From NCBI GenBank assembly GCA_002284915.1, contig CP015606.1, positions 930,001-994,000 of the forward strand: DNA of 64,000 nt, in the 5' to 3' direction. Positions 1 to 64,000 of the stretch are shown in pieces. The translations under genes were made by a program, and so were the position numbers. The notes below the pieces were generated by a model that did not search any database, was not told where the DNA came from, and saw only the letters and a program-made list of their open reading frames with translations. How positions within the stretch are numbered: position 1 is the first letter of the stretch; the number at the start of each line of letters is the position of its first letter. This DNA comes from Actinobacteria bacterium IMCC26077. GTDB lineage: Bacteria > Actinomycetota > Actinomycetes > Nanopelagicales > Nanopelagicaceae.

Positions 1-839
1 CCGATCTCGTTGGCAAGTTTGGCAAGCTCAACAAATTCCTCTGGCTTTACCCATCGCTCAACCGGATGATGCTTTGCAGTGGGGCGGAGATATTGCGTAA
101 TGGTGATTAGATCGCACCCTGCTTGATGAAGATTAACGAGCGCCTCTTCGATTTCACCTCGAGTCTCACCTAAGCCGAGAATGAGATTTGACTTTGTTAT
201 CAATCCAAAATCCCGCGCTTGTGAAATGACATCTAAGGAGCGTTCGTAAGTGAATGCCGGTCTGATTTGGCGGAAGATGCGTGGGACTGTCTCGAGATTG
301 TGAGCGAAGACTTCAGGTCGGGCTTCGAAGACGAGCTTGAGAAGCTCGGGGCGGGCATTGAAATCTGGTGCCAACATTTCGACCCCACAACCGGGGACGA
401 GTTCATGGATCTTGATGATCGTCTCTGCATAGAGCCAGGCGCCCTCATCATCGAGGTCATCTCTGGCTACGCCTGTGACAGTTGCATAGCGCAACTCCAT
501 CTTTGCCACCGATTCCGCAACTCGTCGCGGCTCGTCGCGATCTAGTGGAAGTGGTTTTCCTGTATCGATATTGCAGAAATCGCAACGTCGAGTGCAGACC
601 GAGCCACCAATCAGGAAGGTTGCCTCACGATCTTCCCAACATTCGAAGATGTTGGGACAGGCAGCCTCTTGGCAGACGGTATGAAGCCCCTCTCCAGAGA
701 CAAGAGAACGTAAGCTCGTGTACTCCGGGCCCATCTTCGCTTTTGTCTTAATCCACTCAGGCTTGCGTTCGATGGGAGTAAGGGCATTTCGCGCCTCAAT
801 CCGTAACAGGCGGCGACCTTCTGGGGTAGGTGCGCTCAT
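1..839 (-). CDS. lipA: Lipoyl synthase LipA (C-terminus cut by window edge)
   Basis: Radical-SAM enzyme that inserts two sulfurs into octanoyl groups on lipoyl domains, completing lipoate on SucB and GcvH-type proteins. Translating the minus strand gives a LipA N-terminus with the auxiliary-cluster cysteines ([16 protein letters not shown]-x4-C-x5-C, about residue 55-66) followed by the radical-SAM CxxxCxxC motif in [12 protein letters not shown] (about residue 81-88). The open frame runs off the left edge, so the C-terminus is missing from the window. The ATG overlaps the lipB stop codon (ATGA), so the two genes are almost certainly co-transcribed in the order lipB-lipA. All cluster cysteines in the visible part are present and nothing looks degraded. 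Confidence 0.95.
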
Positions 840-1483
840 GCCAGAAGGCTCGCAAACTCTTTAGCCAACTCTGCTTCCACTACCGGGAGTACTTCGCCGA
901 TGGTGATATCCCGTTTCAATTCAGCGCTCATCGATGTCATCACGACATCGGGAATCCCGCATGGAACTATCTGTTCAAAGTAGGTCAGGTCAGGATTTAC
1001 ATTTAATGCAAATCCGTGGGTGACCACGCCTTTTGCCACTCTAATTCCAATTGAGGCAATCTTTCGCGAAGTATTTTCGCCCGCAATCCACACACCAGAG
1101 TTCTCGCAGATTTGAAAGGAAGTGAGGTCAAACTTCTCAAGCGTCGCAATCAATGCTCGCTCTAGCGCGCGAACGAAGTCGACTACCTTCGTTGGTTCGC
1201 GCAACTTCACAATGGGGTAACCAACGAGTTGTCCTGGACCGTGCCAGGTTATTTTCCCCCCACGATCGACATCGACAACCGGAACGCCATTTGTTGGTCG
1301 TTCTTCGATCAACGTTCGTCTTCCGGCGGTGTAGACCGAGGGATGTTCGAGCAGGAGCAAGGTCGAGGGTTCTGAGCCGAGGAGAACATCGCCATGGAGC
1401 GTTCGCTGCAGGTTCAGCGCGCTCTGGTAATCCACGAGGCCCATGATCTGGGTGCGGAATCTGGAATCTGTCACCACGGTCAT
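836..1483 (-). CDS. lipB: Octanoyl-[acyl-carrier protein] transferase LipB
   Basis: Transfers octanoyl from ACP to lipoyl domains, the step before LipA. The 215-aa protein has the family signature around [14 protein letters not shown], the catalytic lysine in [11 protein letters not shown] and the catalytic cysteine in [10 protein letters not shown]. An upstream in-frame ATG at 1501 exists, but the ATG at 1483 is preferred because a TAGGCT element (1491-1496, read on the minus strand) ends 7 bases before it, which suits a leaderless transcript, and because LipB proteins start close to this point. The stop overlaps the lipA start. Together with lpdA and sucB in this window it covers lipoate synthesis and use. 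Confidence 0.95.
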
Positions 1484-1500
1484 ACTCGTTAGCCTACCCA
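1484..1500 (-). promoter_or_regulatory. Leaderless-type promoter of lipB-lipA
   Basis: On the minus strand TAGGCT (plus positions 1491-1496) fits the TANNNT -10 pattern and is followed by 7 bases and then the ATG of lipB. Transcription would start at or within a base or two of the start codon. No convincing -35 was seen. Confidence 0.5.
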
Positions 1501-1568
1501 AGAGCCTGGAAATCAGCTCCTTTCCGGAAAAGGGAGCGCACGGAGGATAAGATTTAGGCTTCTGCAGC

Positions 1569-1586
1569 GTCGGCTCGCTAGCCGAC
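1569..1586 (+). promoter_or_regulatory. Perfect hairpin in the 5' leader of the MMPL operon
   Basis: GTCGGCT (1569-1575) and AGCCGAC (1580-1586) form a 7-bp perfect inverted repeat with a CGCT loop. It follows a TAGGCT -10-like element (1555-1560) and precedes an AGAGGAAT ribosome-binding site and a GTG start at 1619. There is no T-run, so it is not an intrinsic terminator. It could be an operator for a repressor or an RNA structure in the leader; the sequence alone does not decide. Confidence 0.45.
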
Positions 1587-1618
1587 TCCCGTTATTGATG
1601 TGAGAGGAATTTCACTCC

Positions 1619-3814
1619 GTGGCTAATCAATCGAACTCCGCTACCCTCGCGCGCCAAACCGGGCGCGTCCGTAAAGGTCTTTGGATCTCCATCATCGTCA
1701 TCATCGGATGGCTATCGATAGGTGGTATCTCGGGGCCAGTCTTCTCGAAGATTTCTAATGTCCAAGAGAACGATAACTCCGCATTCCTGCCACAGAGCGC
1801 AGAGTCGACTTTAGCGAGCAAGATCACTGTGAAGTTCTCAGAGCAATCTTCAGACCTTTTGCCGACCCTCTTGCTGGCTATTGGTGATGTGAGCCCGCAG
1901 AGCAATCCGGAAGCTTTTGCCAAACTCAATGCATACGCAGCCTCGCTAGGAGAGAAAGTCTTACCGGCGTCTAAGAAGGCGCTGCGTGAATACTTCATTC
2001 CTGGTGCGCCACTGCAAGCGATTCCATCTCAAGATGGCAAAGCTGCGCTCATCAATGTGCAACTTAATTCAAAGATTGCCGGAGAGAACATCGAGGATGA
2101 ACCGGCATTGCCATTGATTATCGAATTTATTCGTGCCGACCTTGAGAAGAACTTTGGTAGCAGTTCGATTGAAACGCACGTCACCGGGCCCGGTGGCATC
2201 TTCGCTGACCTCTTCGGAGCTTTTGGTTCCATTGATACTCAATTACTCAAAACCACATTGATTGTCGTCGCCCTAATTCTGATTGTCGTCTATCGCTCGC
2301 CATTCCTGTGGATCATTCCACTCTTCACAGCAGCTTTGGCGCTCGCCTTCGCAACGATGATTGTCTACTACCTCGCTAAAGCAAATGTCATCGACTTGAA
2401 TGGACAAACCCAAGGCATTCTTGATGTGCTCGTTCTCGGTGCAGCGACGGATTATGCGCTGCTACTGATCTCTCGCTATCGGGAAGAACTTCATCTCCAT
2501 CATTCCCGTTTCACAGCGATGCGAGTGGCTCTTCGTGGAGTCGTCGAACCTATCGTGGCATCAGGTTCAACGGTTATTGCTGGCTTGATGGTCCTCCTCC
2601 TTAGCGATCTGTCGAGCAATCGAGGTTTAGGACCAGTTGGTTCGATAGGTATCGCCTGCGCGATGTTCGCAGCGCTGACTCTTTTGCCATCTTTGCTCGT
2701 GCTCTGTGGCCGTTGGATTTTCTGGCCGAAGAAGCCTCGCTTCGATTCCGAAGATGAGAAACTCTCTGGTCTTTGGGCAAAGGTTGGCGATTTGGTCGAT
2801 CGGAAGCCTAAGCCGATTTGGATTAGCACCGCACTCCTTTTGGTTATCTTTGCCGGCTTCTCGTTCACTTTGAAATCAGATGGCCTGGCGCAGACCGATG
2901 CATTTACCACGCGCCCCGATTCAGTAATCGGGCTCGAGAAATTGGGGGAGCACTTCCCAAGCGGCGAAGGCACCCCGGTTGAAATCGTTATCAAAGAGTC
3001 CGACCTGCAACCATCGATTGCTGCCATCTCGAAGGTAGCGAATGTTGCTTCAGTCGTGCCCGTAACTAATTTTGATCGAGCGACGATGCAGCCGACTAAA
3101 GAGGTGAAAGTCGTCGATGGCAATGTCCTGCTCTATGCCATCCTTGAGGTGCCTGCTGACTCAACCGAGGCAAAGAATACGATTCCGCTTATTCGCGAGG
3201 CTGCCAAGTCAGTCAATAAGACAAGTCTCGTAGGTGGTCAAACTGCCATTGGATACGACGTCGACCAATCTTCACGTCGTGATAATCGGGTAATCATCCC
3301 GATTGTCCTCTTACTGATTGCGCTGATCCTTGGTTTGTTATTGCGCAGCATCTTCGCAGCGGGGCTATTGCTGGTGACCGTGGTGCTCTCCTTCTTTGCC
3401 ACTTTGGGAGTTTGTGCGCTGGTCTTCGAGCACATCTTTGGCTTTAAAGGAACTGACGCGAGCTTCCCGCTCTTTGCATTCGTCTTCTTGGTTGCACTTG
3501 GCATCGATTACAACATCTTCTTAATGACTCGAGTTCGTGAAGAAGCGCAGAAAATCGGTACCAAGGCTGGTGTAATCAAGGGCCTCACAGTTACCGGCGG
3601 GGTCATTACATCTGCGGGAATCGTCCTTGCAGCAACTTTCGGAGTCTTGGGGATACTTCCGCTGGTCTTCCTCGCAGAGCTTGGATTTGCGGTCGCCTTC
3701 GGAGTACTTCTCGACACGATCGTCGTGCGCTCGCTACTTGTGCCAGCGCTCGTGCGAATCTTAGGTAAGAAGATCTGGTGGCCTTCCAATCTCTCGAAGC
3801 AGGGGCTCGATTGA
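1619..3814 (+). CDS. MMPL-family (RND superfamily) membrane transporter
   Basis: A 731-aa polytopic membrane protein of the MmpL type, which in actinobacteria exports lipids or other hydrophobic compounds using the proton gradient. It has the duplicated RND plan: a first helix near residues 22-42, a large external loop to about 205, a helix bundle (about 212-370) containing GAATDYALLLISRYREEL, a second helix/loop pair from about 400 and a second bundle containing ALGIDYNIFLMTRVREEA. The two D-Y pairs in these bundles are the conserved proton-relay region of the family. The start is GTG with AGAGGAAT upstream. The stop overlaps the next gene's TTG start, so it leads an operon with two oxidoreductases. 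The substrate cannot be deduced from the sequence. Confidence 0.88.
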   Translation: MANQSNSATLARQTGRVRKGLWISIIVIIGWLSIGGISGPVFSKISNVQENDNSAFLPQSAESTLASKITVKFSEQSSDLLPTLLLAIGDVSPQSNPEAFAKLNAYAASLGEKVLPASKKALREYFIPGAPLQAIPSQDGKAALINVQLNSKIAGENIEDEPALPLIIEFIRADLEKNFGSSSIETHVTGPGGIFADLFGAFGSIDTQLLKTTLIVVALILIVVYRSPFLWIIPLFTAALALAFATMIVYYLAKANVIDLNGQTQGILDVLVLGAATDYALLLISRYREELHLHHSRFTAMRVALRGVVEPIVASGSTVIAGLMVLLLSDLSSNRGLGPVGSIGIACAMFAALTLLPSLLVLCGRWIFWPKKPRFDSEDEKLSGLWAKVGDLVDRKPKPIWISTALLLVIFAGFSFTLKSDGLAQTDAFTTRPDSVIGLEKLGEHFPSGEGTPVEIVIKESDLQPSIAAISKVANVASVVPVTNFDRATMQPTKEVKVVDGNVLLYAILEVPADSTEAKNTIPLIREAAKSVNKTSLVGGQTAIGYDVDQSSRRDNRVIIPIVLLLIALILGLLLRSIFAAGLLLVTVVLSFFATLGVCALVFEHIFGFKGTDASFPLFAFVFLVALGIDYNIFLMTRVREEAQKIGTKAGVIKGLTVTGGVITSAGIVLAATFGVLGILPLVFLAELGFAVAFGVLLDTIVVRSLLVPALVRILGKKIWWPSNLSKQGLD

Positions 3815-4833
3815 GTTCGCTTCGAGTTGGGATAGTTGGATTCGGTTTAGGTGGTCGGGTCTTTCACGCACCATTACTTGTAGGTGCGGGTTTCGATGTC
3901 GTTGCGATACTTACCAATTCGCCAGAACGAATCGCCCTAGCGCATGAGAGTTTTCCGAGCGCTGCAGTTGTTTCAACGATGGATGAGCTCTTTGCCCAAG
4001 GGTTGGATCTAGTCGTAATTTCCTCGGCCAATCAAGTCCATGCCGAACAGGCGCTCGCTTCGATTGACGCGAAAATCCCCACAGTGATCGATAAGCCTGT
4101 AGGACGAGATCTCCCTGAGACAAAAGCAATCTTTGCGGCTGCCGAGAGAAACGGCGTAAAGGTATCGGCTTTTTTCAATCGACGATGGGATAGCGAATCT
4201 CTCACGGTGAAAAGAGTAATTCGTGAGCGCTCCCTTGGTCCGATTCACCGATTTGAATCGCGGTTCGAACGGTACAAACCTGAGATCACCTCTTACGGTT
4301 GGCGTGATGCAAATGATCGCGAGAGCGGCGGTGGTTGGCTCCTTGATATTCAAACCCACCTTGTAGCAGGCGCGCTCGATCTCTTTGGCCCCGCGGAAGT
4401 TGCATTTGCTGCGATGCGAAATATCCGTGGCGCTTCGGATGATGATGTCATTATCGTCTTGCACCATTTAATGGGAGTAGATTCATATTTGACGGCAAGC
4501 GCAGTATCAGGATTTACCGGACCGCGTGTTCGATTATCGGCTCGCGGTGGAACGTTAGTCATCAACGACCTTGACCCACAAGAAGAGCTGCTCAAGTCCG
4601 GCGCGATTCCATCTGGTGGCCATTGGAGCGTTCCAACGGCATCACGCGCTCAACTTTTCCGAGGTGATAATGGTTCGAGTGAAGAGGTGCCCGCTGAAAA
4701 TGGAAATTATGCTGAGTTCTACCTTCAGGTTCGACGAGCCATTGAAAATGATGAAGCGATGCCAGTTCCTGCAAAAGATGCCATCGAGGTAGCTCGGTTG
4801 ATTGATATTGCCAGAGAGATTTCGCTCCGTTGA
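3811..4833 (+). CDS. Gfo/Idh/MocA-family NAD(P)-dependent oxidoreductase
   Basis: A 340-aa dehydrogenase with an N-terminal Rossmann fold (LRVGIVGFGLGGRVFHAPLL, GxGxxG-like) and the family motif DKPVGRDL, where the Lys-Pro pair lies in the active site, followed by the C-terminal alpha/beta domain. The TTG at 3811 overlaps the MMPL stop (TTGA) and places the Rossmann motif a few residues from the N-terminus; an in-frame ATG at 3778 would add 11 residues inside the MMPL gene and is less likely. The gene ends in another TTGA overlap with the next frame. The substrate is unknown; family members act on sugars, inositols or biliverdin-like compounds. Confidence 0.87.
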   Translation: MSSLRVGIVGFGLGGRVFHAPLLVGAGFDVVAILTNSPERIALAHESFPSAAVVSTMDELFAQGLDLVVISSANQVHAEQALASIDAKIPTVIDKPVGRDLPETKAIFAAAERNGVKVSAFFNRRWDSESLTVKRVIRERSLGPIHRFESRFERYKPEITSYGWRDANDRESGGGWLLDIQTHLVAGALDLFGPAEVAFAAMRNIRGASDDDVIIVLHHLMGVDSYLTASAVSGFTGPRVRLSARGGTLVINDLDPQEELLKSGAIPSGGHWSVPTASRAQLFRGDNGSSEEVPAENGNYAEFYLQVRRAIENDEAMPVPAKDAIEVARLIDIAREISLR

Positions 4834-5999
4834 TAGTAGTTATTGGTGGCGGGCTCAGTGGATTAGCTGCAGCGTTGACGGTTCAGGAGCGTGGACAACA
4901 AGTTCACCTCATCGAAGGTAATGAAAACGTTGGCGGTCGGCTCGCTACGGAACGAATCGATGGTTTCACGATTGATCGCGGTTTTCAAGTAATAAATCCT
5001 GGCTATCGAGAGTTTGAACGTCTTGGCTTACGCACGCACATTCATCCCATACCGGCCGGGGCGGTGGCTTTTGTTGATGAGCGCTGGAACTTTTATGGAG
5101 ACCCCCGTCGTGAACTACGGGCGATGGGAGGCTCGCTGCCAAGTATCGCCGCCAATCCCATCTCGTTCTTAGCGGTTCTCCGCGGAATCTTTATCGCCAC
5201 AATCGCTGAAGGTGAGAGCGCCGCTGATTTCTTGCAGCGGATCGGAATTTCTGGCGAGGTCTATGAGGGAATCATCGAGCCTTTCTTGCGTGGGGTATTT
5301 CTTACATCGTTGAGCGAAGTAGATGCGAAGTTCGCTCGACGCGTGCTTCGTTCGCTATATCGTCATGTCCCTGGACTTCCTGATGGCGGAGTTGCCACCG
5401 TTGCGATTGAGTTGAGAAATCGCCTCAAGTCGATCCAGTGCGGTACAAGAGTTACAGCGATTACTCGCAGCGGCAAGGGTTTCTCCGTTACAACAGAAAA
5501 TTCGACGATCTCAGCGCGACGAGTGATTGTCGCTACCGATTATCACTCCGCAGCACAATTCTCCAACCGGCTTCCACATATCACTCACGCACGTTCGAGC
5601 GCCTGGTATTTCGCTATCGAAGAGCCGCTACGCGCACAACATCAACTGTATGTCTCTCGCGCTAACTCTGGTCCAGTGGTGACCGCAATCGATGTGGCTT
5701 CGGTCGTACCAAGTTACTCACCTGATGGGCGCGGACTGCTCTCGGTGACCACGCTTGCTCCATGCAGTGAGAGCGAAGTCCGAGAACATCTAGCCAAGAT
5801 GTATGGAGAACTGTTCACAGGGGAATTGATCGCTCAATTCGATATTGCGAATGCGTTGCCAATTCTCGCCCCAGGTGCAGAACGAACTGGCGCTATCAAC
5901 GAGGAGGGTCTGATTTTTGCTGGTGACTATCTCACCGAGCCGTCGCAAAATGGCGCGCTCTTATCTGGGCGCTTAGCGGGAGAGTTTGCTCTGGCTTAG
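4830..5999 (+). CDS. FAD-dependent amine-oxidase/protoporphyrinogen-oxidase-like oxidoreductase
   Basis: A 389-aa flavoprotein with the dinucleotide-binding motif VVIGGGLSGLAAALTV at the very N-terminus, followed by the GGRLATERIDGFTIDRGFQV stretch typical of the NAD(P)-binding/phytoene desaturase/protoporphyrinogen oxidase group. The C-terminus has the second FAD-contact motif (GLIFAGDYLTEPSQNGALLSG, split here as IFAGDYL and NGALLSG). It starts at a TTG overlapping the previous stop (TTGA). It is the last gene of the MMPL-Gfo/Idh-FAD operon and meets the next gene tail to tail with overlapping stop codons. HemG/CrtI-type specificity cannot be assigned; length is shorter than typical CrtI. 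Confidence 0.83.
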   Translation: MIVVIGGGLSGLAAALTVQERGQQVHLIEGNENVGGRLATERIDGFTIDRGFQVINPGYREFERLGLRTHIHPIPAGAVAFVDERWNFYGDPRRELRAMGGSLPSIAANPISFLAVLRGIFIATIAEGESAADFLQRIGISGEVYEGIIEPFLRGVFLTSLSEVDAKFARRVLRSLYRHVPGLPDGGVATVAIELRNRLKSIQCGTRVTAITRSGKGFSVTTENSTISARRVIVATDYHSAAQFSNRLPHITHARSSAWYFAIEEPLRAQHQLYVSRANSGPVVTAIDVASVVPSYSPDGRGLLSVTTLAPCSESEVREHLAKMYGELFTGELIAQFDIANALPILAPGAERTGAINEEGLIFAGDYLTEPSQNGALLSGRLAGEFALA

Positions 6000-6880
6000 T
6001 GGGCGGCAAGCTTGGCAAGTGCCGGTGCAAGGTGGGGAAAATCAAAGACAAAGCCCGATTCGTTGAGGCGTTCGGGGAGTACTCGTTTTGACCCCAAAAT
6101 CTCTGTAGAAAAACCGCCTAACGCAACTTTTAGCGCAAAACCCGGAACCGGAAAGAGCGCCGGTCGACGGAGCGCGCGGGCAAGCGCGGCAGTGAATTCA
6201 CTGTTCGTGGCTGGATTTGGCGCAGTGAGGTTCACTGGCCCTGAAAGATCGCTATCAATCAGATAATCGATTGCGCGAACTTGGTCGTGGAGTGTGATCC
6301 AAGACCACCACTGCTTTCCGGAGCCGAGTTTTCCGCCAAGGCCGAATCGAAAGAGCGGCATCATTCGTCCGAGCGCACCACCCGTGGGATCGAGAACTAA
6401 GCCGGTACGAATCTTCACTGTGCGGACCGAAGGAGCAGCATCTGCGGCGCGCTCCCATTCGAGACAAACATGCGCGAGAAAGTCATCGCCACCACGATCG
6501 TTCTCGGTCACGGCACGATTTCCGGTTTCGCCATACCAACCGATAGCGCTCGATGAAATCAGAGATTTAACTTTGAGCTGTTCCGCTGCGTTAGCGATAG
6601 TGCTGGTTCCGTATAGTCGAGAGTTAAGAATTTCACTCTTGTACGCGGCGCTCCATCGCTTGTCACCAACACCAGCGCCAGCAAGATGAACTATAGAGTC
6701 GACACCCTCGAGCGCATCGAGATCCACTTTTCCGTCAACCGGATTCCAGAAAGCTTCATCTTTGGAGCGTGGTTCGCGACGGACCAATTTGATGACGTTC
6801 TCGCCCTTGTCGCGAAGATGGGAAGTGAGCGCTGATCCAATCAGACCTGAGGCTCCCGTGATTGCGATGGTGCGAGACAT
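5996..6880 (-). CDS. TIGR01777-family NAD-dependent epimerase (SDR39U1-like)
   Basis: A 294-aa extended short-chain dehydrogenase with ITGASGLIGSALTSHL at the N-terminus, VHLAGAGVGDKRW about residue 65 and SSSAIGWYG near residue 112, all characteristic of TIGR01777 proteins, plus a C-terminal DUF1731-like region (VLPERLNESGF). The gene lies 9 bp downstream of sucB on the same strand and is probably co-transcribed with lpdA-sucB, a link that is conserved in other actinobacteria. The biochemical role of the family is not established. Confidence 0.87.
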   Translation of the reverse strand: MSRTIAITGASGLIGSALTSHLRDKGENVIKLVRREPRSKDEAFWNPVDGKVDLDALEGVDSIVHLAGAGVGDKRWSAAYKSEILNSRLYGTSTIANAAEQLKVKSLISSSAIGWYGETGNRAVTENDRGGDDFLAHVCLEWERAADAAPSVRTVKIRTGLVLDPTGGALGRMMPLFRFGLGGKLGSGKQWWSWITLHDQVRAIDYLIDSDLSGPVNLTAPNPATNSEFTAALARALRRPALFPVPGFALKVALGGFSTEILGSKRVLPERLNESGFVFDFPHLAPALAKLAAH

Positions 6881-6889
6881 ATCGTTCCG

Positions 6890-8605
6890 TTACAGACCGA
6901 GGTCTGCTTCGAAACGACCAAGCTCTAGTCGTTCCTTGAGGGTGCTGAGGAAGCGTGCCGCATCAGCGCCATCGACGATTCGATGATCGTAGGAGATTGC
7001 TAGATAGACCATCGAGCGGATGGCAATCTTCTCTTCGCCATCTGCTTCGGTAATCACTACTGGGCGCTTGACGATTGAACCGATGCCAAGTATCGCAACC
7101 TGCGGCTGGTTGATGATTGGCGTATCGAACAGAGCGCCACGACTTCCCGTGTTGGTGATGGTGAAAGTGCCACCACTTAGCTCATCGGGATTGATCTTGC
7201 TGTCACGCGTGCGGAGCGCGACATCGTTGATTCGACGGGCGAGGCCAGCAAGATTGAGGTCACCGGCATCTTTGATGACGGGAACGAGAAGGCCACGCTC
7301 GGTATCGACGGCGATGCCGAGATTCTCAGTGCCGTGGTAGACGATGTTCTCACCATCGATTGAGGCATTGACAACTGGGTGCTGTTTGAGAGCTTCACAA
7401 ACCGCGACTGCAAAGAATGGCAAGAAGGTGAGATTGACGCCCTCGCGCTCTTGGAAGGAGCCCTTCGCCTTAAGGCGAAGTTTTGCAATCTTCGTGACAT
7501 CAACCTCGATAACAGTTGTTAACTGCGCCGATGTTTGTAGCGATTCCACCATTCTGGAAGCGATTACCTTGCGAAGGCGGGTCATCGGAACAGTGGTGCC
7601 GCGAAGCGGAGAGGCGGTGATAGCGGTAGCGCTCTTCTCGCTCGCTGCAGGGGCCGAGACAGAAGAAGGAAGAGTTGCGGGCGCTGGCGCTGATACTTGT
7701 GCACTCGCTGCTGCTCGCGCTCGCTCTGCAGCATCGTAAACATCTTGCTTCCGAATTCGTCCCCCTACACCGGTTCCAAAGAGAGTTGCCAAATCGATCT
7801 GTAATTCAGCGGCGAGTTTGCGCACTAGTGGCGTGACATAGGAATCAGATTCCACTCGCGAAGCAGGCGCTGGCATGGAATTCATCGGCGCAGCAGGAGC
7901 TGGAGCAGCAGGAGCTGGAGCAGCAGGAGCTGGAGCAGCAGGAGCAGCAACTGGTGGCGCTGCTGGAGCTGGAGCTGCTGGAGCGGTCTTCACCGGTGCG
8001 CCAAGGGCAGCGATAGCAGCAAGCTGTCCACCGACTGGAACGACTGAATCTGCGGGAGCGAAAATTTCACTAACGACACCTGCAACCGGTGATGGAATCT
8101 CGGTATCAACCTTGTCAGTAGAGACTTCGAGGAGCGCTTCATCCATCGCAACTGAATCACCAACATTCTTTAACCATCGCGTCACAGTTCCTTCAGTAAC
8201 CGATTCACCAAGAGCTGGCATGAGAAGTATCTCGGCGGTGGCGGAAGCTGCTGGTGTTGGCGCGACCGGAGCAGGAGCTGCCGGCGCTGCAGGAGCGGCA
8301 GGTGCAGGTGCGGCAGGAGCGGCAGGAGCGGCAGGAGCGGCAGGAGCGGCAGGTGCACTCGATGTCGCCCCATCGCTAATGACTACGAGATCAGCTCCAA
8401 CAGGAACGGTTTGATCGACGGCGACGAGAATCTTTGAGATGGTGCCCGCAACCGGTGATGGAATCTCGGTATCCACTTTGTCGGTTGAAACTTCAAGGAG
8501 TGGTTCATCGACTGCGACAACATCGCCTTCATTCTTCAGCCATCGAGTGACAGTGCCCTCGGTGACGCTTTCGCCGAGTGCTGGCATCACGACATTAAAT
8601 GACAT
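6890..8605 (-). CDS. sucB: Dihydrolipoamide acyltransferase (2-oxoacid dehydrogenase E2) with two lipoyl domains
   Basis: The 571-aa E2 core of a 2-oxoglutarate or related 2-oxoacid dehydrogenase. It carries two lipoyl domains (about residues 1-76 and 127-200), each with the lipoylation motif [14 protein letters not shown], joined by Ala-Pro rich linkers, then an E3-binding domain ([13 protein letters not shown] and GRIRKQDV, about 260-300) and a catalytic CoA-acyltransferase domain ending with [16 protein letters not shown] (HxxxDG active site). An AGGAG-type site precedes the ATG, 33 bp after lpdA. The actinobacterial homologue DlaT also serves pyruvate dehydrogenase, so the acyl specificity is uncertain. 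Confidence 0.93.
7886..7990 (-). repeat. Ala-Pro linker repeat within the E2 gene (inner linker)
   Basis: Tandem copies of a 15-base unit (gcaggagctggagca on the plus strand) encode repeated APAAP linker units between the second lipoyl domain and the E3-binding domain. Such repeats give flexible swinging arms and can change in length by slippage. Confidence 0.75.
8270..8355 (-). repeat. Ala-Pro linker repeat within the E2 gene (outer linker)
   Basis: Short tandem units (gcaggagcg and variants on the plus strand) encode a run of AAPAAPAAP between the first and second lipoyl domains. The 9-base periodicity is visible in at least five consecutive copies. Confidence 0.75.
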
Positions 8606-8638
8606 CTTCTTCTCCTCTAGTTCGGCTAATCGTAATAA

Positions 8639-10003
8639 CTATCCGTGGGCGTGCAATGGTTTACCGGCCAAAGCGAGGTGCGCCTCGCCAAGGGCCTCAG
8701 ACATGGTTGGGTGGGCATGGATCAATGGGGCGACATCATCTGCGGTAGCCTCCCAGTTGAAGATCAATTGCGCTTCAGCGAGAAGTTCTCCAACGCGGGA
8801 ACCGACCATATGGATTCCAAGGACTGGGCCATTCTTTGCAGCGACAAGCTTGACGGAACCGGCGGTTCGCAAGATTTGTGACTTTCCATTGCCACCCAAG
8901 TCGTATACAAGTTCTACGACATCATGTCCACGTTCTTTAGCCTGTGCTGTCGTTAAACCTACCGATGCAACCTCAGGTTCGGAGTAGGTCACACGAGGAA
9001 CGCCGTCATAATTGATCGGGCGCGGATTGAGCCCGGCAATCTCCTCGGCGACGAGGATGCCTTCACCAAAACCAACATGGGCAAGCTGTAACGTCGGAAT
9101 GAGATCGCCTACTGCAAAGACGTTGGCAACATTCGTTCGGCATTTTTCATCAACGAGAACGTAGCCACGATCCATCGCTAGGCCAATTTGCTCGTAGCCA
9201 AGATTTGCCGAGGTGGGCCCTCGTCCAACCGATACAAGAAGTAAATCGGCCTCAAATTCGCGACCATCTTCAAGGGCAACCTTCACCCCAGTTGCCGTAG
9301 GCGTTGCGCTCTTGAAGCGAACGCCGAGTTCAAAGTTGATGGCGCGCTTGCGATATGCGCGCTCGAGTAACTTCGAGCTCGATTCATCTTCCAACGGAAC
9401 TAAATGTTGTAAACCTTCAATGATGCGCACATCAGCGCCGAAGGATTTCCATACGGAGGCGAATTCGCATCCAATCACGCCGCCACCCAGGACGATAACG
9501 CTCTTTGGAACGTACTCCATAGTGAGCGCGTGATCGCTGGTGACGATTGTGGTGCCATTGATCTCTAAACCGGGGAGCGTCTTTGGATATGAACCGGTAG
9601 CAAGCACGAGATTCTTGCCGGTGTATTTCTCGCCGTTGACTTCAACGGTATCTGCGGAAATCACCTTGCCGTGGCCCTCGATGTATGTGATGCCGCGACT
9701 CTTCACCAAACCTTGGAGACCTTTGTAAAGCTTTGCAATGACACCATCTTTATATTTATTTACCCCTGGCATGTCGATTCCGCCGAGTTCTGCAACGACA
9801 CCGAACTCATGTGCCTCTCGTGCGCTATCGGCAACTTCGCCCGCATGGAGCAGCGCTTTGGTCGGGATACACCCGCGGTGCAGACAGGTGCCACCTAATT
9901 TGCCTGCCTCAATGAGGGCAACTTTCAAGCCCAGCTGAGCTGATCGAAGGGCACAGGCATATCCGCCTGAACCGCCACCGAGAATCACGACATCAAAGGA
10001 CAT
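8639..10003 (-). CDS. lpdA: Dihydrolipoyl dehydrogenase (E3)
   Basis: A 454-aa flavoprotein disulfide reductase that reoxidises dihydrolipoyl groups on E2. It has the FAD-binding N-terminus (VVILGGGSGGYACAL), the redox disulfide motif GGTCLHRGCIPTKALLH (about residues 37-53), a second Rossmann motif for NAD (VIVLGGGVIGCEFASVW) and the C-terminal active-site segment HAHPTMSEALGEAH with the catalytic His-Glu pair. It is the first gene of the lpdA-sucB-TIGR01777 operon; a GGAG site lies just before the ATG. It probably serves all 2-oxoacid dehydrogenases and possibly glycine cleavage, of which gcvT lies nearby. Confidence 0.96.
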   Translation of the reverse strand: MSFDVVILGGGSGGYACALRSAQLGLKVALIEAGKLGGTCLHRGCIPTKALLHAGEVADSAREAHEFGVVAELGGIDMPGVNKYKDGVIAKLYKGLQGLVKSRGITYIEGHGKVISADTVEVNGEKYTGKNLVLATGSYPKTLPGLEINGTTIVTSDHALTMEYVPKSVIVLGGGVIGCEFASVWKSFGADVRIIEGLQHLVPLEDESSSKLLERAYRKRAINFELGVRFKSATPTATGVKVALEDGREFEADLLLVSVGRGPTSANLGYEQIGLAMDRGYVLVDEKCRTNVANVFAVGDLIPTLQLAHVGFGEGILVAEEIAGLNPRPINYDGVPRVTYSEPEVASVGLTTAQAKERGHDVVELVYDLGGNGKSQILRTAGSVKLVAAKNGPVLGIHMVGSRVGELLAEAQLIFNWEATADDVAPLIHAHPTMSEALGEAHLALAGKPLHAHG

Positions 10004-10044
10004 GTATAGGACTCCGCTTCTGTTATGGGGCTATCTTCCCACTC

Positions 10045-11511
10045 TCAGCGGGTACTTGTGACCTCGGCGAAGTGGACCAGGGAGCGGAGCGCAAAGCCCA
10101 CTCCACCCACTGGGGTGTAGCCATGCGGGGCATCCTCGTTGTATGAGGGGCCGGCAATATCCAAGTGGAGCCAAGGGAGGTTGGCTGGGACGAACTCCCG
10201 TAAGAAGAGGCCAGCGACCAACATCCCACCCATTCGCTCGCCGATATTCGCCAAATCTGCCGTCGGCGAATCGAGAGAGGGGCGCAGCTCCTCTGGGAGC
10301 GGCATTGGCCAGAAACTCTCGCCAACGCTTCTCGAGCTACTCAAGAATTGATCGCGGAACCGATCATCATTGCCCATCACCGCGGCGGTCCGCTTTCCTA
10401 ACGCAATAATTTGCGCTCCGGTCAACGTTGCGACGTCAATGATGCCGTCGAGATCTTTAGAAACTTCGACTGCCCGAACTAATGCATCGGCAAGGATCAA
10501 CCGTCCCTCAGCATCAGGGTTAAGCACCTCAACTGTCTTGCCACCGTAAATCGTAATGACATCACTGGGGCGCGTGGCCGATTCACTCACCATATTCTCG
10601 GCTAGTGGTGCCCACGCATCGATCGCAATCGGAAGTTTCAAGTGAGCAATCGCGATGATTGCGCCGACAACGGCAGCAGCACCACTCATATCCGATTTCA
10701 TTGCTTCCATACCTTGAGCAGGTTTGAGTGCTAAACCTCCGGTGTCAAAGGTGATTCCTTTACCTACATAAGCGAGCTTTCGCTTCGCCTTCGTTGGACG
10801 GTATGAGAGATGGAGTAGTTGCGGGGGATTGGCCGAACCTTGACCAACTGCAGTGATTCCGCCATACCCCTCACGTTTTAATTGCTGGTGGTTCGTCACG
10901 TGAGCTTTCACAGATTGCGGCAACTCAGCTTTTACAAGATTGATAAATTTTTCTGGCGTTAAATAGCTTGGTGGCATATTAATGAGATTGCGAACGAAGG
11001 AAACGGAGTTAATGATTGTTTCCACTCGCTTGAGCGCTGCTGCGCCATTGCGAATTACTCGTCCCGGTGCAATGGTGATTTTTTCCATGCCTTGGGGAAC
11101 TGCGGAGTCGCCTTTGAAGTCATGAAATTGATAAGAGCCAAGAAGGGCTCCTTCAGCGATCGCAGTGAGTTCATTGATGTCTGAGCAGGCGATGGCAAAA
11201 GTAACCTTGCCGTGGCCGATCAGCGCGCGAGCTGCTGCCCCTGCTGATTTCCGAAGTGGCTCGAGTTGATGGGTATCGGGTAGCGCTGCTGCGACAATCA
11301 AGCGCCCTGCGTAATCGGTTAAAAGATGAACCTCGTCAGCTTTCGCTGTTGCCTTCATGTTAAGTAGCGACTGCTTGAGCCATTGCGACTGCTCCTTGGT
11401 GAGCGCGCCAGTTGCAGCCACGAGTCGCAAAAGCTCACCTGTTGTGCCAGCCGCTCGGTAACCGACTACTAAAGGTTCGGTTTTGCCGGGCTCTCCAAGT
11501 GTGAGTGTCAT
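10045..11511 (-). CDS. pepA: Leucyl aminopeptidase (M17)
   Basis: A 488-aa dizinc/manganese aminopeptidase that trims N-terminal residues from peptides in the cytoplasm. The catalytic domain contains YVGKGITFDTGGLALKP (Lys and Asp metal/catalytic residues, about 250) and NPDAEGRLILADAL (about 330), the M17 signature with Pro replacing the usual Thr in NTDAEGR. It is transcribed divergently from gcvT with only 39 bp between them; TAGGCT ends 6 bases before its ATG, so it looks leaderless. Confidence 0.95.
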   Translation of the reverse strand: MTLTLGEPGKTEPLVVGYRAAGTTGELLRLVAATGALTKEQSQWLKQSLLNMKATAKADEVHLLTDYAGRLIVAAALPDTHQLEPLRKSAGAAARALIGHGKVTFAIACSDINELTAIAEGALLGSYQFHDFKGDSAVPQGMEKITIAPGRVIRNGAAALKRVETIINSVSFVRNLINMPPSYLTPEKFINLVKAELPQSVKAHVTNHQQLKREGYGGITAVGQGSANPPQLLHLSYRPTKAKRKLAYVGKGITFDTGGLALKPAQGMEAMKSDMSGAAAVVGAIIAIAHLKLPIAIDAWAPLAENMVSESATRPSDVITIYGGKTVEVLNPDAEGRLILADALVRAVEVSKDLDGIIDVATLTGAQIIALGKRTAAVMGNDDRFRDQFLSSSRSVGESFWPMPLPEELRPSLDSPTADLANIGERMGGMLVAGLFLREFVPANLPWLHLDIAGPSYNEDAPHGYTPVGGVGFALRSLVHFAEVTSTR

Positions 11512-11550
11512 AGTTAGAGCCTAACTAATCAGTAGGGGTAAGTTGCGGAT
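11512..11550. promoter_or_regulatory. Divergent leaderless promoters of pepA and gcvT
   Basis: The 39-bp gap holds two -10 elements pointing outwards. On the minus strand TAGGCT (plus 11518-11523) is followed by 6 bases and the pepA ATG. On the plus strand TAAGTT (11539-11544) is followed by 6 bases and the gcvT ATG. The matching 6-base distances on both sides support leaderless starts. Confidence 0.6.
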
Positions 11551-12651
11551 ATGGAATCACCATTGCTATCAATTCACACCACCCTTGGCGCAAAGATGGG
11601 CGACTTCGCTGGTTGGCTGATGCCGCTGGAGTACCCAGCCCCAGTCGGTGGCGGAACGCTCACCGAACATCAAGCTGTTCGCGAGGCAGTAGGGCTCTTT
11701 GATGTCTCACACCTTGGCAAGATTTCCATCGTCGGACCTGGGGCAAAGCAATGGGCAAATCAGATTTTTACCAATGATCTCAATCGAATCGCTGCCGGAC
11801 AAGCGCAGTACTCGCTTCTTTGTAACGACGAAGGCGGTGTTGTCGATGATGTCATCATTTATTGCCACGGCGATGATGAGCTACTTGTCGTACCTAATGC
11901 TGCAAACGCCGAATCGGTCTTCGCAATCCTGCAAGGTAAAAACTCGCAAGGTTTATCAATAGCCAATCGCCACAATGACTTCGCAGTAATTGCGGTGCAA
12001 GGTCCACTATCCCAAGAGCTCCTTCGAAAAGTGGGGCTCCATCAAGATTTGGAGTACATGTCTTTCGCTCAAGTCACCTTCGACGGCGTAACTTTCACGC
12101 TCTGCCGAACTGGATATTCGGGCGAACATGGATATGAACTCCTTCCGCCGAGTGAGATTGCTGTGCGTGTCTGGAATGAACTCAGTCGAGAAGCGCTCGC
12201 TAGTGGCGGAAAAATTGCCGGCTTGGGCGCTCGCGACACCTTACGTACCGAGATGGGCTACCCGCTACATGGCCATGAGTTATCGCTGACGATTTCGCCC
12301 TTGGATGCGAACATTTCGTGGGCGATCGGATGGCGCAAGGAGGCGTTCCTTGGACATGAAGCGCTTCGAATCCAACAAGCAAAGGGAGTTGCGCGACTAC
12401 TGCGCGGCCTGCTTCTTACCGAACGTGGAATTCCTCGCGGGGGAATGCTCGTTCGTAATGGTGCAGGTGCGGTCGTCGGGGAGATAACCAGTGGCACATT
12501 CTCGCCAACGCTCAAAGAAGGAATCGCGCTGGCGTTGATTGAATCGGGAATCGAAGTCGGCGAGCAATTGATGATCGATGTTCGTGGCAGATCTCTTGGA
12601 GCGGTAGTCGTCAAACCACCATTTGTTCCCTCGCATGTACGCGATCAATAA
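11551..12651 (+). CDS. gcvT: Aminomethyltransferase GcvT (glycine cleavage T protein)
   Basis: A 366-aa folate-dependent protein. It has the GcvT N-terminus (HTTLGAKMGDFAGWLMPLEY), LFDVSHLGKI near residue 50, the Asp-Asn region NDLNRIAAGQAQYSLLCN, and the C-terminal beta-barrel. This matches true GcvT rather than YgfZ because it keeps the full N-terminal folate-binding signature. No gcvH or gcvP lies in the window, so the rest of the glycine cleavage system must be elsewhere. Its 3' end overlaps the convergent ECF S-component gene by 41 bp. Confidence 0.93.
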   Translation: MESPLLSIHTTLGAKMGDFAGWLMPLEYPAPVGGGTLTEHQAVREAVGLFDVSHLGKISIVGPGAKQWANQIFTNDLNRIAAGQAQYSLLCNDEGGVVDDVIIYCHGDDELLVVPNAANAESVFAILQGKNSQGLSIANRHNDFAVIAVQGPLSQELLRKVGLHQDLEYMSFAQVTFDGVTFTLCRTGYSGEHGYELLPPSEIAVRVWNELSREALASGGKIAGLGARDTLRTEMGYPLHGHELSLTISPLDANISWAIGWRKEAFLGHEALRIQQAKGVARLLRGLLLTERGIPRGGMLVRNGAGAVVGEITSGTFSPTLKEGIALALIESGIEVGEQLMIDVRGRSLGAVVVKPPFVPSHVRDQ

Positions 12652-13447
12652 CAACATTTCCACGTCGCATGGCTCGGCTGAGTGAATTGAGAATTGGTCG
12701 ACCCAAGAAGAGAATCAAGATCCCATTAAAGATCGCACGGGGGATATCCCAAGCAAGCGCAGTAGCGAGATGGAAAACCATAAACCGCTGCACATTCTCT
12801 ATGACATCACCGCCAGGTATGTAAGCAATCGTGCTACTGGGTGAAGCGATCCACGGCCACAGTTGAAGATCCATCAAGAGGCCAAAAAGGAGAGCGGTGA
12901 GCGCTCCGTAGGTTGCCAGAAGAGCGATTTCAAAAAATTGCTTAACTCTTCGCACCTCGGTTAACCGCGTAATCCGTGGCAGTGCTCCCGCGCCCCATCC
13001 GATCCACGCTGCACACATCATTTGGAATGCGAGCCAAGGACCAACTCCTCCAGTGAGCAGCGCAGAAGCGAGCATGGTTATCAAACCTAAGAGAAAGCCG
13101 AACTTTCGTCCCAGTGCGCGTCCACCGATAATGATGAGAAACCAAATTGGTTCGAGACCTACGGCACCTGCGCCAATCGCCCGCAACGCCGCACCAGTTG
13201 CACTGAGAACTCCGAGAAACGCAAGCATCTTCACGTTCATCTGGCCAGCAGTCAATTCGATAATGGTGATGACGGCAATTACTGGCATTAAAGCGATGAA
13301 TAGCCAGCGCGCCGCACCATCATTCTCTGCAGCGATGAAAAGTGGCCAAGTGAATGCGATTAAACCAATAAATGATGCGCTGGCGAGAATCGCGGATGAA
13401 AGTATTCCCGAACGGAGAAATTGCGAAATGGCTTCCGTTCTCATCAT
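12611..13447 (-). CDS. ECF transporter S component, probably for cobalamin or a precursor
   Basis: A 278-aa protein with about six to seven hydrophobic segments (around residues 15-33, 45-63, 72-90, 100-150, 170-190 and 225-245) and no soluble domain, matching substrate-binding S subunits of energy-coupling-factor transporters. It is the last gene of the operon whose leader carries a cobalamin riboswitch, so vitamin B12 or a corrinoid precursor is the best substrate guess. The start overlaps the EcfA stop (ATGATGA), implying translational coupling. Confidence 0.8.
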   Translation of the reverse strand: MMRTEAISQFLRSGILSSAILASASFIGLIAFTWPLFIAAENDGAARWLFIALMPVIAVITIIELTAGQMNVKMLAFLGVLSATGAALRAIGAGAVGLEPIWFLIIIGGRALGRKFGFLLGLITMLASALLTGGVGPWLAFQMMCAAWIGWGAGALPRITRLTEVRRVKQFFEIALLATYGALTALLFGLLMDLQLWPWIASPSSTIAYIPGGDVIENVQRFMVFHLATALAWDIPRAIFNGILILFLGRPILNSLSRAMRRGNVVIDRVHAREQMVV

Positions 13448-15054
13448 TCTCGCTCCAAAGAGGCGAGAACTTCATTCACGGTCAGCCACTTTGCGGGAGC
13501 GAGCACCTTGGCAACTTGCGGCGCAAAAGCTGGCGATGAGGTGAGGATATCTGCTGCTGGACCGTCTGCAACGACTTCACCCTCAGCTAATACAACGACT
13601 CGAGTTGCGAGCTCAGCAACAAGTTCCACATCATGTGAGGCAAGAATGACCGCTGACTCAGAGGTAACTGTCGATCTGACTGCAGAAACTAATCGCTTCT
13701 TCGCTTGATAATCGAGACCCCTCGTTGGTTCGTCGAGCACGAGCAGCGGTGGTTTATTTGCTAGGACGATTGCAAGAACCAAACTCAATCGTTCGCCTTC
13801 AGAGAGGTCGCGAGGATGGACTGAACTGTCTATACCGGGAAGAAGTTGTGCAAAAAGCTCACTAGTTGTCCCGGATGCTACGAGATTATCTGAGTCACTA
13901 TTGCGCAACTCTTCGCCCACGCTTTGGGCGTATAACAAATCACTAGCTTCTTGCGGAACAAAACCCACAAGAGAGATCAGCGCTTTTCCTTTCAACTTTC
14001 GCGGGTCTTGGCGCGCAACCAGAATTGAACCAGTGTCGAACTCTCGGATCCCCACCATGCTGGTAAGCAACGTAGATTTTCCAGCTCCATTGCGCCCCAT
14101 GATTGCCACTATCTCGCCAGTTTTTACAGTGAGTGAGATGTTTTTGAGCGCCGTCTTCGAGCCATATTTAACAGTTAGGTTCTCGATCTGAAGAAGTGGT
14201 GCAGATTCGTCCTGCTCTTTGCTGGTATCTAACCGATCAATCGGTCGCAAGGAAGAGGCAAACTCGCTGAGCTGACGTCGAGCATCGCGAACAGTGAGTG
14301 GCACTTGTTTATTTGAGAGCGCGCGCGAAAGCTGGATGATAGGCGGAGCTAGCTCGGAATCTTTGAAAATCTCATGAGGTAGGCCCACCGCAACGCTTCG
14401 CTCTTCACGTACATAAATCACTCGGTCGACGAATTGCAGTACGCGTTCGAGTTTATGTTCAGCGATAACAACTGTTATGCCCAGGTCGTGCACGAGTCGA
14501 GAGAGCGTGGCAAGTACCTCTTCGGCTGCGATCGGATCTAATGCGCTCGTCGGTTCATCGAGCAACAGAATCTTTGGGTTCATAGTAAGTACTGAGGCAA
14601 TGGCCACCCGTTGCGCTTCGCCGCCACTTAAGGAGGAGAGCTTGCGATTTCGAAGCGGTGCGAGAGCCAACAAATCCAACATATCCTCAACGCGCTTGCG
14701 CATCACATCTGGTGCTACACCAAGAGACTCCATGCCGAAGACCAATTCCTCTTCAACAGTGTCAGTGACAAATCCTAAAGCTGGGTTCTGGCCGACGATT
14801 GCGATGACATCGACGAGATCCCTTGGTTTATGTAACGCCGTATCGTGGCCATCAACCGTAATCGTGCCCGAGAAGATTCCGCCTGTGTGATGCGGAACGA
14901 GCCCATTCATCAATTTGAGTAAGGTCGATTTACCTGCACCGGTATCACCCATGACGAGCACAAATTCACCTTCAGGTACGTCAAAAGAGAGATTCTCGAA
15001 TATGGTGCGCTGGACGTAGGGATAGACCAGAGTGACATTAACGAAACGAATCAT
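13444..15054 (-). CDS. ECF transporter ATPase, two ABC domains fused (EcfA-A')
   Basis: A 536-aa protein made of two ABC ATPase domains that energise ECF uptake together with EcfT. Domain 1 has Walker A GDTGAGKSTLL (about 35), signature LSGGEAQRVAIAS and Walker B KILLLDEPTSALD. Domain 2 has Walker A GRNGAGKSTLL, a looser signature LSEGERLSLVLAI and Walker B LLVLDEPTRGLD. The frame is open upstream to 15201, but that part lies inside ecfT and lacks homology; the ATG at 15054 overlaps the ecfT stop (ATGA) and directly precedes MIRFVNVTLVYP. Fusion of both ATPases in one chain is common in actinobacteria. Confidence 0.93.
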   Translation of the reverse strand: MIRFVNVTLVYPYVQRTIFENLSFDVPEGEFVLVMGDTGAGKSTLLKLMNGLVPHHTGGIFSGTITVDGHDTALHKPRDLVDVIAIVGQNPALGFVTDTVEEELVFGMESLGVAPDVMRKRVEDMLDLLALAPLRNRKLSSLSGGEAQRVAIASVLTMNPKILLLDEPTSALDPIAAEEVLATLSRLVHDLGITVVIAEHKLERVLQFVDRVIYVREERSVAVGLPHEIFKDSELAPPIIQLSRALSNKQVPLTVRDARRQLSEFASSLRPIDRLDTSKEQDESAPLLQIENLTVKYGSKTALKNISLTVKTGEIVAIMGRNGAGKSTLLTSMVGIREFDTGSILVARQDPRKLKGKALISLVGFVPQEASDLLYAQSVGEELRNSDSDNLVASGTTSELFAQLLPGIDSSVHPRDLSEGERLSLVLAIVLANKPPLLVLDEPTRGLDYQAKKRLVSAVRSTVTSESAVILASHDVELVAELATRVVVLAEGEVVADGPAADILTSSPAFAPQVAKVLAPAKWLTVNEVLASLERE

Positions 15055-16046
15055 GATGGATTCACCTCTCTCGATGTCACGAGAAGTGGAGTCAACGTGA
15101 GAACGAGCAGAGCCAAAGCGACCATGCTGTTGGTGGTAAATCCTGAGATGACAATGAGCACAATTGACGAGATCATCACAAAAGTCTCGTTTCGACGCCA
15201 AGGAATCGGGCGATATCTAGTTCGCAAGTTTTGTTTGTTGCCGATGATTAATCCGGAAACCACAAGGAGTGCGCTCGCTAGCAACGGGAGTTGAAAGCTG
15301 GCGCCAATGACAAGTTGAAGCAGTGCGAAAAGAAGTGCGACCAGTCCTAGAAGCAACATCACCGCAGGAGCAGAGGAGACCTTGCGCGAAGGATTTCGCC
15401 CATAGCCCCGTGCTTCCATGGACTCTGCGAGCACTAAAGCGTGCTCTAAGGATTCTTCAAAGAGTGGAACCAAGGTTTTCTTAAATCCAAATCGTTGCTG
15501 ATCCCCACGGAGCGTCCGCGCCTGTCGAATTCTTCGCACGCTCATTGCGAAATGCGGGATGAGCGTAGTTGCGATGATCAGTGCAACACCTGCTTCGTGG
15601 AGAATTCCGGGCAAAGTTCGCAGCGTCTGTTTTGGATTGGCAAGCGAACTTGCGGCAGCAATAGCGATGATTAGCGCAAAAATAGTGAGAGATTCTGTAA
15701 AGACAAATCGAATTCTCTCCAAAGTTACATCACCACCAAGGAGAATTCCTGCCATCCATTCCGGAAGTCGGACTCGAGGAATGGTAAATAAGACCTTCCC
15801 TTGTCCAGGAACGCCAAATAAAATTGCGATGAACATGCGCAAGGTGAGGGCTACTAAAGAGATCTTGATGCCGATGACAAGCGCTGCCGACCAAGGATCA
15901 TTCGACTTACGTGAAAACGCCACAGTGCTGGCTGCGATGATGATCAGCCCGAGAGCGCCAACGCCCTGCGCTCGACTGCTGGCAATGGCAAGGCAGATGC
16001 CCCATCCCCACCAGGCGAGCGGATGTAACGTCTTCACGTCGGTCAT
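15051..16046 (-). CDS. ECF transporter transmembrane component EcfT
   Basis: A 331-aa membrane protein with several hydrophobic helices and the two cytoplasmic coupling motifs of EcfT proteins, seen as RQARTLRGDQQ (about 180) and MEARGYGRNP (about 210), which contact the ATPase subunits. It follows the riboswitch-controlled lipoprotein gene by 30 bp and precedes the ATPase with an ATGA overlap. The extra helices at both ends make it slightly longer than minimal EcfT proteins. Confidence 0.9.
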   Translation of the reverse strand: MTDVKTLHPLAWWGWGICLAIASSRAQGVGALGLIIIAASTVAFSRKSNDPWSAALVIGIKISLVALTLRMFIAILFGVPGQGKVLFTIPRVRLPEWMAGILLGGDVTLERIRFVFTESLTIFALIIAIAAASSLANPKQTLRTLPGILHEAGVALIIATTLIPHFAMSVRRIRQARTLRGDQQRFGFKKTLVPLFEESLEHALVLAESMEARGYGRNPSRKVSSAPAVMLLLGLVALLFALLQLVIGASFQLPLLASALLVVSGLIIGNKQNLRTRYRPIPWRRNETFVMISSIVLIVISGFTTNSMVALALLVLTLTPLLVTSREVNPS

Positions 16047-16076
16047 TTCGATTGTTTCGCTGAACTTCGCGAAACT

Positions 16077-16658
16077 CTATTTCTTCCGCATTGATTCGGG
16101 AACGGGAATCGCATCAGCTCCGCAATCCTTAGTTGGGAACCCATTCAACCCACAGATGAAACCACCATCGCCTGCACGAACTTCGGCGACGGCATTGAGT
16201 AGATCGATACCGGTTCCATCAACTGGTATGGATGCACAGCCACTTGATGGAGCAGGCGCGCTATCGCCTTCTGGATAGATAACGGGGTCGCCAAATTCGA
16301 TCACATATCCCACTCGCTTCTTACCCTCTTCTTGCGCAGTTGAACCACAGAGATTTTTGAAGTCAGGTGCTGTACTCGGTGCTTGCGGATCCACGACGCC
16401 ATCTGCCGAGAAGGTGTAATTCCAGCCTTCGACGGAGCCATCTTTTGGATTGGTCGTTGCTGGCCCTTCCATCGCGGTATTCCACGTGGTGCCATCGTCA
16501 CTACTTTGTGAGTAACCCCAATAGCGATAGCCCACCGCCTCTGTCTCGCTGGAGCTTTCTGCACTAGAACAGGAGGTCAGAGTCAGCGCGAGTAGGAGCG
16601 CGACGCCGCCACCAATAAGGGATTTGAGGGTTAAGCTCTTTTGATTGTTCTTCAACAC
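16077..16658 (-). CDS. Secreted lipoprotein of the cobalamin-riboswitch operon, SCO2322-like
   Basis: A 193-aa protein with a lipoprotein signal peptide (hydrophobic stretch about 16-29 ending in LALTLTSC, cysteine at about 30). The mature part contains a Trp/Tyr-rich motif YRYWGYSQSSDDGTTWNTA, a GSVEGWNYTFSADG motif and several cysteines (about 105, 142, 168, 178). This resembles actinobacterial SCO2322-type proteins that sit next to ECF transporter genes; that match is from memory. It is the first gene after a cobalamin riboswitch, so it is likely to act at the cell surface in corrinoid capture or handling. The molecular role is not known. Confidence 0.7.
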   Translation of the reverse strand: MLKNNQKSLTLKSLIGGGVALLLALTLTSCSSAESSSETEAVGYRYWGYSQSSDDGTTWNTAMEGPATTNPKDGSVEGWNYTFSADGVVDPQAPSTAPDFKNLCGSTAQEEGKKRVGYVIEFGDPVIYPEGDSAPAPSSGCASIPVDGTGIDLLNAVAEVRAGDGGFICGLNGFPTKDCGADAIPVPESMRKK

Positions 16659-16689
16659 TTTAATTGGGAACCTTTCTAGAGAGGGTCCA

Positions 16690-16890
16690 CAAGGCTGTAA
16701 AGAGTAAGTAAGCAGAGCGCGCTCCGCCGCTTAGTTCAATGCCGCCCCGCAAACCACGACGGGTGTTTTGGCTTTCCCTCTGATGGGTAATCCGACTTAG
16801 CTCAATCGCGAATTTGCGAAAAGAGAATTACGGTTGCGGGTCAGCGCCGGATTCACACCGGACTTCCCCCATTTCGAAGGAGTATTCAGT
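16690..16890 (-). promoter_or_regulatory. Cobalamin (B12) riboswitch
   Basis: Read on the minus strand, the leader of the lipoprotein/ECF operon contains the B12-box core GTCCGGTGTGAATCCGGCG followed by CTGACCCGCAACCGTAA, then AGTCGGATTACC, the classical conserved blocks of cobalamin riboswitches. Downstream, before the lipoprotein ATG, GC-rich complementary segments (GTCGTGGTTTGCGGGGCGGC and GCGGCGGAGCGCGCTC) can form the expression platform and loop-loop contact. The limits given are approximate. High B12 would be expected to switch off the operon. Confidence 0.88.
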
Positions 16891-16939
16891 TGTACGCCGA
16901 GCATAACCGGAGATTGGTTGCATAAGCGAGCACTTTGAG

Positions 16940-16951
16940 TACTGTGCCGCT
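16940..16951 (+). promoter_or_regulatory. Leaderless-type promoter of the aldo/keto reductase gene
   Basis: TACTGT at 16940-16945 is followed by 6 bases and the ATG at 16952. It stands just outside the 5' end of the divergent riboswitch transcript. Confidence 0.45.
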
Positions 16952-17953
16952 ATGGAATATCGACGACTTGGCCGCTCCGGCATGTATGTATCAGAAATCT
17001 CGTATGGCAATTGGATCACCCATGGCTCACAGGTGGCCGCTGAAGAAGCCATTAAATGTGTCCGCGCCGCGTTTGATGCCGGCATAACCACCTTCGACAC
17101 TGCCGATGTCTACGCCGGAACCAAAGCCGAAACGGTTTTGGGAAAGGCGCTAAAGGGAGTTCGCCGAGAATCCTATGAACTCTTCACCAAGGTCTACTGG
17201 CCAACCGGTGAAGGCAAGAACGACCGAGGCCTTTCAAGAAAACACATCATGGAATCGGTCCATGCCTCATTGAAACGGCTACAAACCGACCATATCGATT
17301 TGTATCAAGCCCATCGTTTCGATTACGAAACTCCGCTTGATGAAACTTTGCGCGCATTCGATGATCTCATTCGCCAAGGTAAGGTCAATTACATCGGATT
17401 CTCACAGTGGCGCGCGAGCGAGATCCAAGCAGCGCTGACGATTCAAAAAGAGCTCGGTATGGATCGCTTCGTCTCGAGCCAACCGCAATACTCGATGTTA
17501 TGGCGGGTTATTGAGGCGGAAGTGATTCCACTCTCCTTGCGCGAAGGTATTGGTCAGATCGTATGGTCTCCGGTAGCACAAGGTGTTCTCTCGGGTAAGT
17601 ACCTTCCAGGCAAGAAACCGCCAGTTGGCTCACGCGCAACCGATAAGAAGAGTGGCGCCGCGATGATCTCTCGATGGATGAATGATGAGATTTTGCGCGA
17701 AGTTGCCAAACTCGAACCGATTGCCCGTGATTGTGGATTGACGATGGCGCAACTTGCAATCGCCTGGGTACTTCAAAATAAGAACGTCTCAAGCGCGATT
17801 ATCGGAGCTTCAAAAGCGAAGCAAGTCAAAGAGAACGTCAAGGCTGCGGGTGTGAAGTTGAGCGCTGATGTGATGCGCGCTATTGATAATGCCATTGGAT
17901 CAATCGCCGAGCGCGACCCGGCTAAGGATGTAAGTCCTAATCCACGCCCTTGA
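16952..17953 (+). CDS. Aldo/keto reductase, K+-channel beta-subunit-like
   Basis: A 333-aa TIM-barrel NADPH-dependent oxidoreductase. The catalytic tetrad is visible: Asp and Tyr in TTFDTADVYAG (about 48-58), Lys in ELFTKVYW (about 85) and His in DLYQAHRFD (about 117). The cofactor-binding end has SSAIIGASKAKQVKEN near 280. The N-terminus (MEYRRLGRSGMYVSEISYGNW) matches the YghZ/Kv-beta branch. Actual substrates are unknown; this branch often reduces small aldehydes such as methylglyoxal. Its 3' end overlaps the convergent DUF3043 gene by 17 bp. Confidence 0.92.
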   Translation: MEYRRLGRSGMYVSEISYGNWITHGSQVAAEEAIKCVRAAFDAGITTFDTADVYAGTKAETVLGKALKGVRRESYELFTKVYWPTGEGKNDRGLSRKHIMESVHASLKRLQTDHIDLYQAHRFDYETPLDETLRAFDDLIRQGKVNYIGFSQWRASEIQAALTIQKELGMDRFVSSQPQYSMLWRVIEAEVIPLSLREGIGQIVWSPVAQGVLSGKYLPGKKPPVGSRATDKKSGAAMISRWMNDEILREVAKLEPIARDCGLTMAQLAIAWVLQNKNVSSAIIGASKAKQVKENVKAAGVKLSADVMRAIDNAIGSIAERDPAKDVSPNPRP

Positions 17954-18464
17954 TCAATTTGGTGCCACGAGCAACCTGTGGCGCTGGGGTACGTAGTCGA
18001 CGGATCTGAGTGGAGCGCATCCACGCGTACATCGATACTCCCTTTGCCGATTCACCTGGGTACTTGGCGGCGCAATGCTTTTTGATTTGGCGCCCCATCC
18101 AAATGCCATCGAGCATGGAAATCAAAACGACCAGGTACATCACGAGCGTTGCAAAAACTTTAACTGTCACGCTCGGAAGTGCGGTAAGTAGGAGAACGAC
18201 CATCAATAATGGCAGGAAGAACTCGGCTATCGACCAACGCGAATCGACATAGTCGCGAGCAAATTTTCGGACTGGCCCTTTGTCGCGCTTTGGTAACGCC
18301 CGCTCATCACCCTTTAAGTAGAGCTGACGCATCTCTGTTCTGCGACGTCGCGCGTTTTCGCGCTCTGCCTTTTTCGCTTCCTTAGTGGCAGCTGGGGCAA
18401 GTGCCGGAGTGATTTTCTTCGCGTTTCGCTTTGGCGTCGGCTTATTCTTCTTCTCATCACTCAT
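17937..18464 (-). CDS. DUF3043 membrane protein
   Basis: A 175-aa actinobacteria-specific protein. It has a very basic N-terminus (Lys/Arg-rich to about residue 50), the hallmark block MRQLYLKGDERALP followed by RDKGPVRKFARDYVDSRW, two adjacent hydrophobic helices (about 80-125) and a basic C-terminus. It lies 12 bp after nadA with a good GGAGAG site, so the two are probably co-transcribed. The function of DUF3043 is unknown. Confidence 0.88.
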   Translation of the reverse strand: MSDEKKNKPTPKRNAKKITPALAPAATKEAKKAERENARRRRTEMRQLYLKGDERALPKRDKGPVRKFARDYVDSRWSIAEFFLPLLMVVLLLTALPSVTVKVFATLVMYLVVLISMLDGIWMGRQIKKHCAAKYPGESAKGVSMYAWMRSTQIRRLRTPAPQVARGTKLIKGVD

Positions 18465-18476
18465 GTGAATCTCTCC

Positions 18477-19619
18477 TTAAATGAGACTTAGCATTCGATC
18501 TAGGGCAACCCGAGCAAAATGGGCGGTACGTTCTGGAACTCTGATTTCGTTTACTACTCTACCTTCGACAAGCGACTCCATTGCCCAAACTAAATGGGGA
18601 AGATCTATTCGGTTCATCGTCGAGCAGTAGCACACAGATTTATCGAGGAAAACAATTTGCTTGTCAGGGTGCTGCTGCGCCAAACGTTTGACGAGGTTGA
18701 GTTCGGTGCCGATTGCCCATTTGCTACCTGCTGGAGATTTGCTCACTGTCTGGATGATCTGTTCCGTTGAACCAATGATGTCGGCATTGATAGCAACCTC
18801 ATGTTGGCACTCAGGGTGGACCATCACTTGTACTCCTGAAATTCGTGAACGAACTTCTCGGATTGAGTCGAGGGAGAATCGAGCATGGACGGAGCAGTGT
18901 CCGCGCCAGAGAATCATCTTGGCCTCTCGAATCTCGATATCGGTGAGTCCACCGCGAGGTTTCCATGGATTCCAGACAACACAATCCTCGAGAGCTAGGC
19001 CCATCTTGAGTACTGCGGTATTTCGTCCGAGATGCTGGTCGGGAAGAAAGAGCACTCTCTCACCCTTACTGAATGCCCATGTAAGCGTGGTGTGTGCATT
19101 GGATGATGTACATACTGTGCCATCGTGTTCACCAGTGAAGGCCTTTATCGCCGCGGATGAATTCATATACGTCACAGGTATAGTTTTTTCAGCGACACCC
19201 AGCTCTTCGAGAACGCGCCAACATTCGGCAACCTGTTCGTAGTTGGCCATATCTGCCATCGAACAACCGGCCGCTAGATCGGGGAGAATCACGCGCTGTT
19301 CAGATGAGGTGAGGATGTCAGCGCTCTCAGCCATGAAATGTACGCCGCAGAAGATGATGAAAGGTGCATCAGGTCGAGCAGCCGCATCTCGCGCCAGCTT
19401 GAATGAGTCACCCGTGACGTCGGCAAATTCGATTACCTCATCGCGTTGATAGTGGTGACCCAACACGAAAGCTCTGGAGCCTAACTCTGCTCGTGCGATT
19501 CGCGCGCGTTCCTGCAGCGCAGGGTCGCTTGCCTCTGGGAGATCGCCCGGACAGGAGACGCCGCGCTCGCTTGCAAGGTCGCTCCCGCGCCCCAAGAGAA
19601 GCAGGTCAGTGATACTCAT
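18477..19619 (-). CDS. nadA: Quinolinate synthase NadA
   Basis: A 380-aa [4Fe-4S] enzyme that condenses iminoaspartate with dihydroxyacetone phosphate to quinolinate in NAD synthesis. The three cluster cysteines are seen in IIFCGVHFMAE (about 111), DGTVCTSSNA (about 190) and VHPECQHEVA (about 280), and the substrate-contact motif GHHYQRDEV near residue 54 is intact. nadB and nadC are not in the window. It is divergently arranged with erpA, which encodes an Fe-S carrier, about 100 bp away, a sensible pairing for an Fe-S enzyme. Confidence 0.94.
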   Translation of the reverse strand: MSITDLLLLGRGSDLASERGVSCPGDLPEASDPALQERARIARAELGSRAFVLGHHYQRDEVIEFADVTGDSFKLARDAAARPDAPFIIFCGVHFMAESADILTSSEQRVILPDLAAGCSMADMANYEQVAECWRVLEELGVAEKTIPVTYMNSSAAIKAFTGEHDGTVCTSSNAHTTLTWAFSKGERVLFLPDQHLGRNTAVLKMGLALEDCVVWNPWKPRGGLTDIEIREAKMILWRGHCSVHARFSLDSIREVRSRISGVQVMVHPECQHEVAINADIIGSTEQIIQTVSKSPAGSKWAIGTELNLVKRLAQQHPDKQIVFLDKSVCYCSTMNRIDLPHLVWAMESLVEGRVVNEIRVPERTAHFARVALDRMLSLI

Positions 19620-19722
19620 ATCGCTATCTTCTCAGGTTTTGCGGTCAAACGCGCTCAGGGATAACTCATGTGGCAGGATAGGAAGTGAGCTAGGTAATAG
19701 CGGCAGGTAAAGGAGCCCGGAA

Positions 19723-20070
19723 ATGAGCGCTGAAGTAACGACGAGCGATGGCGTGGTCTTGTCTGATCAGGCTGCATCCAAGGTGAAGGCCTTACTCGAG
19801 CAAGAAGGTCGCGATGATTTACGACTGCGAATTGCAGTACAACCAGGTGGCTGCTCTGGTCTGCGCTACCAGCTCTATTTCGACGATCGCTCACTCGATG
19901 GTGACATCCTGAAGAACTTCGGCGGGGTCGAAGTTGTAACTGACAAGATGAGCTCGCCGTACTTGATGGGCGCAACGATTGATTTTGTCGACACTATCGA
20001 GAAGCAGGGATTCACTATCGATAACCCCAATGCCAGCGGTAGCTGTGCATGCGGTGATTCGTTCCACTAA
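19723..20070 (+). CDS. erpA: Iron-sulfur cluster insertion protein ErpA (A-type carrier)
   Basis: A 115-aa A-type carrier that delivers Fe-S clusters to apoenzymes. The three ligand cysteines are in QPGGCSGLRYQLYF (about 44) and the C-terminal GSCACGDSF (about 108 and 110). A strong AAAGGAG site lies upstream. Actinobacterial genomes keep this gene close to ctaC, as here, which fits supply of clusters to respiratory proteins such as the Rieske subunit, although nadA next door is an equally plausible client. Confidence 0.93.
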   Translation: MSAEVTTSDGVVLSDQAASKVKALLEQEGRDDLRLRIAVQPGGCSGLRYQLYFDDRSLDGDILKNFGGVEVVTDKMSSPYLMGATIDFVDTIEKQGFTIDNPNASGSCACGDSFH

Positions 20071-20088
20071 TCCCTACCTTCCTAACGA

Positions 20089-21072
20089 ATGACAATCCTC
20101 GTCACTGGTTCGGTGGCCACTGACTACATGATGACCTTTCCGGGTCGGATTGCAGATTCCATCGTGGTGGATTCACTCGAGAAGATTTCACTCTCATTTC
20201 TTGTCAATGATCTAGAAGTGCGTAGGGGCGGCACCGGCGCCAACATCTCCTTTGGGATGGGCGTACTCGGAGGTTCACCAATCCTGATCGCCGCAGTTGG
20301 TGAAGACTTCACTGACTACAACTCATGGCTCACTCGCCATGGTGTAGACACTTCGGAGATTTACATCTCGCAAACCCAGCTGACTGCGCGATTTACTGTC
20401 ACCACTGATCAGGCGCACAATCAAATTGCCTCGTTCTATCCAGGGGCGATGAGCGAAGCGCGCAATATTGAGCTCGGCCCAATCTTCGAACGACATCAGG
20501 GGATAGCGCTTGTGCTCATCGCGCCCGATGATCCGGATGCGATGCTCCGCCACACGGATGAATGTCGAGCCCATAAGGTTCCCTTCGCTGCGGACATCTC
20601 TCAAACGCTCGCAAGTCTCGATGGAGAGGCGATCAGAAACCTTCTAGTCGGCGCAAAGTACTCCTTCCTTAACGAATATGAGATGGCGCTGGCGATGCAG
20701 AAGACCGGCTGGGGGATGATTGACTTCCTCGATAACGTCGAAATTTGCATCACCACGTTGGGCGCGCGCGGCGCGCGAATCGAATCAGCATCCTTTCCAA
20801 CAATCGAAGTGGGCGTTGCTAAAGAACGTGCCAAAGTCGATCCCACAGGCATCGGAGATGCGTTTCGAGCAGGATTCATCTCGGCGCTAGCTTGGGGAGC
20901 TGAGCTTGAGCGGTGCGCTCAAGTTGGTTCCATGGTTGCGACCTACTGTTTAGAGACACAAGGCGGTCAGGAGTATCGATTTACGCGCGAACAGTTTCTT
21001 GAGCGTTTCGCAGAGAGCTACGGCAATTCCACCCGACAAGATTTGGAACAGCTCATTCCACGGAAGTTTTAG
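20089..21072 (+). CDS. PfkB-family carbohydrate kinase, adenosine-kinase-like
   Basis: A 327-aa ribokinase-fold enzyme. N-terminal GSVATDYMMTFPG and RRGGTGANISFGMGVLGG match the PfkB substrate-binding region; the C-terminal anion-hole/catalytic motif is DPTGIGDAFRAGFIS (about 250), with the catalytic Asp present although the usual GAGD reads GIGD. Position between erpA and ctaC matches the adenosine kinase AdoK of mycobacteria, so adenosine is a reasonable substrate. A TACCTT element 8 bases before the ATG suggests its own leaderless transcript. Confidence 0.85.
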   Translation: MTILVTGSVATDYMMTFPGRIADSIVVDSLEKISLSFLVNDLEVRRGGTGANISFGMGVLGGSPILIAAVGEDFTDYNSWLTRHGVDTSEIYISQTQLTARFTVTTDQAHNQIASFYPGAMSEARNIELGPIFERHQGIALVLIAPDDPDAMLRHTDECRAHKVPFAADISQTLASLDGEAIRNLLVGAKYSFLNEYEMALAMQKTGWGMIDFLDNVEICITTLGARGARIESASFPTIEVGVAKERAKVDPTGIGDAFRAGFISALAWGAELERCAQVGSMVATYCLETQGGQEYRFTREQFLERFAESYGNSTRQDLEQLIPRKF

Positions 21073-21288
21073 CTAACTCTTCTCGATATCGAAGCTGGTC
21101 TCGCTGATAATGGTGACGTGATTACCCGTCATGCGCGCCCAAGCGATCAAATCGCTCTTAGTCGCAGGGTCATCGGCCTTCAATGTGATGTGATCGCCTG
21201 GATTCATAGTTCGCACCGCTTTACTCAGTTGAATAATCGGTGTTGGACAGAGCGCTCCTAAACAATCTAAAACCAAGTTTTCGCCCAT
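21073..21288 (-). CDS. TusA-family sulfurtransferase
   Basis: A 71-aa TusA/SirA-like sulfur carrier with the active-site motif LDCLGALCPTPIIQL (the reactive cysteine is that of CPTP, about residue 13). The ATG at 21288 lies 10 bp beyond the stop of the cysteine-desulfurase-like gene on the same strand; upstream in-frame codons fall inside that gene and are ignored. The pair would pass persulfide sulfur from the desulfurase to TusA, for thiolation or molybdopterin-type pathways, if the desulfurase is active. Confidence 0.88.
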   Translation of the reverse strand: MGENLVLDCLGALCPTPIIQLSKAVRTMNPGDHITLKADDPATKSDLIAWARMTGNHVTIISETSFDIEKS

Positions 21289-21298
21289 CGCTACTTGA

Positions 21299-22405
21299 TC
21301 ACGCTCCCGCTTCGGTTCGTAACTGAGAGATGATTCCAGGCAAGAGCGCCAAGAATCGTTTGACATCGCTCTCCTGGACTCCATGCATCAACGAAATTCG
21401 AATATTGCCGTGGGTGAGTATTCCCATCGCTTGCAAGACATGGCTTGGCTCGATAGCCGATGCAACACAGGCCGAACCCGATGCAACTGCGAATCCTTCA
21501 CGCGCCAGAGCGTTCACTAAGCGTTCGCCCGAGATATTGAGAATTGAAACTGAGAGAATATGCGGCAGCGATTCTTCGCTTTTGCCACTGCCGGCAATAT
21601 CTACATCGGGGATTGTGCGCGCGATAACTTCACGCATCATGGTCGTTAAATTTCTGAGGCGCTCGGACTCGTTTTTTGAATCTGCGAGCCAGCCAGTTAG
21701 AGAAGCGGCGGCAGCAAGAACCAATGGCAGCGAGTAGGACTCTGGACTGCGCCGAGTTGTAGCGGTGGCAAGGGGATTAGCCCACCGGTGAGATTTGTTG
21801 ATCAGCATGACGCCCAGTCCGGAGGGTCCATCCCAACTCTTAGCGGGGAAGTCGGCAGTGCTCCAATAGTGAGGAAGACGAACAAGAGGACCAGAGGCGG
21901 AATAATCAATGTGTAGCTCTGCCTTCATGGCGCCAACTATCTGGCTGATCTCTTTCAGGTTTTGGCAGACGCCGGTTTCGATATTTGCCGACTGAATCGC
22001 GACGATTGAATCGCGCTCCACCTCTTCGAGAAGTTGATCATGATCGATCAGACCCGAATGAGAAACGCGAAGCGTGGCTGAACTTTTGGTGCGAGCAGCG
22101 AGTGCAAGAATCTCTTGTCGTTCCGTAGCCCCGACAATGAGCTTTCCCTCTGTAAAAGCGGGCATCCCTTGGAGCGCCATCGGGGAGATCAGAGCGGATT
22201 CGCCCCAAAACTCAAGCTCTGTGGGGTTCACCCCAAGGTGGCCGGCAATCTCCTCACGGGCCGCTTGGAGCAGGTGGCGAGAGTGCGCGCTCGCCTCCCC
22301 GAGACCACCTGGCTGAGCCCACCCCCGTTCAAAGGCAGCGAGGAGGACCGCTGCTCCGGCAGGGTGGAGTGGACGTTCGCCGTCGAATGCACCTGCTGTG
22401 ACCAT
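21299..22405 (-). CDS. Divergent cysteine desulfurase (class V aminotransferase fold)
   Basis: A 368-aa PLP-fold protein clearly related to NifS/IscS: it keeps the mobile-loop cysteine in ASGSACVASAIEPSHVLQAMGI (about 320) and the GPSGLGVMLI glycine-rich segment. By eye, however, key cofactor residues differ: the TEH motif reads ATERQE (His to Arg), the D-x-x-Q motif reads IDYSASG (Gln to Ala), and the PLP lysine block normally SAHKWGGP-like reads PAKSWDGP, with Lys one position early and Ser at the expected site. An in-frame TTG lies further upstream (22432), but GTG/ATG codons at 22411-22405 follow TACCGT and match family N-termini. It overlaps nothing and runs into tusA. Confidence 0.8.
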   Translation of the reverse strand: MVTAGAFDGERPLHPAGAAVLLAAFERGWAQPGGLGEASAHSRHLLQAAREEIAGHLGVNPTELEFWGESALISPMALQGMPAFTEGKLIVGATERQEILALAARTKSSATLRVSHSGLIDHDQLLEEVERDSIVAIQSANIETGVCQNLKEISQIVGAMKAELHIDYSASGPLVRLPHYWSTADFPAKSWDGPSGLGVMLINKSHRWANPLATATTRRSPESYSLPLVLAAAASLTGWLADSKNESERLRNLTTMMREVIARTIPDVDIAGSGKSEESLPHILSVSILNISGERLVNALAREGFAVASGSACVASAIEPSHVLQAMGILTHGNIRISLMHGVQESDVKRFLALLPGIISQLRTEAGA

Positions 22406-22469
22406 CACCACGGTACAGACGGTACTCGCCAACTCCTGGGTTGGCGAAAGGGGCGACTATCCTTGCCCT
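22406..22469. promoter_or_regulatory. Divergent promoter region of the desulfurase-like gene and ctaC
   Basis: On the plus strand TATCCT (22458-22463) is followed by 6 bases and the ctaC ATG at 22470. On the minus strand two TACCGT copies lie just ahead of the GTG-GTG-ATG start cluster of the desulfurase-like gene. Both genes look leaderless. Confidence 0.5.
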
Positions 22470-23285
22470 ATGGCAAAAGGAGCGCAGAAAATCGGGGAAA
22501 CCTCGAGCAACGGAGGTAGTCGCGTCCCCAATCGAGCGCGCGCAATCCTTCTAGCTCCGCTGATTTTTGCGCTTGCTGGGTGCTCCTCCGAGAAGTTGCC
22601 AGCGCTTGGTTTCCCACGTGGAGTGACAGATATCAATGACATCTCACTCTCGCTTTGGCAGGGAGCATGGATCGCTGCCTTCATCGTTGGAGCGATCACG
22701 GCAGTGTTGATTCTCTGGGCTGCTTTTCGTTATCGCGTAAAACGTCGGGCAAATGTAGGTGGGCCAGAGCAACTTCCTGAGCAAGTGAGTTATCACTTGC
22801 CGCTTGAAATCATCTACACCGTCGTTCCATTCATCATCGTTGCAGTGCTCTTTTATTTCACAGCTCGCGATCAATCGACGATTACCAAAATTTCCCCCGC
22901 CGGAGTCGCGGTTCATGAGATTGATGTCAACGCGATCCAATGGGCATGGCAGTTCACTTACCCAGAGGCAGAAGATAAAACGGTTACCGGCACGCCAGAA
23001 AAGCTTCCCACGATGTACTTGCCAGTTGGTGAACGCATTCGCATTAACCTGACAGCGTCTGATGTCGTGCATAGCATTTGGATTCCAGCATTCATGATGC
23101 AAATGCAAGCGCTTCCTTATGTGAAGAACCAATTCGAATTTACCGCTCAAAAAGAGGGTACCTACCCAGGATTCTGCAATATGCACTGCGGTCGGAATCA
23201 CTCTCAAATGCGTTTCACCGTAAAGGTTGTCTCTCCAGCTGAATACCAGAATTACATCAACGCACTTAAAGGTGGTGTCGCATGA
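22470..23285 (+). CDS. ctaC: Cytochrome c oxidase subunit II (CtaC), lipoprotein
   Basis: A 271-aa CuA-bearing subunit of the aa3 oxidase. It has a lipoprotein signal (LIFALAGC, cysteine about 37), two transmembrane helices (about 65-90 and 112-135) and an external cupredoxin domain. The CuA site shows [11 protein letters not shown] and [13 protein letters not shown] (about 230-245) with both Cys, the His and the Met; the residue between the cysteines that is usually Glu is Met here. The ATG at 22470 is chosen over an upstream ATG because a TATCCT box lies 6 bases before it. The stop overlaps the ctaD start (ATGA). Confidence 0.95.
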
Positions 23286-24931
23286 CAACGTACGCCGAGC
23301 GCCCGACCGTAGCCCCGCTGCGACCGACCGAACCGCAAAGCAAAGGGCGATTGATCGTCAAATGGCTCACTACGACCGACCACAAGGTCATTGGGCATCT
23401 CTATCTGATCACCTCATTTATTTGGTTCCTCATCGGTGGGGTAATGGCGCTCTTTATGCGCGCCGAACTTGCTCGCCCAGGACTCCAATTCCTTAGCGTC
23501 GAGCAGTACAACCAGCTCTTCACGATGCACGGCATCATCATGCTCTTGATGTTTGCGACACCGTTATTCGTCGGCTTTGCTAACGAAATCATGCCGTTGC
23601 AGATTGGTGCGGCGGATGTCGCCTTCCCGCGCATGAACATGCTCTCGTATTGGCTCTATCTTTTCGGCGGCATCATGGCGATTGCTGGCTTCTTTACCCC
23701 TGGAGGAGCTCCCTCGTTTGGATGGACGGCCTATGCGCCACTTTCAAGCGCTGAATACTCACCAGGCATCGGCAGCGATCTCTGGATTGTGGGCCTTGCA
23801 ATCGGTGGTCTGGGAACTATTTTGGGTGGCGTCAATTTCATCACCACGATCTTTTGTATGCGCGCCCCTGGTATGACGATGTTCCGGATGTCGATCTTCA
23901 CGTGGAACGTCCTGCTCACCTCAATCTTGATTCTGCTCGCCTTCCCGCCGTTGGCGGCGGCGCTTCTTGGTCTAGAAGCTGATCGTCGATTTGGCGCGTT
24001 GATTTTCGAACCAGCAAACGGGGGAGCGATGCTCTGGCAGCATCTCTTCTGGTTCTTTGGCCACCCTGAGGTATACATCTTGGCGCTGCCCTTCTTTGGC
24101 ATCGTCAGCGAGATCCTTCCAGTCTTTAGTAGAAAACCGATTTTCGGCTACAAAGGTTTGATTGCTGCAACAATCGCAATTGCAGCGCTATCGGTTGCAG
24201 TCTGGGCGCATCACCTCTTCACAACTGGCCAAGTGCTCTTGCCGTTCTTCTCATTCATGACCTTCTTGATTGGCGTTCCGACAGGAGTGAAATTCTTCAA
24301 CTGGATTGGCACAATGTGGCGCGGCAATGTGCACATGGATACGCCCATGATTTGGTCGCTTGGGTTCCTCATTACCTTCCTCTTCGGTGGTTTGACCGGA
24401 ATCATCTTGGCAAGCCCTCCACTTGATTTTGCAGTTTCTGCCTCTTATTTCGTGGTGGCCCACTTCCACTACGTCATCTTTGGCACCGTAGTCTTCGCAA
24501 TGTTTGGTGGCTTCTACTTCTGGTGGCCGAAATTCACCGGACGAATGCTTAACGAAACTCTTGGCAAGATTCACTTCTGGACAGTGCTCATCGGCTTCCA
24601 CATGACCTTCCTCATCCAACATTGGCTAGGTATCGTGGGAATGCCACGTCGTTACGCGGATTACTTGGCAAGCGATGGCTTTACCGGAATGAATATGATC
24701 TCGACCGTTGGCGCATTCTTGCTCGCCTTCTCCACGATTCCATTCCTCTTGAACATTTGGATCACGCGAAACGCTCCGAAGGTCACCACTGATGATCCGT
24801 GGGGTTACGGTGGATCATTAGAGTGGGCGACAAGCTGCCCACCGCCTCGCCATAACTTCACTTCAATGCCGCGTATTCGAAGCGAACGCCCTGCATTTGA
24901 TCTCCATCATCCAGAAGTAACTGAGAAGTAA
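23282..24931 (+). CDS. ctaD: Cytochrome c oxidase subunit I (CtaD)
   Basis: A 549-aa twelve-helix catalytic subunit carrying haem a, haem a3 and CuB. Diagnostic segments are [12 protein letters not shown] near the N-terminus, [11 protein letters not shown] (haem a His), [14 protein letters not shown] (about 260, CuB His and cross-linked Tyr with E-x-x-x motif), HHLFTTG (CuB His pair) and [10 protein letters not shown] (a3/a His pair, about 390). It starts by ATGA overlap with ctaC and ends 21 bp before ctaF. It works with CtaE and the bc1 subunits encoded on the opposite strand as a supercomplex. Confidence 0.97.
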
Positions 24932-24952
24932 ATAAAGGCGAGGAGCGCAGAG

Positions 24953-25339
24953 ATGAAATTCGGTTGGCGTCTATTCGTAGGTATTTCGCTCTTCTACGGC
25001 ATTACTACGGTTATTTATGCGCTCTGGGCGAAAGAAGTTGTAGGAATAGTCGCGCTCATCCTCAGCACCTGTCTTGCAGCTCTTATCGGTTTCTATTTCT
25101 GGTTTACAGATCGGCGATTGGGTTCAACCCTTCCCGAAGATAATCTCGACGGCGAAATTGCCGATCGAGCTGGGGAGCAGGGTTTCTTTAGCCCACATTC
25201 TTGGTGGCCATTTGTCGTGGCTCTCTTTGCGACCATCACGGGATTGGGATTGATTCTGGGCTGGTGGATGACGTTAATTGGCGTAGCGGCACTTATGATT
25301 TCAATCATGGGTTGGTCCATGCAGTACGAGCGTCAGTAG
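24953..25339 (+). CDS. ctaF: Cytochrome c oxidase subunit IV (actinobacterial CtaF)
   Basis: A 128-aa membrane protein with four hydrophobic helices (about 5-25, 30-50, 80-98, 100-120) and the WWMTLIGVAALMISIMGW C-terminal motif of the actinobacterial small subunit. A GGCGAGGAGCGCAG ribosome-binding region lies ahead of the ATG and the gene follows ctaD in the same operon. It is not homologous to the E. coli CyoD type in detail. Its stop is 52 bp from the convergent qcrB stop; that gap shows no clear terminator. Confidence 0.88.
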   Translation: MKFGWRLFVGISLFYGITTVIYALWAKEVVGIVALILSTCLAALIGFYFWFTDRRLGSTLPEDNLDGEIADRAGEQGFFSPHSWWPFVVALFATITGLGLILGWWMTLIGVAALMISIMGWSMQYERQ

Positions 25340-25391
25340 ACCGACACTTTTCGTACATTTCGTCTCGGAATTACTGAAGCGAACTACCTTT

Positions 25392-26990
25392 TTAGTGGTG
25401 GCCACTTTCGATCGCTTTGACATCTTCGGCGGTGGGTTTGGCGATTTGCTCTCCAAGCAGCGCCTTGCTCAATCGGGAGCGCACCTTTGACTTTATGCCA
25501 CCTCGAGGGGCAACGCCGTTGGCGTCAGCGCCAGGAGCTTCCAATGGAGTTCGCTGTTCATGTTGTGTGAGCAGGTAGGCCTTCTCTGGAGAGATGGGCT
25601 CGTGAACTTCGATGTACTCACCATGCGGCAACATAACCAGGCGGCCGGTTTCGCGGCCATGGAGGACCAATTCGCGATCGTAACGTTGTAGTGAGAGACA
25701 GACTCGCTTGGTAATGATGTAGGCAAGCGGCGGTAGCAGGATGATGCTGATGCGCGTTCCCCACATGATTTGATTGATGCTCAGACTGAAGTGGGTTGCG
25801 ATGAGATCGTTACCGCCATTAATGAGCGCAACGACCATAAAGGTGAGCGACATAGCGCCAATTGCAGTTCGCGTGGGGGCGTTTCGCGGACGATCGAGGA
25901 GGTGATGCTCGCGCTTATCACCAGTAGCCCACGCTTCGATAAATGGATAGAGCGCCATTCCAGTGAAGATGATTCCGGGAAGAATCAAACCTGGTAGCAA
26001 GATGTTCCACGAGATCGTGTAACCAAATGCATGTGTCTCGAGAGGTGGCGACATTCGCACCAAGCCGTCGAGCCATCCCATGTACCAGTCTGGTTGCGAA
26101 CCGGCAGAGATCTGGGTTGGCGTGTAGGGGCCAAAGATCCAAATGGGGTTGATTTGAGCGAAAGCTCCCAGGAGCACAGTGACACCGAAGACGATGAAGA
26201 AGAATCCACCAGCCTTTGCCATATATACAGGCAGGAGCGGGTAGCCGACCACATTCTTCTCAGTACGACCAGGGCCTGGATATTGCGTGTGCTTTTGGTA
26301 CCAAACGAGCATCAAGTGGACCGTGATCAGCGCCAAGATAATTCCAGGAATGAGCAGGACGTGGACGGTATAGATACGCGGAATAAATAGCTCTCCCGGG
26401 AATTCACCACCAAAGGCGAAGAAGGCTAGATAGGTGCCAATCACCGGTAGAGCTTGAATGATTGCTTGGGCGATACGAATTCCGGTTCCAGAGAGGAGAT
26501 CGTCGGGAAGTGAATAACCTAAGAAGCCTTCGACGATGCCAAGGGTGAGTAGGGCTACGCCAAGGATCCAGTTGATCTCACGTGGCTTGCGGAAGGCACC
26601 GGTGAAGAAGACGCGGAGCAAGTGGGCGACCATCGCCGCAAGGAAGAGGAGCGCAGCCCAGTGGTGAACTTGGCGCATCAGCAGACCGCCGCGGACATCA
26701 AAGGAGATATGGAGCGTTGATTCATAAGCGGCAGACATCTTCACGCCATTGAGCGGAGTGTATGAGCCGTTGTAAATCAATTCTTCCTGCGAGGGTACAA
26801 ACCAAAAAGTAAGGAAGGTTCCTGAGAGCAACAAAATGATGAAGGAGTAGAGCGCAATTTCTCCCAACATGAACGACCAGTGATCAGGGAAGACCTTTTG
26901 AAGATTCTTCTTGACCCACTTAGCAGCACCTGTGCGCTCATCAACGAAATTGGCTACGCCACCAGCGATTTTCTCACGACGAGTTTTCAT
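25392..26990 (-). CDS. qcrB: Cytochrome b subunit of the bc1 complex (QcrB)
   Basis: A 532-aa cytochrome b of the respiratory bc1 complex. It has eight main helices with the haem histidines in QVHHWAALLFLAAMVAHLLRVFF (about 105-125; quoted in parts QVHHWAALLF and AHLLRVFF) and in YTVHVLLIPGIILALITVHL, the SGTGIRIAQAIIQALPVIG segment and the QWNF-type loop. A long soluble C-terminal tail after residue about 420 is typical of actinobacteria. It overlaps the qcrA stop by ATGA and is the last gene of ctaE-qcrC-qcrA-qcrB. Confidence 0.96.
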   Translation of the reverse strand: MKTRREKIAGGVANFVDERTGAAKWVKKNLQKVFPDHWSFMLGEIALYSFIILLLSGTFLTFWFVPSQEELIYNGSYTPLNGVKMSAAYESTLHISFDVRGGLLMRQVHHWAALLFLAAMVAHLLRVFFTGAFRKPREINWILGVALLTLGIVEGFLGYSLPDDLLSGTGIRIAQAIIQALPVIGTYLAFFAFGGEFPGELFIPRIYTVHVLLIPGIILALITVHLMLVWYQKHTQYPGPGRTEKNVVGYPLLPVYMAKAGGFFFIVFGVTVLLGAFAQINPIWIFGPYTPTQISAGSQPDWYMGWLDGLVRMSPPLETHAFGYTISWNILLPGLILPGIIFTGMALYPFIEAWATGDKREHHLLDRPRNAPTRTAIGAMSLTFMVVALINGGNDLIATHFSLSINQIMWGTRISIILLPPLAYIITKRVCLSLQRYDRELVLHGRETGRLVMLPHGEYIEVHEPISPEKAYLLTQHEQRTPLEAPGADANGVAPRGGIKSKVRSRLSKALLGEQIAKPTAEDVKAIESGHH

Positions 26991-27979
26991 ATGTTTCGCT
27001 CCCAGAAGCTAGGTCCAACCGGTTCATCAAATGGGGCTGCGGCAATGAGGTAACCCTCATCATCAACAGTGATTGCCAATTGTGGCAGAGGGCGGGCGGC
27101 GGGGCCAAAGATAACTTTCGCTCCGGTCGGTACATCGAAAGTGGATTGATGGCATGGGCAGAGCAGGTGCTTAGTCGTCTGCTCGTAAAGTGCAACTGGA
27201 CAACCCATATGGGAGCAAATCTTGGAGAAGGCGATGATGCCCTCATGAGTCCAAGCCATCCGCTCTTCGGAGAGTTTGAGCTCTGATGGGCGGACGCGAA
27301 TGAGAATTGCTGCATCCTTTGCGATGTCAGAGAGTTTGCGGTGCTCAGGATCCTTAATCTCAGGGAGGACGTGCGCGATTGCGCCAACCTCAAGATCTTC
27401 TGGCCGGAGCGGACGATTACCTGGATCGGTCACGACTCGGATTCCCTTATCCCAGGTCGTCTTGAGGAGCGATTGTTCCGGTAGCGGACCTAAATCACGG
27501 AGCAAGATGAGAGGGGAGAGGCCTACCAAGCCCAGGGCTAAGCCGAGACTTCTCTTGATTAATGAACGGCGGCCGAGCTGAACTTTTCCAGCCTCCTCCT
27601 TCACCGTTTCGACAAAGGAGGCGCGATCTTCATCGCTTGATCGCATCTCATGTCGTTGGGCAATGACCTCTTCATCTGGCATCAACGTCTTGGCCCAATG
27701 GACAGCGCCAGCGCCGATGAAGAAGAGAGCCAATCCAAGACCGGTACCGATACCTAATTGATGAGCGTTGGTGTTCCCCAGCAGCGGTAGGAAGACGAAA
27801 ACATCGGTAGGAATCCAGATGAATGAATAAATAAAGAGAAGCGTTCCCGCTGCCGAGAGGAGAAAGAGAATGGAGACTTGGCGTTCAGCGCGCTTCTCCG
27901 CCGCAGGATCAGTGTCAGCTTTGCGATGGACGTGATGCGGCAACCCTGGATCTGCAAGCGGTTCGAGTTCTGTGGACAT
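26987..27979 (-). CDS. qcrA: Rieske iron-sulfur subunit (QcrA)
   Basis: A 330-aa actinobacterial Rieske subunit with three N-terminal transmembrane helices (about 35-55, 70-92 and 145-165) and a C-terminal [2Fe-2S] domain. The cluster ligands are in CSHMGCPVALYE (about 258-263) and CPCHQSTFDVPTG (about 276-281): Cys-His and Cys-His. It follows qcrC by about 18 bp and overlaps the qcrB start. The three-helix architecture is characteristic of Actinomycetota. Confidence 0.96.
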   Translation of the reverse strand: MSTELEPLADPGLPHHVHRKADTDPAAEKRAERQVSILFLLSAAGTLLFIYSFIWIPTDVFVFLPLLGNTNAHQLGIGTGLGLALFFIGAGAVHWAKTLMPDEEVIAQRHEMRSSDEDRASFVETVKEEAGKVQLGRRSLIKRSLGLALGLVGLSPLILLRDLGPLPEQSLLKTTWDKGIRVVTDPGNRPLRPEDLEVGAIAHVLPEIKDPEHRKLSDIAKDAAILIRVRPSELKLSEERMAWTHEGIIAFSKICSHMGCPVALYEQTTKHLLCPCHQSTFDVPTGAKVIFGPAARPLPQLAITVDDEGYLIAAAPFDEPVGPSFWERNI

Positions 27980-27997
27980 TTCTCGTCGTTTCCCCTC

Positions 27998-28795
27998 TTA
28001 GCGAGCTTTCGTCGCTAGCCATACTGCAATGCCGATAAGAGAGCCGAGACCAAGAACCCAACCAAGTAGACCTTCGGTTACTGGCCCGACCTTTCCAAGT
28101 GAAGCGCCACCGTAGGAGCCCTCACTCTCAACAGATTTGATCCACTTGATGATGGAGAGTTTCTCTTCAGGGGTAATAGCTTGATCACCAAAGACTGGCA
28201 TCGCTTGCGGTCCAGTGATCATCGCTTCGTAAATATGCACTGGTTCTACACCCATCAAGGTTGGTGCATATTTACCTGCAGTGAGTGCGCCACCTTGTGC
28301 AGCTGCGTTATGGCACATCGCGCAATTGGTTCGGAAGAGTTCGCCACCCTCTGCAACATTTCCATCGCGCTCGTAATTCAATTGTTCCGCGGTAGGGATT
28401 GCAGGCCCTGGGGCCAAACTCGCAACATATGCAGCAAGCGCAGCTATCTCCTCAGGGGAGTAGACCGGCTTTTTCCGCATTGCTTGCTGGCTCATGTCGG
28501 CCATCGGCATTCGACCAGTCGCTACTTGGAAATCAACTGATGCAGCGCCCACCCCAATTAGTGAGGGAGCGATTCCACTACCTTCCGCATTTAAACCGTG
28601 GCATGAAGAACAGCCGCGCATGAAGATGTTCTTACCTTCTTCAATGAGCGCCGAGCGCGCATTGCTTGCAGTTGCATTATCCGGAGTTGCCGCGATCGAA
28701 TAGATGCCACCGATTAGAAAGAGGGCAACTACCAACATTCCAGGGGCCATTGCGCGATGTCGTCGCTTGCCAGAAATCCATTTAAATAGCGCCAT
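27998..28795 (-). CDS. qcrC: Diheme cytochrome c subunit (QcrC)
   Basis: A 265-aa cytochrome cc of the bc1-aa3 supercomplex, passing electrons directly to CuA without a soluble cytochrome c. It has an N-terminal helix (about 15-33), two class-I haem domains with CSSCH (about 62) and CAMCH (about 165), and a C-terminal helix anchored by SLIGIAVWLATKAR. The ATG at 28795 is used; the longer frame to 28840 overlaps ctaE. The gap to ctaE is only 5 bases. Confidence 0.95.
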   Translation of the reverse strand: MALFKWISGKRRHRAMAPGMLVVALFLIGGIYSIAATPDNATASNARSALIEEGKNIFMRGCSSCHGLNAEGSGIAPSLIGVGAASVDFQVATGRMPMADMSQQAMRKKPVYSPEEIAALAAYVASLAPGPAIPTAEQLNYERDGNVAEGGELFRTNCAMCHNAAAQGGALTAGKYAPTLMGVEPVHIYEAMITGPQAMPVFGDQAITPEEKLSIIKWIKSVESEGSYGGASLGKVGPVTEGLLGWVLGLGSLIGIAVWLATKAR

Positions 28796-28800
28796 AATTA

Positions 28801-29445
28801 TCACTTCACCAAGTAGATCGAGGCGAAGAGCGCGATCCACACAACATCGACGAAGTGCCAGTAATACGAGACCACGATTGCGGTAGTTGCCTGCTTATGG
28901 CCAAATTTTCGCGCGTAACTTGTTCGGATAAGAACGATGAGAAATGCGAGTAGCCCTCCGGTTACGTGGAGCCCGTGAAAGCCAGTGGTGATGTAGAAGA
29001 CGGAACCATAAGCATTTCCGCTCAAGGTAATTCCCTCGATAACTAGGTGCGCATACTCGTAAACCTGACCGGCGATGAAGAAGGCGCCCATCAGGAAGGT
29101 GAGGGCGAACCACTCGCGCATTCCCCACCCTGAGATTTTGAGCAAACTCCCATTGCGGCGAGGTTGATATCGCTCTGCAGCGAAGACCCCAAACTGACAG
29201 GTGACTGAACTCAACACCAAGATCGTCGTGTTGAGCGATGAGAACGGAATTGCCAATCTTTCGGTGTACTCAGCCCATACCTCTGGACCTTGCACCGATC
29301 GTGTCGTGAAGTACATCGCAAAGAGCGCCGCGAAGAACATCAATTCGCTGGAGAGCCACACGATCGTGCCCACTGCAACGAGATTCGGGCGAGTGGAGCT
29401 CGCGTGGAAGGAGTCCTGCTCGTGGGTCTGGGTTGAGGCCGCCAT
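28801..29445 (-). CDS. ctaE: Cytochrome c oxidase subunit III (CtaE)
   Basis: A 214-aa five-helix subunit III. It contains the family segments [20 protein letters not shown] (about 30-48), [12 protein letters not shown] (about 150) and [21 protein letters not shown] at the C-terminus (given here in parts: [12 protein letters not shown]). It leads the minus-strand operon ctaE-qcrC-qcrA-qcrB. AATAAT (plus 29453-29458) lies 7 bases before the ATG, suggesting a leaderless start. Confidence 0.96.
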
Positions 29446-29566
29446 GGGCGCGATTATTCCCGATTTTTGGGGGCAGTATGGAGTTTTTGGGGGAGCGCTA
29501 GGGGGTCAAAAGAGGGTGAATCTCATCACGCGAGGGATAAGCACAGGTGCGAGTTAGGATAGGGAT
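29446..29566. promoter_or_regulatory. Divergent promoter region of ctaE operon and receiver-like gene
   Basis: AATAAT on the minus strand lies 7 bases from the ctaE ATG and TAGGAT on the plus strand (29555-29560) lies 6 bases from the ATG at 29567. Between them the sequence TTTTTGGGGG occurs twice (29464-29473 and 29484-29493) with exact 20-bp spacing, a possible pair of regulator sites on one face of the helix. Confidence 0.5.
29464..29493 (+). repeat. Two TTTTTGGGGG direct repeats, 20-bp period
   Basis: Identical decamers at 29464-29473 and 29484-29493 in the intergenic region upstream of ctaE. A third G-run (29501-29505) follows without the T-run. Two helical turns separate the copies, so a dimeric regulator could bind both. 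Confidence 0.55.
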
Positions 29567-30007
29567 ATGGCCGAACATTCCGCTCCTGCCCCTGCAGCCT
29601 TGATAGTCCTCGTCTACTCCGATAACGCTCTCGTTCGAGCAGCGGTTGGGCGGGCCATCACCCCTGCTCCTGCCGCTGATATCGCCCCAGTAATAATCAA
29701 GGAATTCGCTACCGCCGACGCCTTAAAGGAGTACTTCAATGACAAGGGGCAGGCAGATCTGATGATTCTCGATGGCGAAGCGACCCCGGTGGGAGGCCTA
29801 GGCCTCGCCCGTGAGATCAAAGATGAGATCTACCACGCCCCTTCGACGATCGGCATTATCGGTCGAGAGGCCGACCGGTGGCTGGCGACCTGGGCGAAGG
29901 TCGATGGGATTGTGCTTCACCCGATAGACCCACGTTCATTAGCCCGCGAATGTGCCGCGCTCTTGCGCTCCTCGACAATTGCACCAACTGCAGCGCCATC
30001 CCACTAA
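29567..30007 (+). CDS. Stand-alone receiver-like protein (atypical response regulator domain)
   Basis: A 146-aa protein with a CheY-like alternating fold: LIVLVYSDNALVRAAV (beta1 and acidic loop), ADLMILDGEATPVGG (beta3 with the candidate phospho-acceptor Asp about 70) and VDGIVLHPIDPRSLARE, where the conserved Lys-Pro of receivers reads His-Pro. It has no output domain. A leaderless-type TAGGAT stands 6 bases before the ATG, and it is divergent from ctaE. Similar genes between ctaE and trpD occur in other actinobacteria. Loss of the Lys suggests it does not respond to phosphorylation in the usual way. Confidence 0.7.
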   Translation: MAEHSAPAPAALIVLVYSDNALVRAAVGRAITPAPAADIAPVIIKEFATADALKEYFNDKGQADLMILDGEATPVGGLGLAREIKDEIYHAPSTIGIIGREADRWLATWAKVDGIVLHPIDPRSLARECAALLRSSTIAPTAAPSH

Positions 30008-30020
30008 TTGCAGTGACCCG

Positions 30021-31061
30021 ATGACCTTTACTTCGTGGCTCGGCTATGTAGCAAAGCTCCGCGCAGGCGAAGAGTTAACTCAGAGTGAAAGCCGCGCGCT
30101 CATGGAGGAGATCCTCTCTGGGGCCCGAAGCCAAGAAGAGATCGTCGAGTTTCTCACTCTCCACACCGCTAAGGGCGGGACCGCCACCGAGGTTTCCGGA
30201 TTCATTGAGGCTATGTACGAACATGCCGCACCAATTTCAATTCCAGAGCGCGCAGTAGACACAGTAGGTACTGGTGGCGATGGTTTTCACACCATCAATA
30301 TCTCCACAGCCTCTGCCATTGTTGCCGCAGCGGCCGGGGCTAGGGTCATCAAACATGGCAATCGCGCTGCAACATCACAATCAGGTGCAGCCGATGTCTT
30401 AGAGGCTCTTGGTATCAAAATTGATCTTGATGGAAAACAGACCGCAGCCCTTGTTGATGAAATCGACATTGGATTCTGTTTTGCTCCGATGTTCCACAGC
30501 GCAATGCGCCACGCTGGACCTGCCCGTAAATCATTGAGTTTTCCGACTATCTTCAACATTTTAGGACCGCTTTCGAATCCCGCTAAGCCGCGCGCATCTG
30601 CGATTGGGGTTTCGAAAGCTGAGATGTTCCCGATTGTTGCTGAAGTCTTGCGAGCCAGAGGAGTTGATGCGCTCGTCTTTCGCGGAATGGAAGGGCTCGA
30701 TGAAATTACGTTGGGCGGCAAGAGCGAGCTCTACCTGATTGGCGATGGTCGCTCTCGATTGATTGAGATCGACCCGATTGATTGGGGCATAACACGATCA
30801 CCACTTGAGTCGTTACGAGGAGGTAAGGCCGAAGAGAATGCGCGCCACTTGCGAAATATTTTACGTGGCGCCACTGGACCCATGCGTGATGTCGTGCTTC
30901 TCAACGCAGCTGCAACCCTCATAGCGTTTGATGGTGTGGTTCCAGAGGAAGATGTGAATGAGCGATTCACCGCTGCGCTCGTGCGGGTAGCTGATGCGAT
31001 TGATTCGGGTCGTGCTACAACTCTGCTCGACCGGTGGGCGCAACGCTCTCATCAGGTTTAG
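30021..31061 (+). CDS. trpD: Anthranilate phosphoribosyltransferase TrpD
   Basis: A 346-aa enzyme of tryptophan synthesis that joins anthranilate to PRPP. The PRPP loop is DTVGTGGDGFHTINISTASA (about 80-100), followed by KHGNRAATSQSGAADVLEALG (shown here in parts: KHGNRAATSQSG) and a metal-site region RGMEGLDEITLGGKS. The ATG at 30021 is used; the frame is open upstream but overlaps the previous gene. No other trp genes are in the window, so the pathway is dispersed. Its 3' end overlaps the convergent nuclease gene by 47 bp. Confidence 0.95.
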   Translation: MTFTSWLGYVAKLRAGEELTQSESRALMEEILSGARSQEEIVEFLTLHTAKGGTATEVSGFIEAMYEHAAPISIPERAVDTVGTGGDGFHTINISTASAIVAAAAGARVIKHGNRAATSQSGAADVLEALGIKIDLDGKQTAALVDEIDIGFCFAPMFHSAMRHAGPARKSLSFPTIFNILGPLSNPAKPRASAIGVSKAEMFPIVAEVLRARGVDALVFRGMEGLDEITLGGKSELYLIGDGRSRLIEIDPIDWGITRSPLESLRGGKAEENARHLRNILRGATGPMRDVVLLNAAATLIAFDGVVPEEDVNERFTAALVRVADAIDSGRATTLLDRWAQRSHQV

Positions 31062-32802
31062 CGAGTTTTTCGACCTTATTTTTATGAAATCCGGCGCCAT
31101 AAGTGGGCAGGTGCCATTCGCCGCTGATTCGAAGTGGACGGGCAGAATTATCGGAGGCCCACCGCATCAACATCTCGACCTCTTCAGGGGTTGAATGCGG
31201 AAAGAGGAGATCACTCGCGATCGATTCACTTTCTTGTGCGATGAGAAATTGGAGTGCGGAGGGCACCTCATCTCTTGAGGTGATGGAGATTGAAGAGCGT
31301 AACCGTCCTCGTTGGATATGGGCCACTTCGATCGTTTCATCGTTTTCGCCAAACTTCGCGACAATTAACTCTTCCAGTGATGAGAAAGATCTCAAGTTTT
31401 CTGCACGCGCGAAGCCCCGAAGGTACGCAGTGAGTTGGTTCCGCACATTTGCTGCCTCTTCAAAGCGCTCCTCGCGTGAAAGGTGCGAGATTCGTTCGAA
31501 GAGCTGGGTTACGACATCTCCAGCATGGTATGAGAGATGTGAATCGACCGTTGAGACAACTACTCCATATTCAGCCTCTGATGTTGCCCCGATACATGGC
31601 GCCGAGCATTTCTTCAGGTCAAGGAGGATGCATGCGCTCGCTTTGGGAATTGTCGCCGCTGTGATTCGTGGAGTGCATTGACGAATCGAAGTTGCGCTAT
31701 GGAGAGCTTCACGTGCGAGATCGGCATCGATGCGGCCGCCGAAGGGTCCGATTGCGCTCACATCTGGGGACAATCGAGAGTGCCCTTTGGTAATGGTTAA
31801 TCGCGGAAATTTTTCGTCGGTCAAGGTGAGCCAGAGAGTGCGTTCTTGAAATTTCGATCGCCGGTTATATCGAGGTGCATGAGTTTGAATCATTCGAAGC
31901 TCGCGGACTTGAGCGTCGATAAGCGTCGGGGTGGGCAGCGCTTCGATCCGCGAAGTGAGTGAGATCATCTCGCGCATTCGTGTTCGAGTTTCGGAAGCTG
32001 AGAAGTAGGTCATGACCCGCTTCCGAATATTTTTTGAGATGCCGATGTAGAGCGGCTTATCTTCTTTATCGCGAAATATGTAGAGGCCAGTGCTACTTGG
32101 TAGTTCATCAGCAAGGGAGCGCTTTGAGCGCTCTTGCTGCGAGAGCGGGTGTGAGAAGTTCTGGAGATCTTCGAGGGTTTCGACGCCAACATTTCCGAGT
32201 CGCTCGAGAAGTCGATAGAAGATCTCGACTGTGGCTCGCGCATCGTCGAGTGCCCGGTGGGTAGGCGGCTCTGCTAGGCCGAAGTACTGTGCAAGGGTGC
32301 CCAGTTTTACATTGGGAGTTTCATCGCGAGTCAAGGTTTTACGGGCGATCTTTACTGTGTCGAGGACTCGAAAATTCGGCCACGGGTAGGAGAAGGTATC
32401 TGCCGCCGCTTTGAGGAATCCGATATCAAAGGGGGCGTTATGCGCGATGAGGATCGTTTCATCAGCGCCACCACAGAATTCGAGAAAAGCAGGGAGAACC
32501 TCTTGGAATAGCGGAGCGGGTGCGACCATCGCATCGGTAATTCCCGTAAGAACAGTGATAAATGGGGGGATGGGTGAGCCTGGATTGACGAGGGTATGGA
32601 ACTCGCCGAGTACTTCGCCCCCTCGAATCTTCACAGCTCCGATTTCAGTAATCATTGCCCCGCTGGCAGGGGAGGTTCCGGTGGTTTCGAGGTCTACCAC
32701 GACGAAGGTGCCGTGACGTAGCGGTACTCCGAGTTCATCAAAGCTCTGCTGGGCGGCTTTCGCTGTACTGGTTCGGTTGCTGGTTCGCGTGCTTGCTCTC
32801 AT
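31015..32802 (-). CDS. DnaQ-like 3'-5' exonuclease fused to UvrC-like GIY-YIG nuclease
   Basis: A 595-aa two-domain nuclease. The N-terminal DEDDh exonuclease has FVVVDLETTGTSP (about 33, Asp/Glu), LIAHNAPFDIGFL (about 117) and HRALDDARATVEIF (about 180, His/Asp). The central GIY-YIG domain starts near residue 240 with GLYIFRDKEDKPLYIGISKN and continues with conserved Arg and Glu (RKRVMTYF, LIDAQVRELRMI); the C-terminal part is UvrC/Cho-like without the UvrC HhH and RNase-H-like end. The same fusion is found next to trpD and the bc1 genes in mycobacteria (Rv2191). A role in DNA repair is inferred. Confidence 0.9.
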   Translation of the reverse strand: MRASTRTSNRTSTAKAAQQSFDELGVPLRHGTFVVVDLETTGTSPASGAMITEIGAVKIRGGEVLGEFHTLVNPGSPIPPFITVLTGITDAMVAPAPLFQEVLPAFLEFCGGADETILIAHNAPFDIGFLKAAADTFSYPWPNFRVLDTVKIARKTLTRDETPNVKLGTLAQYFGLAEPPTHRALDDARATVEIFYRLLERLGNVGVETLEDLQNFSHPLSQQERSKRSLADELPSSTGLYIFRDKEDKPLYIGISKNIRKRVMTYFSASETRTRMREMISLTSRIEALPTPTLIDAQVRELRMIQTHAPRYNRRSKFQERTLWLTLTDEKFPRLTITKGHSRLSPDVSAIGPFGGRIDADLAREALHSATSIRQCTPRITAATIPKASACILLDLKKCSAPCIGATSEAEYGVVVSTVDSHLSYHAGDVVTQLFERISHLSREERFEEAANVRNQLTAYLRGFARAENLRSFSSLEELIVAKFGENDETIEVAHIQRGRLRSSISITSRDEVPSALQFLIAQESESIASDLLFPHSTPEEVEMLMRWASDNSARPLRISGEWHLPTYGAGFHKNKVEKLAKPDESVAPTGRAEL

Positions 32803-32864
32803 GGTGGGGTAAGCCTATGTTCTCATCCTGACATTTAGCGTGAGGGCTACCGAGGAGAGGCGAT
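32803..32864. promoter_or_regulatory. Divergent promoter gap between nuclease and Gfo/Idh genes
   Basis: On the minus strand TAGGCT lies 9 bases before the nuclease ATG. On the plus strand a strong GAGGAGAGG ribosome-binding site precedes the Gfo/Idh start. No other structure is seen in these 62 bp. Confidence 0.4.
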
Positions 32865-33845
32865 GTGATGAGCGAAAAGGTTCCACCAGTTCGTTGGGGG
32901 TTTATCGGCGCTGGAATGATTGCGAAGAAAGCGCTCTATCCCGCGTTGCTCAGATCGAAATGGGGGGAGATTTACGCGGTAGCCGGCAAGGATCCCGGGC
33001 GAGCAAAAGAGCTTTCACCAAGCGGGCGCATCTATACCGATTATCAAGCCCTCATTGACGACCCTAATGTTGAAGCAATTTATATCTCGCTACCTAACTC
33101 GTTACATATTCCTTGGTCGATAGCAGCGATGCGAGCTGGCAAAGATGTTCTCTGTGAGAAGCCAGTTGCAATGAATGCTCAGGAGGTGCGCGAAGCAACC
33201 TCTGTCGCCAAAGAAACTGGGCGACTATTTATGGAAGCGTCATGGAATAGATGGCATCCTCGAACCAAGCGTTTGGCTGAAATCGCTCATTCAGGTGAGA
33301 TTGGTCGGATTGAGCAAATCAAGACATGTTTTACTTACGATGGTCTACCTGATGAGAATATTCGGGCATTTCCGGAGCTCGGTGGTGGTGGGCTCTACGA
33401 CTTGGGGCCCTATTCAGTTGCAGCTCCAATTTGGTTGATGAATTTCGCACCGACTGAAATCACAAAAGCTGAAGTTGCGTGGCATCACAAGGGCAGCGAT
33501 GAGACGGTTCGAGTGGAGTTCACCATTGGGGGTGCGAAGGCTGAAGCGATGACCTCTATGAATGTTCCTTCGACGCTCTACTTCGAGGTATTCGGAAGCG
33601 AAGGCGCGGTCGTGATGGGCGGTAACGATGCCTTCAACTCCCATAATAATCCGAGCACGTTGGAGATTTACGGAAAACATGGAAAACGGGTTGAACAATT
33701 CGATGCCTGCGATCCGTACCAGTTAATGGCTGATGACTTTTCAAAGAAGGTACGTGGTCGAGATGATTGTTGGATCATGTCACTCGAGGAATCTCTTGTT
33801 TTTGCCGAATTCTTCGACGCTATCTTCGCAAAGATCAACAAGTGA
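32865..33845 (+). CDS. Gfo/Idh/MocA-family oxidoreductase (second copy)
   Basis: A 326-aa NAD(P)-dependent dehydrogenase with an N-terminal Rossmann segment RWGFIGAGMIAKKALYPAL, the cofactor/active-site motif LCEKPVAMNAQEV (about 100) and EASWNRWHPRTKRLAEI of the dimeric dihydrodiol/glucose-fructose oxidoreductase-like branch. GTG at 32865 or ATG at 32868 can serve as start; both follow GAGGAGAGG closely. It overlaps the downstream hydrolase gene by GTGA. It is not closely similar to the other Gfo/Idh gene in the window (3811-4833). The substrate is unknown. Confidence 0.88.
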   Translation: MMSEKVPPVRWGFIGAGMIAKKALYPALLRSKWGEIYAVAGKDPGRAKELSPSGRIYTDYQALIDDPNVEAIYISLPNSLHIPWSIAAMRAGKDVLCEKPVAMNAQEVREATSVAKETGRLFMEASWNRWHPRTKRLAEIAHSGEIGRIEQIKTCFTYDGLPDENIRAFPELGGGGLYDLGPYSVAAPIWLMNFAPTEITKAEVAWHHKGSDETVRVEFTIGGAKAEAMTSMNVPSTLYFEVFGSEGAVVMGGNDAFNSHNNPSTLEIYGKHGKRVEQFDACDPYQLMADDFSKKVRGRDDCWIMSLEESLVFAEFFDAIFAKINK

Positions 33846-34702
33846 TTCTGAGTTTGCGTGATGGTCGCGCGCTCGACTTCATCAGTAACGATTCCGCTTC
33901 CAAGAGCGCGATTCTCTTTCACCATGGCACTCCTGGCGAGTGTTCGCTCTGGTCGCCTTGGCTATCGGAGATAACAGATGTAGCGGCGATTGCAGCGAGC
34001 AGGCCAGGTTATGCCCTCAGCGATCGACGCAAAGGGCGAACTGTTGCTTCCGATGTGGAAGATCAAAGTGAACTTCTTGATCACCTCGGAATTGAGCGGT
34101 TTGTCTCGATCGGTTGGTCCGGTGGCGGACCGCACGCCATCAATATGACAAGAGATGATCGATGCGTAGGTGCGATTACCTTGGCTGGTGTGGGTGAATG
34201 GGGCCATGCGGACCTTGATTTCCTCGCCGGAATGGGGCCGGAGAATCATGAGGAATTCGGAGCTGCTTTAGCCGGGGAATCTGAGATTGAAAGGTGGATG
34301 GAGAAAAATGCGCCCGCCTTTGCTGCAGTCACAGGGGCAGACCTGATCGAGGCTTTTGGCGGCTTGATTGGCGAGGCCGACAAACGAGCGCTTACTGCTC
34401 GCGTTGCCGATCATGACGCCGCTTCTTATCGGCGCTCACTATCCGAGGGTTTCTATGGTTGGCTCGATGATGACCTTGCGTTCGTTCAGAATTTTGGATT
34501 TTCACTTGCGGAGATAGATAAGCCTGTGCTTGTCTGGCAAGGCGATGATGATTTCATGGTGCCTCGAGCGCATAGCCAATGGTTAGCCAAACATACCCCG
34601 ACTGCTCAATTGAATTTCGTTCCAGGCCATGGGCATATTTCTTTGGTGGAGGAGTATCGAGGAGAGATCCTCAATCAAGCGCGAAAGTTATTGCGAAGCT
34701 AG
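33842..34702 (+). CDS. Alpha/beta hydrolase
   Basis: A 286-aa alpha/beta-fold hydrolase. The oxyanion region is LFHHGTPGECSLW (about 25), the nucleophile elbow is IGWSGGGPHA (G-x-S-x-G, Ser about 98), the acid is in WQGDDDFMVP (about 235) and the His in VPGHGHISLVEE (about 262). A GTG start at 33842 overlaps the preceding stop (GTGA) and fits the start of the fold; the frame is open further up into the neighbouring gene. It is likely translationally coupled to the Gfo/Idh enzyme. The ester or epoxide substrate is not predictable. Confidence 0.87.
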   Translation: MILSLRDGRALDFISNDSASKSAILFHHGTPGECSLWSPWLSEITDVAAIAASRPGYALSDRRKGRTVASDVEDQSELLDHLGIERFVSIGWSGGGPHAINMTRDDRCVGAITLAGVGEWGHADLDFLAGMGPENHEEFGAALAGESEIERWMEKNAPAFAAVTGADLIEAFGGLIGEADKRALTARVADHDAASYRRSLSEGFYGWLDDDLAFVQNFGFSLAEIDKPVLVWQGDDDFMVPRAHSQWLAKHTPTAQLNFVPGHGHISLVEEYRGEILNQARKLLRS

Positions 34703-35433
34703 TCGGCTACACGAGGTGGGATGATTACCGCGCTTGGCGATAAGCGGTGGGCACCGAATTTGTTAATGTGCGAATCTTTTGGATAGCCAATAGCAAGTCC
34801 CGTGAGTAGCTTGTAATCCTTGGGTACATCAAATTCTTTCCTAATAACATCATCCCAAATAATCACCGCACCTTGTAAGCAGGTTCCAAGTCCGCGAGCA
34901 TGCGCAGAGAGAATGAGATTTTGCAACATCAAGCCCGCATCATTGGCAGCGAAGATATGCAAACTTTTGTGAATGTAGATAAATAGTTCGACGGGGGCAC
35001 CGAAGAACTCATAGTTCTTCGCCCACTGCTCATCACGGGCTTTCCTGTCTCCTCGAGCAACACCAATCCAACTATAAAGCTCTTTGCCCACTCGCTCCGC
35101 GCGCGGTTTGAGCTCGGGGACGTAAGGGCGAGCCATTAATCGGTGACTTGTTGGAAGCCCGGCGCCAGTCAGTAGCAACTTGATTTTGGTGAAGATATTT
35201 CCATTGCGAAACTTTGAAAGCTTCGACCAGCGACGGGAGAATTCAGCGCTGATTCGATCTTTTCTCTCGCCGGTAGCGACACAGACTTTGAATGGACGGG
35301 TGTTTGACCAGCTTGGAGCAGTCAAGGAATCAGCAATGAGCTCTTCAATCAAAGCCTCTTCTACGAGAATATTCGAGAAGTCTCTGGTCGTACGCCGGCT
35401 TGCCAAAAAATGGGAGAAATCGGAAGTACTCAC
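34699..35433 (-). CDS. Nitroreductase-family FMN protein
   Basis: A 244-aa flavin-dependent reductase. The family signature is present: SRRTTRDFSNILVEEALIEEL near the N-terminus (Arg residues for FMN phosphate; quoted as RRTTRDFSN) and APSWSNTRPF (about 38), and the C-terminal AHARGLGTCLQGAVIIWDD with LLTGLAIGYPKD. It starts with GTG and its stop overlaps the convergent hydrolase by 4 bases. It is divergent from a secreted protein gene, sharing a symmetric promoter element. Confidence 0.88.
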   Translation of the reverse strand: MSTSDFSHFLASRRTTRDFSNILVEEALIEELIADSLTAPSWSNTRPFKVCVATGERKDRISAEFSRRWSKLSKFRNGNIFTKIKLLLTGAGLPTSHRLMARPYVPELKPRAERVGKELYSWIGVARGDRKARDEQWAKNYEFFGAPVELFIYIHKSLHIFAANDAGLMLQNLILSAHARGLGTCLQGAVIIWDDVIRKEFDVPKDYKLLTGLAIGYPKDSHINKFGAHRLSPSAVIIPPRVAD

Positions 35434-35456
35434 TTTAAAAGTCTAGCCTAGGGGGA
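35434..35456. promoter_or_regulatory. Symmetric -10 element shared by two divergent genes
   Basis: The heptamer TAGCCTA (35444-35450) reads TAGCCT on the plus strand, 7 bases before the ATG at 35457, and TAGGCT on the minus strand, 11 bases before the nitroreductase GTG at 35433. The whole gap is only 23 bp, so both transcripts would have to start from overlapping DNA. Confidence 0.55.
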
Positions 35457-36968
35457 ATGTGGCAATTACACTCCACACTTGTGAAGCGCAGACGTGTTCA
35501 CCATTTAGTTCTCGCTTTAGTGTCTGTGTGGCTAGCGTCAATTGCTCCGACAACATTTGCGGCCGTGGGAGATGCAGTACCAGGACGGAATTTCGAGCCT
35601 CATGATCCTCCTTTATGGCTCGCCTGTTCAACGCTTAATCAGAGTGATAACTGCATTGAGTCAATTGAATTTTATGATGAGAAGTCAAAGTTTTGGGTCA
35701 AGGGAAATGAACTGAAAAATCCTTGGTACAAGCCAGGTGTTTCGCAACCGATGCGCGAAGGCGACCCTTCTGGAAAGTTTGTATGTGGAACGGGAAATAC
35801 AAGTGAATACGATGTCTGTTACGAATTTCCAGGTGCCGCTATTGATGGAAGCACGCAGTACGTCGCCGCGATTGTCTATTCGAAAGAAGAGGTTCCGGGT
35901 TTTCCTCGCATCAAGAACTCCTTCGTGCCGCTAAATGGAGTTGACCCAAGAAAGCCGCTCGATACTCGTGTCAGTGGATGGCAAGTCTTGAAACCTGGAA
36001 CAACTTGGCGGATGACTCTCATCGCAGACAAAGTTGCAAAGGGCGCTGGCTTGGCGTGGGCGTGGATGAAGAACCCAAGCATAGATATTGAAATAGGAAA
36101 AGATGGCAAACAGCGCTTGATCACTTCTGGCGCAGTTCAAGAAGTACATTCATATCGACATGACGGTCCCTGGGACAAGAACCCGTGCATGCAGGATGCA
36201 AAGAACGAATTAGTCGCGAATGATTATCGAGTTGAGTACTCAATTAACATCGACCCTTATGTAGGTGAGTATGCGATCTTGCAGGGAACGCCTCCCGGAG
36301 GCATGTTCCTGAACTCGAACGGTGGCTGCGCATACGAAGTGAAGTTTGATCGGCAGAATAACAAAATAATCGTGGTTTCCACTGGACCACATTTTGACAT
36401 CTACAAGAATGTTATTGATGGTTGGTTTGAAGCCAGTATTCGCGGTGATTTGATTAGGAAGGTATTTGGTTTGGAGCCAAAAACCATGCAGGAAGCGATA
36501 GTCGAAGTGACCGACACCGCAGGCGGTGCTAAGGCTGCGACCTTCACTACTCAATACAAGAGTGGCACTGACAAAGTTGAGATCAAGGGTCTGGGATTTA
36601 CCTTCTCTTCGACGAAGATTGCGATAACGCTCAAGAAACCTGCAGAGACACCACCACCAACTGCGGCTCCCAAATCCGAAAGCCCTACAAACAAACCTGA
36701 TGCGATGAGGAATTCAACACGCATATACACGATGAAGAATGGCGCGACATATGTCGCAGCCCCAGGTGACTTGTTGGTATTCAAATCGGCTCTAAAAGGT
36801 CGTTGGTTAGTTGGGGTAGACCCTGCTGGACTAATTAAGACCTTGCCGCTACCAAAGGGTTTAGGAGTGAGTTCGGGAGCTGCTCTTTCGATACTGAAAA
36901 CTGGAACAACTACAATTCCGATTTCTGTAGGCGCTAAGAAATTCACAATTAAACTGATTGCTCGATAA
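35457..36968 (+). CDS. Secreted protein of unknown function, 503 aa
   Basis: Not recognised. The N-terminus is a typical Sec signal peptide (KRRRVHHLVLALVSVWLAS, cleavage likely after TTFAA about residue 37). The mature protein has an N-terminal domain with paired cysteines (LACSTLNQSDNC, FVCGTGNTSEYDVCYEF), a central beta-rich region rich in Trp and Tyr, a Pro/Thr/Ser linker (TPPPTAAPKSESPTNKPD, about 395-415) and a C-terminal domain of about 80 residues rich in Gly, Leu and Lys. No catalytic motif is visible. The gene stands alone between divergent nitroreductase and the tRNA-Val islet, just outside the 24-bp repeat. Confidence 0.72.
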   Translation: MWQLHSTLVKRRRVHHLVLALVSVWLASIAPTTFAAVGDAVPGRNFEPHDPPLWLACSTLNQSDNCIESIEFYDEKSKFWVKGNELKNPWYKPGVSQPMREGDPSGKFVCGTGNTSEYDVCYEFPGAAIDGSTQYVAAIVYSKEEVPGFPRIKNSFVPLNGVDPRKPLDTRVSGWQVLKPGTTWRMTLIADKVAKGAGLAWAWMKNPSIDIEIGKDGKQRLITSGAVQEVHSYRHDGPWDKNPCMQDAKNELVANDYRVEYSINIDPYVGEYAILQGTPPGGMFLNSNGGCAYEVKFDRQNNKIIVVSTGPHFDIYKNVIDGWFEASIRGDLIRKVFGLEPKTMQEAIVEVTDTAGGAKAATFTTQYKSGTDKVEIKGLGFTFSSTKIAITLKKPAETPPPTAAPKSESPTNKPDAMRNSTRIYTMKNGATYVAAPGDLLVFKSALKGRWLVGVDPAGLIKTLPLPKGLGVSSGAALSILKTGTTTIPISVGAKKFTIKLIAR

Positions 36969-37047
36969 TCTCTGAAACTGCATGAGAGATTTGCTTTTGG
37001 AGATCATGTTGCGAGACTACTTGATTGAGTGAATTAGCTACGGTCAA

Positions 37048-37071
37048 TATGGTGGACGATACTGGGATCGA
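37048..37071 (-). repeat. 24-bp copy of the tRNA-Val 3' end (distal att-like site)
   Basis: These 24 bases are identical to 38869-38892, which span the T-loop to CCA end of tRNA-Val(GAC) plus two flanking bases. The match stops exactly inside the T-arm, so this is not a second tRNA gene. Together the copies bracket 1.8 kb as direct repeats, as left by integrase-type recombination. Confidence 0.85.
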
Positions 37072-37173
37072 CTCGTGGACATGTTCAATTTGCATATCCA
37101 TATAGTAGAAATTCCTACTTAGTTCGAATATTACACTAATGGGTAGGGATATTCAAGATTTAGATCCCGATTT

Positions 37174-37192
37174 CTGAATTTTTGGAATTCAG
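37174..37192. repeat. Inverted repeat downstream of the pseudo-peptidase gene
   Basis: CTGAATT and AATTCAG, 7 bp each, with a 5-base loop (TTTGG). It lies 40 bp beyond the stop of the minus-strand gene and could be a weak transcription end, but no T-run follows on that strand. Confidence 0.35.
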
Positions 37193-37232
37193 TTGGAGTT
37201 GATATTAAGCCTGAGACCAAGGTGGTTACGGT

Positions 37233-38828
37233 TTAATTTGATTTAGAAACCTCTACATAGATTCCCTCAGCATCAGCAGCTTTTACGGCAAACTGAAAGC
37301 CTTCGTATACATCTGAATTACCTACCTCTAATAGTTTTTCAGTATCTGTTTTTGCAACTCTATACGGGGCGTTTCCATGACCTCGAGTAGTGTCAAGATT
37401 GTAAAGAAGTAGCCCAGAGTATCTATATGGGTACTTACATTGGTTTGCAGTTTTTTTATCACATATTTGATATTTTTTTAAAACTGATTTAAGTGTATTT
37501 GTTCGGTACTCAGCTAAAATTACTTTAGAGTCACTTACCGGAATTGTTATCAGTTTTGGACCATCTGGGTCCTGCAAGGTTTTAACATAAACAGTTTGTG
37601 GCTCAAGTTTTGATTCAAGGCAAACAACCTCTGAATCTTTCATCCAACCTGCAATCCATCTAGACCATCCAAAAAACTCACCCCCACCAATCATCACATC
37701 CCAACCATTCCCAGGCTGTTCGTTTTTTCCTGAGGCAGAGTAGCCGCCGAAAATATATAGATCCTCAAAAGAATACAAGGCATGGCCAACTCCATGATCA
37801 AATCCATTAACCCCAATGCTTTCCAAGTCTGTGTGTAACCCATAAATACGAGCAGCAGGTATTGAATTACTACCCAATGAATAAAACGTAGTTCTGCCGC
37901 TACTGAATTTTTGAACAATTCGGTATTTACCTAGTGGGAAAAGCCACATAACTGCATCTATTTTGGTGCCTTCTGGCAAAGTGAACTGGTCTAAAAGAAA
38001 TTGCGTGACATTAGTTGTGCTTGCCGCCCACAGATTCTCGTAATATTTTACAGTATTAGGTAAATTAATTGAACTTTTCTGATCAGGCACAATAACGTTT
38101 AATTTGACTCTGTCATATGAGTTGAAACTATAAAAATCTTCTGTTTGTCTTGCCGTAATCTTAGCTTGTTCATAAAGCGAATTAGGTACTTTGTTATCAG
38201 CAAAATTTACAGGAATCCATAAAAGATTAATTTCGCCTTGACCTGCCAATGAGTAAGGGGGAGGTGGAAACCCTGATCCGACATATCCATCAGAGTTGTC
38301 CTGGGGGAAAGTTGCATCTTTAATTTTGCAAGATGAAATGGGTAGATATTGGGTCGGTAACAAAGTCTCAGGGCATTTTTTTAATCCAACCCCGCAGGTG
38401 CTTTTAAGACCGTATTGAATATTCTCATTAGGGGATGAATTGGGCGCTGCTTCTTTAGATTGATTTACAGTAATTTTTACAGTTTTGTCTTGGCTGCGCC
38501 AAGTGAATTTGCCTGATTTAGCCTCAATAAATATTTTGTAATTTCCTGTCCTTACATTATTCCCAATCTGCCAACTAATAACCCATTTACCTTCCTTTAA
38601 GCTTCCCTTAGCGAGCCGTGCTGAGCCAATTAACTTTTCATTTTGCATATTTATTAGATAAGACTTTATTGTTACATTAGAAGGCGATTTAAATTCCAGC
38701 TCTACGAAATATTCAGAACCAACCCTTGCTTCCGGATATTGACCAATGCTTTTGAGAGAAATTTGCGCATATGCAGGCTGTATGGGCAATAAAAGAATAG
38801 CAATTAGGAGAGCCAAGCTTTTTCTCAC
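37233..38828 (-). CDS. Secreted M6-peptidase-like protein with altered active site
   Basis: A 531-aa protein with a signal peptide (MRKSLALLIAILLLPIQPAYA, cleaved after AYA; quoted as LLIAILLLPIQPAYA). An N-terminal beta domain is followed by a region resembling M6/immune-inhibitor-A peptidases: LLWIPVNFADN (about 205), the zinc-site block FDHGVGHALYSFEDLYIFG (about 348) and GNGWDVMIGGGEFFGWSRW (about 375). In M6 enzymes the block reads HExGH...DLY; here the Glu codon is GGA (Gly) at 37791-37793, so catalysis is doubtful. Cysteines in pairs suggest disulfides. The gene is strongly AT-rich relative to neighbours and is the only gene between two tRNA-derived repeats, indicating acquisition. Confidence 0.75.
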   Translation of the reverse strand: MRKSLALLIAILLLPIQPAYAQISLKSIGQYPEARVGSEYFVELEFKSPSNVTIKSYLINMQNEKLIGSARLAKGSLKEGKWVISWQIGNNVRTGNYKIFIEAKSGKFTWRSQDKTVKITVNQSKEAAPNSSPNENIQYGLKSTCGVGLKKCPETLLPTQYLPISSCKIKDATFPQDNSDGYVGSGFPPPPYSLAGQGEINLLWIPVNFADNKVPNSLYEQAKITARQTEDFYSFNSYDRVKLNVIVPDQKSSINLPNTVKYYENLWAASTTNVTQFLLDQFTLPEGTKIDAVMWLFPLGKYRIVQKFSSGRTTFYSLGSNSIPAARIYGLHTDLESIGVNGFDHGVGHALYSFEDLYIFGGYSASGKNEQPGNGWDVMIGGGEFFGWSRWIAGWMKDSEVVCLESKLEPQTVYVKTLQDPDGPKLITIPVSDSKVILAEYRTNTLKSVLKKYQICDKKTANQCKYPYRYSGLLLYNLDTTRGHGNAPYRVAKTDTEKLLEVGNSDVYEGFQFAVKAADAEGIYVEVSKSN

Positions 38829-38868
38829 ATCATTATAATAGCGCCAAGAAATGTGTGGACTCTGAAAT

Positions 38869-38892
38869 TATGGTGGACGATACTGGGATCGA
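38869..38892 (-). repeat. 24-bp tRNA-Val 3' end (proximal att-like site)
   Basis: This is the functional 3' end of tRNA-Val(GAC) plus two flanking bases and matches 37048-37071 without a mismatch. It is the copy that keeps the tRNA intact. Confidence 0.85.
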
Positions 38893-38945
38893 ACCAGTGA
38901 CCCCTTCCATGTCAAGGAAGTGCGCTACCGCTGCGCCAATCGTCC
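38871..38945 (-). tRNA. tRNA-Val (anticodon GAC)
   Basis: The minus strand folds as a full cloverleaf: acceptor GGACGAT/ATCGTCC, D-arm GGCGCAGCGGTAGCGCAC, anticodon stem CTTCC/GGAAG around the loop TTGACAT (anticodon GAC), T-arm CTGG-TTCGATC-CCAG, discriminator A and an encoded CCA. It is the last of three clustered tRNAs and carries the att-like repeat. Confidence 0.95.
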
Positions 38946-38976
38946 GGGGTTTTTAACTATTTAATTTGTACCAGCG

Positions 38977-39047
38977 AGGTGGGAACGGGATTTGAACCCG
39001 TGTAGCAGGATTTGCAGTCCTGAGCCTCGCCTCTCGGCCATCCCACC
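38977..39047 (-). tRNA. tRNA-Cys (anticodon GCA)
   Basis: Minus-strand cloverleaf with acceptor GGTGGGA/TCCCACC, anticodon loop CTGCAAA (GCA), T-arm ACGGG-TTCAAAT-CCCGT and discriminator U, which is an identity element of tRNA-Cys. CCA is not encoded. Confidence 0.95.
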
Positions 39048-39087
39048 AAAAGGGGCTCACCAATGGAGAGTTGGTCAACCTCTTTCG

Positions 39088-39160
39088 AGCGGATGACGGG
39101 ACTCGAACCCGCGACATTCACCTTGGCAAGGTGATGCGCTACCAACTGCGCTACATCCGC
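39088..39160 (-). tRNA. tRNA-Gly (anticodon GCC)
   Basis: Minus-strand cloverleaf with acceptor GCGGATG/CATCCGC, D-arm TAGCGCAGTTGGTAGCGCA, anticodon loop TTGCCAA (GCC), T-arm GCGGG-TTCGAGT-CCCGT and discriminator U. CCA is not encoded. It is the first gene of the Gly-Cys-Val cluster; a TACTTT -10-like element lies just upstream. Confidence 0.95.
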
Positions 39161-39243
39161 ACTCTGTACCCGAAAGTACGAGGGCGAAATCTACCGCAGG
39201 GGCAGGGGGTAGGGCGAACCCGTCGCTAGTAGCTGGGCTGGGC

Positions 39244-39256
39244 TACGGTGGGGAGT
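39244..39256 (+). promoter_or_regulatory. Leaderless-type promoter of pabB
   Basis: TACGGT (39244-39249) is followed by 7 bases and the ATG at 39257. This favours ATG 39257 over the in-frame GTG at 39248, which would overlap the -10. Confidence 0.45.
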
Positions 39257-40252
39257 ATGGAGTTTGGTTTCTATCGCCAGGGCCTTTGGGCTCGAGACTT
39301 GGTCGAAGTTTCCAGCGATCCTGCAGTCCTCCATGATGGCAACTTCTGGGCAGTGGTCCTCACCTATGAGGGCGAATGCACCTTCGCGCGTTTCGCTGAT
39401 GTGCGTCGGGAAGCTGAGCACGAGTTCTTCGAAGCAGCTTCACGAATCGTTTGGAACGCTCCGCAATCTCAGTGGCGCTCCTCCCTCAATGAAAATGAAT
39501 ATCAAGAAGCGGTAGCGAATGTTCGTAGCGCGATTGCACGGGGAGATGTCTACCAAATCAATCTCTGTCGAATTCTTGAGGCTCCCACGACCGCATCAAA
39601 TCTCGCGGCGCTGATTCCCAGACTCAATGCACGGAACCCAGCCCCATACCTGACCTCGATTGAACTCCCGGGGCTCTCGATCGCTTCCGCTTCACCAGAA
39701 CTGCTACTTCGGCGAACATCACGGACGATTACATCAAGTCCCATAAAAGGCACAGCACGAGAGCGCACCGGATTTCTCGAGAAGGATCACGCCGAGAACA
39801 TCATGATCGTAGATTTGGTTCGCCATGATTTCGGTGCGATCTGCAGCACCGGATCGATTCACATTCCACGTCTCCTTCAGGTAGAGGAACATCCGGGTCT
39901 CTATCACTTAGTATCGGACGTTCAGGGCGAATTAAAGCCAGAAGTACAGTGGCGCGAAATATTTGATGCTGTCTTGCCTGCAGGGTCCATTAGTGGAGCG
40001 CCAAAATCTTCCGCACTGGATTTGATCTCTCGATTAGAGCCAACGCGTAGAGGCCCGTACTGCGGAGCCCTCGGATGGGTGCAAGGCGATCAAGCAGAAT
40101 TAGCAGTGGGTATCCGCACCTTCTGGTTGGATTCCGGTTCCATCAAGTTTGGCACCGGCGCAGGTATTACTTGGGGATCGGACCCAAAGTTAGAGTGGGC
40201 CGAGACCGAATTGAAAGCCGCTCGTTTACTATCGATTATTAATAGCGATTGA
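39257..40252 (+). CDS. pabB: Aminodeoxychorismate synthase component I (PabB-like chorismate-binding enzyme)
   Basis: A 331-aa chorismate-using enzyme. The catalytic domain shows RGDVYQINLCRIL, the PabB-type motif SSPIKGTARER (PIKGT, where TrpE has PIAGT), MIVDLVRHDFGAIC and the C-terminal AVGIRTFW plus FGTGAGITWGSDPKLEWAET. It lacks most of the N-terminal subdomain of full-length PabB or TrpE (about 450-500 aa), which is seen in short PabB proteins. The following gene encodes PabC, so the pair makes p-aminobenzoate for folate. Confidence 0.9.
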   Translation: MEFGFYRQGLWARDLVEVSSDPAVLHDGNFWAVVLTYEGECTFARFADVRREAEHEFFEAASRIVWNAPQSQWRSSLNENEYQEAVANVRSAIARGDVYQINLCRILEAPTTASNLAALIPRLNARNPAPYLTSIELPGLSIASASPELLLRRTSRTITSSPIKGTARERTGFLEKDHAENIMIVDLVRHDFGAICSTGSIHIPRLLQVEEHPGLYHLVSDVQGELKPEVQWREIFDAVLPAGSISGAPKSSALDLISRLEPTRRGPYCGALGWVQGDQAELAVGIRTFWLDSGSIKFGTGAGITWGSDPKLEWAETELKAARLLSIINSD

Positions 40253-40268
40253 TTGGGGAGAAGTCCGA

Positions 40269-41054
40269 GTGCTCTGGCTTAATGACCAACTAGTTGATGA
40301 ATCCGACACTCACCTTCTGTTGCCGGTTTCTGATCGCTCCTTCCTCTTGGGCGAGGGACTCTTTGAAACGATTCTGACGATCGGCGGTAAATCCGTTGCC
40401 TTGGATCGCCACATCAATCGATTGCACGAGGGCGCTCAAACGCTGGGCATCACTTCGCCCACAAAAGATGCAATCGCGATAGCTGTGACGAGCCTGCTCC
40501 ATAGCACTCCAGAAATCACGCTCGGCCGGATGCGCATCACTCTCTCTTCTTCGCAGAACTTTCTCATTACTCATCAGCCATACAAAGAGTGGAGCGACCC
40601 TGCGCGTCTAGTTACTTACCCGCATCCCTTCAACGCCAAATCACCGCTGCAAAAGGTGAAGTCGACCTCTTATGGCGAATATCTCCTCGCCTATAAATAT
40701 GGTCAAGAGCGAGGTGCCGATGATGCGCTCCTCTTCAATACTGACGATGGCGTCATGGAATCGAGTACGGCAAACATCATCGCTCTCATCGGCGGTAAGT
40801 GGGTAACACCACCACTCTCAGCCGGTCCACTGCCAGGCATTACCAGAGAACTCCTCATCGAATGGGGTGAGCTCACAGAACGGGAGCTAATATTCGAGGA
40901 ACTTCAACGCTGCGAATCGATGGCTCTCATCTCAAGTCTGCGCAGCGTCCAACCAATTGGTGAGATTAATGGCCGGAAGTACAAGACTTCGGGGAAGGTC
41001 GAGGAAATCTCCACTTTATATAAGAGGACTCTGGCGGGTAACCTAAACCCGTGA
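40269..41054 (+). CDS. pabC: Aminodeoxychorismate lyase PabC-like (class IV aminotransferase)
   Basis: A 261-aa PLP enzyme of the branched-chain aminotransferase/lyase fold. It has SDRSFLLGEGLFETI (about 22), DRHINRL (about 45), the PLP lysine in KVKSTSYGEYLLA (about 130-140) and the Glu of DGVMESSTANIIAL (about 160). It lies 16 bp after pabB with a GTG start, so lyase activity releasing pyruvate from ADC is more likely than branched-chain or D-amino acid transamination. Confidence 0.87.
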   Translation: MLWLNDQLVDESDTHLLLPVSDRSFLLGEGLFETILTIGGKSVALDRHINRLHEGAQTLGITSPTKDAIAIAVTSLLHSTPEITLGRMRITLSSSQNFLITHQPYKEWSDPARLVTYPHPFNAKSPLQKVKSTSYGEYLLAYKYGQERGADDALLFNTDDGVMESSTANIIALIGGKWVTPPLSAGPLPGITRELLIEWGELTERELIFEELQRCESMALISSLRSVQPIGEINGRKYKTSGKVEEISTLYKRTLAGNLNP

Positions 41055-41389
41055 TCAAGAGGTTTCGCGCCAAGGCAAAAACCACTGCCGCTGGCGAGAT
41101 GGCATGGCGGATTGGCGTGGCCATCTTGGGCGGAACAATCACCGTGCTTGGCGCAATTTTTCTTATTACTCCCGGTCCTGGCTGGTTGATCATCTTCGCT
41201 GGGCTTGGCATCTTGGCCTCCGAGTTCGCGTGGGCCGATCGCGCATTAATCAAGACCAAGATGGTTGCGCTTCAAGCAGCCCAGCGCGCTCTGCCTCCTG
41301 GTAAGCGTCGGCTCTATTTATCGATAGCGGTAATCGCGCTTGTGGTCTTAGGAGTAGTACTTCTGGCTATCCGTCGCAATTTCGCCTAG
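41051..41389 (+). CDS. TIGR02611/PGPGW-family small membrane protein
   Basis: A 112-aa protein with helices at about 25-45 and 90-108 and the motif [22 protein letters not shown], the PGPGW signature (quoted here in part: [15 protein letters not shown]). It starts with GTG overlapping the pabC stop (GTGA). Its function is unknown. Confidence 0.85.
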
Positions 41390-41406
41390 TTCTTACCGGC
41401 TCGCGA

Positions 41407-41420
41407 TAGGCTTTCGAATT
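41407..41420 (+). promoter_or_regulatory. Short-leader promoter of thrS
   Basis: TAGGCT (41407-41412) lies 8 bases before the thrS ATG. No T-box leader is present, so thrS is probably not controlled by an antiterminating tRNA-sensing leader. Confidence 0.45.
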
Positions 41421-43409
41421 ATGGCTGGCATCGCAATCACCTTAGATGGCGTAAGCGTCACGGTGACTATCGAGAAATACACGGGAGAACTTTTCAAGGA
41501 TCGCCCCGAGATCATTGCCCTTCGAATCAATGGACAGTTGCGCGATCTCAATACTCCTTTAACCGAGGGGGACAGCATTGAAACGGTGGAGATATCTTCA
41601 CCTGATGGTTTAGCCATTTTGCGCCATTCGAGCGCGCACGTATTGGCACAAGCTGTGCAGACGATCTTTCCGGGGACTCGGTTAGGCATCGGTCCTCCGA
41701 TCAAAGATGGTTTTTACTACGATTTTGATTCAGCAAAACCCTTTACCCCTGACGATCTCGCCGCCCTAGAGAAAGAGATGGCGAAGATCATCAAAGGTAA
41801 CCAGCGGTTTCGTCGTCGACCAGTCACCGATAAAGAGGCGCTCGAAGAACTCGCCGCTGAACCATTCAAATGTGAATTGATTTCGATCAAGTCTGAGGCG
41901 AGCGATGAGTCGTCAGTCGAGGTTGGAGCTGGCGAATTGACGATGTACGACAATCTCAATCGTGATGGCGAGATTGTTTGGAAAGACCTCTGCCGCGGTC
42001 CGCACATTCCGACTACCAAGTTGATACCTGCGGTAAAGCTGATGCGCTCGTCGGGCGCTTATTGGCGTGGTTCCGAAAAGAATCCAATGCTCCAACGAAT
42101 TTATGGCACAGCATGGCCCAGCCAATCCGAGCTCGATACATATCTCCATTTCCTTGAAGAGGCAGAGAAGCGCGATCATCGACGATTGGGATCTGAGCTC
42201 GACCTATTTTCATTCCCAGATGAGATTGGTTCCGGATTGGCAGTCTTTCACCCCAAAGGCGGAATTGTTCGGCGAGCCATGGAGGACTATTCACGCAAGC
42301 GCCATGAAGAAGAGGATTATCAATTCGTTTACTCGCCTCACCTCACCAAGGCAGCGCTCTTTGAAACCTCTGGCCATCTTGAGTGGTATGCAGAAGGTAT
42401 GTATCCACCAATGGTCCTTGATGAAGAACGCAATAGCGATGGCTCAGTCAAACGAGCTGGCGCGTCGTATTACATGAAGCCAATGAATTGTCCATTCCAT
42501 AATTTGATTTATCGTTCACGTGGACGGTCGTACCGGGAATTGCCGCTTCGGCTCTTTGAATTCGGAACGGTCTATCGCTATGAGAAATCGGGCGTGATTC
42601 AAGGACTGACGCGCGCTCGTGGATTCACCCAAGATGATGCCCACATCTACTGCACCCCTGAGCAGATGCCGGAGGAGCTCGACAAACTTTTAACATTCGT
42701 TCTCAACTTGTTGCGCGATTATGGACTAACTGATTTTTATCTGGAATTGTCTACACGAAATGACGAGAAGTATGTCGGTGGTGAAAAGGAGTGGTCTGTC
42801 GCCACCGAGAAGCTGCGCGAAGCTGCTGAGCGGCAAAATCTCGAGTTAGTACTTGATGAAGGCGGCGCAGCTTTCTACGGGCCCAAGATTTCAGTACAGG
42901 CCAAAGATGCCATTGGTCGAACCTGGCAAATGTCCACCATCCAAGTTGATTTTCAGTTACCCACTCGATTCGATTTGGAATATGTAGCGTCGGACGGTTC
43001 GAGAGCCCGTCCAGTAATGATCCATAGGGCGCTCTTTGGTTCGATCGAAAGATTCTTCGGAGTTCTTACCGAGCACTATGCCGGGGCTTTCCCGCCGTGG
43101 CTATCTCCAGTTCAGGTGCGAGCAATCCCAGTCGCTGATGCTTTCTTGCCTTACTTAGAAGAGATTGCTTCAACCATGCGTCGGTCGGGAATCCGAATCG
43201 ACGTTGATGGCAGCGATGATCGAATGCAAAAGAAGATTCGCAACGCTCAAATGGAGAAGATTCCCTTCATGATCATCGCTGGCGAAGTAGATCAACAAGC
43301 TCAAGCAATCTCTATTCGTTATCGAAATGGCGAGCAGAAGAATGGCATTCCCATTTCAGAAGCGATCGCCGAGATTCGCGCCGCGATCGAATCTCGTATC
43401 CAGGTCTAG
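41421..43409 (+). CDS. thrS: Threonyl-tRNA synthetase
   Basis: A 662-aa class II synthetase with an N-terminal TGS domain (about 1-65), an editing domain (about 66-240), the catalytic core and anticodon-binding domain. The zinc ligands are visible as Cys in [16 protein letters not shown] (about 353), His in DDAHIYC and His in [16 protein letters not shown] (about 535); motif 2 is [15 protein letters not shown] and the core ends at PPWLSPVQV, after which the anticodon-binding domain begins. It leads the block thrS-HIT-pgsA in the order known from mycobacteria. Confidence 0.97.
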
Positions 43410-43418
43410 GGGACGTAA

Positions 43419-43928
43419 ATGGCGGGAATCCCCGATAATTGGGAGCGAATTTGGACCCCCTATCGCAAGGAGTACAACGAGCAACTTGCAGCGGGAAACC
43501 TTGAATGCCCTTTCTGTCGAATTCCTAAGCTCTCCAATGGGGATTCACTGATTCTCGCTCGTGGCGAGTTCGCATTCGTTGTGCTCAACCGCTATCCCTA
43601 CAACCCTGGTCATCTTCTAGTGTGTACCTATCGACATGTGGGGGAGTATCTCGAACTCAGCGACGCTGAATTACGCGAAATCAACGCTCTCACAAAATCG
43701 AGCTTACGAGCTCTTCGAGCAATAAACAGCGAAGTTAATTTCAATATAGGCATCAATCAGGGGAGAACAGCCGGGGCAGGAATTCCCGATCACTTTCATC
43801 AACATATCGTGCCGCGCTGGCGTGGTGACTCAAATTTCATGCCAGTCATCGGAGGAACAAAAGTCCTATCGCAAATGCTCGAAGAATCTCGAGAGATACT
43901 CGCTAGTTTGTGGCCGAAGGATAATTAA
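43419..43928 (+). CDS. HIT-family hydrolase/phosphorylase
   Basis: A 169-aa histidine-triad protein with PDHFHQHIVPRW (about 124-135, HxHxHxx) and a zinc-like ECPFCRI motif (about 29). Homologues at the same place in mycobacteria (Rv2613c) are diadenosine tetraphosphate phosphorylases, so nucleotide cleavage is likely. It starts 9 bp after thrS. Confidence 0.93.
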   Translation: MAGIPDNWERIWTPYRKEYNEQLAAGNLECPFCRIPKLSNGDSLILARGEFAFVVLNRYPYNPGHLLVCTYRHVGEYLELSDAELREINALTKSSLRALRAINSEVNFNIGINQGRTAGAGIPDHFHQHIVPRWRGDSNFMPVIGGTKVLSQMLEESREILASLWPKDN

Positions 43929-44539
43929 CTCTCGACGATTTGTTCAAGATATTTAAGTAGCTCTAACTTCCCTAATCCTAACTTTGCCGAAAAAGGAATG
44001 ACGGGAACGAAAAGCCCAGTTGCAAACCGCGGCTCTTCGAGATCAGCAACGTAGGCCAGGTACTCTTCGCGAAATTCTTGAACTATCTCACGATGATCTT
44101 CGTCGCTGGCGATTTCCGCTAGATGACCTCCGGAATAATCTCGAATCATCAAAGATTCTAGATCGATAAAGGCGCACGGTTTTCCATCGTCGTCATGCAA
44201 AACAAGAAAAGGGGTAACACCCTCATGGAACATCCTGCGTGCGATAAGTACTGCCTCGTCAAAATCACTCTCGGGTTCCTCAATCTTCGTCACTACGATC
44301 GTTCGTGGGATTTGAAATGCACAGATTTCTTCCCAGGCTTTAATCAAGGTATTCGGAGCTCCGTCGGTGGCGCTGAAAGCCAAAATGACTGCGGCAAACT
44401 CTGCGAACTCATAGTTGAGAGCATCATCCTGCGCGATCGAAACTGAGAAGGTCTCTGGAATCGACGCGGCAACGCCCTCAAGATCGGCGCTGGGGTGGCC
44501 AATAATCGCTATCCGGGTCCCATTCAATGGCGATTGCAC
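43925..44539 (-). CDS. Degenerate EF-G-like GTPase domain protein
   Basis: A 204-aa protein that looks like the G domain of translation factor EF-G/EF-G2 standing alone. Recognisable parts are FAAVILAFSATDGAP (G3-following region), IPRTIVVTKIEEPESDFDEA (G4 region, NKxD reads TKIE), CAFIDLESLMIRDY-SGG, EEYLAYVADLEEP and VPVIPFSAKLG (G5 and following). The P-loop reads IAIIGHPSADLEG instead of GHxxxGKTT, with Lys and Thr gone, so nucleotide binding is doubtful. It is convergent with HIT (stop overlap 4 bp) and divergent from pgsA. Confidence 0.65.
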   Translation of the reverse strand: MQSPLNGTRIAIIGHPSADLEGVAASIPETFSVSIAQDDALNYEFAEFAAVILAFSATDGAPNTLIKAWEEICAFQIPRTIVVTKIEEPESDFDEAVLIARRMFHEGVTPFLVLHDDDGKPCAFIDLESLMIRDYSGGHLAEIASDEDHREIVQEFREEYLAYVADLEEPRFATGLFVPVIPFSAKLGLGKLELLKYLEQIVES

Positions 44540-44564
44540 ATCTAGAGCCTACGATGTAACCACC

Positions 44565-45155
44565 ATGATTAGCTCTTTTCTACGCGCCCCAATTGGCCGT
44601 GTTGTTGAACCTACTGCTCGGGCATTGCTCAAGCGCGGGGTGACGCCGAATCAGATCACTGTGATGGGGTCGATTGGCACGATCGGAACTTCGCTCTTTT
44701 TCTTCACTCGCGGCGCACTTTTCTGGGGAACCATTGTGATGTTGCTCTTCATCTTTAGCGATCTCGTTGATGGAACGATGGCTCGAATAGGTGGAGCGAC
44801 ATCTCGTTTTGGCGCGTTCCTTGACTCCACTTCTGATCGAATAGTTGATGCAGCGCTCATTGGTAGCGTCACGTTTTTTCTCGACAGCGAAGATAATCCA
44901 CTTGAGGTTGTCGCGTGGATCGCCCTTGCTGCGGGCTTCCTAGTTTCTTATGTGAAGGCTCGAGCAGAAGCTTCAGGATTCACCTGTGAAGGCGGTTTTG
45001 CTGAGCGCGCTGAACGTACAATCATACTTTTAGTATCAACAGGTTTTGCTGGGCTTGGTGTTCCGTACATTCTCGCGATAGGAATTTGGGTTCTTGCCAT
45101 AACTTCGTCCATCACTGCGCTCCATCGAGTCGTTCAAGTATGGCGGCAGCGATGA
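44565..45155 (+). CDS. pgsA: CDP-alcohol phosphatidyltransferase, phosphatidylinositol-phosphate synthase PgsA
   Basis: A 196-aa integral membrane enzyme with about six helices. It keeps the catalytic motif SDLVDGTMAR followed by FGAFLDSTSDRIVD (D-x2-D-G-x2-A-R-x8-G-x3-D-x3-D, about 68-92). It makes phosphatidylinositol phosphate from CDP-diacylglycerol, the first step to PIMs. Start at ATG 44565, preceded by TACGAT (44550-44555). It overlaps the next gene by ATGA. Confidence 0.92.
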   Translation: MISSFLRAPIGRVVEPTARALLKRGVTPNQITVMGSIGTIGTSLFFFTRGALFWGTIVMLLFIFSDLVDGTMARIGGATSRFGAFLDSTSDRIVDAALIGSVTFFLDSEDNPLEVVAWIALAAGFLVSYVKARAEASGFTCEGGFAERAERTIILLVSTGFAGLGVPYILAIGIWVLAITSSITALHRVVQVWRQR

Positions 45156-46015
45156 TCGAACAGTTGACGGCTTTTGCATATCTGTTTGGCTGGAAAATTG
45201 TTCGGATAATCCCAGAGCCACTTGCTTACCGGATCTTCCAATCGCTTGCTGATCGCTCTGTCAGGCGAGAAGGTAAATCTTTCCGACGACTTCGCGAAAA
45301 CTTGAGGCGAGTCCTTCAAGAGCACTCCGAGAGTGAACTACAGCGAATCACTGCGCTAGGGATGCGCAGCTACTTACGTTACTGGTGCGATGCTTTCCGG
45401 CTTCCGTCATGGAACCATGAGCGCATAGTTAGCTCAGTTACTGTCGAAGGTGAAGAGCTATTCCGATCCTGTGTCGCCGAAGGTAAGGGTGTTGTCGTAG
45501 CGCTACCGCACTCAGGCAATTGGGATCATGCCGGCGCATACTTTGCGGCGACCGGGATCCCGATAATTAGCGTCGCCGAACAATTGAAACCTGAACGTAT
45601 ATTCCGAGCATTCTTGGAGTATCGACGTCGCATCGGAATCAAAATCTACTCAGCTGCCGAGAACGTTTTACCAGCTCTGCATGCTCACCTTGCAAATGGC
45701 GATGTCGTCGCCCTTGTAGCTGACCGCGATCTTTCAAAGAGTGGCATCGAGGTGAAATTCTTCGATGGAATAGCAAAGATGCCGAGCGGACCTGCGCTCC
45801 TCGCCCTAAGAAATAACTCCTATCTCATCGTTGCCCATGTTACTTATCGCGGAACAGGTATCCATATTGCCTTCTCGAAACCACTTACCTCAACGGCTTT
45901 GACTGAGCAGGAGCAAATCAAGGATCTCATGCAGCAGAGCGCGCATCATTTTGCAGCAGGTATCGCGAAGAATCCAGAAGATTGGCATATGCTCCAACGG
46001 ATTTGGATTTCGTGA
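45152..46015 (+). CDS. PatA-like acyltransferase (phosphatidylinositol mannoside acyltransferase)
   Basis: A 287-aa member of the LpxL/HtrB-like acyltransferases. The catalytic HX4D motif is in VALPHSGNWDHAGAY (about 124), with KPERIFRAFLEYRRRIGIKI and VALVADRDLSKSGIEVKFFDG (partly quoted: LVADRDLSKSGIEV) being the second conserved block. Flanking pgsA and pimA make PIM acylation the likely job. Start at ATG 45152, in ATGA overlap with pgsA; an upstream in-frame ATG at 45140 is possible. Confidence 0.88.
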   Translation: MIEQLTAFAYLFGWKIVRIIPEPLAYRIFQSLADRSVRREGKSFRRLRENLRRVLQEHSESELQRITALGMRSYLRYWCDAFRLPSWNHERIVSSVTVEGEELFRSCVAEGKGVVVALPHSGNWDHAGAYFAATGIPIISVAEQLKPERIFRAFLEYRRRIGIKIYSAAENVLPALHAHLANGDVVALVADRDLSKSGIEVKFFDGIAKMPSGPALLALRNNSYLIVAHVTYRGTGIHIAFSKPLTSTALTEQEQIKDLMQQSAHHFAAGIAKNPEDWHMLQRIWIS

Positions 46016-47214
46016 TGAGAGTTGAGGAGATCGATTCGCAACGCAGATTGAACATCGGCATGGTTTCGCCATACGGTTGGGATCTTCCCGGTGGCGTCCA
46101 AGCGCACATCAACGACTTGGCTCTGTACTGCATGGCACAAGGGCACCAGGTTTCAGTCTTAGCCCCCGCAGTCGATGAAGGTTCGCTTCCTTCATGGGTG
46201 CAGAGTGTGGGGCGCCCAATTGCTATCCCATACAACGGTGCAGTGGCGCGCGTGACCTTCGGGCCGGTAGCTAATCGACGTGTCCGTCGCTGGATACAAG
46301 AAGGAGATTTCGATTTACTTCATTTACATGAACCAGCGATTCCATCGCTCTCACTCTTGGCTTGTTGGGCGGCAGAAGGTCCGATGGTTGGCACATTCCA
46401 CGTATCAGCGCCGAAACAAAAAGCTATCTATGCTGTTGGTCCGATCTTAGAACCAGCTATCGAAAAACTTCACGCTCGCATCGCAGTTAGCCAGACTGCT
46501 CGAACAACTCTCACTGAACACTTAGATACAGATGCCGTGGTGATTCCCAATGGAATCAATCACCAAGCATTTTCAGAAGGTGATGCAACAGATGAATTTG
46601 GTCGGAATGCAATTGGATTCATCGGTCGTTTCGAAGAATCGCGCAAAGGATTATCGATTCTTCTGGCTGCCTGTGAAGAGCTTCTAAAAAAGCGAATAGA
46701 TTTTCAAGTCGTAGTGGCAGGGCCGGGTGACCCGACTGAGTTCGTGGAGAAATGTTCCGATGAATTACGAACCCGTCTACATTTTCTTGGCCGAGTGAGC
46801 GATTCCAGGAAGCAACAACTACTTCGTTCAGTTGCGGTATATGTGGCACCAAATACTGGGGGCGAAAGCTTCGGAATTATTCTCGCGGAAGCGATGGCCG
46901 CCGGAGCACCAGTTATCGCGAGCGACCTGCCCGCATTTGTTGACGTTCTCGACCGCGGAAAAGCGGGAGTGCTGTACACCTCAGAAGAAATGAGCGAATT
47001 GGCGGCGAAGATTGAAGAACTGCTCGACGATAGCGAGAAACGTGCTGAACTTAGTCTTGCCGGAAAATCGCGTGCTCAGATTTATGATTGGTCCGTTGTA
47101 GGAGAATCTGTACTCGATATCTATCGCTTAATAACAGCCACCGGTGAAAAAGTGAGACTTGGTAGTGAACTTCGATTCAGTCGAATGCGGTCTGGGTTAG
47201 GGAGAAATGGATGA
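46015..47214 (+). CDS. pimA: GDP-mannose-dependent phosphatidylinositol mannosyltransferase PimA
   Basis: A 399-aa GT4/GT-B glycosyltransferase with an N-terminal domain starting GMVSPYGWDLPGGVQAHI, the donor-binding domain with GRFEESRKGLSIL (about 215) and the E-x7-E motif GGESFGIILAEAMAAGAPVIA (about 290; quoted as ESFGIILAEAMAAG). It adds mannose to PI in cell envelope biogenesis. GTG 46012 and ATG 46015 are both possible starts, in overlap with the preceding stop. It ends in an ATGA overlap with the next gene. Confidence 0.93.
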   Translation: MRVEEIDSQRRLNIGMVSPYGWDLPGGVQAHINDLALYCMAQGHQVSVLAPAVDEGSLPSWVQSVGRPIAIPYNGAVARVTFGPVANRRVRRWIQEGDFDLLHLHEPAIPSLSLLACWAAEGPMVGTFHVSAPKQKAIYAVGPILEPAIEKLHARIAVSQTARTTLTEHLDTDAVVIPNGINHQAFSEGDATDEFGRNAIGFIGRFEESRKGLSILLAACEELLKKRIDFQVVVAGPGDPTEFVEKCSDELRTRLHFLGRVSDSRKQQLLRSVAVYVAPNTGGESFGIILAEAMAAGAPVIASDLPAFVDVLDRGKAGVLYTSEEMSELAAKIEELLDDSEKRAELSLAGKSRAQIYDWSVVGESVLDIYRLITATGEKVRLGSELRFSRMRSGLGRNG

Positions 47215-47708
47215 GTCTCCTACTCTTCGGACTTCTTATCATGATGTTGCTTGTCGTGTGGTATCTATCGTTCACAGCAACTCGACTCGATCGCCTTCAC
47301 CATCGCGTAGAAACTTCCTGGGCAAATCTTGATGCAGCGCTCAAGACTCGTTCAGCTCTTGCTCTCGAGATTGCTCGATCAAACCTCGTTGATCCGGCGA
47401 CTTCTATGCTGCTACTTGCTGCAGCGCATGTGGCCGTTGTTGCTGGACAAGAAGAGCGCGGTGATGCAGAGGGGGAGCTCTCGGAGCTCTTACTCTCACT
47501 TTTAGCGGAAGAAGCTCTTGAATCTGATGACGAGATCTTCAATGAACTCAAATCGGCACGCGATCGTCTTCGAGTAGCAATTGCCCTTCATCTTGAAGCT
47601 GTGACGAGGACGCAAGCACAGCGAAAGCGACCACTCGTCAGGCTGTTCAGGCTTGCCGGACGAGCGCCACTTCCGGTTCGCTATCCCTTTGAAGATATCG
47701 AGGTGTGA
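47211..47708 (+). CDS. LemA-like membrane-anchored protein (actinobacterial, pimA-linked)
   Basis: A 165-aa protein with one N-terminal helix (about 2-20) and a long helical cytoplasmic or external region containing LDRLHHRVETSWANLDAALKTR, the LemA-like pattern (quoted in part: HHRVETSWANLDAALKTR). In mycobacteria a related segment is fused to a Nudix domain after pimA (Rv2609c, from memory); here the Nudix part is missing. The function is unknown. It overlaps the pimA stop by ATGA. Confidence 0.7.
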   Translation: MSLLLFGLLIMMLLVVWYLSFTATRLDRLHHRVETSWANLDAALKTRSALALEIARSNLVDPATSMLLLAAAHVAVVAGQEERGDAEGELSELLLSLLAEEALESDDEIFNELKSARDRLRVAIALHLEAVTRTQAQRKRPLVRLFRLAGRAPLPVRYPFEDIEV

Positions 47709-47709
47709 G

Positions 47710-48759
47710 TTGGTACGCAGAGTTCTTAGCGGGTTGATCATTGCGATCACTATGACCTCATGTTCGGTTGTAACCGGCAGCTCCTCATCAAAGGAGAATC
47801 TGTCGCCACCGGCTCCAACCCCTACGCTCACCTTTAATTCACTGAGTGGTCGAGTGGGAAATGATGGGCGAGTGTTAGCGGTGAAAATCGACGATACTAA
47901 ACAAGCGCGACCGCAAATTGGTTTGACTGAAGCAGATGTCGTTTACATCGAACAAGTTGAGGGTGGAGTTACCCGATTAGCGGCAATTTATAGCTCTCGT
48001 TATCCGACGCTTATCGGACCAGTTCGAAGTGCGCGCATCAGTGACACGGAACTTCTCGAACAATATGGGAAGGTTGCGTTTGCATTCTCTGGTGCGCAAC
48101 GAAAACTTCGTCCAGTCATAGATAGCGCAAATCTATTTAATCTCGGAGCCGAACGCGAGGGCATTGCGGTCTACTCTCGCGATTCATCACGGCGAGCTCC
48201 ATGGAACATGATCTTGCATCCACAAACCCTTTTTGAGAGAGTTGATAAACGTGGGCTTGAAATCGCCTCTGCACGAAATATCGGATGGACCTTTTCGAAG
48301 AAGACAAAACTGGGTGAGAAGATAATCTCGGCGAAGATGAAATGGCCTGCAACGCGCTACGTCATCACTTGGTCAGCTGAATACGGCGGCTGGCTCATCG
48401 AGCAGGATGGGAGCAGTAAAGAAGATGCACGAGGGGTGCCGGTAGTAGCGACGACTTTCGTAGCGCAAGTTGTCAGCGTCACCGATTCTGATTACGGAGA
48501 TAAATTCGGAGGCAAGACGCCATTGATAACTTCCGTGGGCAATGGCAGCGCCTTCATTTTTAGAGATGGTCGAGTTATCCGTGGCGTTTGGGCCCGATCA
48601 AATGGCGCGGCGGGCACTACTTTCACTACCGAAGGTGGAGCGGAAATTCCCTTCAAGGCTGGCCAAATCTGGTTTGCGCTAGTTGATCGAGAGCCTGAAA
48701 TCACCTATCCGGCGGCCCCAGTAGAGGCTGGGAGCGCGAGCCCCACTCCTTCGAAGTAG
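47710..48759 (+). CDS. DUF3048 lipoprotein (YerB-like)
   Basis: A 349-aa secreted lipoprotein with lipobox IIAITMTSC (Cys about 17) and a Ser/Pro/Thr-rich linker, then the DUF3048 domain: RVLAVKIDDTKQARPQIGL, ADVVYIEQVEGGVTRLAAIY and IGPVRSARISDTELL, followed by the C-terminal DUF3048_C region (GRVIRGVWAR). TTG 47710 is the first start compatible with the signal peptide, just after the stop of the previous gene, with GGTGTGAG upstream. The molecular role is not established. Confidence 0.87.
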   Translation: MVRRVLSGLIIAITMTSCSVVTGSSSSKENLSPPAPTPTLTFNSLSGRVGNDGRVLAVKIDDTKQARPQIGLTEADVVYIEQVEGGVTRLAAIYSSRYPTLIGPVRSARISDTELLEQYGKVAFAFSGAQRKLRPVIDSANLFNLGAEREGIAVYSRDSSRRAPWNMILHPQTLFERVDKRGLEIASARNIGWTFSKKTKLGEKIISAKMKWPATRYVITWSAEYGGWLIEQDGSSKEDARGVPVVATTFVAQVVSVTDSDYGDKFGGKTPLITSVGNGSAFIFRDGRVIRGVWARSNGAAGTTFTTEGGAEIPFKAGQIWFALVDREPEITYPAAPVEAGSASPTPSK

Positions 48760-48767
48760 ACTACGGA

Positions 48768-48787
48768 GCTCTAAAAGAGCGTTTTTT
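48768..48787 (+). terminator. Intrinsic terminator after the DUF3048 gene
   Basis: GCTCT-AAA-AGAGC hairpin followed by G and six T residues. The stem is short (5 bp), but it lies right after the DUF3048 stop (48759) and before pdxS (48805), the only clear hairpin-plus-T signal in this part of the window. Confidence 0.6.
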
Positions 48788-48804
48788 CTGTGGATGGGGA
48801 GAGC

Positions 48805-49692
48805 ATGAGCGAAGTTACCGGCACTTCACGAGTTAAGCGTGGCATGGCTGAGATGCTTAAGGGTGGCGTCATCATGGATGTCGTCAACGCTGAACAAGCG
48901 CGCATCGCTGAAGATGCTGGAGCCGTCGCTGTAATGGCGTTGGAGCGGGTCCCAGCAGATATTCGGGCGCAAGGTGGAGTTGCACGAATGTCCGACCCTT
49001 CGATGATCGAAGAGATTCAGCGCGCCGTTTCCATTCCTGTTATGGCCAAGGCACGCATTGGCCACTTTGCCGAAGCACAGGTCTTGCAGGAACTGGGTGT
49101 GGATTACATTGATGAGTCTGAAGTCCTCACTCCAGCAGATTATGAGAATCACATCGACAAGTGGAATTTCACGGTGCCGTTTGTGTGCGGCGCAACCAAT
49201 CTTGGCGAGGCTCTTCGGAGAATCAACGAAGGCGCTGCAATGATCCGCTCAAAGGGCGAGGCTGGAACTGGCGATGTTTCCAATGCGACCACTCATATCC
49301 GAAAAATCACTGGCGAGATCAGACGATTGACCTCGATGCGTGAAGACGAACTCTATGTAGCTGCCAAAGAATTGCAGGCTCCGTTTGCCCTGGTTAAGGA
49401 GGTTGCTGAAACTGGGAAGCTACCGGTTGTTCTGTTTACCGCTGGTGGCATTGCTACTCCCGCTGATGCATCAATGATGATGCAGCTCGGTGCAGACGGC
49501 GTATTCATCGGCTCAGGAATCTTCAAATCAGGCAATCCATCCCAACGTGCTGCGGCTTGCGTTAAAGCAACAACATTCTTCGATGATCCCAAGGTTGTTG
49601 CTGAAGTTTCACGCGGGCTTGGCGATGCCATGGTCGGCATAAATGTTTCCGATATTCCAGTCCCACACCGTTTGGCCGAGCGCGGCTGGTAA
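48805..49692 (+). CDS. pdxS: Pyridoxal 5'-phosphate synthase, synthase subunit PdxS
   Basis: A 295-aa TIM-barrel enzyme making PLP from ribose 5-phosphate, glyceraldehyde 3-phosphate and ammonia. Catalytic lysines are in [10 protein letters not shown] (about 80) and [18 protein letters not shown] (about 147; K and the phosphate-binding GTG). ATG 48805 is preceded by GGGGAGAG. An in-frame upstream ATG at 48790 is possible. It is followed by pdxT 3 bases on, its glutaminase partner. Confidence 0.97.
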
Positions 49693-49695
49693 GAG

Positions 49696-50298
49696 TTGGC
49701 AAGCAAGAGAATTGGCGTTCTCGCTCTGCAAGGGGATGTAAGAGAGCACGTTCATGCCATTTCTCAATGCGATGCAATTGCCACATTAGTTCGCAAGGCA
49801 GAAGACCTTCGAAGTATTGATGCGCTAATCATCCCTGGTGGAGAATCCACAACAATCTCAAAATTGTTGAAAATCTTCGAAGTTTTCGAACCGCTGCAAA
49901 TGGCAATTGAAGATGGTCTGCCAGTATTCGGCACCTGCGCCGGGATGATTTTATTGGCGAAGAACATCATCGATGGCAGCCATGATCAAGAAACTTTAGC
50001 CACGATGGATGTCACGGTTCGACGAAACGCATTCGGTCGCCAGGTTGACTCTTTTGAGACTGAGATTGACCTGTCGCAGATTGGCGCTCCTAACGCAACT
50101 GCCGTCTTTATCCGAGCCCCATGGATCGAACGCTCTGGGATAGGGGTCGAAATTCTTGCCACGGTTCAGAGCGACTCAGGATCTCACGCGGTCTTAGCTC
50201 GCGAGGGCAAGCAGCTCGTGTCGTCATTCCACCCGGAAATCGTCGATAACGAGAGCTATGGGGTGCACCAATATTTCATTCGAGAAGTCGCAAGTTAG
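49696..50298 (+). CDS. pdxT: Pyridoxal 5'-phosphate synthase, glutaminase subunit PdxT
   Basis: A 200-aa class I glutamine amidotransferase feeding ammonia to PdxS. The catalytic Cys is in VFGTCAGMILLA (about 79) and the His-Glu pair in SSFHPEIVDN (about 177-179); IIPGGESTTISKL (about 46-54) is the glutamine-binding loop. The start is TTG. A TAGACT element inside its 3' end (50296-50301) probably serves yebC. Confidence 0.96.
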   Translation: MASKRIGVLALQGDVREHVHAISQCDAIATLVRKAEDLRSIDALIIPGGESTTISKLLKIFEVFEPLQMAIEDGLPVFGTCAGMILLAKNIIDGSHDQETLATMDVTVRRNAFGRQVDSFETEIDLSQIGAPNATAVFIRAPWIERSGIGVEILATVQSDSGSHAVLAREGKQLVSSFHPEIVDNESYGVHQYFIREVAS

Positions 50299-50325
50299 AC
50301 TTACCTAAGGTTCAAGGGGGAAGTC

Positions 50326-51108
50326 ATGTCAGGTCACTCTAAATGGGCAACGACGAAACATAAGAAAGCAATTCTCGATTCGCGGCGAGCGAAGACCTTT
50401 GCAAAGTTGATCAAGGCGATTGAGGTCGCTGCTCGAACCGGCGGCCCAGACCCGGCAGGCAATCCAACGCTCTTCGACGCCCTCGCAAAAGCGCGGAAGA
50501 ATTCCGTTCCATCAGACAACATCGATCGTGCGGTCAAGCGTGGCGCTGGTCTCGAATCTGGCGGTGCAAACTGGGAAACGATTATGTATGAAGGGTATGG
50601 TCCAAACGGAGTCGCGCTGCTCATCGAGTGCCTCTCCGATAACCGCAATCGCGCTGCTGGCGAGGTTCGCCTTGCGGTGACGCGTAACGGCGGGAACATG
50701 GCCGATGTTGGTTCGGTCTCCTATCTATTTGCACGCCGAGGTGTGGTCATTGTGAAGAAGCGCACCAGTTCGGAGGGTGCTAGTAACTCAAACGGCCAAG
50801 AAGTTACTGAAGATCGATTAATGGGAATAGTTATCGATGCTGGCGCCGATGAGATTAATGATTTAGGGGAGAGCTTCGAGGTGGTCTCGGATCCCTCGGA
50901 TATGTCTGCCGTCCGCAAGGCACTGGAAGGAGCAGGCATCGATTATGAATCGGCCGATACGCCATTCCTGCCAACAGTCTCGGTGCCGTTGGATGGCGCG
51001 AGCGCTGCAAAGGTTTTCAAATTGATTGAAGCAATCGAGGATTGTGACGATGTGCAGAATGTCTATGCGAACTTCGACATTTCTGATGAGGTGATGGCTA
51101 CTCTGTAG
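50326..51108 (+). CDS. yebC: YebC/PmpR-family protein
   Basis: A 260-aa DUF28 protein with the N-terminal signature [22 protein letters not shown] (quoted as [14 protein letters not shown]) and the [14 protein letters not shown] segment. The family was called transcriptional regulator and more recently linked to relief of ribosome stalling at poly-proline. A GGGGGAAG site precedes the ATG. It is followed by ruvC in the usual order. Confidence 0.94.
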
Positions 51109-51110
51109 CA

Positions 51111-51626
51111 ATGAAGGTTTTAGGGATCGACCCGGGCTTAACGCGATGTGGCGTTGGAGTCCTCGAAGGTCAGCCCGGCAAGAAACTCACTCTCATCGCC
51201 GTTGGTGTAATTCGAACTCCGGCCACGATGCCTTTGGCTGAACGCCTTCATCAGATTTACGGTGGGATCTCCGAGTGGATCGACTCCCATCAACCTGACG
51301 AAATCTCTGTAGAGCGAGTATTTGCGCAAGCCAATCGTCGTTCGGCGATGGAGACGGCGCAAGCTGCTGGTTTAGCGCTCACCCTTGCTGCTGAGCGGAA
51401 GATTCCAGTGGCTTTGCATACTCCCAGTGAAGTCAAAGCGGCCGTTACTGGTTCCGGACGAGCTGATAAAGCACAAGTAGGGGAGATGGTGCGACGACTT
51501 CTTGGCCTTAAAGAAGCACCAGAACCAGCAGATGCCGCGGATGCGCTCGCGCTTGCTATCTGTCATATTTATCAGAGTCCGATTACGGGCAAGATTAGAG
51601 AACGCGCAGAGCGAGCAGGTAAATGA
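51111..51626 (+). CDS. ruvC: Holliday junction resolvase RuvC
   Basis: A 171-aa endonuclease resolving Holliday junctions. The catalytic acidic residues are in [12 protein letters not shown] (Asp about 6), [10 protein letters not shown] (Glu about 67) and [14 protein letters not shown] (Asp about 140 and 143). It starts 2 bases after yebC and ends in an ATGA overlap with ruvA. Confidence 0.97.
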
Positions 51627-52225
51627 TGATTGCAACGCTACGTGGAAAGGTCCTCGGTAATACCGAGAGTGCGCTCATCGTTGAGGTCGGCGGTATTGGT
51701 TATTCCGTAACCACTGTGCCAAGTGTGCGGTTGGGCGAGGAAGTTGGGCGAGAACTTTTTCTCCACACTGCAATGGTCGTGCGAGAGGATTCATGGACGC
51801 TCTTTGGATACCAGAGCGCTAGCGAGCGCGATCTCTTTCAACTTTTACAGACTGTTTCGGGTATTGGTCCAAAAGTCTCCCACGCAATTTTGAGTTCCCT
51901 AACAGTTCCGGAGATAGTTCGAGCAATCACGCTGGGCGAAAGCAAGACGCTCGAGCAAGTTTCGGGTTTAGGTAAGAAAGGCGCGCAACGAATCATTCTT
52001 GAATTGCGAGATCGTGTGGAGCTATTCGCTTCCGAAGTTTCGCAAGCTGATCCCGCTACAGATGAGCATGGACTCTCGCTCGCACAAGCGCTCTCTGGCC
52101 TTGGCTTCAGCGCCAAAGAGATTGAACATGCTCTCGACATCGTTAAGGGTTCGTCAGCAAAGAGTCTTGAGGAGAATCTCAAGGTAGCTCTCGTAGCGTT
52201 GCAAAGTGGTGGCTCCCGTGGCTGA
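51623..52225 (+). CDS. ruvA: Holliday junction branch migration protein RuvA
   Basis: A 200-aa junction-binding protein. Domain I is an OB fold ([10 protein letters not shown] start), domain II has two HhH motifs ([14 protein letters not shown] and [16 protein letters not shown]) and domain III the flexible C-terminal part binding RuvB. The ruvB start lies inside its last codons. Confidence 0.97.
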
Positions 52226-53258
52226 GGAGCAGATACTGTCTCCGCATTCTGAAGGAGAAGAGGTCGCCTTGGAGGGCACCTTAAGGCCACAAAATCTTCA
52301 GGATTTCATCGGACAACAACGGATCAAAGATCAACTTGGATTAGTGGTTTCGGCCTCAAAGAAGCGCGGCCACGTGACCGATCACATTTTGCTTGCAGGC
52401 CCACCAGGCCTGGGGAAAACAACTTTGGCTCATATCGTCGCCCAAGAAATTGGGGCAGGGATCCGATTAAGCAGCGGACCGACATTGCAACGCGCGGGAG
52501 ATGTGGCTGCGATCCTTTCATCGATTACCGAGGGCGAAATTCTCTTCATCGATGAGATTCATCGCATGTCTCGCCCCGCCGAAGAGATGCTCTATCTCGC
52601 TATGGAAGATTTCCGAGTTGACATCATCGTAGGAAAGGGGCCTGGAGCCACCGCGATCCCACTAGATCTACCTCGCTTCACTCTCGTTGGCGCTACGACT
52701 CGAGCCGGCTTACTACCAAGCCCGTTGCGAGATCGCTTTGGTTTCACCGCGCAACTGGATTTTTATGAAGCCGACGAGCTCATGCTCGTTGTTGCTCGAA
52801 GCGCGCAATTGTTGAAGATTGCTATTGCAAAAGATGCTTTGATTGAGATTGCCACGCGCTCGCGAGGCACTCCTCGAATTGCCAACCGATTGCTTCGTCG
52901 CGTTCGCGATTATGGCGACGTGCATGGTGCAGGTAAATCTTTAACCAAAGCGGATGTTGCCGCCGCACTTGATCTGTATGAAATCGATGAGCGTGGTCTG
53001 GATCGATTGGATCGCGCCCTCCTCAGAGCAATCATCGAACGATTTAACGGCGGTCCAGTTGGCTTAACCACAATGGCGATGTCGGTAGGCGAGGAGGCAG
53101 AGACAATCGAGAGCGTCTGCGAACCATTTCTTCTTCGCTCCGGCCTCTTGGCTCGGACACCGAGAGGGCGAATGGCGACCCCAAGCGCATGGGGCCATCT
53201 GGGTTTAACCCCACCACCAACGGCCAATATTCCGCTCAATTTTGGCGAAGAGAGCTGA
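52206..53258 (+). CDS. ruvB: Holliday junction branch migration ATPase RuvB
   Basis: A 350-aa AAA+ motor that drives branch migration. Walker A is [14 protein letters not shown] (about 60), Walker [12 protein letters not shown] (about 114), sensor 1 LVGATTRAG (about 158) and the C-terminal winged-helix domain ends with RTPRGRMAT. The start is GTG and overlaps ruvA by 20 bases. Confidence 0.97.
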
Positions 53259-53282
53259 TTAGACCAAGGTAAGAAAGGCCTC

Positions 53283-53296
53283 TAGACTTTCGCCTC
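53283..53296 (+). promoter_or_regulatory. Leaderless-type promoter of secDF
   Basis: TAGACT (53283-53288) lies 8 bases before the secD GTG. The yajC gene that usually stands here is missing. Confidence 0.4.
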
Positions 53297-54943
53297 GTGT
53301 CTACCTCCACCTCAAGGCCAGGTCGCGCATTTGTTGCCCTCCTGGTCATCTTGATCGCAGGAGCCTCGGTCATCTTCCTCCAAGGTACGACGAAAATTCG
53401 TTACGGTTTGGATCTACAAGGAGGAACGAGCGTTGTCCTTCAACCCCGAGTCGATGGGACCAATGGTGCAGTAACTGCGGCCGCTATCGATCAAGCGGTC
53501 TCGATTATTCGCCAACGCGTTAACTCCCTTGGCGTGGCCGAGAGTGAAGTCGTTGCGCAGGGAAGTGGCATCAACCGACAGATCGTCATTTCGGTTCCTG
53601 GTGAGACCGGACAACGGGTCGTTGATTTAGTGGGGCAGACAGCAGAGCTTCGGTTCCGACAAGTGCTCGCAGTGGGTAGCGCGGTTGATGCGCCGGCTCC
53701 AGCGCCTGCACCAAGTGGTTCGGCAGCGGCAACTCCCGCCCCTTCGGGAAGCAAGTTGACCAAGAGTGCGCCAGTTCTCTCTGACCCATCTCCAGCATCT
53801 TCCGCAACGCCAGAACCGATTGTGACGCCCAATTCCACGGCAACTCCGGAAGCGGTTGCGAATACTCCGGCGGCAGCTGTGAGCGATGAACTGTCGAAGA
53901 AATTTGCTGCACTCGATTGCACTGATGAAAAGAATCTCGTTGGTGGCGGAGATGATCCCGAGCAACCACTGGTCACGTGTGACCGAGATGGAACAAGCCG
54001 TTTTGTTCTTGGTCCAGCCGAAGTTCTCGGACGGCAGGTTCGTAGCGCATCGGCTGCGATCGATCAACAGGGAACCGGTGGTTGGTTCGTAACGTTGAAT
54101 TTCAACAAAGAGGGTACGAAGAAATTCGGTGAAATCACTCAGCGCGTGGTCTCGCTAACCCCACCTCAAAACCAAGTTGCAATCGTCCTTGATGGATTAG
54201 TTGTCTCTGCGCCACGAATTATCGATGCAATTCTCGGCGGCCAAGCCCAGATCACTGGTAATTTCACGCAACAAGAGGCGAGTGATTTAGCAAATGTCCT
54301 CAAGTATGGCTCGTTGCCGTTGGCATTCGACCGCGGTGAAGTCCAACAAGTCTCACCAACTCTCGGTAGCGACCAACTGCGAGCTGGAGTTCTTGCCGGT
54401 GCGCTCGGTCTGATTCTGGTCATTATTTACTCCTTCTTCTATTACCGAGCTCTTGGAATCGTGACCGTCGGGTCATTGGCGTTAGCTGCACTTTTGCTTT
54501 GGATGTCAGCGGTCATTCTTGGTGAAAACCTCGGATTCACTCTGACGTTGGCAGGTATCGCAGGAGCAATCGTCGCAATAGGTATTACTGCAGACTCATT
54601 CATCATCTATTTTGAACGCTTGCGCGATGAGATTCGCGATGGCAGGTCGCTCCGCTCCGCTGCAGAGAGCGCTTGGAGTCGAGCTCGCCGCACCATCGTC
54701 ATTTCAGATGCCGTCTCTCTGATTGCAGCGGTGCTGCTCTTCATCTTTGCCATCGGTGGCGTCCGTGGATTTGCTTTCACCCTCGGGCTCACGACCGTCA
54801 TCGATTTGATCATCATCTTCCTATTCACAAAGCCATTGGTCACCTTCCTTTCACGGTTACCGTTCTTTGCCAACGGGCATCCGCTCTCAGGTTTGGATAC
54901 CAGTAAAGTCGTGCGCGGAACCGCAGGAGGGCGTCAATCATGA
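53297..54943 (+). CDS. secD: Protein translocase subunit SecD
   Basis: A 548-aa RND-family auxiliary protein of Sec export. The N-terminal helix is followed by YGLDLQGGTSVVLQP (P1 domain, about 38), a long Ala/Pro/Ser/Thr-rich insert (about 130-200) that looks flexible and has no clear homology, a second part of P1 (about 255-345) and the C-terminal six-helix bundle with AGIAGAIVAIGITADSFIIYFERLRDEIRDG (quoted as TADSFIIYFERLRDE). The GTG start follows TAGACT. It overlaps secF by ATGA. Confidence 0.94.
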   Translation: MSTSTSRPGRAFVALLVILIAGASVIFLQGTTKIRYGLDLQGGTSVVLQPRVDGTNGAVTAAAIDQAVSIIRQRVNSLGVAESEVVAQGSGINRQIVISVPGETGQRVVDLVGQTAELRFRQVLAVGSAVDAPAPAPAPSGSAAATPAPSGSKLTKSAPVLSDPSPASSATPEPIVTPNSTATPEAVANTPAAAVSDELSKKFAALDCTDEKNLVGGGDDPEQPLVTCDRDGTSRFVLGPAEVLGRQVRSASAAIDQQGTGGWFVTLNFNKEGTKKFGEITQRVVSLTPPQNQVAIVLDGLVVSAPRIIDAILGGQAQITGNFTQQEASDLANVLKYGSLPLAFDRGEVQQVSPTLGSDQLRAGVLAGALGLILVIIYSFFYYRALGIVTVGSLALAALLLWMSAVILGENLGFTLTLAGIAGAIVAIGITADSFIIYFERLRDEIRDGRSLRSAAESAWSRARRTIVISDAVSLIAAVLLFIFAIGGVRGFAFTLGLTTVIDLIIIFLFTKPLVTFLSRLPFFANGHPLSGLDTSKVVRGTAGGRQS

Positions 54944-56028
54944 CCACAAAAGTTTCCTTCGGTGACCGCCTTTATCGCGGCGAGAAGTCTTTTAACTTCG
55001 TGCAAAACCGGAAGCGTTGGTATTCACTCTCGGCGATTTTGATTTTGGCATCGCTCTTTGCACTAGGAGCCAAGGGCCTGGAACTCGGTATCGAATTCAA
55101 GGGCGGTTCTGAATTCGTCGTCAATAAGGCGGGAGTCACCGTTCCAGAAGCTCGTGCTGCGATGGATAAAGCCGGAGTTCCTGGCGACCCAATCGTCCAG
55201 ACCGTCGGCAACAACAAAGTTCGGATTCAGACTGGCGCGTTGACCAATGCCCAATCATCAAAGGTCCTCGATGTGTTATCGACAACCTTCTCGGTCTCGA
55301 AGTCGACTATCGACACCAGACTCATTGGTCCATCTTGGGGTCGTGAGATCACCCGGAAAGCAACGACCGCGCTGATTGCGTTCTTGCTCATCATCATCCT
55401 CTTCCTCTCGGTGACCTTCGAACCAAAGATGGCTATTGCAGCAATCATCGCCCTCTTCCACGACGTCTTCATTACTGTGGGGATTTACGCCCTTGTTGGT
55501 TTTGAAGTGACACCTGCGACCGTGATTGGCTTCCTCACCATTCTCGGCTATTCGCTCTATGACACCGTCGTGGTTTTCGACAAGGTTCGTGAGAACACTC
55601 GTGGAATCGCGGGCGGTTCGCGGTATACCTATTCTGATGCAGCGAATCTAGCGGTGAATCAAACGTTAGTGCGATCAATCAATACCTCGATAGTCGCGCT
55701 CTTGCCGGTGGCTGCGATTCTTTTCGTTGGCGCGGGTGTGCTTGGTGCTGGCACGCTCAAAGATCTATCTCTAGCGCTCTTTATTGGACTAGCTGTGGGA
55801 ACTTATTCATCGATTTGTGTGGCAACGCCATTCCTTGCGGCGATGCGCGAGCGCGAACCTGCAATGCAGGCGCTAGCCAAGCGAGTTGCCAACCGAAGCA
55901 GTAAGAGCGTTGGTGGCGTTAGCGAAGGCGCCCTCGCTGTGGAGAGCGATGATGCCCCCCGTGGTCCGCGAAATCAGCCAAAGCGATTGAAGACAAGCAA
56001 AGGCGGCAAGTCAAAGAAAAAGCGGTAG
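54940..56028 (+). CDS. secF: Protein translocase subunit SecF
   Basis: A 362-aa SecF with first helix (about 28-46), GLELGIEFKGGSEFVV, and the C-terminal bundle including YSLYDTVVVFDKVRENTRG and NTSIVALLPVAAIL. The C-terminal tail (about 310-362) is Lys/Arg-rich and probably cytoplasmic. Together with SecD it uses the proton gradient to help export of secreted proteins such as the lipoproteins of this window. Confidence 0.95.
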   Translation: MTTKVSFGDRLYRGEKSFNFVQNRKRWYSLSAILILASLFALGAKGLELGIEFKGGSEFVVNKAGVTVPEARAAMDKAGVPGDPIVQTVGNNKVRIQTGALTNAQSSKVLDVLSTTFSVSKSTIDTRLIGPSWGREITRKATTALIAFLLIIILFLSVTFEPKMAIAAIIALFHDVFITVGIYALVGFEVTPATVIGFLTILGYSLYDTVVVFDKVRENTRGIAGGSRYTYSDAANLAVNQTLVRSINTSIVALLPVAAILFVGAGVLGAGTLKDLSLALFIGLAVGTYSSICVATPFLAAMREREPAMQALAKRVANRSSKSVGGVSEGALAVESDDAPRGPRNQPKRLKTSKGGKSKKKR

Positions 56029-56042
56029 TCGCTCGGTCGGCG

Positions 56043-56055
56043 TACCCTTAGCGCT
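56043..56055 (+). promoter_or_regulatory. Leaderless-type promoter of rel
   Basis: TACCCT (56043-56048) is followed by 7 bases and the ATG at 56056. The secF stop is 15 bases upstream of this element. Confidence 0.45.
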
Positions 56056-58221
56056 ATGGCGAATAGCGGATTAATCTCACCAATTCTCGCCTCGCTTGAG
56101 TCACACGGCTCAGATCGCGAGCAGATACTCCGCGCCTTTGAAATCGCGGAGGAGGCTCACTCCGGACAGAGTCGAAAATCGGGGGAGCCTTACATCACCC
56201 ACCCCGTCGCGGTCGCTGAAATTTTGGGCAATCTGGGGATGAATACCCCAACAATTGTTGCTGCTCTTTTACATGACACAGTTGAAGATACCCCGTATAC
56301 GCTCGATCAACTTCGCCGCGACTTTGGTGATGAAGTGGCCAACCTCGTCGATGGAGTCACGAAATTAGATCGCGTGGTTTACGGTCCAGATGCCCAAGCC
56401 GAAACAGTCCGGAAGATGGTTATCGCAATGTCTCGCGATATCCGAGTTTTGGTTATCAAGCTCGCCGATCGGTTACATAACGCTCGGACATGGAGATATC
56501 TCGAATCAGAGACGGTCAACCGGAAGGCGCGTGAGACGCTCGATATCTACGCCCCGTTGGCGCACCGATTAGGAATGAATGCCATCAAGTGGGAGCTGGA
56601 AGATCTCGCATTTGCAGCATTAGAGCCGAAGAAGTATGAGGAGATCACTCGTCTAGTCGCGCAACGACAGAGCGAACGGCAAGACCATACGGATAAAGTG
56701 ATTGCGGAGATTCGAGAACAGCTCAAGGGTGAATTCGAGGCAGTCGTTAGCGGTCGTTACAAACATTATTTTTCCATCTATCAGAAGATGGTCGTTCGCG
56801 GGCGAGAATTCAACGAGATCTATGATTTAACCGGTGTTCGCGTGCTAGTCAACGACGTTAAAGATTGTTACGGAGTTCTTGGCGCGTTGCACGCGCACTG
56901 GAGCCCAGTCCCTGGTCGATTTAAAGATTACATCGCAATGCCAAAATTTAATCTTTATCAATCACTGCACACTACGGTTATTGGCCCAGATGGCCGTGCA
57001 ATCGAGATTCAAATTCGAACACACGATATGCACCGCCGAGCAGAGTTCGGTATCGCTGCGCATTGGAAGTATAAGTCTGGGGGGCGAAATGTAGGCGAAG
57101 CCAATGCCCCAGAAATGGCTTGGCTTAAACAGTTACATGAGTGGCAGCAAGAGACCGCTGATCCTGAGGAATTCCTCGAATCCCTTCGATTCGATCTCGG
57201 CACTCCTGAAGTATTTATCTTCACCCCTAAGGGGAGCGTGATCGCTCTTCCAGCAGGTTCTACGCCAGTGGACTTCGCCTACGCCGTCCATACCGAGATT
57301 GGAAATCGGTGCGTTGGTGCGAAAGTCAATGGGCGTTTGGTTTCACTAGGTACGCCACTTGCTAATGGCGATGTCGTTGAGGTGGTCACCAATAAAGGTG
57401 AAGGAGTGGGACCAAGTCGAGATTGGCTTAATTTTGTACAGAGCCCGCGAGCACGTTCGAAGATCAAAGCCTGGTTTACGAAGGAGCGAAAGGAAGAGGC
57501 TATTGATGCGGGCAAGGAGTCAATTGCCCGTCAATTGCGCAAGCAGGGAGCCCCGCTCCAAAAAATCTTCTCCGGACAATCTCTCCTTGAGCTTGCGCAT
57601 GAGATGAAGTATCCCGATATCACCGCTTTATATGCCGCAGTGGGTGACGGTCATATCAGTGCTGCCTCGGTTGTAGAGAAGCTGCTGCACCTTCTAGGTG
57701 CGCAAGACCAGGAATTTGCCAGCCTCGACACACCAATTCCTACACCTAGCGTCCGCACGCGTAAGAGCGATAGTGGTGTCGAGGTGATCGGCGTCGACGA
57801 TCTTTTGGTGAAATTAGCTCGCTGCTGTACGCCAGTACCAGGAGATGAGATTACGGGTTTCATCACTAAGGGCAGTGGAGTATCCGTCCATCGAAGTGAT
57901 TGCATTAATGTCGAAGACTTACATAAGAATCAGGGCGATCGTTTTGTGAAAGTTCGCTGGAGCCCGGGTGCTAACTCGATATTCTTGGTGAATATCCAAG
58001 TAGAAGCGCTAGATCGCGCTCGGTTGCTATCAGATGTAACTAAGGCGCTCTCTGATAATGCAGTGAACATCTTGCACGCTTCAGTCTCTACAGCGAAAGA
58101 CCGCACCGCCTTTTCGAAGTTCACTTTTGAAATGGCTGATGCCAGTCACCTCGAAGCAGTCCTACGCTCGGTAAAGGCAGTCGAGGGCGTTTACGATGTC
58201 TACCGCGTAACGAATAATTAA
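56056..58221 (+). CDS. relA: Bifunctional (p)ppGpp synthetase/hydrolase Rel
   Basis: A 721-aa stringent-response enzyme. It has the HD hydrolase domain ([14 protein letters not shown] and [12 protein letters not shown], about 50-80; the second histidine-aspartate pair is intact), the synthetase domain ([13 protein letters not shown], about 235, and DLTGVRVLV), a TGS domain (about 385-445) and a C-terminal ACT domain (about 645-720). Both enzyme halves look functional. In mycobacteria apt stands between secF and rel; it is absent here. Confidence 0.96.
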
Positions 58222-58227
58222 CGCTGA

Positions 58228-59514
58228 TTAAGAGAAGGTAGCGAGCGAGCGCTCTGCCTCTTCAAGCCAGATGCGGCGGGCCTGGGCCGACTCTCGAGCA
58301 GCTTGCGCCTTCTTTGTATCCCCGGCCGCTTCAGCTTTTGCCGCCGCAGATTCGTAGCTGGCGATTGCTTCGTTGAGTTGTCGAACGACGTCGTTGGCTC
58401 GCGCCTTTGCGCTCGGGTCACTCTTGCGCTTCTCGGCATCTTCAAGGGCTCGGAATTCCTGCTCAACTGCGCCGAGACGAAGGTCAAGGGCATCGCGCTT
58501 ATCGCGAGGGACGTTTCCGATGCGCTCCCACTTTTGAAGTAGGTCGCGGAATTTCTTCCGTCCTTCAGCGAAATTGTTAATTGGAAGGAGCGCTTCGAAT
58601 TCGAGAAGGAGCGCCTCCTTCGCTGCGAGATTGTTCGCATTGGAGGAGTCACGTTTTTCTAGATCAGCTTTCTTGGCGCTGAAGAACTGTTCTTGGGCTG
58701 CGCGAAAGCGCGCCCAGAGAGCATCGTCACTCTTCTTTGAGCCACGACCGGCGTTCTTCCACTCTTGCATAAGCGCGGCATAGCGTTTGGCGGTGTTGAC
58801 CCATTCTCGCGAAGTGGCCAACTTTTCTGCTTCAACAACAATCGCCTCTTTCGCTTGTGCCACTGCATCATTCGCACTGGATAGTTTGGCAAAGTGGGTG
58901 CGACGTCGGCGGTCAAAACCATTTCTTGCCGCGGAGAAGCGCTTCCACAATTCTTCGTCGGCTGCCTTTTCGATTCGAGGTAGCGCTTTCCACTGATCGA
59001 GGAGTTCCTTCAATCTGTCACCAGAAAGTTTCCAATTATCCTTTGCGGCGACTTCCTCAGCTTCGGCAACCAACTTCTCTTTAGCTTCGCGGGTAGATTC
59101 ACGAAGCGCAGCACGCTCTTGTGCCGCTTGAGCTTTCTTTGCCGCATAAGCAGCGCGTTGTTCATCGATGAGTGGCGGGATTTGTTCGACCGCCATCGCC
59201 AGCGCAGCAAGATCACCAACCGCGTTGATAGTTGCCACTTGCTCGCGAAGGCGTGCCACGCTCTGATCTGCATCGCTAGGTACCATCGCCCCGCTGCGCA
59301 CGCGGGCAGCGGTAAGGGCAATCTCGGAAGCGAGTTGTTCAAATTTTCTGACGAAATATGCGAGAGCCTCTTCTTTGCTCTTGCCTGGATAGGAGCCAAC
59401 TGGCTTCTCGCCATGACGGGTCCAGACGTAGACCGTGCCATCCTCTGCGACTCGACCAAAAAGAGCGGGATCTCCAATAAGGGCGCTTGCTGCTGAAACT
59501 AATCCTTCTGACAT
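58228..59514 (-). CDS. DUF349 coiled-coil protein
   Basis: A 428-aa charged helical protein, one of a family with repeated DUF349 units. Repeats around WKALPRIEKAADEELWKRFSAARNGFDRRR, EWKNAGRGSKKSDDALWARFRAAQEQFF and KWERIGNVPRDKRDALDLRLGAVEQEF are seen (quoted in part as WKRFSAARNGF, WARFRAAQEQF and LRLGAVEQEF). A glycine-rich N-terminal domain (about 1-60) precedes them. A GGAG site stands before the ATG. The exact role is not known. It is divergent from the MBL hydrolase and convergent with rel. Confidence 0.87.
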   Translation of the reverse strand: MSEGLVSAASALIGDPALFGRVAEDGTVYVWTRHGEKPVGSYPGKSKEEALAYFVRKFEQLASEIALTAARVRSGAMVPSDADQSVARLREQVATINAVGDLAALAMAVEQIPPLIDEQRAAYAAKKAQAAQERAALRESTREAKEKLVAEAEEVAAKDNWKLSGDRLKELLDQWKALPRIEKAADEELWKRFSAARNGFDRRRRTHFAKLSSANDAVAQAKEAIVVEAEKLATSREWVNTAKRYAALMQEWKNAGRGSKKSDDALWARFRAAQEQFFSAKKADLEKRDSSNANNLAAKEALLLEFEALLPINNFAEGRKKFRDLLQKWERIGNVPRDKRDALDLRLGAVEQEFRALEDAEKRKSDPSAKARANDVVRQLNEAIASYESAAAKAEAAGDTKKAQAARESAQARRIWLEEAERSLATFS

Positions 59515-59644
59515 ATCCGACTCCTTTGCGCGGGGCCCACACCGGGTTCGCTGTAGTAAGTACGATTCGAGGTATCCGCAGGTCAGCCATGGCGACTCTC
59601 CTGAGGGAAGTGCCAGCGTAGCGGGAATGAGGTGGGGCGCTCAA

Positions 59645-60346
59645 ATGGTCGAGATCAGTAGCGGAGAACTCATCGTTGACCATCTGGTAGCAGCCGCTTT
59701 CGCGACCAACTGTTGGATTCTCGGGAGCCGGGCTAGTGGCGAGGCGATAGTGGTCGACCCCGGGATTGGCGAGCCATTCCTCGACGAGGCGGTTCGCGAG
59801 CGCTCTGCAGATTTAGGGCTCCATCCCGTGGCAGCTATCGTGACCCACGGCCATCTTGATCACCTCTTCTCGGTGGCGCCCCTCTGTAGCTCGGTGCGAA
59901 TGCCCGCCTATATTCACAGCGAGGATCGTGAGCTACTCGCTCATCCAGAGCGAGCGCTCAGCGCGAGCGCTCAAGCGATGATTCCGCATGGAATGACCTT
60001 CACCGAACCTGACGAGGTCTATGAGCTCACCGATGGCATGGAGCTCCAATTGGCTGGTTTATCCCTTCGCTTCGCGCATACCCCAGGGCATACCCCAGGT
60101 TCAGTAATAGTGACGGTAGCCGACCAGTTCCTCATCTCAGGAGATCTCCTCTTTGCTGGCTCGATTGGCCGGACCGACCTGCCTCGAGGCTCGCTCAGTG
60201 ATATGGAGCGGAGTTTGCGTGAGAAAATTCTCCCCTTACCCGATGAGCTCAAGGTTCTTCCTGGACATGGTCGAACTACCACCATCGGTGCAGAGCGAAG
60301 CAGCAACCCGTTTCTTCGAGCTGCAATGGAAGGACGATTGGGATGA
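59645..60346 (+). CDS. Metallo-beta-lactamase-fold hydrolase, glyoxalase-II-like
   Basis: A 233-aa metal hydrolase with [13 protein letters not shown] (about 72-78, HxHxDH), the third His region [10 protein letters not shown] (about 145), [15 protein letters not shown] (Asp about 170) and LPGHG (about 206). The frame is open further upstream but overlaps the divergent gene; ATG 59645 behind GGTGGGG is the most likely start. It is followed by hisS with ATGA overlap, as in other actinobacteria (Rv2581c-like). Substrate unknown, possibly S-lactoyl or other thioesters. Confidence 0.9.
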
Positions 60347-61650
60347 AGTTTCAAGCCCCCAAGGGCGTAAAGGAGTACCTACCTCCAGCATCATCGCTCT
60401 TCGAAAGGGTTCGTGATGCCTTGATCGCTCCTGCGCGCTTAGCAAATTATCAATTGATGGAATTAGCGATCTTTGAAGAGACTGAGGTTTTCACGCGCGG
60501 AGTTGGGGAATCAACTGATGTGGTCTCGAAAGAGATGTACACCTTCACTGATCGCGGTGATCGTTCGCTCACCTTACGGCCAGAGGGAACAGCCGGAGTA
60601 ATGCGCGCTGTTATCGAGAGCGGAATGGATCGCGGTCAATTGCCGGTCAAGATTTACTACGTTGGACCATTCTTCCGAGCTGAACGCCCGCAGGCAGGTA
60701 GATATCGCCAGTTTTATCAGGTGGGAATCGAGGCGATTGGGAGCGAAGATCCTTATCTTGATGTCGAAGTTATCTCGATAGCAACCCAAGGCTTCTCGAA
60801 TCTCGGACTCAAAGGTTTCACTCTCGTCATTAATTCGCTCGGAGATACCGAGAGTCGAATTGCATATCGCGAGGCGTTGTCCAAATACCTACTATCGCTA
60901 TCGCTCGATGAGGCTACGCGTGAACGGGCACGGATAAATCCACTTCGTGTGCTCGATGATAAACGTCCCGAGATCAGCGCTGCATTAAGTCAAGCCCCAA
61001 GTATTTTGGATTTCCTCAATGAACCTTCCCGACGCGATTTCGAGAAAGTGCAAGCTGGTTTAGATTCCCTCGACATCCAATATGAAATTAATCCTCGATT
61101 GGTCAGAGGTCTTGATTACTACACCAAGACCACATTTGAATTCGTTCATCCGCAATTAGGTGCGCAATCAGGGATTGGCGGCGGCGGAAGATACGACGGT
61201 TTGATGGAATCTCTTGGAGGTCAACCGCTCTCGGGAATCGGCTTTGGGATCGGCCTTGATCGCGTCATTCTTGCATGTGAGGCAGAGGGAATTTCGGGGT
61301 TCTTTGGCAATGCACTCTCATGCTTCATTATTCCGTTGGGTTCGGAATTCCAAAGTGAAGCAATGTTTATCGCCACCGAGCTGCGTGCTCGCGGTTTGCG
61401 CGTTGATAGCGCGTTTGGGGACCGCTCGTTGAAGGCGGGAATGAAAGCGGCCGATAAATCGGGGGCTCAATTTGCTTTTGTCCTCGGTGAACGGGAGAGC
61501 GTCAGCAGATCGATCGAACTAAAAGAGTTAGCTACTGGAAAAGTGCAATCCATTAAGCTCGAGGAGTTGGCTTCATATCTTCTTACTGCCCGAAGCGAAG
61601 ACACGAGCGGGATCCAGGGCGATATCAGCAGAGAGAACACGAGAGGGTAA
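60343..61650 (+). CDS. hisS: Histidyl-tRNA synthetase
   Basis: A 435-aa class II synthetase. Motif 2 region is [21 protein letters not shown] (quoted as [14 protein letters not shown], about 110-125), the histidine-binding segment is [15 protein letters not shown] (about 255) and motif 3 is [15 protein letters not shown] (about 300); GGGGRYDGL is also intact. The C-terminal anticodon-binding domain starts near residue 330. It overlaps the MBL-fold gene stop by ATGA. Confidence 0.96.
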
Positions 61651-61655
61651 CCACA

Positions 61656-63416
61656 GTGCGTTCACATAAAGCAGGCTCGCTCAACCTCACTCATGAAGGA
61701 GAGAAGATCACACTCGCTGGCTGGATTGCGCGGCGGCGGGATCACGGCGGGGTTGCTTTTATTGACCTGCGCGATGCTTCCGGCTGGGTCCAGGTAGTTA
61801 TCAATGATGAATCGGTTGCAGCATCTTTACGTGCCGAGTGGTGCATTCAGGTTGAGGGCATTGTTCGTCGCCGCCCAGCCGGAAACGAAAATCTCGCGGT
61901 TGCCACAGGAGAGATTGAAGTTCTCTGTGAGTTGCTCACAGTTTTAAGCGAGGCAGCGCCGTTGCCGTTTCCCATTGATAGCGGAGAGCGCGTAGAAGCG
62001 AATGAAGAGACTCGATTGAAATATCGGTATTTGGATCTTCGTCGCGAAGGTCCCGCAAAGGCGCTCCGAACGCGTTCTAAAGTAACTTCAGTGATCCGTA
62101 GAGTGATGGAGGAGTCCGAATTCCTCGAAATCGAAACGCCCAACTTAACTCGATCGACTCCTGAAGGGGCACGAGATTTCCTAGTTCCAGTTCGATTACA
62201 GCCAGGGAGTTGGTATGCGCTCCCGCAATCACCACAATTGTTCAAGCAACTTCTGATGGTTGCCGGCATGGAGCGTTACTACCAGATAGCTCGCTGCTTT
62301 AGAGATGAAGATTTTCGTGCTGATCGACAACCAGAGTTCACTCAGCTCGATGTTGAAATGAGTTTTGTGACCGAGGATGATGTTCTGGCGCTGACGGAGA
62401 GGTTGTTGGGGAGGATTTGGCGTGAGCTGCTCGGTTACGAGATTCCTATGCCCATTCCTCGCATGACATATAACGAAGCGATGCGAAGGTTTGGTTCCGA
62501 TAAGCCTGATTTGCGATTTGGCAATGAGCTTGTTGATGTAACGGATTTCTTCAAAAATACCGAGTTTAAGATCTTCCAAAGCGAGTTTGTTGGGGCGGTT
62601 GTTATGCCTGGAGGTGCGCTCCAAGCTCGTCGAGAACTCGATGCGTGGCAAGAGTGGGCTAAGGCGCGCGGTGCTAAAGGCTTGGCCTACATCCTTGTCG
62701 GAGAAGATGGGGAGGTTTCGGGACCGGTTGCAAAGAACATCTCACAAGTTGAACGCGATGGAATCGCAGAAGCAGTAGGTGCTAATCGCTCTGATGCAAT
62801 CTTCTTCGCTGCGGGCGAACGAGGTTCATCCTTAGCTCTACTTGGTGCAGCTCGCCTTGAGATTGGAAGGCGATGTGGATTGATTTCTGAGGATGAATGG
62901 CGCTTTCTATGGGTTGTTGATGCCCCCATGTTCGAAAAGAACGATGAGGGGCGATGGACCGCGGTCCACCACCCATTTACAGGACCTAAACCTGAATTCG
63001 CGGATTCGTTCCATAAGGACCCGGCAAAAGCGTTGGCATACGCATACGACATTGTTCTCAATGGTAATGAAATCGGCGGTGGATCAATTCGAATCCATAA
63101 ACGAGAGATGCAACAGCGAGTGTTCGATGTCATCGGGCTCTCGCCAGAAGAAGCGCAATCTAAGTTTGGCTTCCTCCTCGAAGCATTCACCTATGGACCA
63201 CCACCGCATGGCGGGATTGCCTTAGGAATCGATCGACTAACTGCTTTAATCGCCGGCGTAGATTCGATTCGAGAAGTAATCGCATTTCCGAAGACGGCAA
63301 GTGGTGGAGATCCTTTGACCGGCGCACCAACGCCTATCACGAGTGCGCAGCGCAAAGAGGCTGGAATTGATGCTTCTCCCGGTGGCTCTGAAAGCAACGA
63401 GAAGGCTGGTCGCTAG
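61656..63416 (+). CDS. aspS: Aspartyl-tRNA synthetase
   Basis: A 586-aa bacterial-type AspRS: OB anticodon-binding domain (about 15-95), class II motif 1, motif 2 [22 protein letters not shown] (about 210-230; quoted as [14 protein letters not shown]), the GAD insertion domain (about 280-410) and motif 3 [13 protein letters not shown] (about 520). GTG start 6 bases after hisS. Whether it charges tRNA-Asn as well depends on asparaginyl-tRNA genes outside the window. Confidence 0.96.
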
Positions 63417-63418
63417 CA

Positions 63419-64000
63419 GTGCGTTCATCTTCCATGATCGCCAGAAAACGAAGCGTTGCGATTCTTTTTGCGCTGATGCTCGCCGTTACGGTGAGTGGCT
63501 GTGGAACTCCTTCGAAGATTTACGCGAAGAACGCTCAACTCGGCGTCTACTTCACCGTCCCTAGCGATTGGATAGCAATCCCTGAGGAAGAGATTAGAAG
63601 CTACGAGCTGGAAGCAGCCGATGCCGCCGCCAAAAACAAGGCAGACCTCGTTCTTTGGCAAGAGGCATATAGCGCAAGCAAAAATACGACTGCAAAAAAT
63701 ATTCTTCAACTGGAAGCTCCGAAAGCACTTACAGCTTTCGCGCGGGTACGAGCCTTAACAATCGAAGAGAGCGACGCGATGTCATATAACGGACTTCGTA
63801 ACTTGATTCTGCCAGTAACGGATTTAATCTCCGGGACTTCAACAATTGTCGATGAGTTTCAACTACTCGACGAGCAAGAGATAGTTATCGATGCTGCTCG
63901 AGGTTTAGAGACTCTCTTCTCGTTCACCCCCAAAGGCGGTGCGAACGAAACGGTTCACCAGACCGCTTTGCTCTCAAACGATCGGAAGTCGATCTATTTT
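63419..64000 (+). CDS. Lipoprotein of unknown function (truncated by window end)
   Basis: An open frame of at least 194 codons that runs off the right edge, starting with GTG 63419 or ATG 63434, 3-18 bases after aspS. It has a lipoprotein signal: basic residues (ARKRSV), a hydrophobic core (AILFALMLAVTV) and the lipobox VSGC (Cys about 28). The visible mature part has no known motif; LGVYFTVPSDWIAIPEEEI resembles a short beta-rich domain of surface proteins. It probably shares the aspS transcript. Confidence 0.75.
   Translation, partial: MRSSSMIARKRSVAILFALMLAVTVSGCGTPSKIYAKNAQLGVYFTVPSDWIAIPEEEIRSYELEAADAAAKNKADLVLWQEAYSASKNTTAKNILQLEAPKALTAFARVRALTIEESDAMSYNGLRNLILPVTDLISGTSTIVDEFQLLDEQEIVIDAARGLETLFSFTPKGGANETVHQTALLSNDRKSIYF

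Follow-up and report, generated by a model that had tools for sequence, protein, structure and literature searches.

The gene at positions 21,299 to 22,405 of the window (the whole stretch of DNA analyzed here, 64,000 nucleotides of contig CP015606.1 from Actinobacteria bacterium IMCC26077) encodes a protein with the fold of a cysteine desulfurase but without the residues that hold the PLP cofactor. What can such a protein (to be referred to as P0001) do? The genes of this locus are:

18477–19619, minus strand: NadA, [4Fe-4S] quinolinate synthase, long kind; the proposed client, three genes away
19723–20070, plus strand: ErpA/A-type Fe-S carrier; conserved neighbor
20089–21072, plus strand: PfkB-family carbohydrate/nucleoside kinase; conserved neighbor
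21073–21288, minus strand: TusA-like protein with a CPTP motif, directly downstream of P0001; the frame is open to an ATG at 21384, and the likely start is Met33 at 21288
21299–22405, minus strand: P0001, Lys-less NifS/IscS-like protein; 368 residues from the ATG at 22405, 377 residues if it starts at the TTG at 22432
22470–23285, plus strand: CtaC, cytochrome c oxidase subunit II, divergent neighbor; the frame is open from 22398, and the start at 22470 is inferred

The start of P0001 is possibly upstream, at the TTG codon, because the residues preceding the ATG are conserved. In the region 22398–22470, the NifS-like gene and ctaC point away from each other and have overlapping open frames, leaving both true starts uncertain. 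The two genes are likely to have a regulatory region in common.

Overall fold and the PLP site

P0001 has the class V aminotransferase fold (PF00266, 65.1 bits against a cut-off of 21.5). Pfam also detects five of six further orthologs tested, the divergent L091 being below threshold. The AlphaFold2 model of P0001, based on an alignment of 101 rows, has a mean pLDDT of 92.6, and the tip of the Cys loop (residues 324–326 in the 377-residue numbering) is of low confidence. A Foldseek search with this model finds IscS and Nfs1 structures, with query TM scores of 0.83–0.87 for the ten best matches listed. The best match in the Protein Data Bank by sequence, in both a sequence search and a profile search, is Archaeoglobus fulgidus IscS2. 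The best NifS model of NCBIfam gives 132.8 bits, below its equivalog cut-off of 530.75, but this shortfall carries little weight because the IscS of the same genome is also below that cut-off.

The residues of P0001 were aligned to those of E. coli IscS (MG1655), which provides the reference numbering. The roles in PLP stacking, the phosphate cup and substrate contact are those that we take the IscS positions to have.

22118–22120, minus strand: Arg96 (codon CGA), at the position of the PLP-stacking His104; Arg in 103 of 115 family sequences
21905–21907, minus strand: Asp167 (GAT), equivalent to Asp180; retained in 113 of 115
21896–21898, minus strand: Ala170 (GCC), at the position of Gln183
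21839–21841, minus strand: Lys189 (AAG), at the position of His205; Lys in 16 of 115
21836–21838, minus strand: Ser190 (AGT), at the position of the catalytic Lys206
21467–21469, minus strand: Cys313 (TGT), the mobile-loop Cys, equivalent to Cys328
21398–21400, minus strand: Arg336 (CGA), equivalent to Arg354; retained in 113 of 115

Compared to IscS, His104 is replaced by Arg96 (TEH to TER), Gln183 by Ala170 (DATQ to DYSA), His205 by Lys189 and the Schiff-base Lys206 by Ser190. In addition, Thr76 is replaced by Ala and Ser203 by Pro187, and with these all three residues of the phosphate cup (Thr76, Ser203 and His205) are changed. On the other hand, the persulfide-carrying Cys of the mobile loop (Cys313, in a GSAC motif), Asp167 and Arg336 are the same as in IscS. 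The alignment register at Lys206 is secure, because the Gly-Pro that follows is conserved in all 115 family sequences. The earlier note, made from the sequence alone, had picked out the mobile-loop Cys and the changes of His, Gln and Lys (HK to KS) by eye, and all of them are confirmed by the alignment and recur throughout the family. It had also allowed that a proper alignment might place a Lys on the catalytic position, with His and Gln provided by nearby residues; the alignment gives no such arrangement.

The source genome (a single contig of 1.55 Mb, 99.9% complete) has two canonical desulfurases elsewhere. A SufS (L001) is encoded beside SufC and SufU, and an IscS-type enzyme (L002) beside MnmA; Lys, His and Gln are present in both. 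P0001 belongs to the same superfamily, with identities of 60/361 and 84/350 residues to SufS and IscS, respectively, but it lacks the full PLP site that both of them carry. The earlier note had advised a search for such enzymes, and its view that P0001 is not an ordinary housekeeping desulfurase agrees with their presence and with the lost PLP residues. NadB and NadC are also found in this genome, in a single gene run far from the window. P0001 as a substitute for either of them was rejected, as both genes are already there.

Conservation and selection in the family

A match was found in 170 family genomes, and the set for Nanopelagicaceae contains 115 sequences taken from 114 of them. Lys206 is found in none of these sequences and the mobile-loop Cys in all; with 80 orthologs from other families, this Cys is present in 195 of the 195 sequences compared. 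His104 is also absent throughout, with Arg in 103 sequences, Lys in 11 and Pro in one. Gln183 is present in three of the 115, Thr76 in none among the residues listed, and Ser203 is replaced by Asp in 86. The change of His104 to a conserved Arg or Lys (114/115) and of Ser203 to Asp (86/115) looks as if the PLP pocket had been remodeled for another purpose.

Could PLP still be used, bound non-covalently or via another Lys residue, for an unusual chemistry? Other PLP proteins can retain their cofactor with no Schiff-base link, and Asp180 and Arg354, which touch PLP and substrate in true desulfurases, are kept in this family. Because of their conservation, some ligand may still bind P0001. However, the family has lost Thr76, Ser203, His205 and His104, and most of its sequences carry Asp where Ser203 would be. 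Moreover, no Lys column is common to the whole family in the 115-sequence alignment; the best column has Lys in 98 sequences and Gly in the window. Judged from the alignment, the shifted Lys189 is not a replacement for Lys206. Continued use of PLP is decidedly improbable.

The best-conserved positions in the family are the Cys-loop block and an NxExG motif. The reading frames are open in all 115 sequences, and certain Cys, Gly, Ser, Asn and Glu residues never vary. The dN/dS ratio is 0.053–0.178 in eight Lys-less family pairs (dS up to about 1.0; five of 13 pairs were dropped for saturated or very high dS), compared to 0.138–0.173 in three Lys-bearing pairs. The Lys-less protein is under strong purifying selection. 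A decaying gene is therefore scarcely credible: the family evolves fast, with a branch of 0.67 at its base, and the gene is lost in part of one genus (g16), but the dN/dS ratios, the open frames and the invariant residues refute decay. Since identical changes recur throughout the family, they are due neither to sequencing error nor to chance. Sequencing error, a wrong register and a pseudogene were ruled out by the 115 relatives and the dN/dS ratios. One genome (G015) has two different NifS-like copies (L018 and L048), both Lys-less, which reflects contamination or duplication. A scan of genome contigs for relatives gave only three loci, of the same genus.

Organization of the locus

The gene order in the family is AKR, DUF3043, NadA, ErpA, PfkB, (TusA), NifS-like, CtaC, CtaD and CtaF, with small gaps. 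Among 14 genus representatives, TusA was not seen in four, PfkB in one and NadA in two; nadA is near the NifS-like gene in 12 of the 14, and not in the stretches covered for L091 and L095. Near relatives of the locus occur in public records titled Candidatus Fonsibacter lacus and Bifidobacterium breve (L044 and L045), labels that look wrong because the content matches the actinobacterial genus of the window.

The earlier note had proposed that P0001 is a sulfur-carrier scaffold for the adjacent TusA, in which case it would be a docking partner that passes the Cys313 persulfide to TusA, for example for thiolation. A TusA gene directly follows in 78 of the 114 family sequences with loci long enough, and the CPxP motif is intact in all 79 TusA proteins found. 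In three wider actinomycete loci, a TusA match lies within or overlaps the NifS-like open frame. However, a TusA that is always present, as expected of the partner of a desulfurase, is not observed. The neighboring TusA is missing in 36 of the 114, and genomes of g2, g13, g16 and g17 that retain the NifS-like protein and its Cys have no PF01206 match anywhere. NadA tracks the NifS-like protein and TusA does not, and retention without TusA is seen in nature. The scaffold is unlikely, and as the whole explanation it is ruled out by these genomes. The earlier reading was thus right about the PLP site and the non-housekeeping character of P0001, was not right about the TusA scaffold as stated, and had not noticed the link to NadA; its suggestion of another chemistry may still apply.

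In each of the 14 family genera covered, and in most of the loci covered from other families, the divergent neighbor ctaC adjoins the gene, which would fit a role in cytochrome c oxidase assembly. Such a role is very unlikely, as ctaC stays in eight of eight genomes without the protein (one of them partly covered), while NadA is gone. A link to the oxidase was rejected on the persistence of ctaC where the NifS-like gene is lost.

Co-occurrence with NadA

Among 201 family genomes, the NifS-like protein is found in 170 and NadA in 170. Both are present in 166 and neither in 27; four have the protein only (G006, G171, G186 and G206) and four NadA only (G080, G108, G162 and G219). This pairing was worked out by hand from the listed genomes and includes 11 unlisted genomes with no match. 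All eight discordant genomes are 62–88% complete. In the 99 good-quality family genomes, NadA and the protein are both present in 82 and both absent in 17, with zero exceptions. Fisher p values for this link are overstated, because they ignore relatedness.

Eight loci without the pair were examined; each lacks both NadA and the NifS-like gene and still has AKR, DUF3043, ErpA, PfkB and CtaC in order (the G167 locus was covered only up to part of CtaC). On the CtaC tree, a single branch separates seven of the losers, within g16, from the other genomes; G167, with a fragment of 99 residues, was left out of this tree. With one change on the tree, the absence in g16 goes back to a single loss event. 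A second loss, in g5, is perhaps represented by one genome (G008, 85% complete and 7% contaminated). The 99 genomes are not independent observations, because the co-loss amounts to one g16 event plus one g5 genome.

NadC, which is encoded at a distance, was found in all 13 genomes compared that have the protein and in none of the 12 that lack it. In comparison, SufS is retained in all 12 genomes without the protein. The part of g16 in question (L246–L253) has no NadA, NadC or NifS-like gene although the genomes are near-complete, and these bacteria are therefore predicted to depend on external NAD precursors.

In a class survey of 296 genomes, two kinds of NadA were distinguished by visual reading of the E-values. 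The short, high-scoring kind is found in 63 of the 296, none of which has a clear NifS-like ortholog; the best match in these genomes is no better than 3e-55, apart from an ambiguous one of 4e-59 in G239. No NifS homolog lies within about 6 kb of a short NadA in any of the six regions read. For the long kind, which is that of the window, 14 regions were read from other actinomycete genomes without a clear NifS-like ortholog. A NifS homolog is near NadA in 13, and the remaining region ends at a contig end. Ten of the 13 are IscS/NifS homologs, with Lys in all those readable at the site (one is cut short), and three are the Lys-less NifS-like gene. Against the link, the protein is found with no NadA match in G346 (98% complete), where only about 2.4 kb of contig remains beyond the gene, and without NadA in G057 (75% complete) and G248 (86% complete).

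Linkage of the NifS-like gene to NadA is conserved, and the gene is lost together with NadA and NadC. Both the linkage to nadA and the joint presence and loss are as expected of a NadS-like protein, with few independent losses. Against a reading based on NadA, ctaC and tusA are nearer neighbors of the NifS-like gene than nadA is.

Loss of the Lys residue in other families

The other-family set of 80 orthologs was selected partly for divergence. Lys206 is kept in 64 of the 80, which is no estimate of frequency because of this selection, and is absent in 16, spread over seven families. It is replaced in these mostly by Asp, Ser, Ala, Gly or Met. The PLP cup is also eroded in the 16, compared to the Lys-bearing orthologs, where Ser203 and Asp180 are both present in 64 of 64. 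The mobile-loop Cys is retained in 80 of 80, including 16 of 16 of the Lys-less proteins. The three Lys-less genes near NadA in the class survey are additional to these. Lys-less forms are thus seen in several actinomycete families (L213, L230, L198, L212, L200, L201 and L211), and some have Asp in place of Lys, as in A. fulgidus IscS.

A tree was calculated in which a subset of 37 family sequences (out of 115) was combined with the 80 other-family orthologs and two IscS sequences; 12 active-site columns were blanked. The family of the window is a single clade (support of 99). The Lys and no-Lys states require at least five changes on this tree, three of them forced by strong branches, on a tree with long branches that was obtained by a quick search.

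Comparison with known systems

A close known parallel, A. fulgidus IscS2 (PDB entries 4eb5, 4eb7 and 4hvk; D199K mutant, 4r5f), also has the NifS/IscS fold and its Cys residue but no Schiff-base Lys. In the cited passages, this IscS is inactive as a desulfurase because the Lys is an Asp, it provides a Cys ligand to the cluster on IscU, and Methanosarcina acetivorans IscS1 likewise has no Lys (PMC7585200). P0001 shares the replaced Lys and the retained Cys. However, the stacking His (EH) and the Ser of the phosphate site are still there in A. fulgidus IscS, whereas P0001 has lost this His as well as the Thr and Ser. Moreover, the partner of A. fulgidus IscS is IscU, while the gene linked to P0001 is nadA.

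NifS-type proteins have also been tied to NAD synthesis. NadS is described in the passage cited as a NifS-type desulfurase in the nad cluster of Corynebacterium glutamicum, ndnR-nadACS (PMC11995493), and in another, NAD synthesis is the function given for Bacillus subtilis NifS (PMC6522883). P0001 resembles both in its tie to NadA. In contrast, they are described as desulfurases and P0001 has no catalytic Lys; its gene lies between ctaC and pfkB, not in a nad operon. A canonical actinomycete ortholog with TusA (such as L032 and L040) matches P0001 in locus order, with about 35% identity (129/372, aligned to G052). It keeps the His, Thr, Ser and Lys (HKWGGP) that P0001 does not, and in the loci read TusA is in or overlaps the same open frame.

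Arabidopsis SufE3 is a SufE–NadA fusion, according to the portion of the source cited (PMC5890173). It resembles the role proposed for P0001, as a dedicated non-desulfurase sulfur-handling module for NadA. In contrast, the SufE3 module is a SufE domain with no NifS fold, and it works alongside an active desulfurase.

Proposed function and implications

P0001 is without the parts for PLP, has kept its Cys, and is present or absent with NadA, and it therefore probably helps in the maturation of NadA. We favor, as somewhat better than an even proposition, a non-catalytic descendant of a NadA-dedicated NifS that serves the maturation of the NadA cluster through its Cys. The ancestor would be a PLP-dependent cysteine desulfurase of an actinomycete NifS-type lineage dedicated to NadA. 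The PLP site would then have been lost in this family, which has retained the fold along with the mobile-loop Cys, the NxExG motif and the Arg after the loop.

The Cys could function in two ways. It may take persulfide sulfur from SufS or IscS and hand it on for the [4Fe-4S] cluster of NadA, perhaps with TusA as an intermediary in some genomes. Alternatively, it may be a transient ligand of the cluster, as proposed for the Lys-less A. fulgidus IscS. In both cases P0001 would presumably bind no PLP and make physical contact with NadA. It is improbable that P0001 has acquired a different function in NAD synthesis, catalytic or ligand-binding and without sulfur transfer, for example as a sensor or an allosteric partner of NadA. 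The conserved basic residue at His104 and the Asp at Ser203 suggest a rebuilt pocket, but the Cys loop is the best-kept block, which points to thiol chemistry, and with NadB and NadC in the genome there is no need to replace them. A search of the literature for a desulfurase pseudoenzyme, or for TusA with NadA or in actinobacteria, found no such report, subscription journals being mostly outside its scope.

Maturation of NadA through the Cys of a Lys-less protein would have consequences beyond this locus. It is an evenly balanced proposition that the desulfurase fold has repeatedly shed PLP catalysis to give a dedicated non-enzymatic maturation factor of NadA, with the Cys loop as a persulfide shuttle or a ligand. 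If so, the essential ancestral service to NadA would come from the Cys loop, as delivery or docking, and not from the production of sulfur, and the Lys-less IscS proteins would be a recurrent functional class, more than an archaeal oddity. These proteins would be a natural experiment in which two jobs of a desulfurase, making sulfur and handing it over, are separated. Auxotrophy assays could then ask what a NifS homolog does for NadA without making persulfide.

The finding may also bear on the inactivity of some heterologous NadA enzymes in E. coli. In the part of the report cited, Streptomyces cattleya NadA is detected by mass spectrometry but fails to complement an E. coli nadA deletion, and co-expression of SUF does not rescue it (D'Angelo et al., PMC8896826). 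Streptomyces presumably belongs to one of the families with the canonical ortholog. In the family of the window, NadA, NadC and the NifS-like protein disappear jointly, and their absence may serve as a marker of NAD auxotrophy.

Follow-up and report, generated by a model that had tools for sequence, protein, structure and literature searches.

The window, meaning the whole stretch of 64,000 nucleotides analysed here, contains two perfect copies of a 24-bp sequence, TATGGTGGACGATACTGGGATCGA, located on the same strand and 1821 bp apart (Table 1). No further copy with up to 3 mismatches was found in the window, and none occurred in 100 dinucleotide shuffles. At the scale of the genome from which the window was taken (G000; complete, a single contig of 1.55 Mb), the sequence is present in exactly two copies. 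The direct repeat described in the original prediction is therefore a unique pair in this genome. ARAGORN identified an intact tRNA-Val(GAC), belonging to a Gly-Cys-Val tRNA cluster, at one side of the intervening segment and no tRNA at the distal repeat copy, as expected from the claim that one side retains the whole tRNA and the other its 3′ part alone. The islet unit is best drawn from position 38892, the T-loop base at the tRNA side, to position 37072, with the distal repeat copy being the host-side one. On its cargo side the unit reads TAATTTCAG, and the element end reads ...CACGAG before the core. The G+C content of the islet is 38% as compared to about 47-55% in the adjoining genes. Hence, the sole inner gene is indeed AT-rich and unlike its surroundings, and the islet carries, as had been stated, no integrase.

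Table 1. Features of the tRNA-Val locus (positions in the window)
Feature	Position	Strand	Remarks
Nitroreductase gene	34699..35433	-	directly after tRNA-Val in G002
First host-side gene, 503 aa	35457..36968	+	no Pfam or NCBIfam match; directly after tRNA-Val in G003 and G004
Distal copy of the 24-bp repeat, islet boundary	37048..37071	-	core plus host-side flank
Conserved ~97-bp element end	37072..37168	-	contains AAGTAGGAATTTCTACTA (AGGAATTTCTACTA = 37103-37116); sole copy in G000
Mosaic remnant, 72 bp	37176..37247	-	86-89% identical to terminal sequence of a gene (~131 aa) found at tRNA-Val in G021 and G160; 76% in G159
Islet gene, putatively secreted M6-metalloprotease-like protein, 531 aa	37233..38828	-	single ORF; signal peptide by inspection
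tRNA-side copy of the 24-bp repeat	38869..38892	-	att core TCGATCCCAGTATCGTCCAC + CATA
tRNA-Val(GAC), intact	38871..38945	-	ARAGORN; T-loop to 3′ end within 38869-38892, the tRNA-side att copy
tRNA-Cys(GCA), conserved neighbour	38976..39047	-	ARAGORN
tRNA-Gly(GCC), conserved neighbour	39087..39160	-	ARAGORN

The islet protein matched TIGR03296, the M6 metalloprotease domain model, with an E value of 5e-8, which lies under the curated cut-off. Alignment with its relatives showed HGVGH in place of the HExxH zinc motif, so that the islet protein does not carry the motif used to recognize an M6 metalloprotease. At the same position, the closest homologue (53% identical, G050) reads HGIGH, and more distant relatives retain HELGH, HEFGH or HETGH. 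The protein is probably secreted and catalytically inactive. A sequence search of the PDB with the islet protein gave no match. A deeper relative of the islet gene is located at tRNA-Val too in G021 and G053. Judged from its sequence, the islet of the window has a mosaic make-up, with 72 bp showing homology to the end of another tRNA-Val gene between the islet gene and the element end.

In two relatives from the same genus, tRNA-Val is followed by a homologue of the first host-side gene, and both lack the islet as well as a second 24-bp copy. The encoded protein is 95% identical in G004 (nucleotides 90% over 789 bp) and 79% identical in G003 (nucleotides 72% over 869 bp). The empty sites that the original prediction had proposed to look for thus exist in these two relatives, but their junction is not base-precise because no conservation is seen in the spacer of about 70-140 bp that separates the tRNA from the next gene. 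In G001, a different segment of 3.4 kb is found behind tRNA-Val. More generally, each genome of the genus has its own version of the stretch from tRNA-Val to the nitroreductase gene, and the position is therefore a hotspot. In genus g17 (L063, L094, L099 and similar loci), the conserved gene after the variable stretch is a UppP-like gene, and in other genera a nitroreductase or an aldolase marks its end. The gap between tRNA-Cys and tRNA-Val also varies among relatives, ranging between tens of bases and about 2 kb (L067, L076, L082, L097, L102, L081). It is a second insertion point in the cluster, and at L081 there is a second tRNA-Cys. Finally, short tandem repeats that include the last tRNA-Val bases (TCCAC) and begin at the tRNA 3′ end were seen at L072, L079, L112 and L113.

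Scanning 296 genomes of the family with the core yielded more distal copies in other genera, at 0.5-6 kb from tRNA-Val; the search for other genes between tRNA-Val and a repeat copy, also proposed at the outset, was thereby successful. When the sequences adjoining the distal copies on their inner side were compared, an end of about 97 bp emerged that aligns almost gap-free and contains the block GAACCAAGTAGGAATTTCWWCTA. Islets having this end are called type II hereafter. In the window, an inverted repeat, TGGATATG-N9-CATGTCCA, lies beside the core; in one subgroup of ends, an inverted repeat of the form GGATAT(G)-N7-11-(C)ATATCC stands at a distance of five bases from the core. At the tRNA side, the islet ends show no conservation. 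Using a sequence model of the end, 18 copies were recovered in 17 of the 296 family genomes with scores of 40-100 bits. Everything else scored at most 26.6 bits, a value reached by tRNA-Val itself, and the distribution of scores was bimodal. One of these genomes, G001, contributes through contig C235, which may be a contaminant, its flanks being those of a different genus (g17). Apart from the copy of the window, the type-II ends mostly stem from fragmented MAGs, and contig ends cut about half of them. A 22-base pattern of the end was also searched for in 84,980 bacterial and archaeal genomes. It gave 10 matches, all in MAGs with loci similar to those of the group. The pattern is followed by the core in nine cases and, in the tenth (L157), by an ectopic target. 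Loci L148, L150, L153 and L154 belong to this freshwater actinobacterial family but stand in public MAG records titled Bifidobacterium breve and Clavibacter; these titles look wrong.

Other origins of the end were considered. In IMG/VR, the only matches to the type-II end were five occurrences of one coding stretch without a core, taken as chance, and further end patterns gave no match there. No type-II end was found in GenBank phages and plasmids. A viral origin of the end was therefore rejected. A likeness of AATTTCTAC to a Cas12a-like repeat, noticed by eye, was discarded as well, since the complementary half is absent in most copies. The end motif had no full-length match in the vicinity of zinc-ribbon elements that carry an integrase at other tRNAs.

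Type-II islets carry about eight unrelated cargos, all joined to the same end. These are a 122-aa membrane protein (G005 and G160; unit of 553 bp), PhzF (G140; 990 bp), an APH-family kinase (G141 and G135; about 1.2 kb), a 509-aa secreted BNR-like protein (G001, contig C235; 1.74 kb), a sugar ABC transporter operon with its regulator (G197; 4.5 kb), a DUF2975 protein (G109; 861 bp) and a VOC/Glyoxalase protein (G335; 580 bp), besides the gene of the window. Many other units are interrupted internally by contig ends, which would be expected if the strains of one sample differ at the locus. The units behave as modules. The VOC cassette comes first behind tRNA-Val in G139, second, after another cassette, in G141 and G131, and is ectopic in G335; every time, the matches begin at the first base of the core. 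The PhzF cassette is common to species of two genera, with 83% identity over 989 bp, and in G144 its end is decaying and the distal core is lost. Tandem units are present at tRNA-Val in G141, G131 and G109. Just inside the end, G322 and G197 retain pieces of a zinc-ribbon protein; for a part of the large zinc-ribbon/GIY-YIG-like proteins in the islet system, which was also considered, the remnants in these two copies are all that was found. With unrelated cargos, a common end and carriers in other species, the class of mobile cargo at tRNA-Val that the original prediction had suspected does exist.

The ectopic copy (G335, locus L157, on the 120-kb contig VGBH01000001.1, with unit borders at 1061 and 1640 of the locus) is a 580-bp unit with the core on one side and the 97-bp end on the other, and it interrupts a 5′-nucleotidase gene. 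When the flanks were joined at TCG, a single open frame was restored. Moreover, PF02872, the 5′-nucleotidase C-terminal domain, was recognized in full with 116 bits in the joined sequence and was absent from the unjoined one. An uninterrupted version of this gene occurs in 23 of 121 genomes of the family, and the alignment is ungapped over the junction. Between the target, TCACCAGATCGCTCC, and the tRNA T-arm, TCACTGGTTCGATCC, 11 of 15 bases agree, for which the chance probability is 1e-4 per position. The ectopic copy thus defines the unit without recourse to the tRNA sequence and puts the crossover in the T-loop. Barring misassembly, it demonstrates that a unit this small is, or was, mobile by itself, and that the units are not just scars of larger islands. 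A misassembly would need to have hit both borders of the element with the correct polarity. The tRNA-Val locus of G335 is absent from its assembly. The islet-free relatives, the conserved 97-bp end that accompanies other cargo in other species and this precise unit at a non-tRNA site are three independent lines in support of the proposed site-specific insertion into tRNA-Val.

No recombinase gene was found in the type-II islets. In G005, a complete genome that carries an islet, a PF00589 search gave just two matches of about 310 aa, of a class present in nearly all genomes; these are presumably XerC and XerD. In G000, two more integrases are encoded elsewhere, of 391 aa (174481-175653, genome coordinates) and of 301 aa (405167-406069), so that this genome has two presumed Xer proteins and two integrases of phage type. 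Three IMG/VR contigs (L144, L145, L146) correspond to temperate phages, with structural genes and with an attP core or a position at the tRNA-Val of this bacterial group. In all three, a compact tyrosine integrase of 276-282 aa adjoins the tRNA-Val core or site. Among GenBank entries, these enzymes come nearest to the integrase of Mulchroom, a small Streptomyces phage, with 32% identity. In L146, a zinc-ribbon protein adjoins the integrase. Relatives of the L144-L146 integrase are encoded 0.1-0.2 kb behind tRNA-Val in G253, G225 and G207. The G253 element (L120, G253:C3:107708-113800) is complete and measures 6.07 kb, with the integrase, a zinc-ribbon protein and two cargo genes which, by eye, are isochorismatase-like and DJ-1/PfpI-like. 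These compact tyrosine integrases of phages and 6-kb elements at tRNA-Val are candidate helpers of the type-II cassettes. The best link between a type-II end and an integrase is indirect. It is provided by G042, whose locus combines, next to the tRNA, 63 bp that are 92% identical to the arm of the G225 element, itself an integrase carrier, with a type-II end at the far side, the two being separated by a contig gap; no type-II end was found on one contig with an integrase.

Small elements at other tRNAs were also seen. At tRNA-Lys of G032 (L208), tRNA-Arg of G194 (L211) and tRNA-Leu of G029 (L209), a multi-repeat zinc-ribbon protein is accompanied by a tyrosine integrase, which has 251 aa in L208 and L211 and 386 aa in L209. 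The L208 and L211 elements measure about 6 kb and have a tRNA 3′ copy as their boundary. A GIY-YIG-like stretch was noted by eye at the end of most zinc-ribbon proteins that are intact. G000 itself contains a second decayed element, L222 (G000:C1, about 722,000-725,000), at tRNA-Lys(ctt). Its tRNA 3′ copy is 2.3 kb off, and it comprises a 116-aa remnant of a zinc-ribbon protein and a 56-aa remnant of an integrase.

These observations show the islet to be a discrete unit delimited by the core and a member of a family whose cargos vary over several genera behind one common end, whose units lie first or second after tRNA-Val, and of which one unit sits precisely in a foreign gene. We consider it likely that the islet is a non-autonomous integrative cassette, with an integrase acting in trans. 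Such a cassette would be composed of one cargo gene, one recombination end of about 97 bp and a core of 20-24 bp identical to tRNA-Val from the T-loop to the 3′ end. A circular form made of cargo, end and core could then recombine with the 7-base T-loop through a tyrosine integrase, which would restore the tRNA and displace the old 3′ end. Because no type-II islet encodes an integrase, we infer that the enzyme is supplied in trans, possibly by tRNA-Val-targeting temperate phages or small satellite-like elements. Several observations speak against the model: no type-II end shares a contig with an integrase, none was found in IMG/VR or in GenBank phages and plasmids apart from the chance coding match, the islet ends at the tRNA side vary, most of the other copies lie in fragmented MAGs, and G000 has two further integrases of its own.

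The main rival of this model is in-place decay, in which the islet would be what remains of a larger integrase-bearing element, prophage or satellite, whose integrase was deleted on the spot and which is now immobile. Integrase-bearing elements do occupy tRNA-Val (G253, G225), and the zinc-ribbon remnants of G322 and G197, the decaying end of the PhzF cassette in G144 and the 72-bp remnant within the window islet also speak for this view. Decay surely contributes. However, it gives a poor account of the integrase-free 580-bp unit at an ectopic site and of compact cassettes that recur in different positions and genera with their boundary at the core. With about eight unrelated cargos on one end, repeated independent deletion down to a single gene is also less economical, and we regard decay as an unlikely explanation of the islet as a whole. 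An exchange of cargos by homologous recombination between conserved flanks, making the locus a replacement island to which the tRNA repeat is incidental, would agree with a tRNA-Val/nitroreductase region that varies from one genome of the genus to the next. Yet such exchange creates neither a copy of the tRNA 3′ part nor a conserved end and, unless the ectopic copy is misassembled, does not account for insertion into an unrelated 5′-nucleotidase gene; its probability is very small. Least probable, to the point of being negligible, is that the distal repeat derives from a decayed second tRNA-Val left by a tandem duplication. Such duplications do occur in the family, as shown by the tandem tRNA-Val(gac) of G315, but upstream of the distal copy one finds the 97-bp end common to other species rather than tRNA sequence, ARAGORN detects no tRNA there, and islet-free relatives exist.

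The cassette model can be extended, tentatively and with more doubt than conviction, to a view of tRNA-Val as an integron-like entry site. Single-gene cassettes with the 97-bp end would circulate among freshwater Actinomycetota, the newest one lying next to the tRNA, and would be moved in trans by integrases borne on passing phages or satellites. If this were true, a streamlined host would keep a gene-capture site without the cost of an integrase. To our knowledge, the genomes of streamlined freshwater bacteria often encode, apart from recombinases of Xer type, no integrase. The cassettes thus bear on how such bacteria may acquire and exchange individual metabolic genes. The 97-bp end offers a sequence handle to count cassettes in metagenomes, to predict which genes are moving and to test which integrase moves them.

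Integron cassettes consist of one gene and one recombination end, attC, with a GTTRRRY core, and a later cassette pushes the earlier one outwards. The type-II units resemble them in the association of a gene with one end, in their entry beside a fixed site and in the presumed outward displacement of the earlier cassette. In contrast, their core is the tRNA T-loop sequence TCGATCCCAGTATCGTCCAC, which is not the GTTRRRY core of an attC, and no integron integrase is known here. As compared to prophages and PICI-like satellites, the islet lacks an integrase and phage genes, which are present in other tRNA-Val elements. Tycheposons, as summarised in PMC10872708, are elements of 4-200 kb with their own tyrosine recombinase. 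They share with the present family the targeting of a tRNA, metabolic cargo and hosts among streamlined plankton, but the islet measures 1.8 kb and has no recombinase. In Dehalococcoides, 15 ssrA islands without an integration module have been reported (PMC3146451). As far as that account goes, they are similar in their 20-bp 3′-end repeat, T-loop crossover, short conserved motif inside the repeat and tandem arrangement; they differ in depending on a serine recombinase, in targeting tmRNA and in their size of many kb, as compared to single-gene units in a tyrosine-integrase context at tRNA-Val. Closer still are the tRNA-delimited cassettes of additive flexible islands in 'Ca. Actinomarinales' (PMC7771536) and 'Ca. 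Methylopumilus' (PMC10872708), for which sizes of 330 bp and up and intergeneric exchange are reported. The islet, too, is small and located at a tRNA in a streamlined aquatic bacterium, with variable content at a fixed place and with the tRNA 3′ end present as a direct repeat. Its host tRNA is different, being the tRNA-Val of a freshwater actinobacterial order, and a conserved end, an ectopic insertion and candidate integrases distinguish the present family from those cassettes as they are described in the two papers. In the parts of the cited sources considered here, we found no description of a 97-bp end common to cargos and genera, of one-gene size as a rule or of a clean ectopic insertion. 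Also among the closest are cis-mobilizable elements (CIMEs), which are defined as decayed ICEs or IMEs (PMC5704250). Like a CIME, the islet has att sites on both sides, here evidenced by the 24-bp repeat, the conserved end and the islet-free relatives, and encloses no integration or transfer gene but a single M6-like ORF, and units of the family stack at the 3′ end of their target. As to a descent from an ICE or IME through loss of modules, the zinc-ribbon remnants of G322 and G197 are the relevant observation, and no conjugation gene was noticed. Unlike CIMEs as presented in that source, the units go down to 553-580 bp, a size that holds one gene, have one end in common across several genera and, in one instance, stand alone at an ectopic site.
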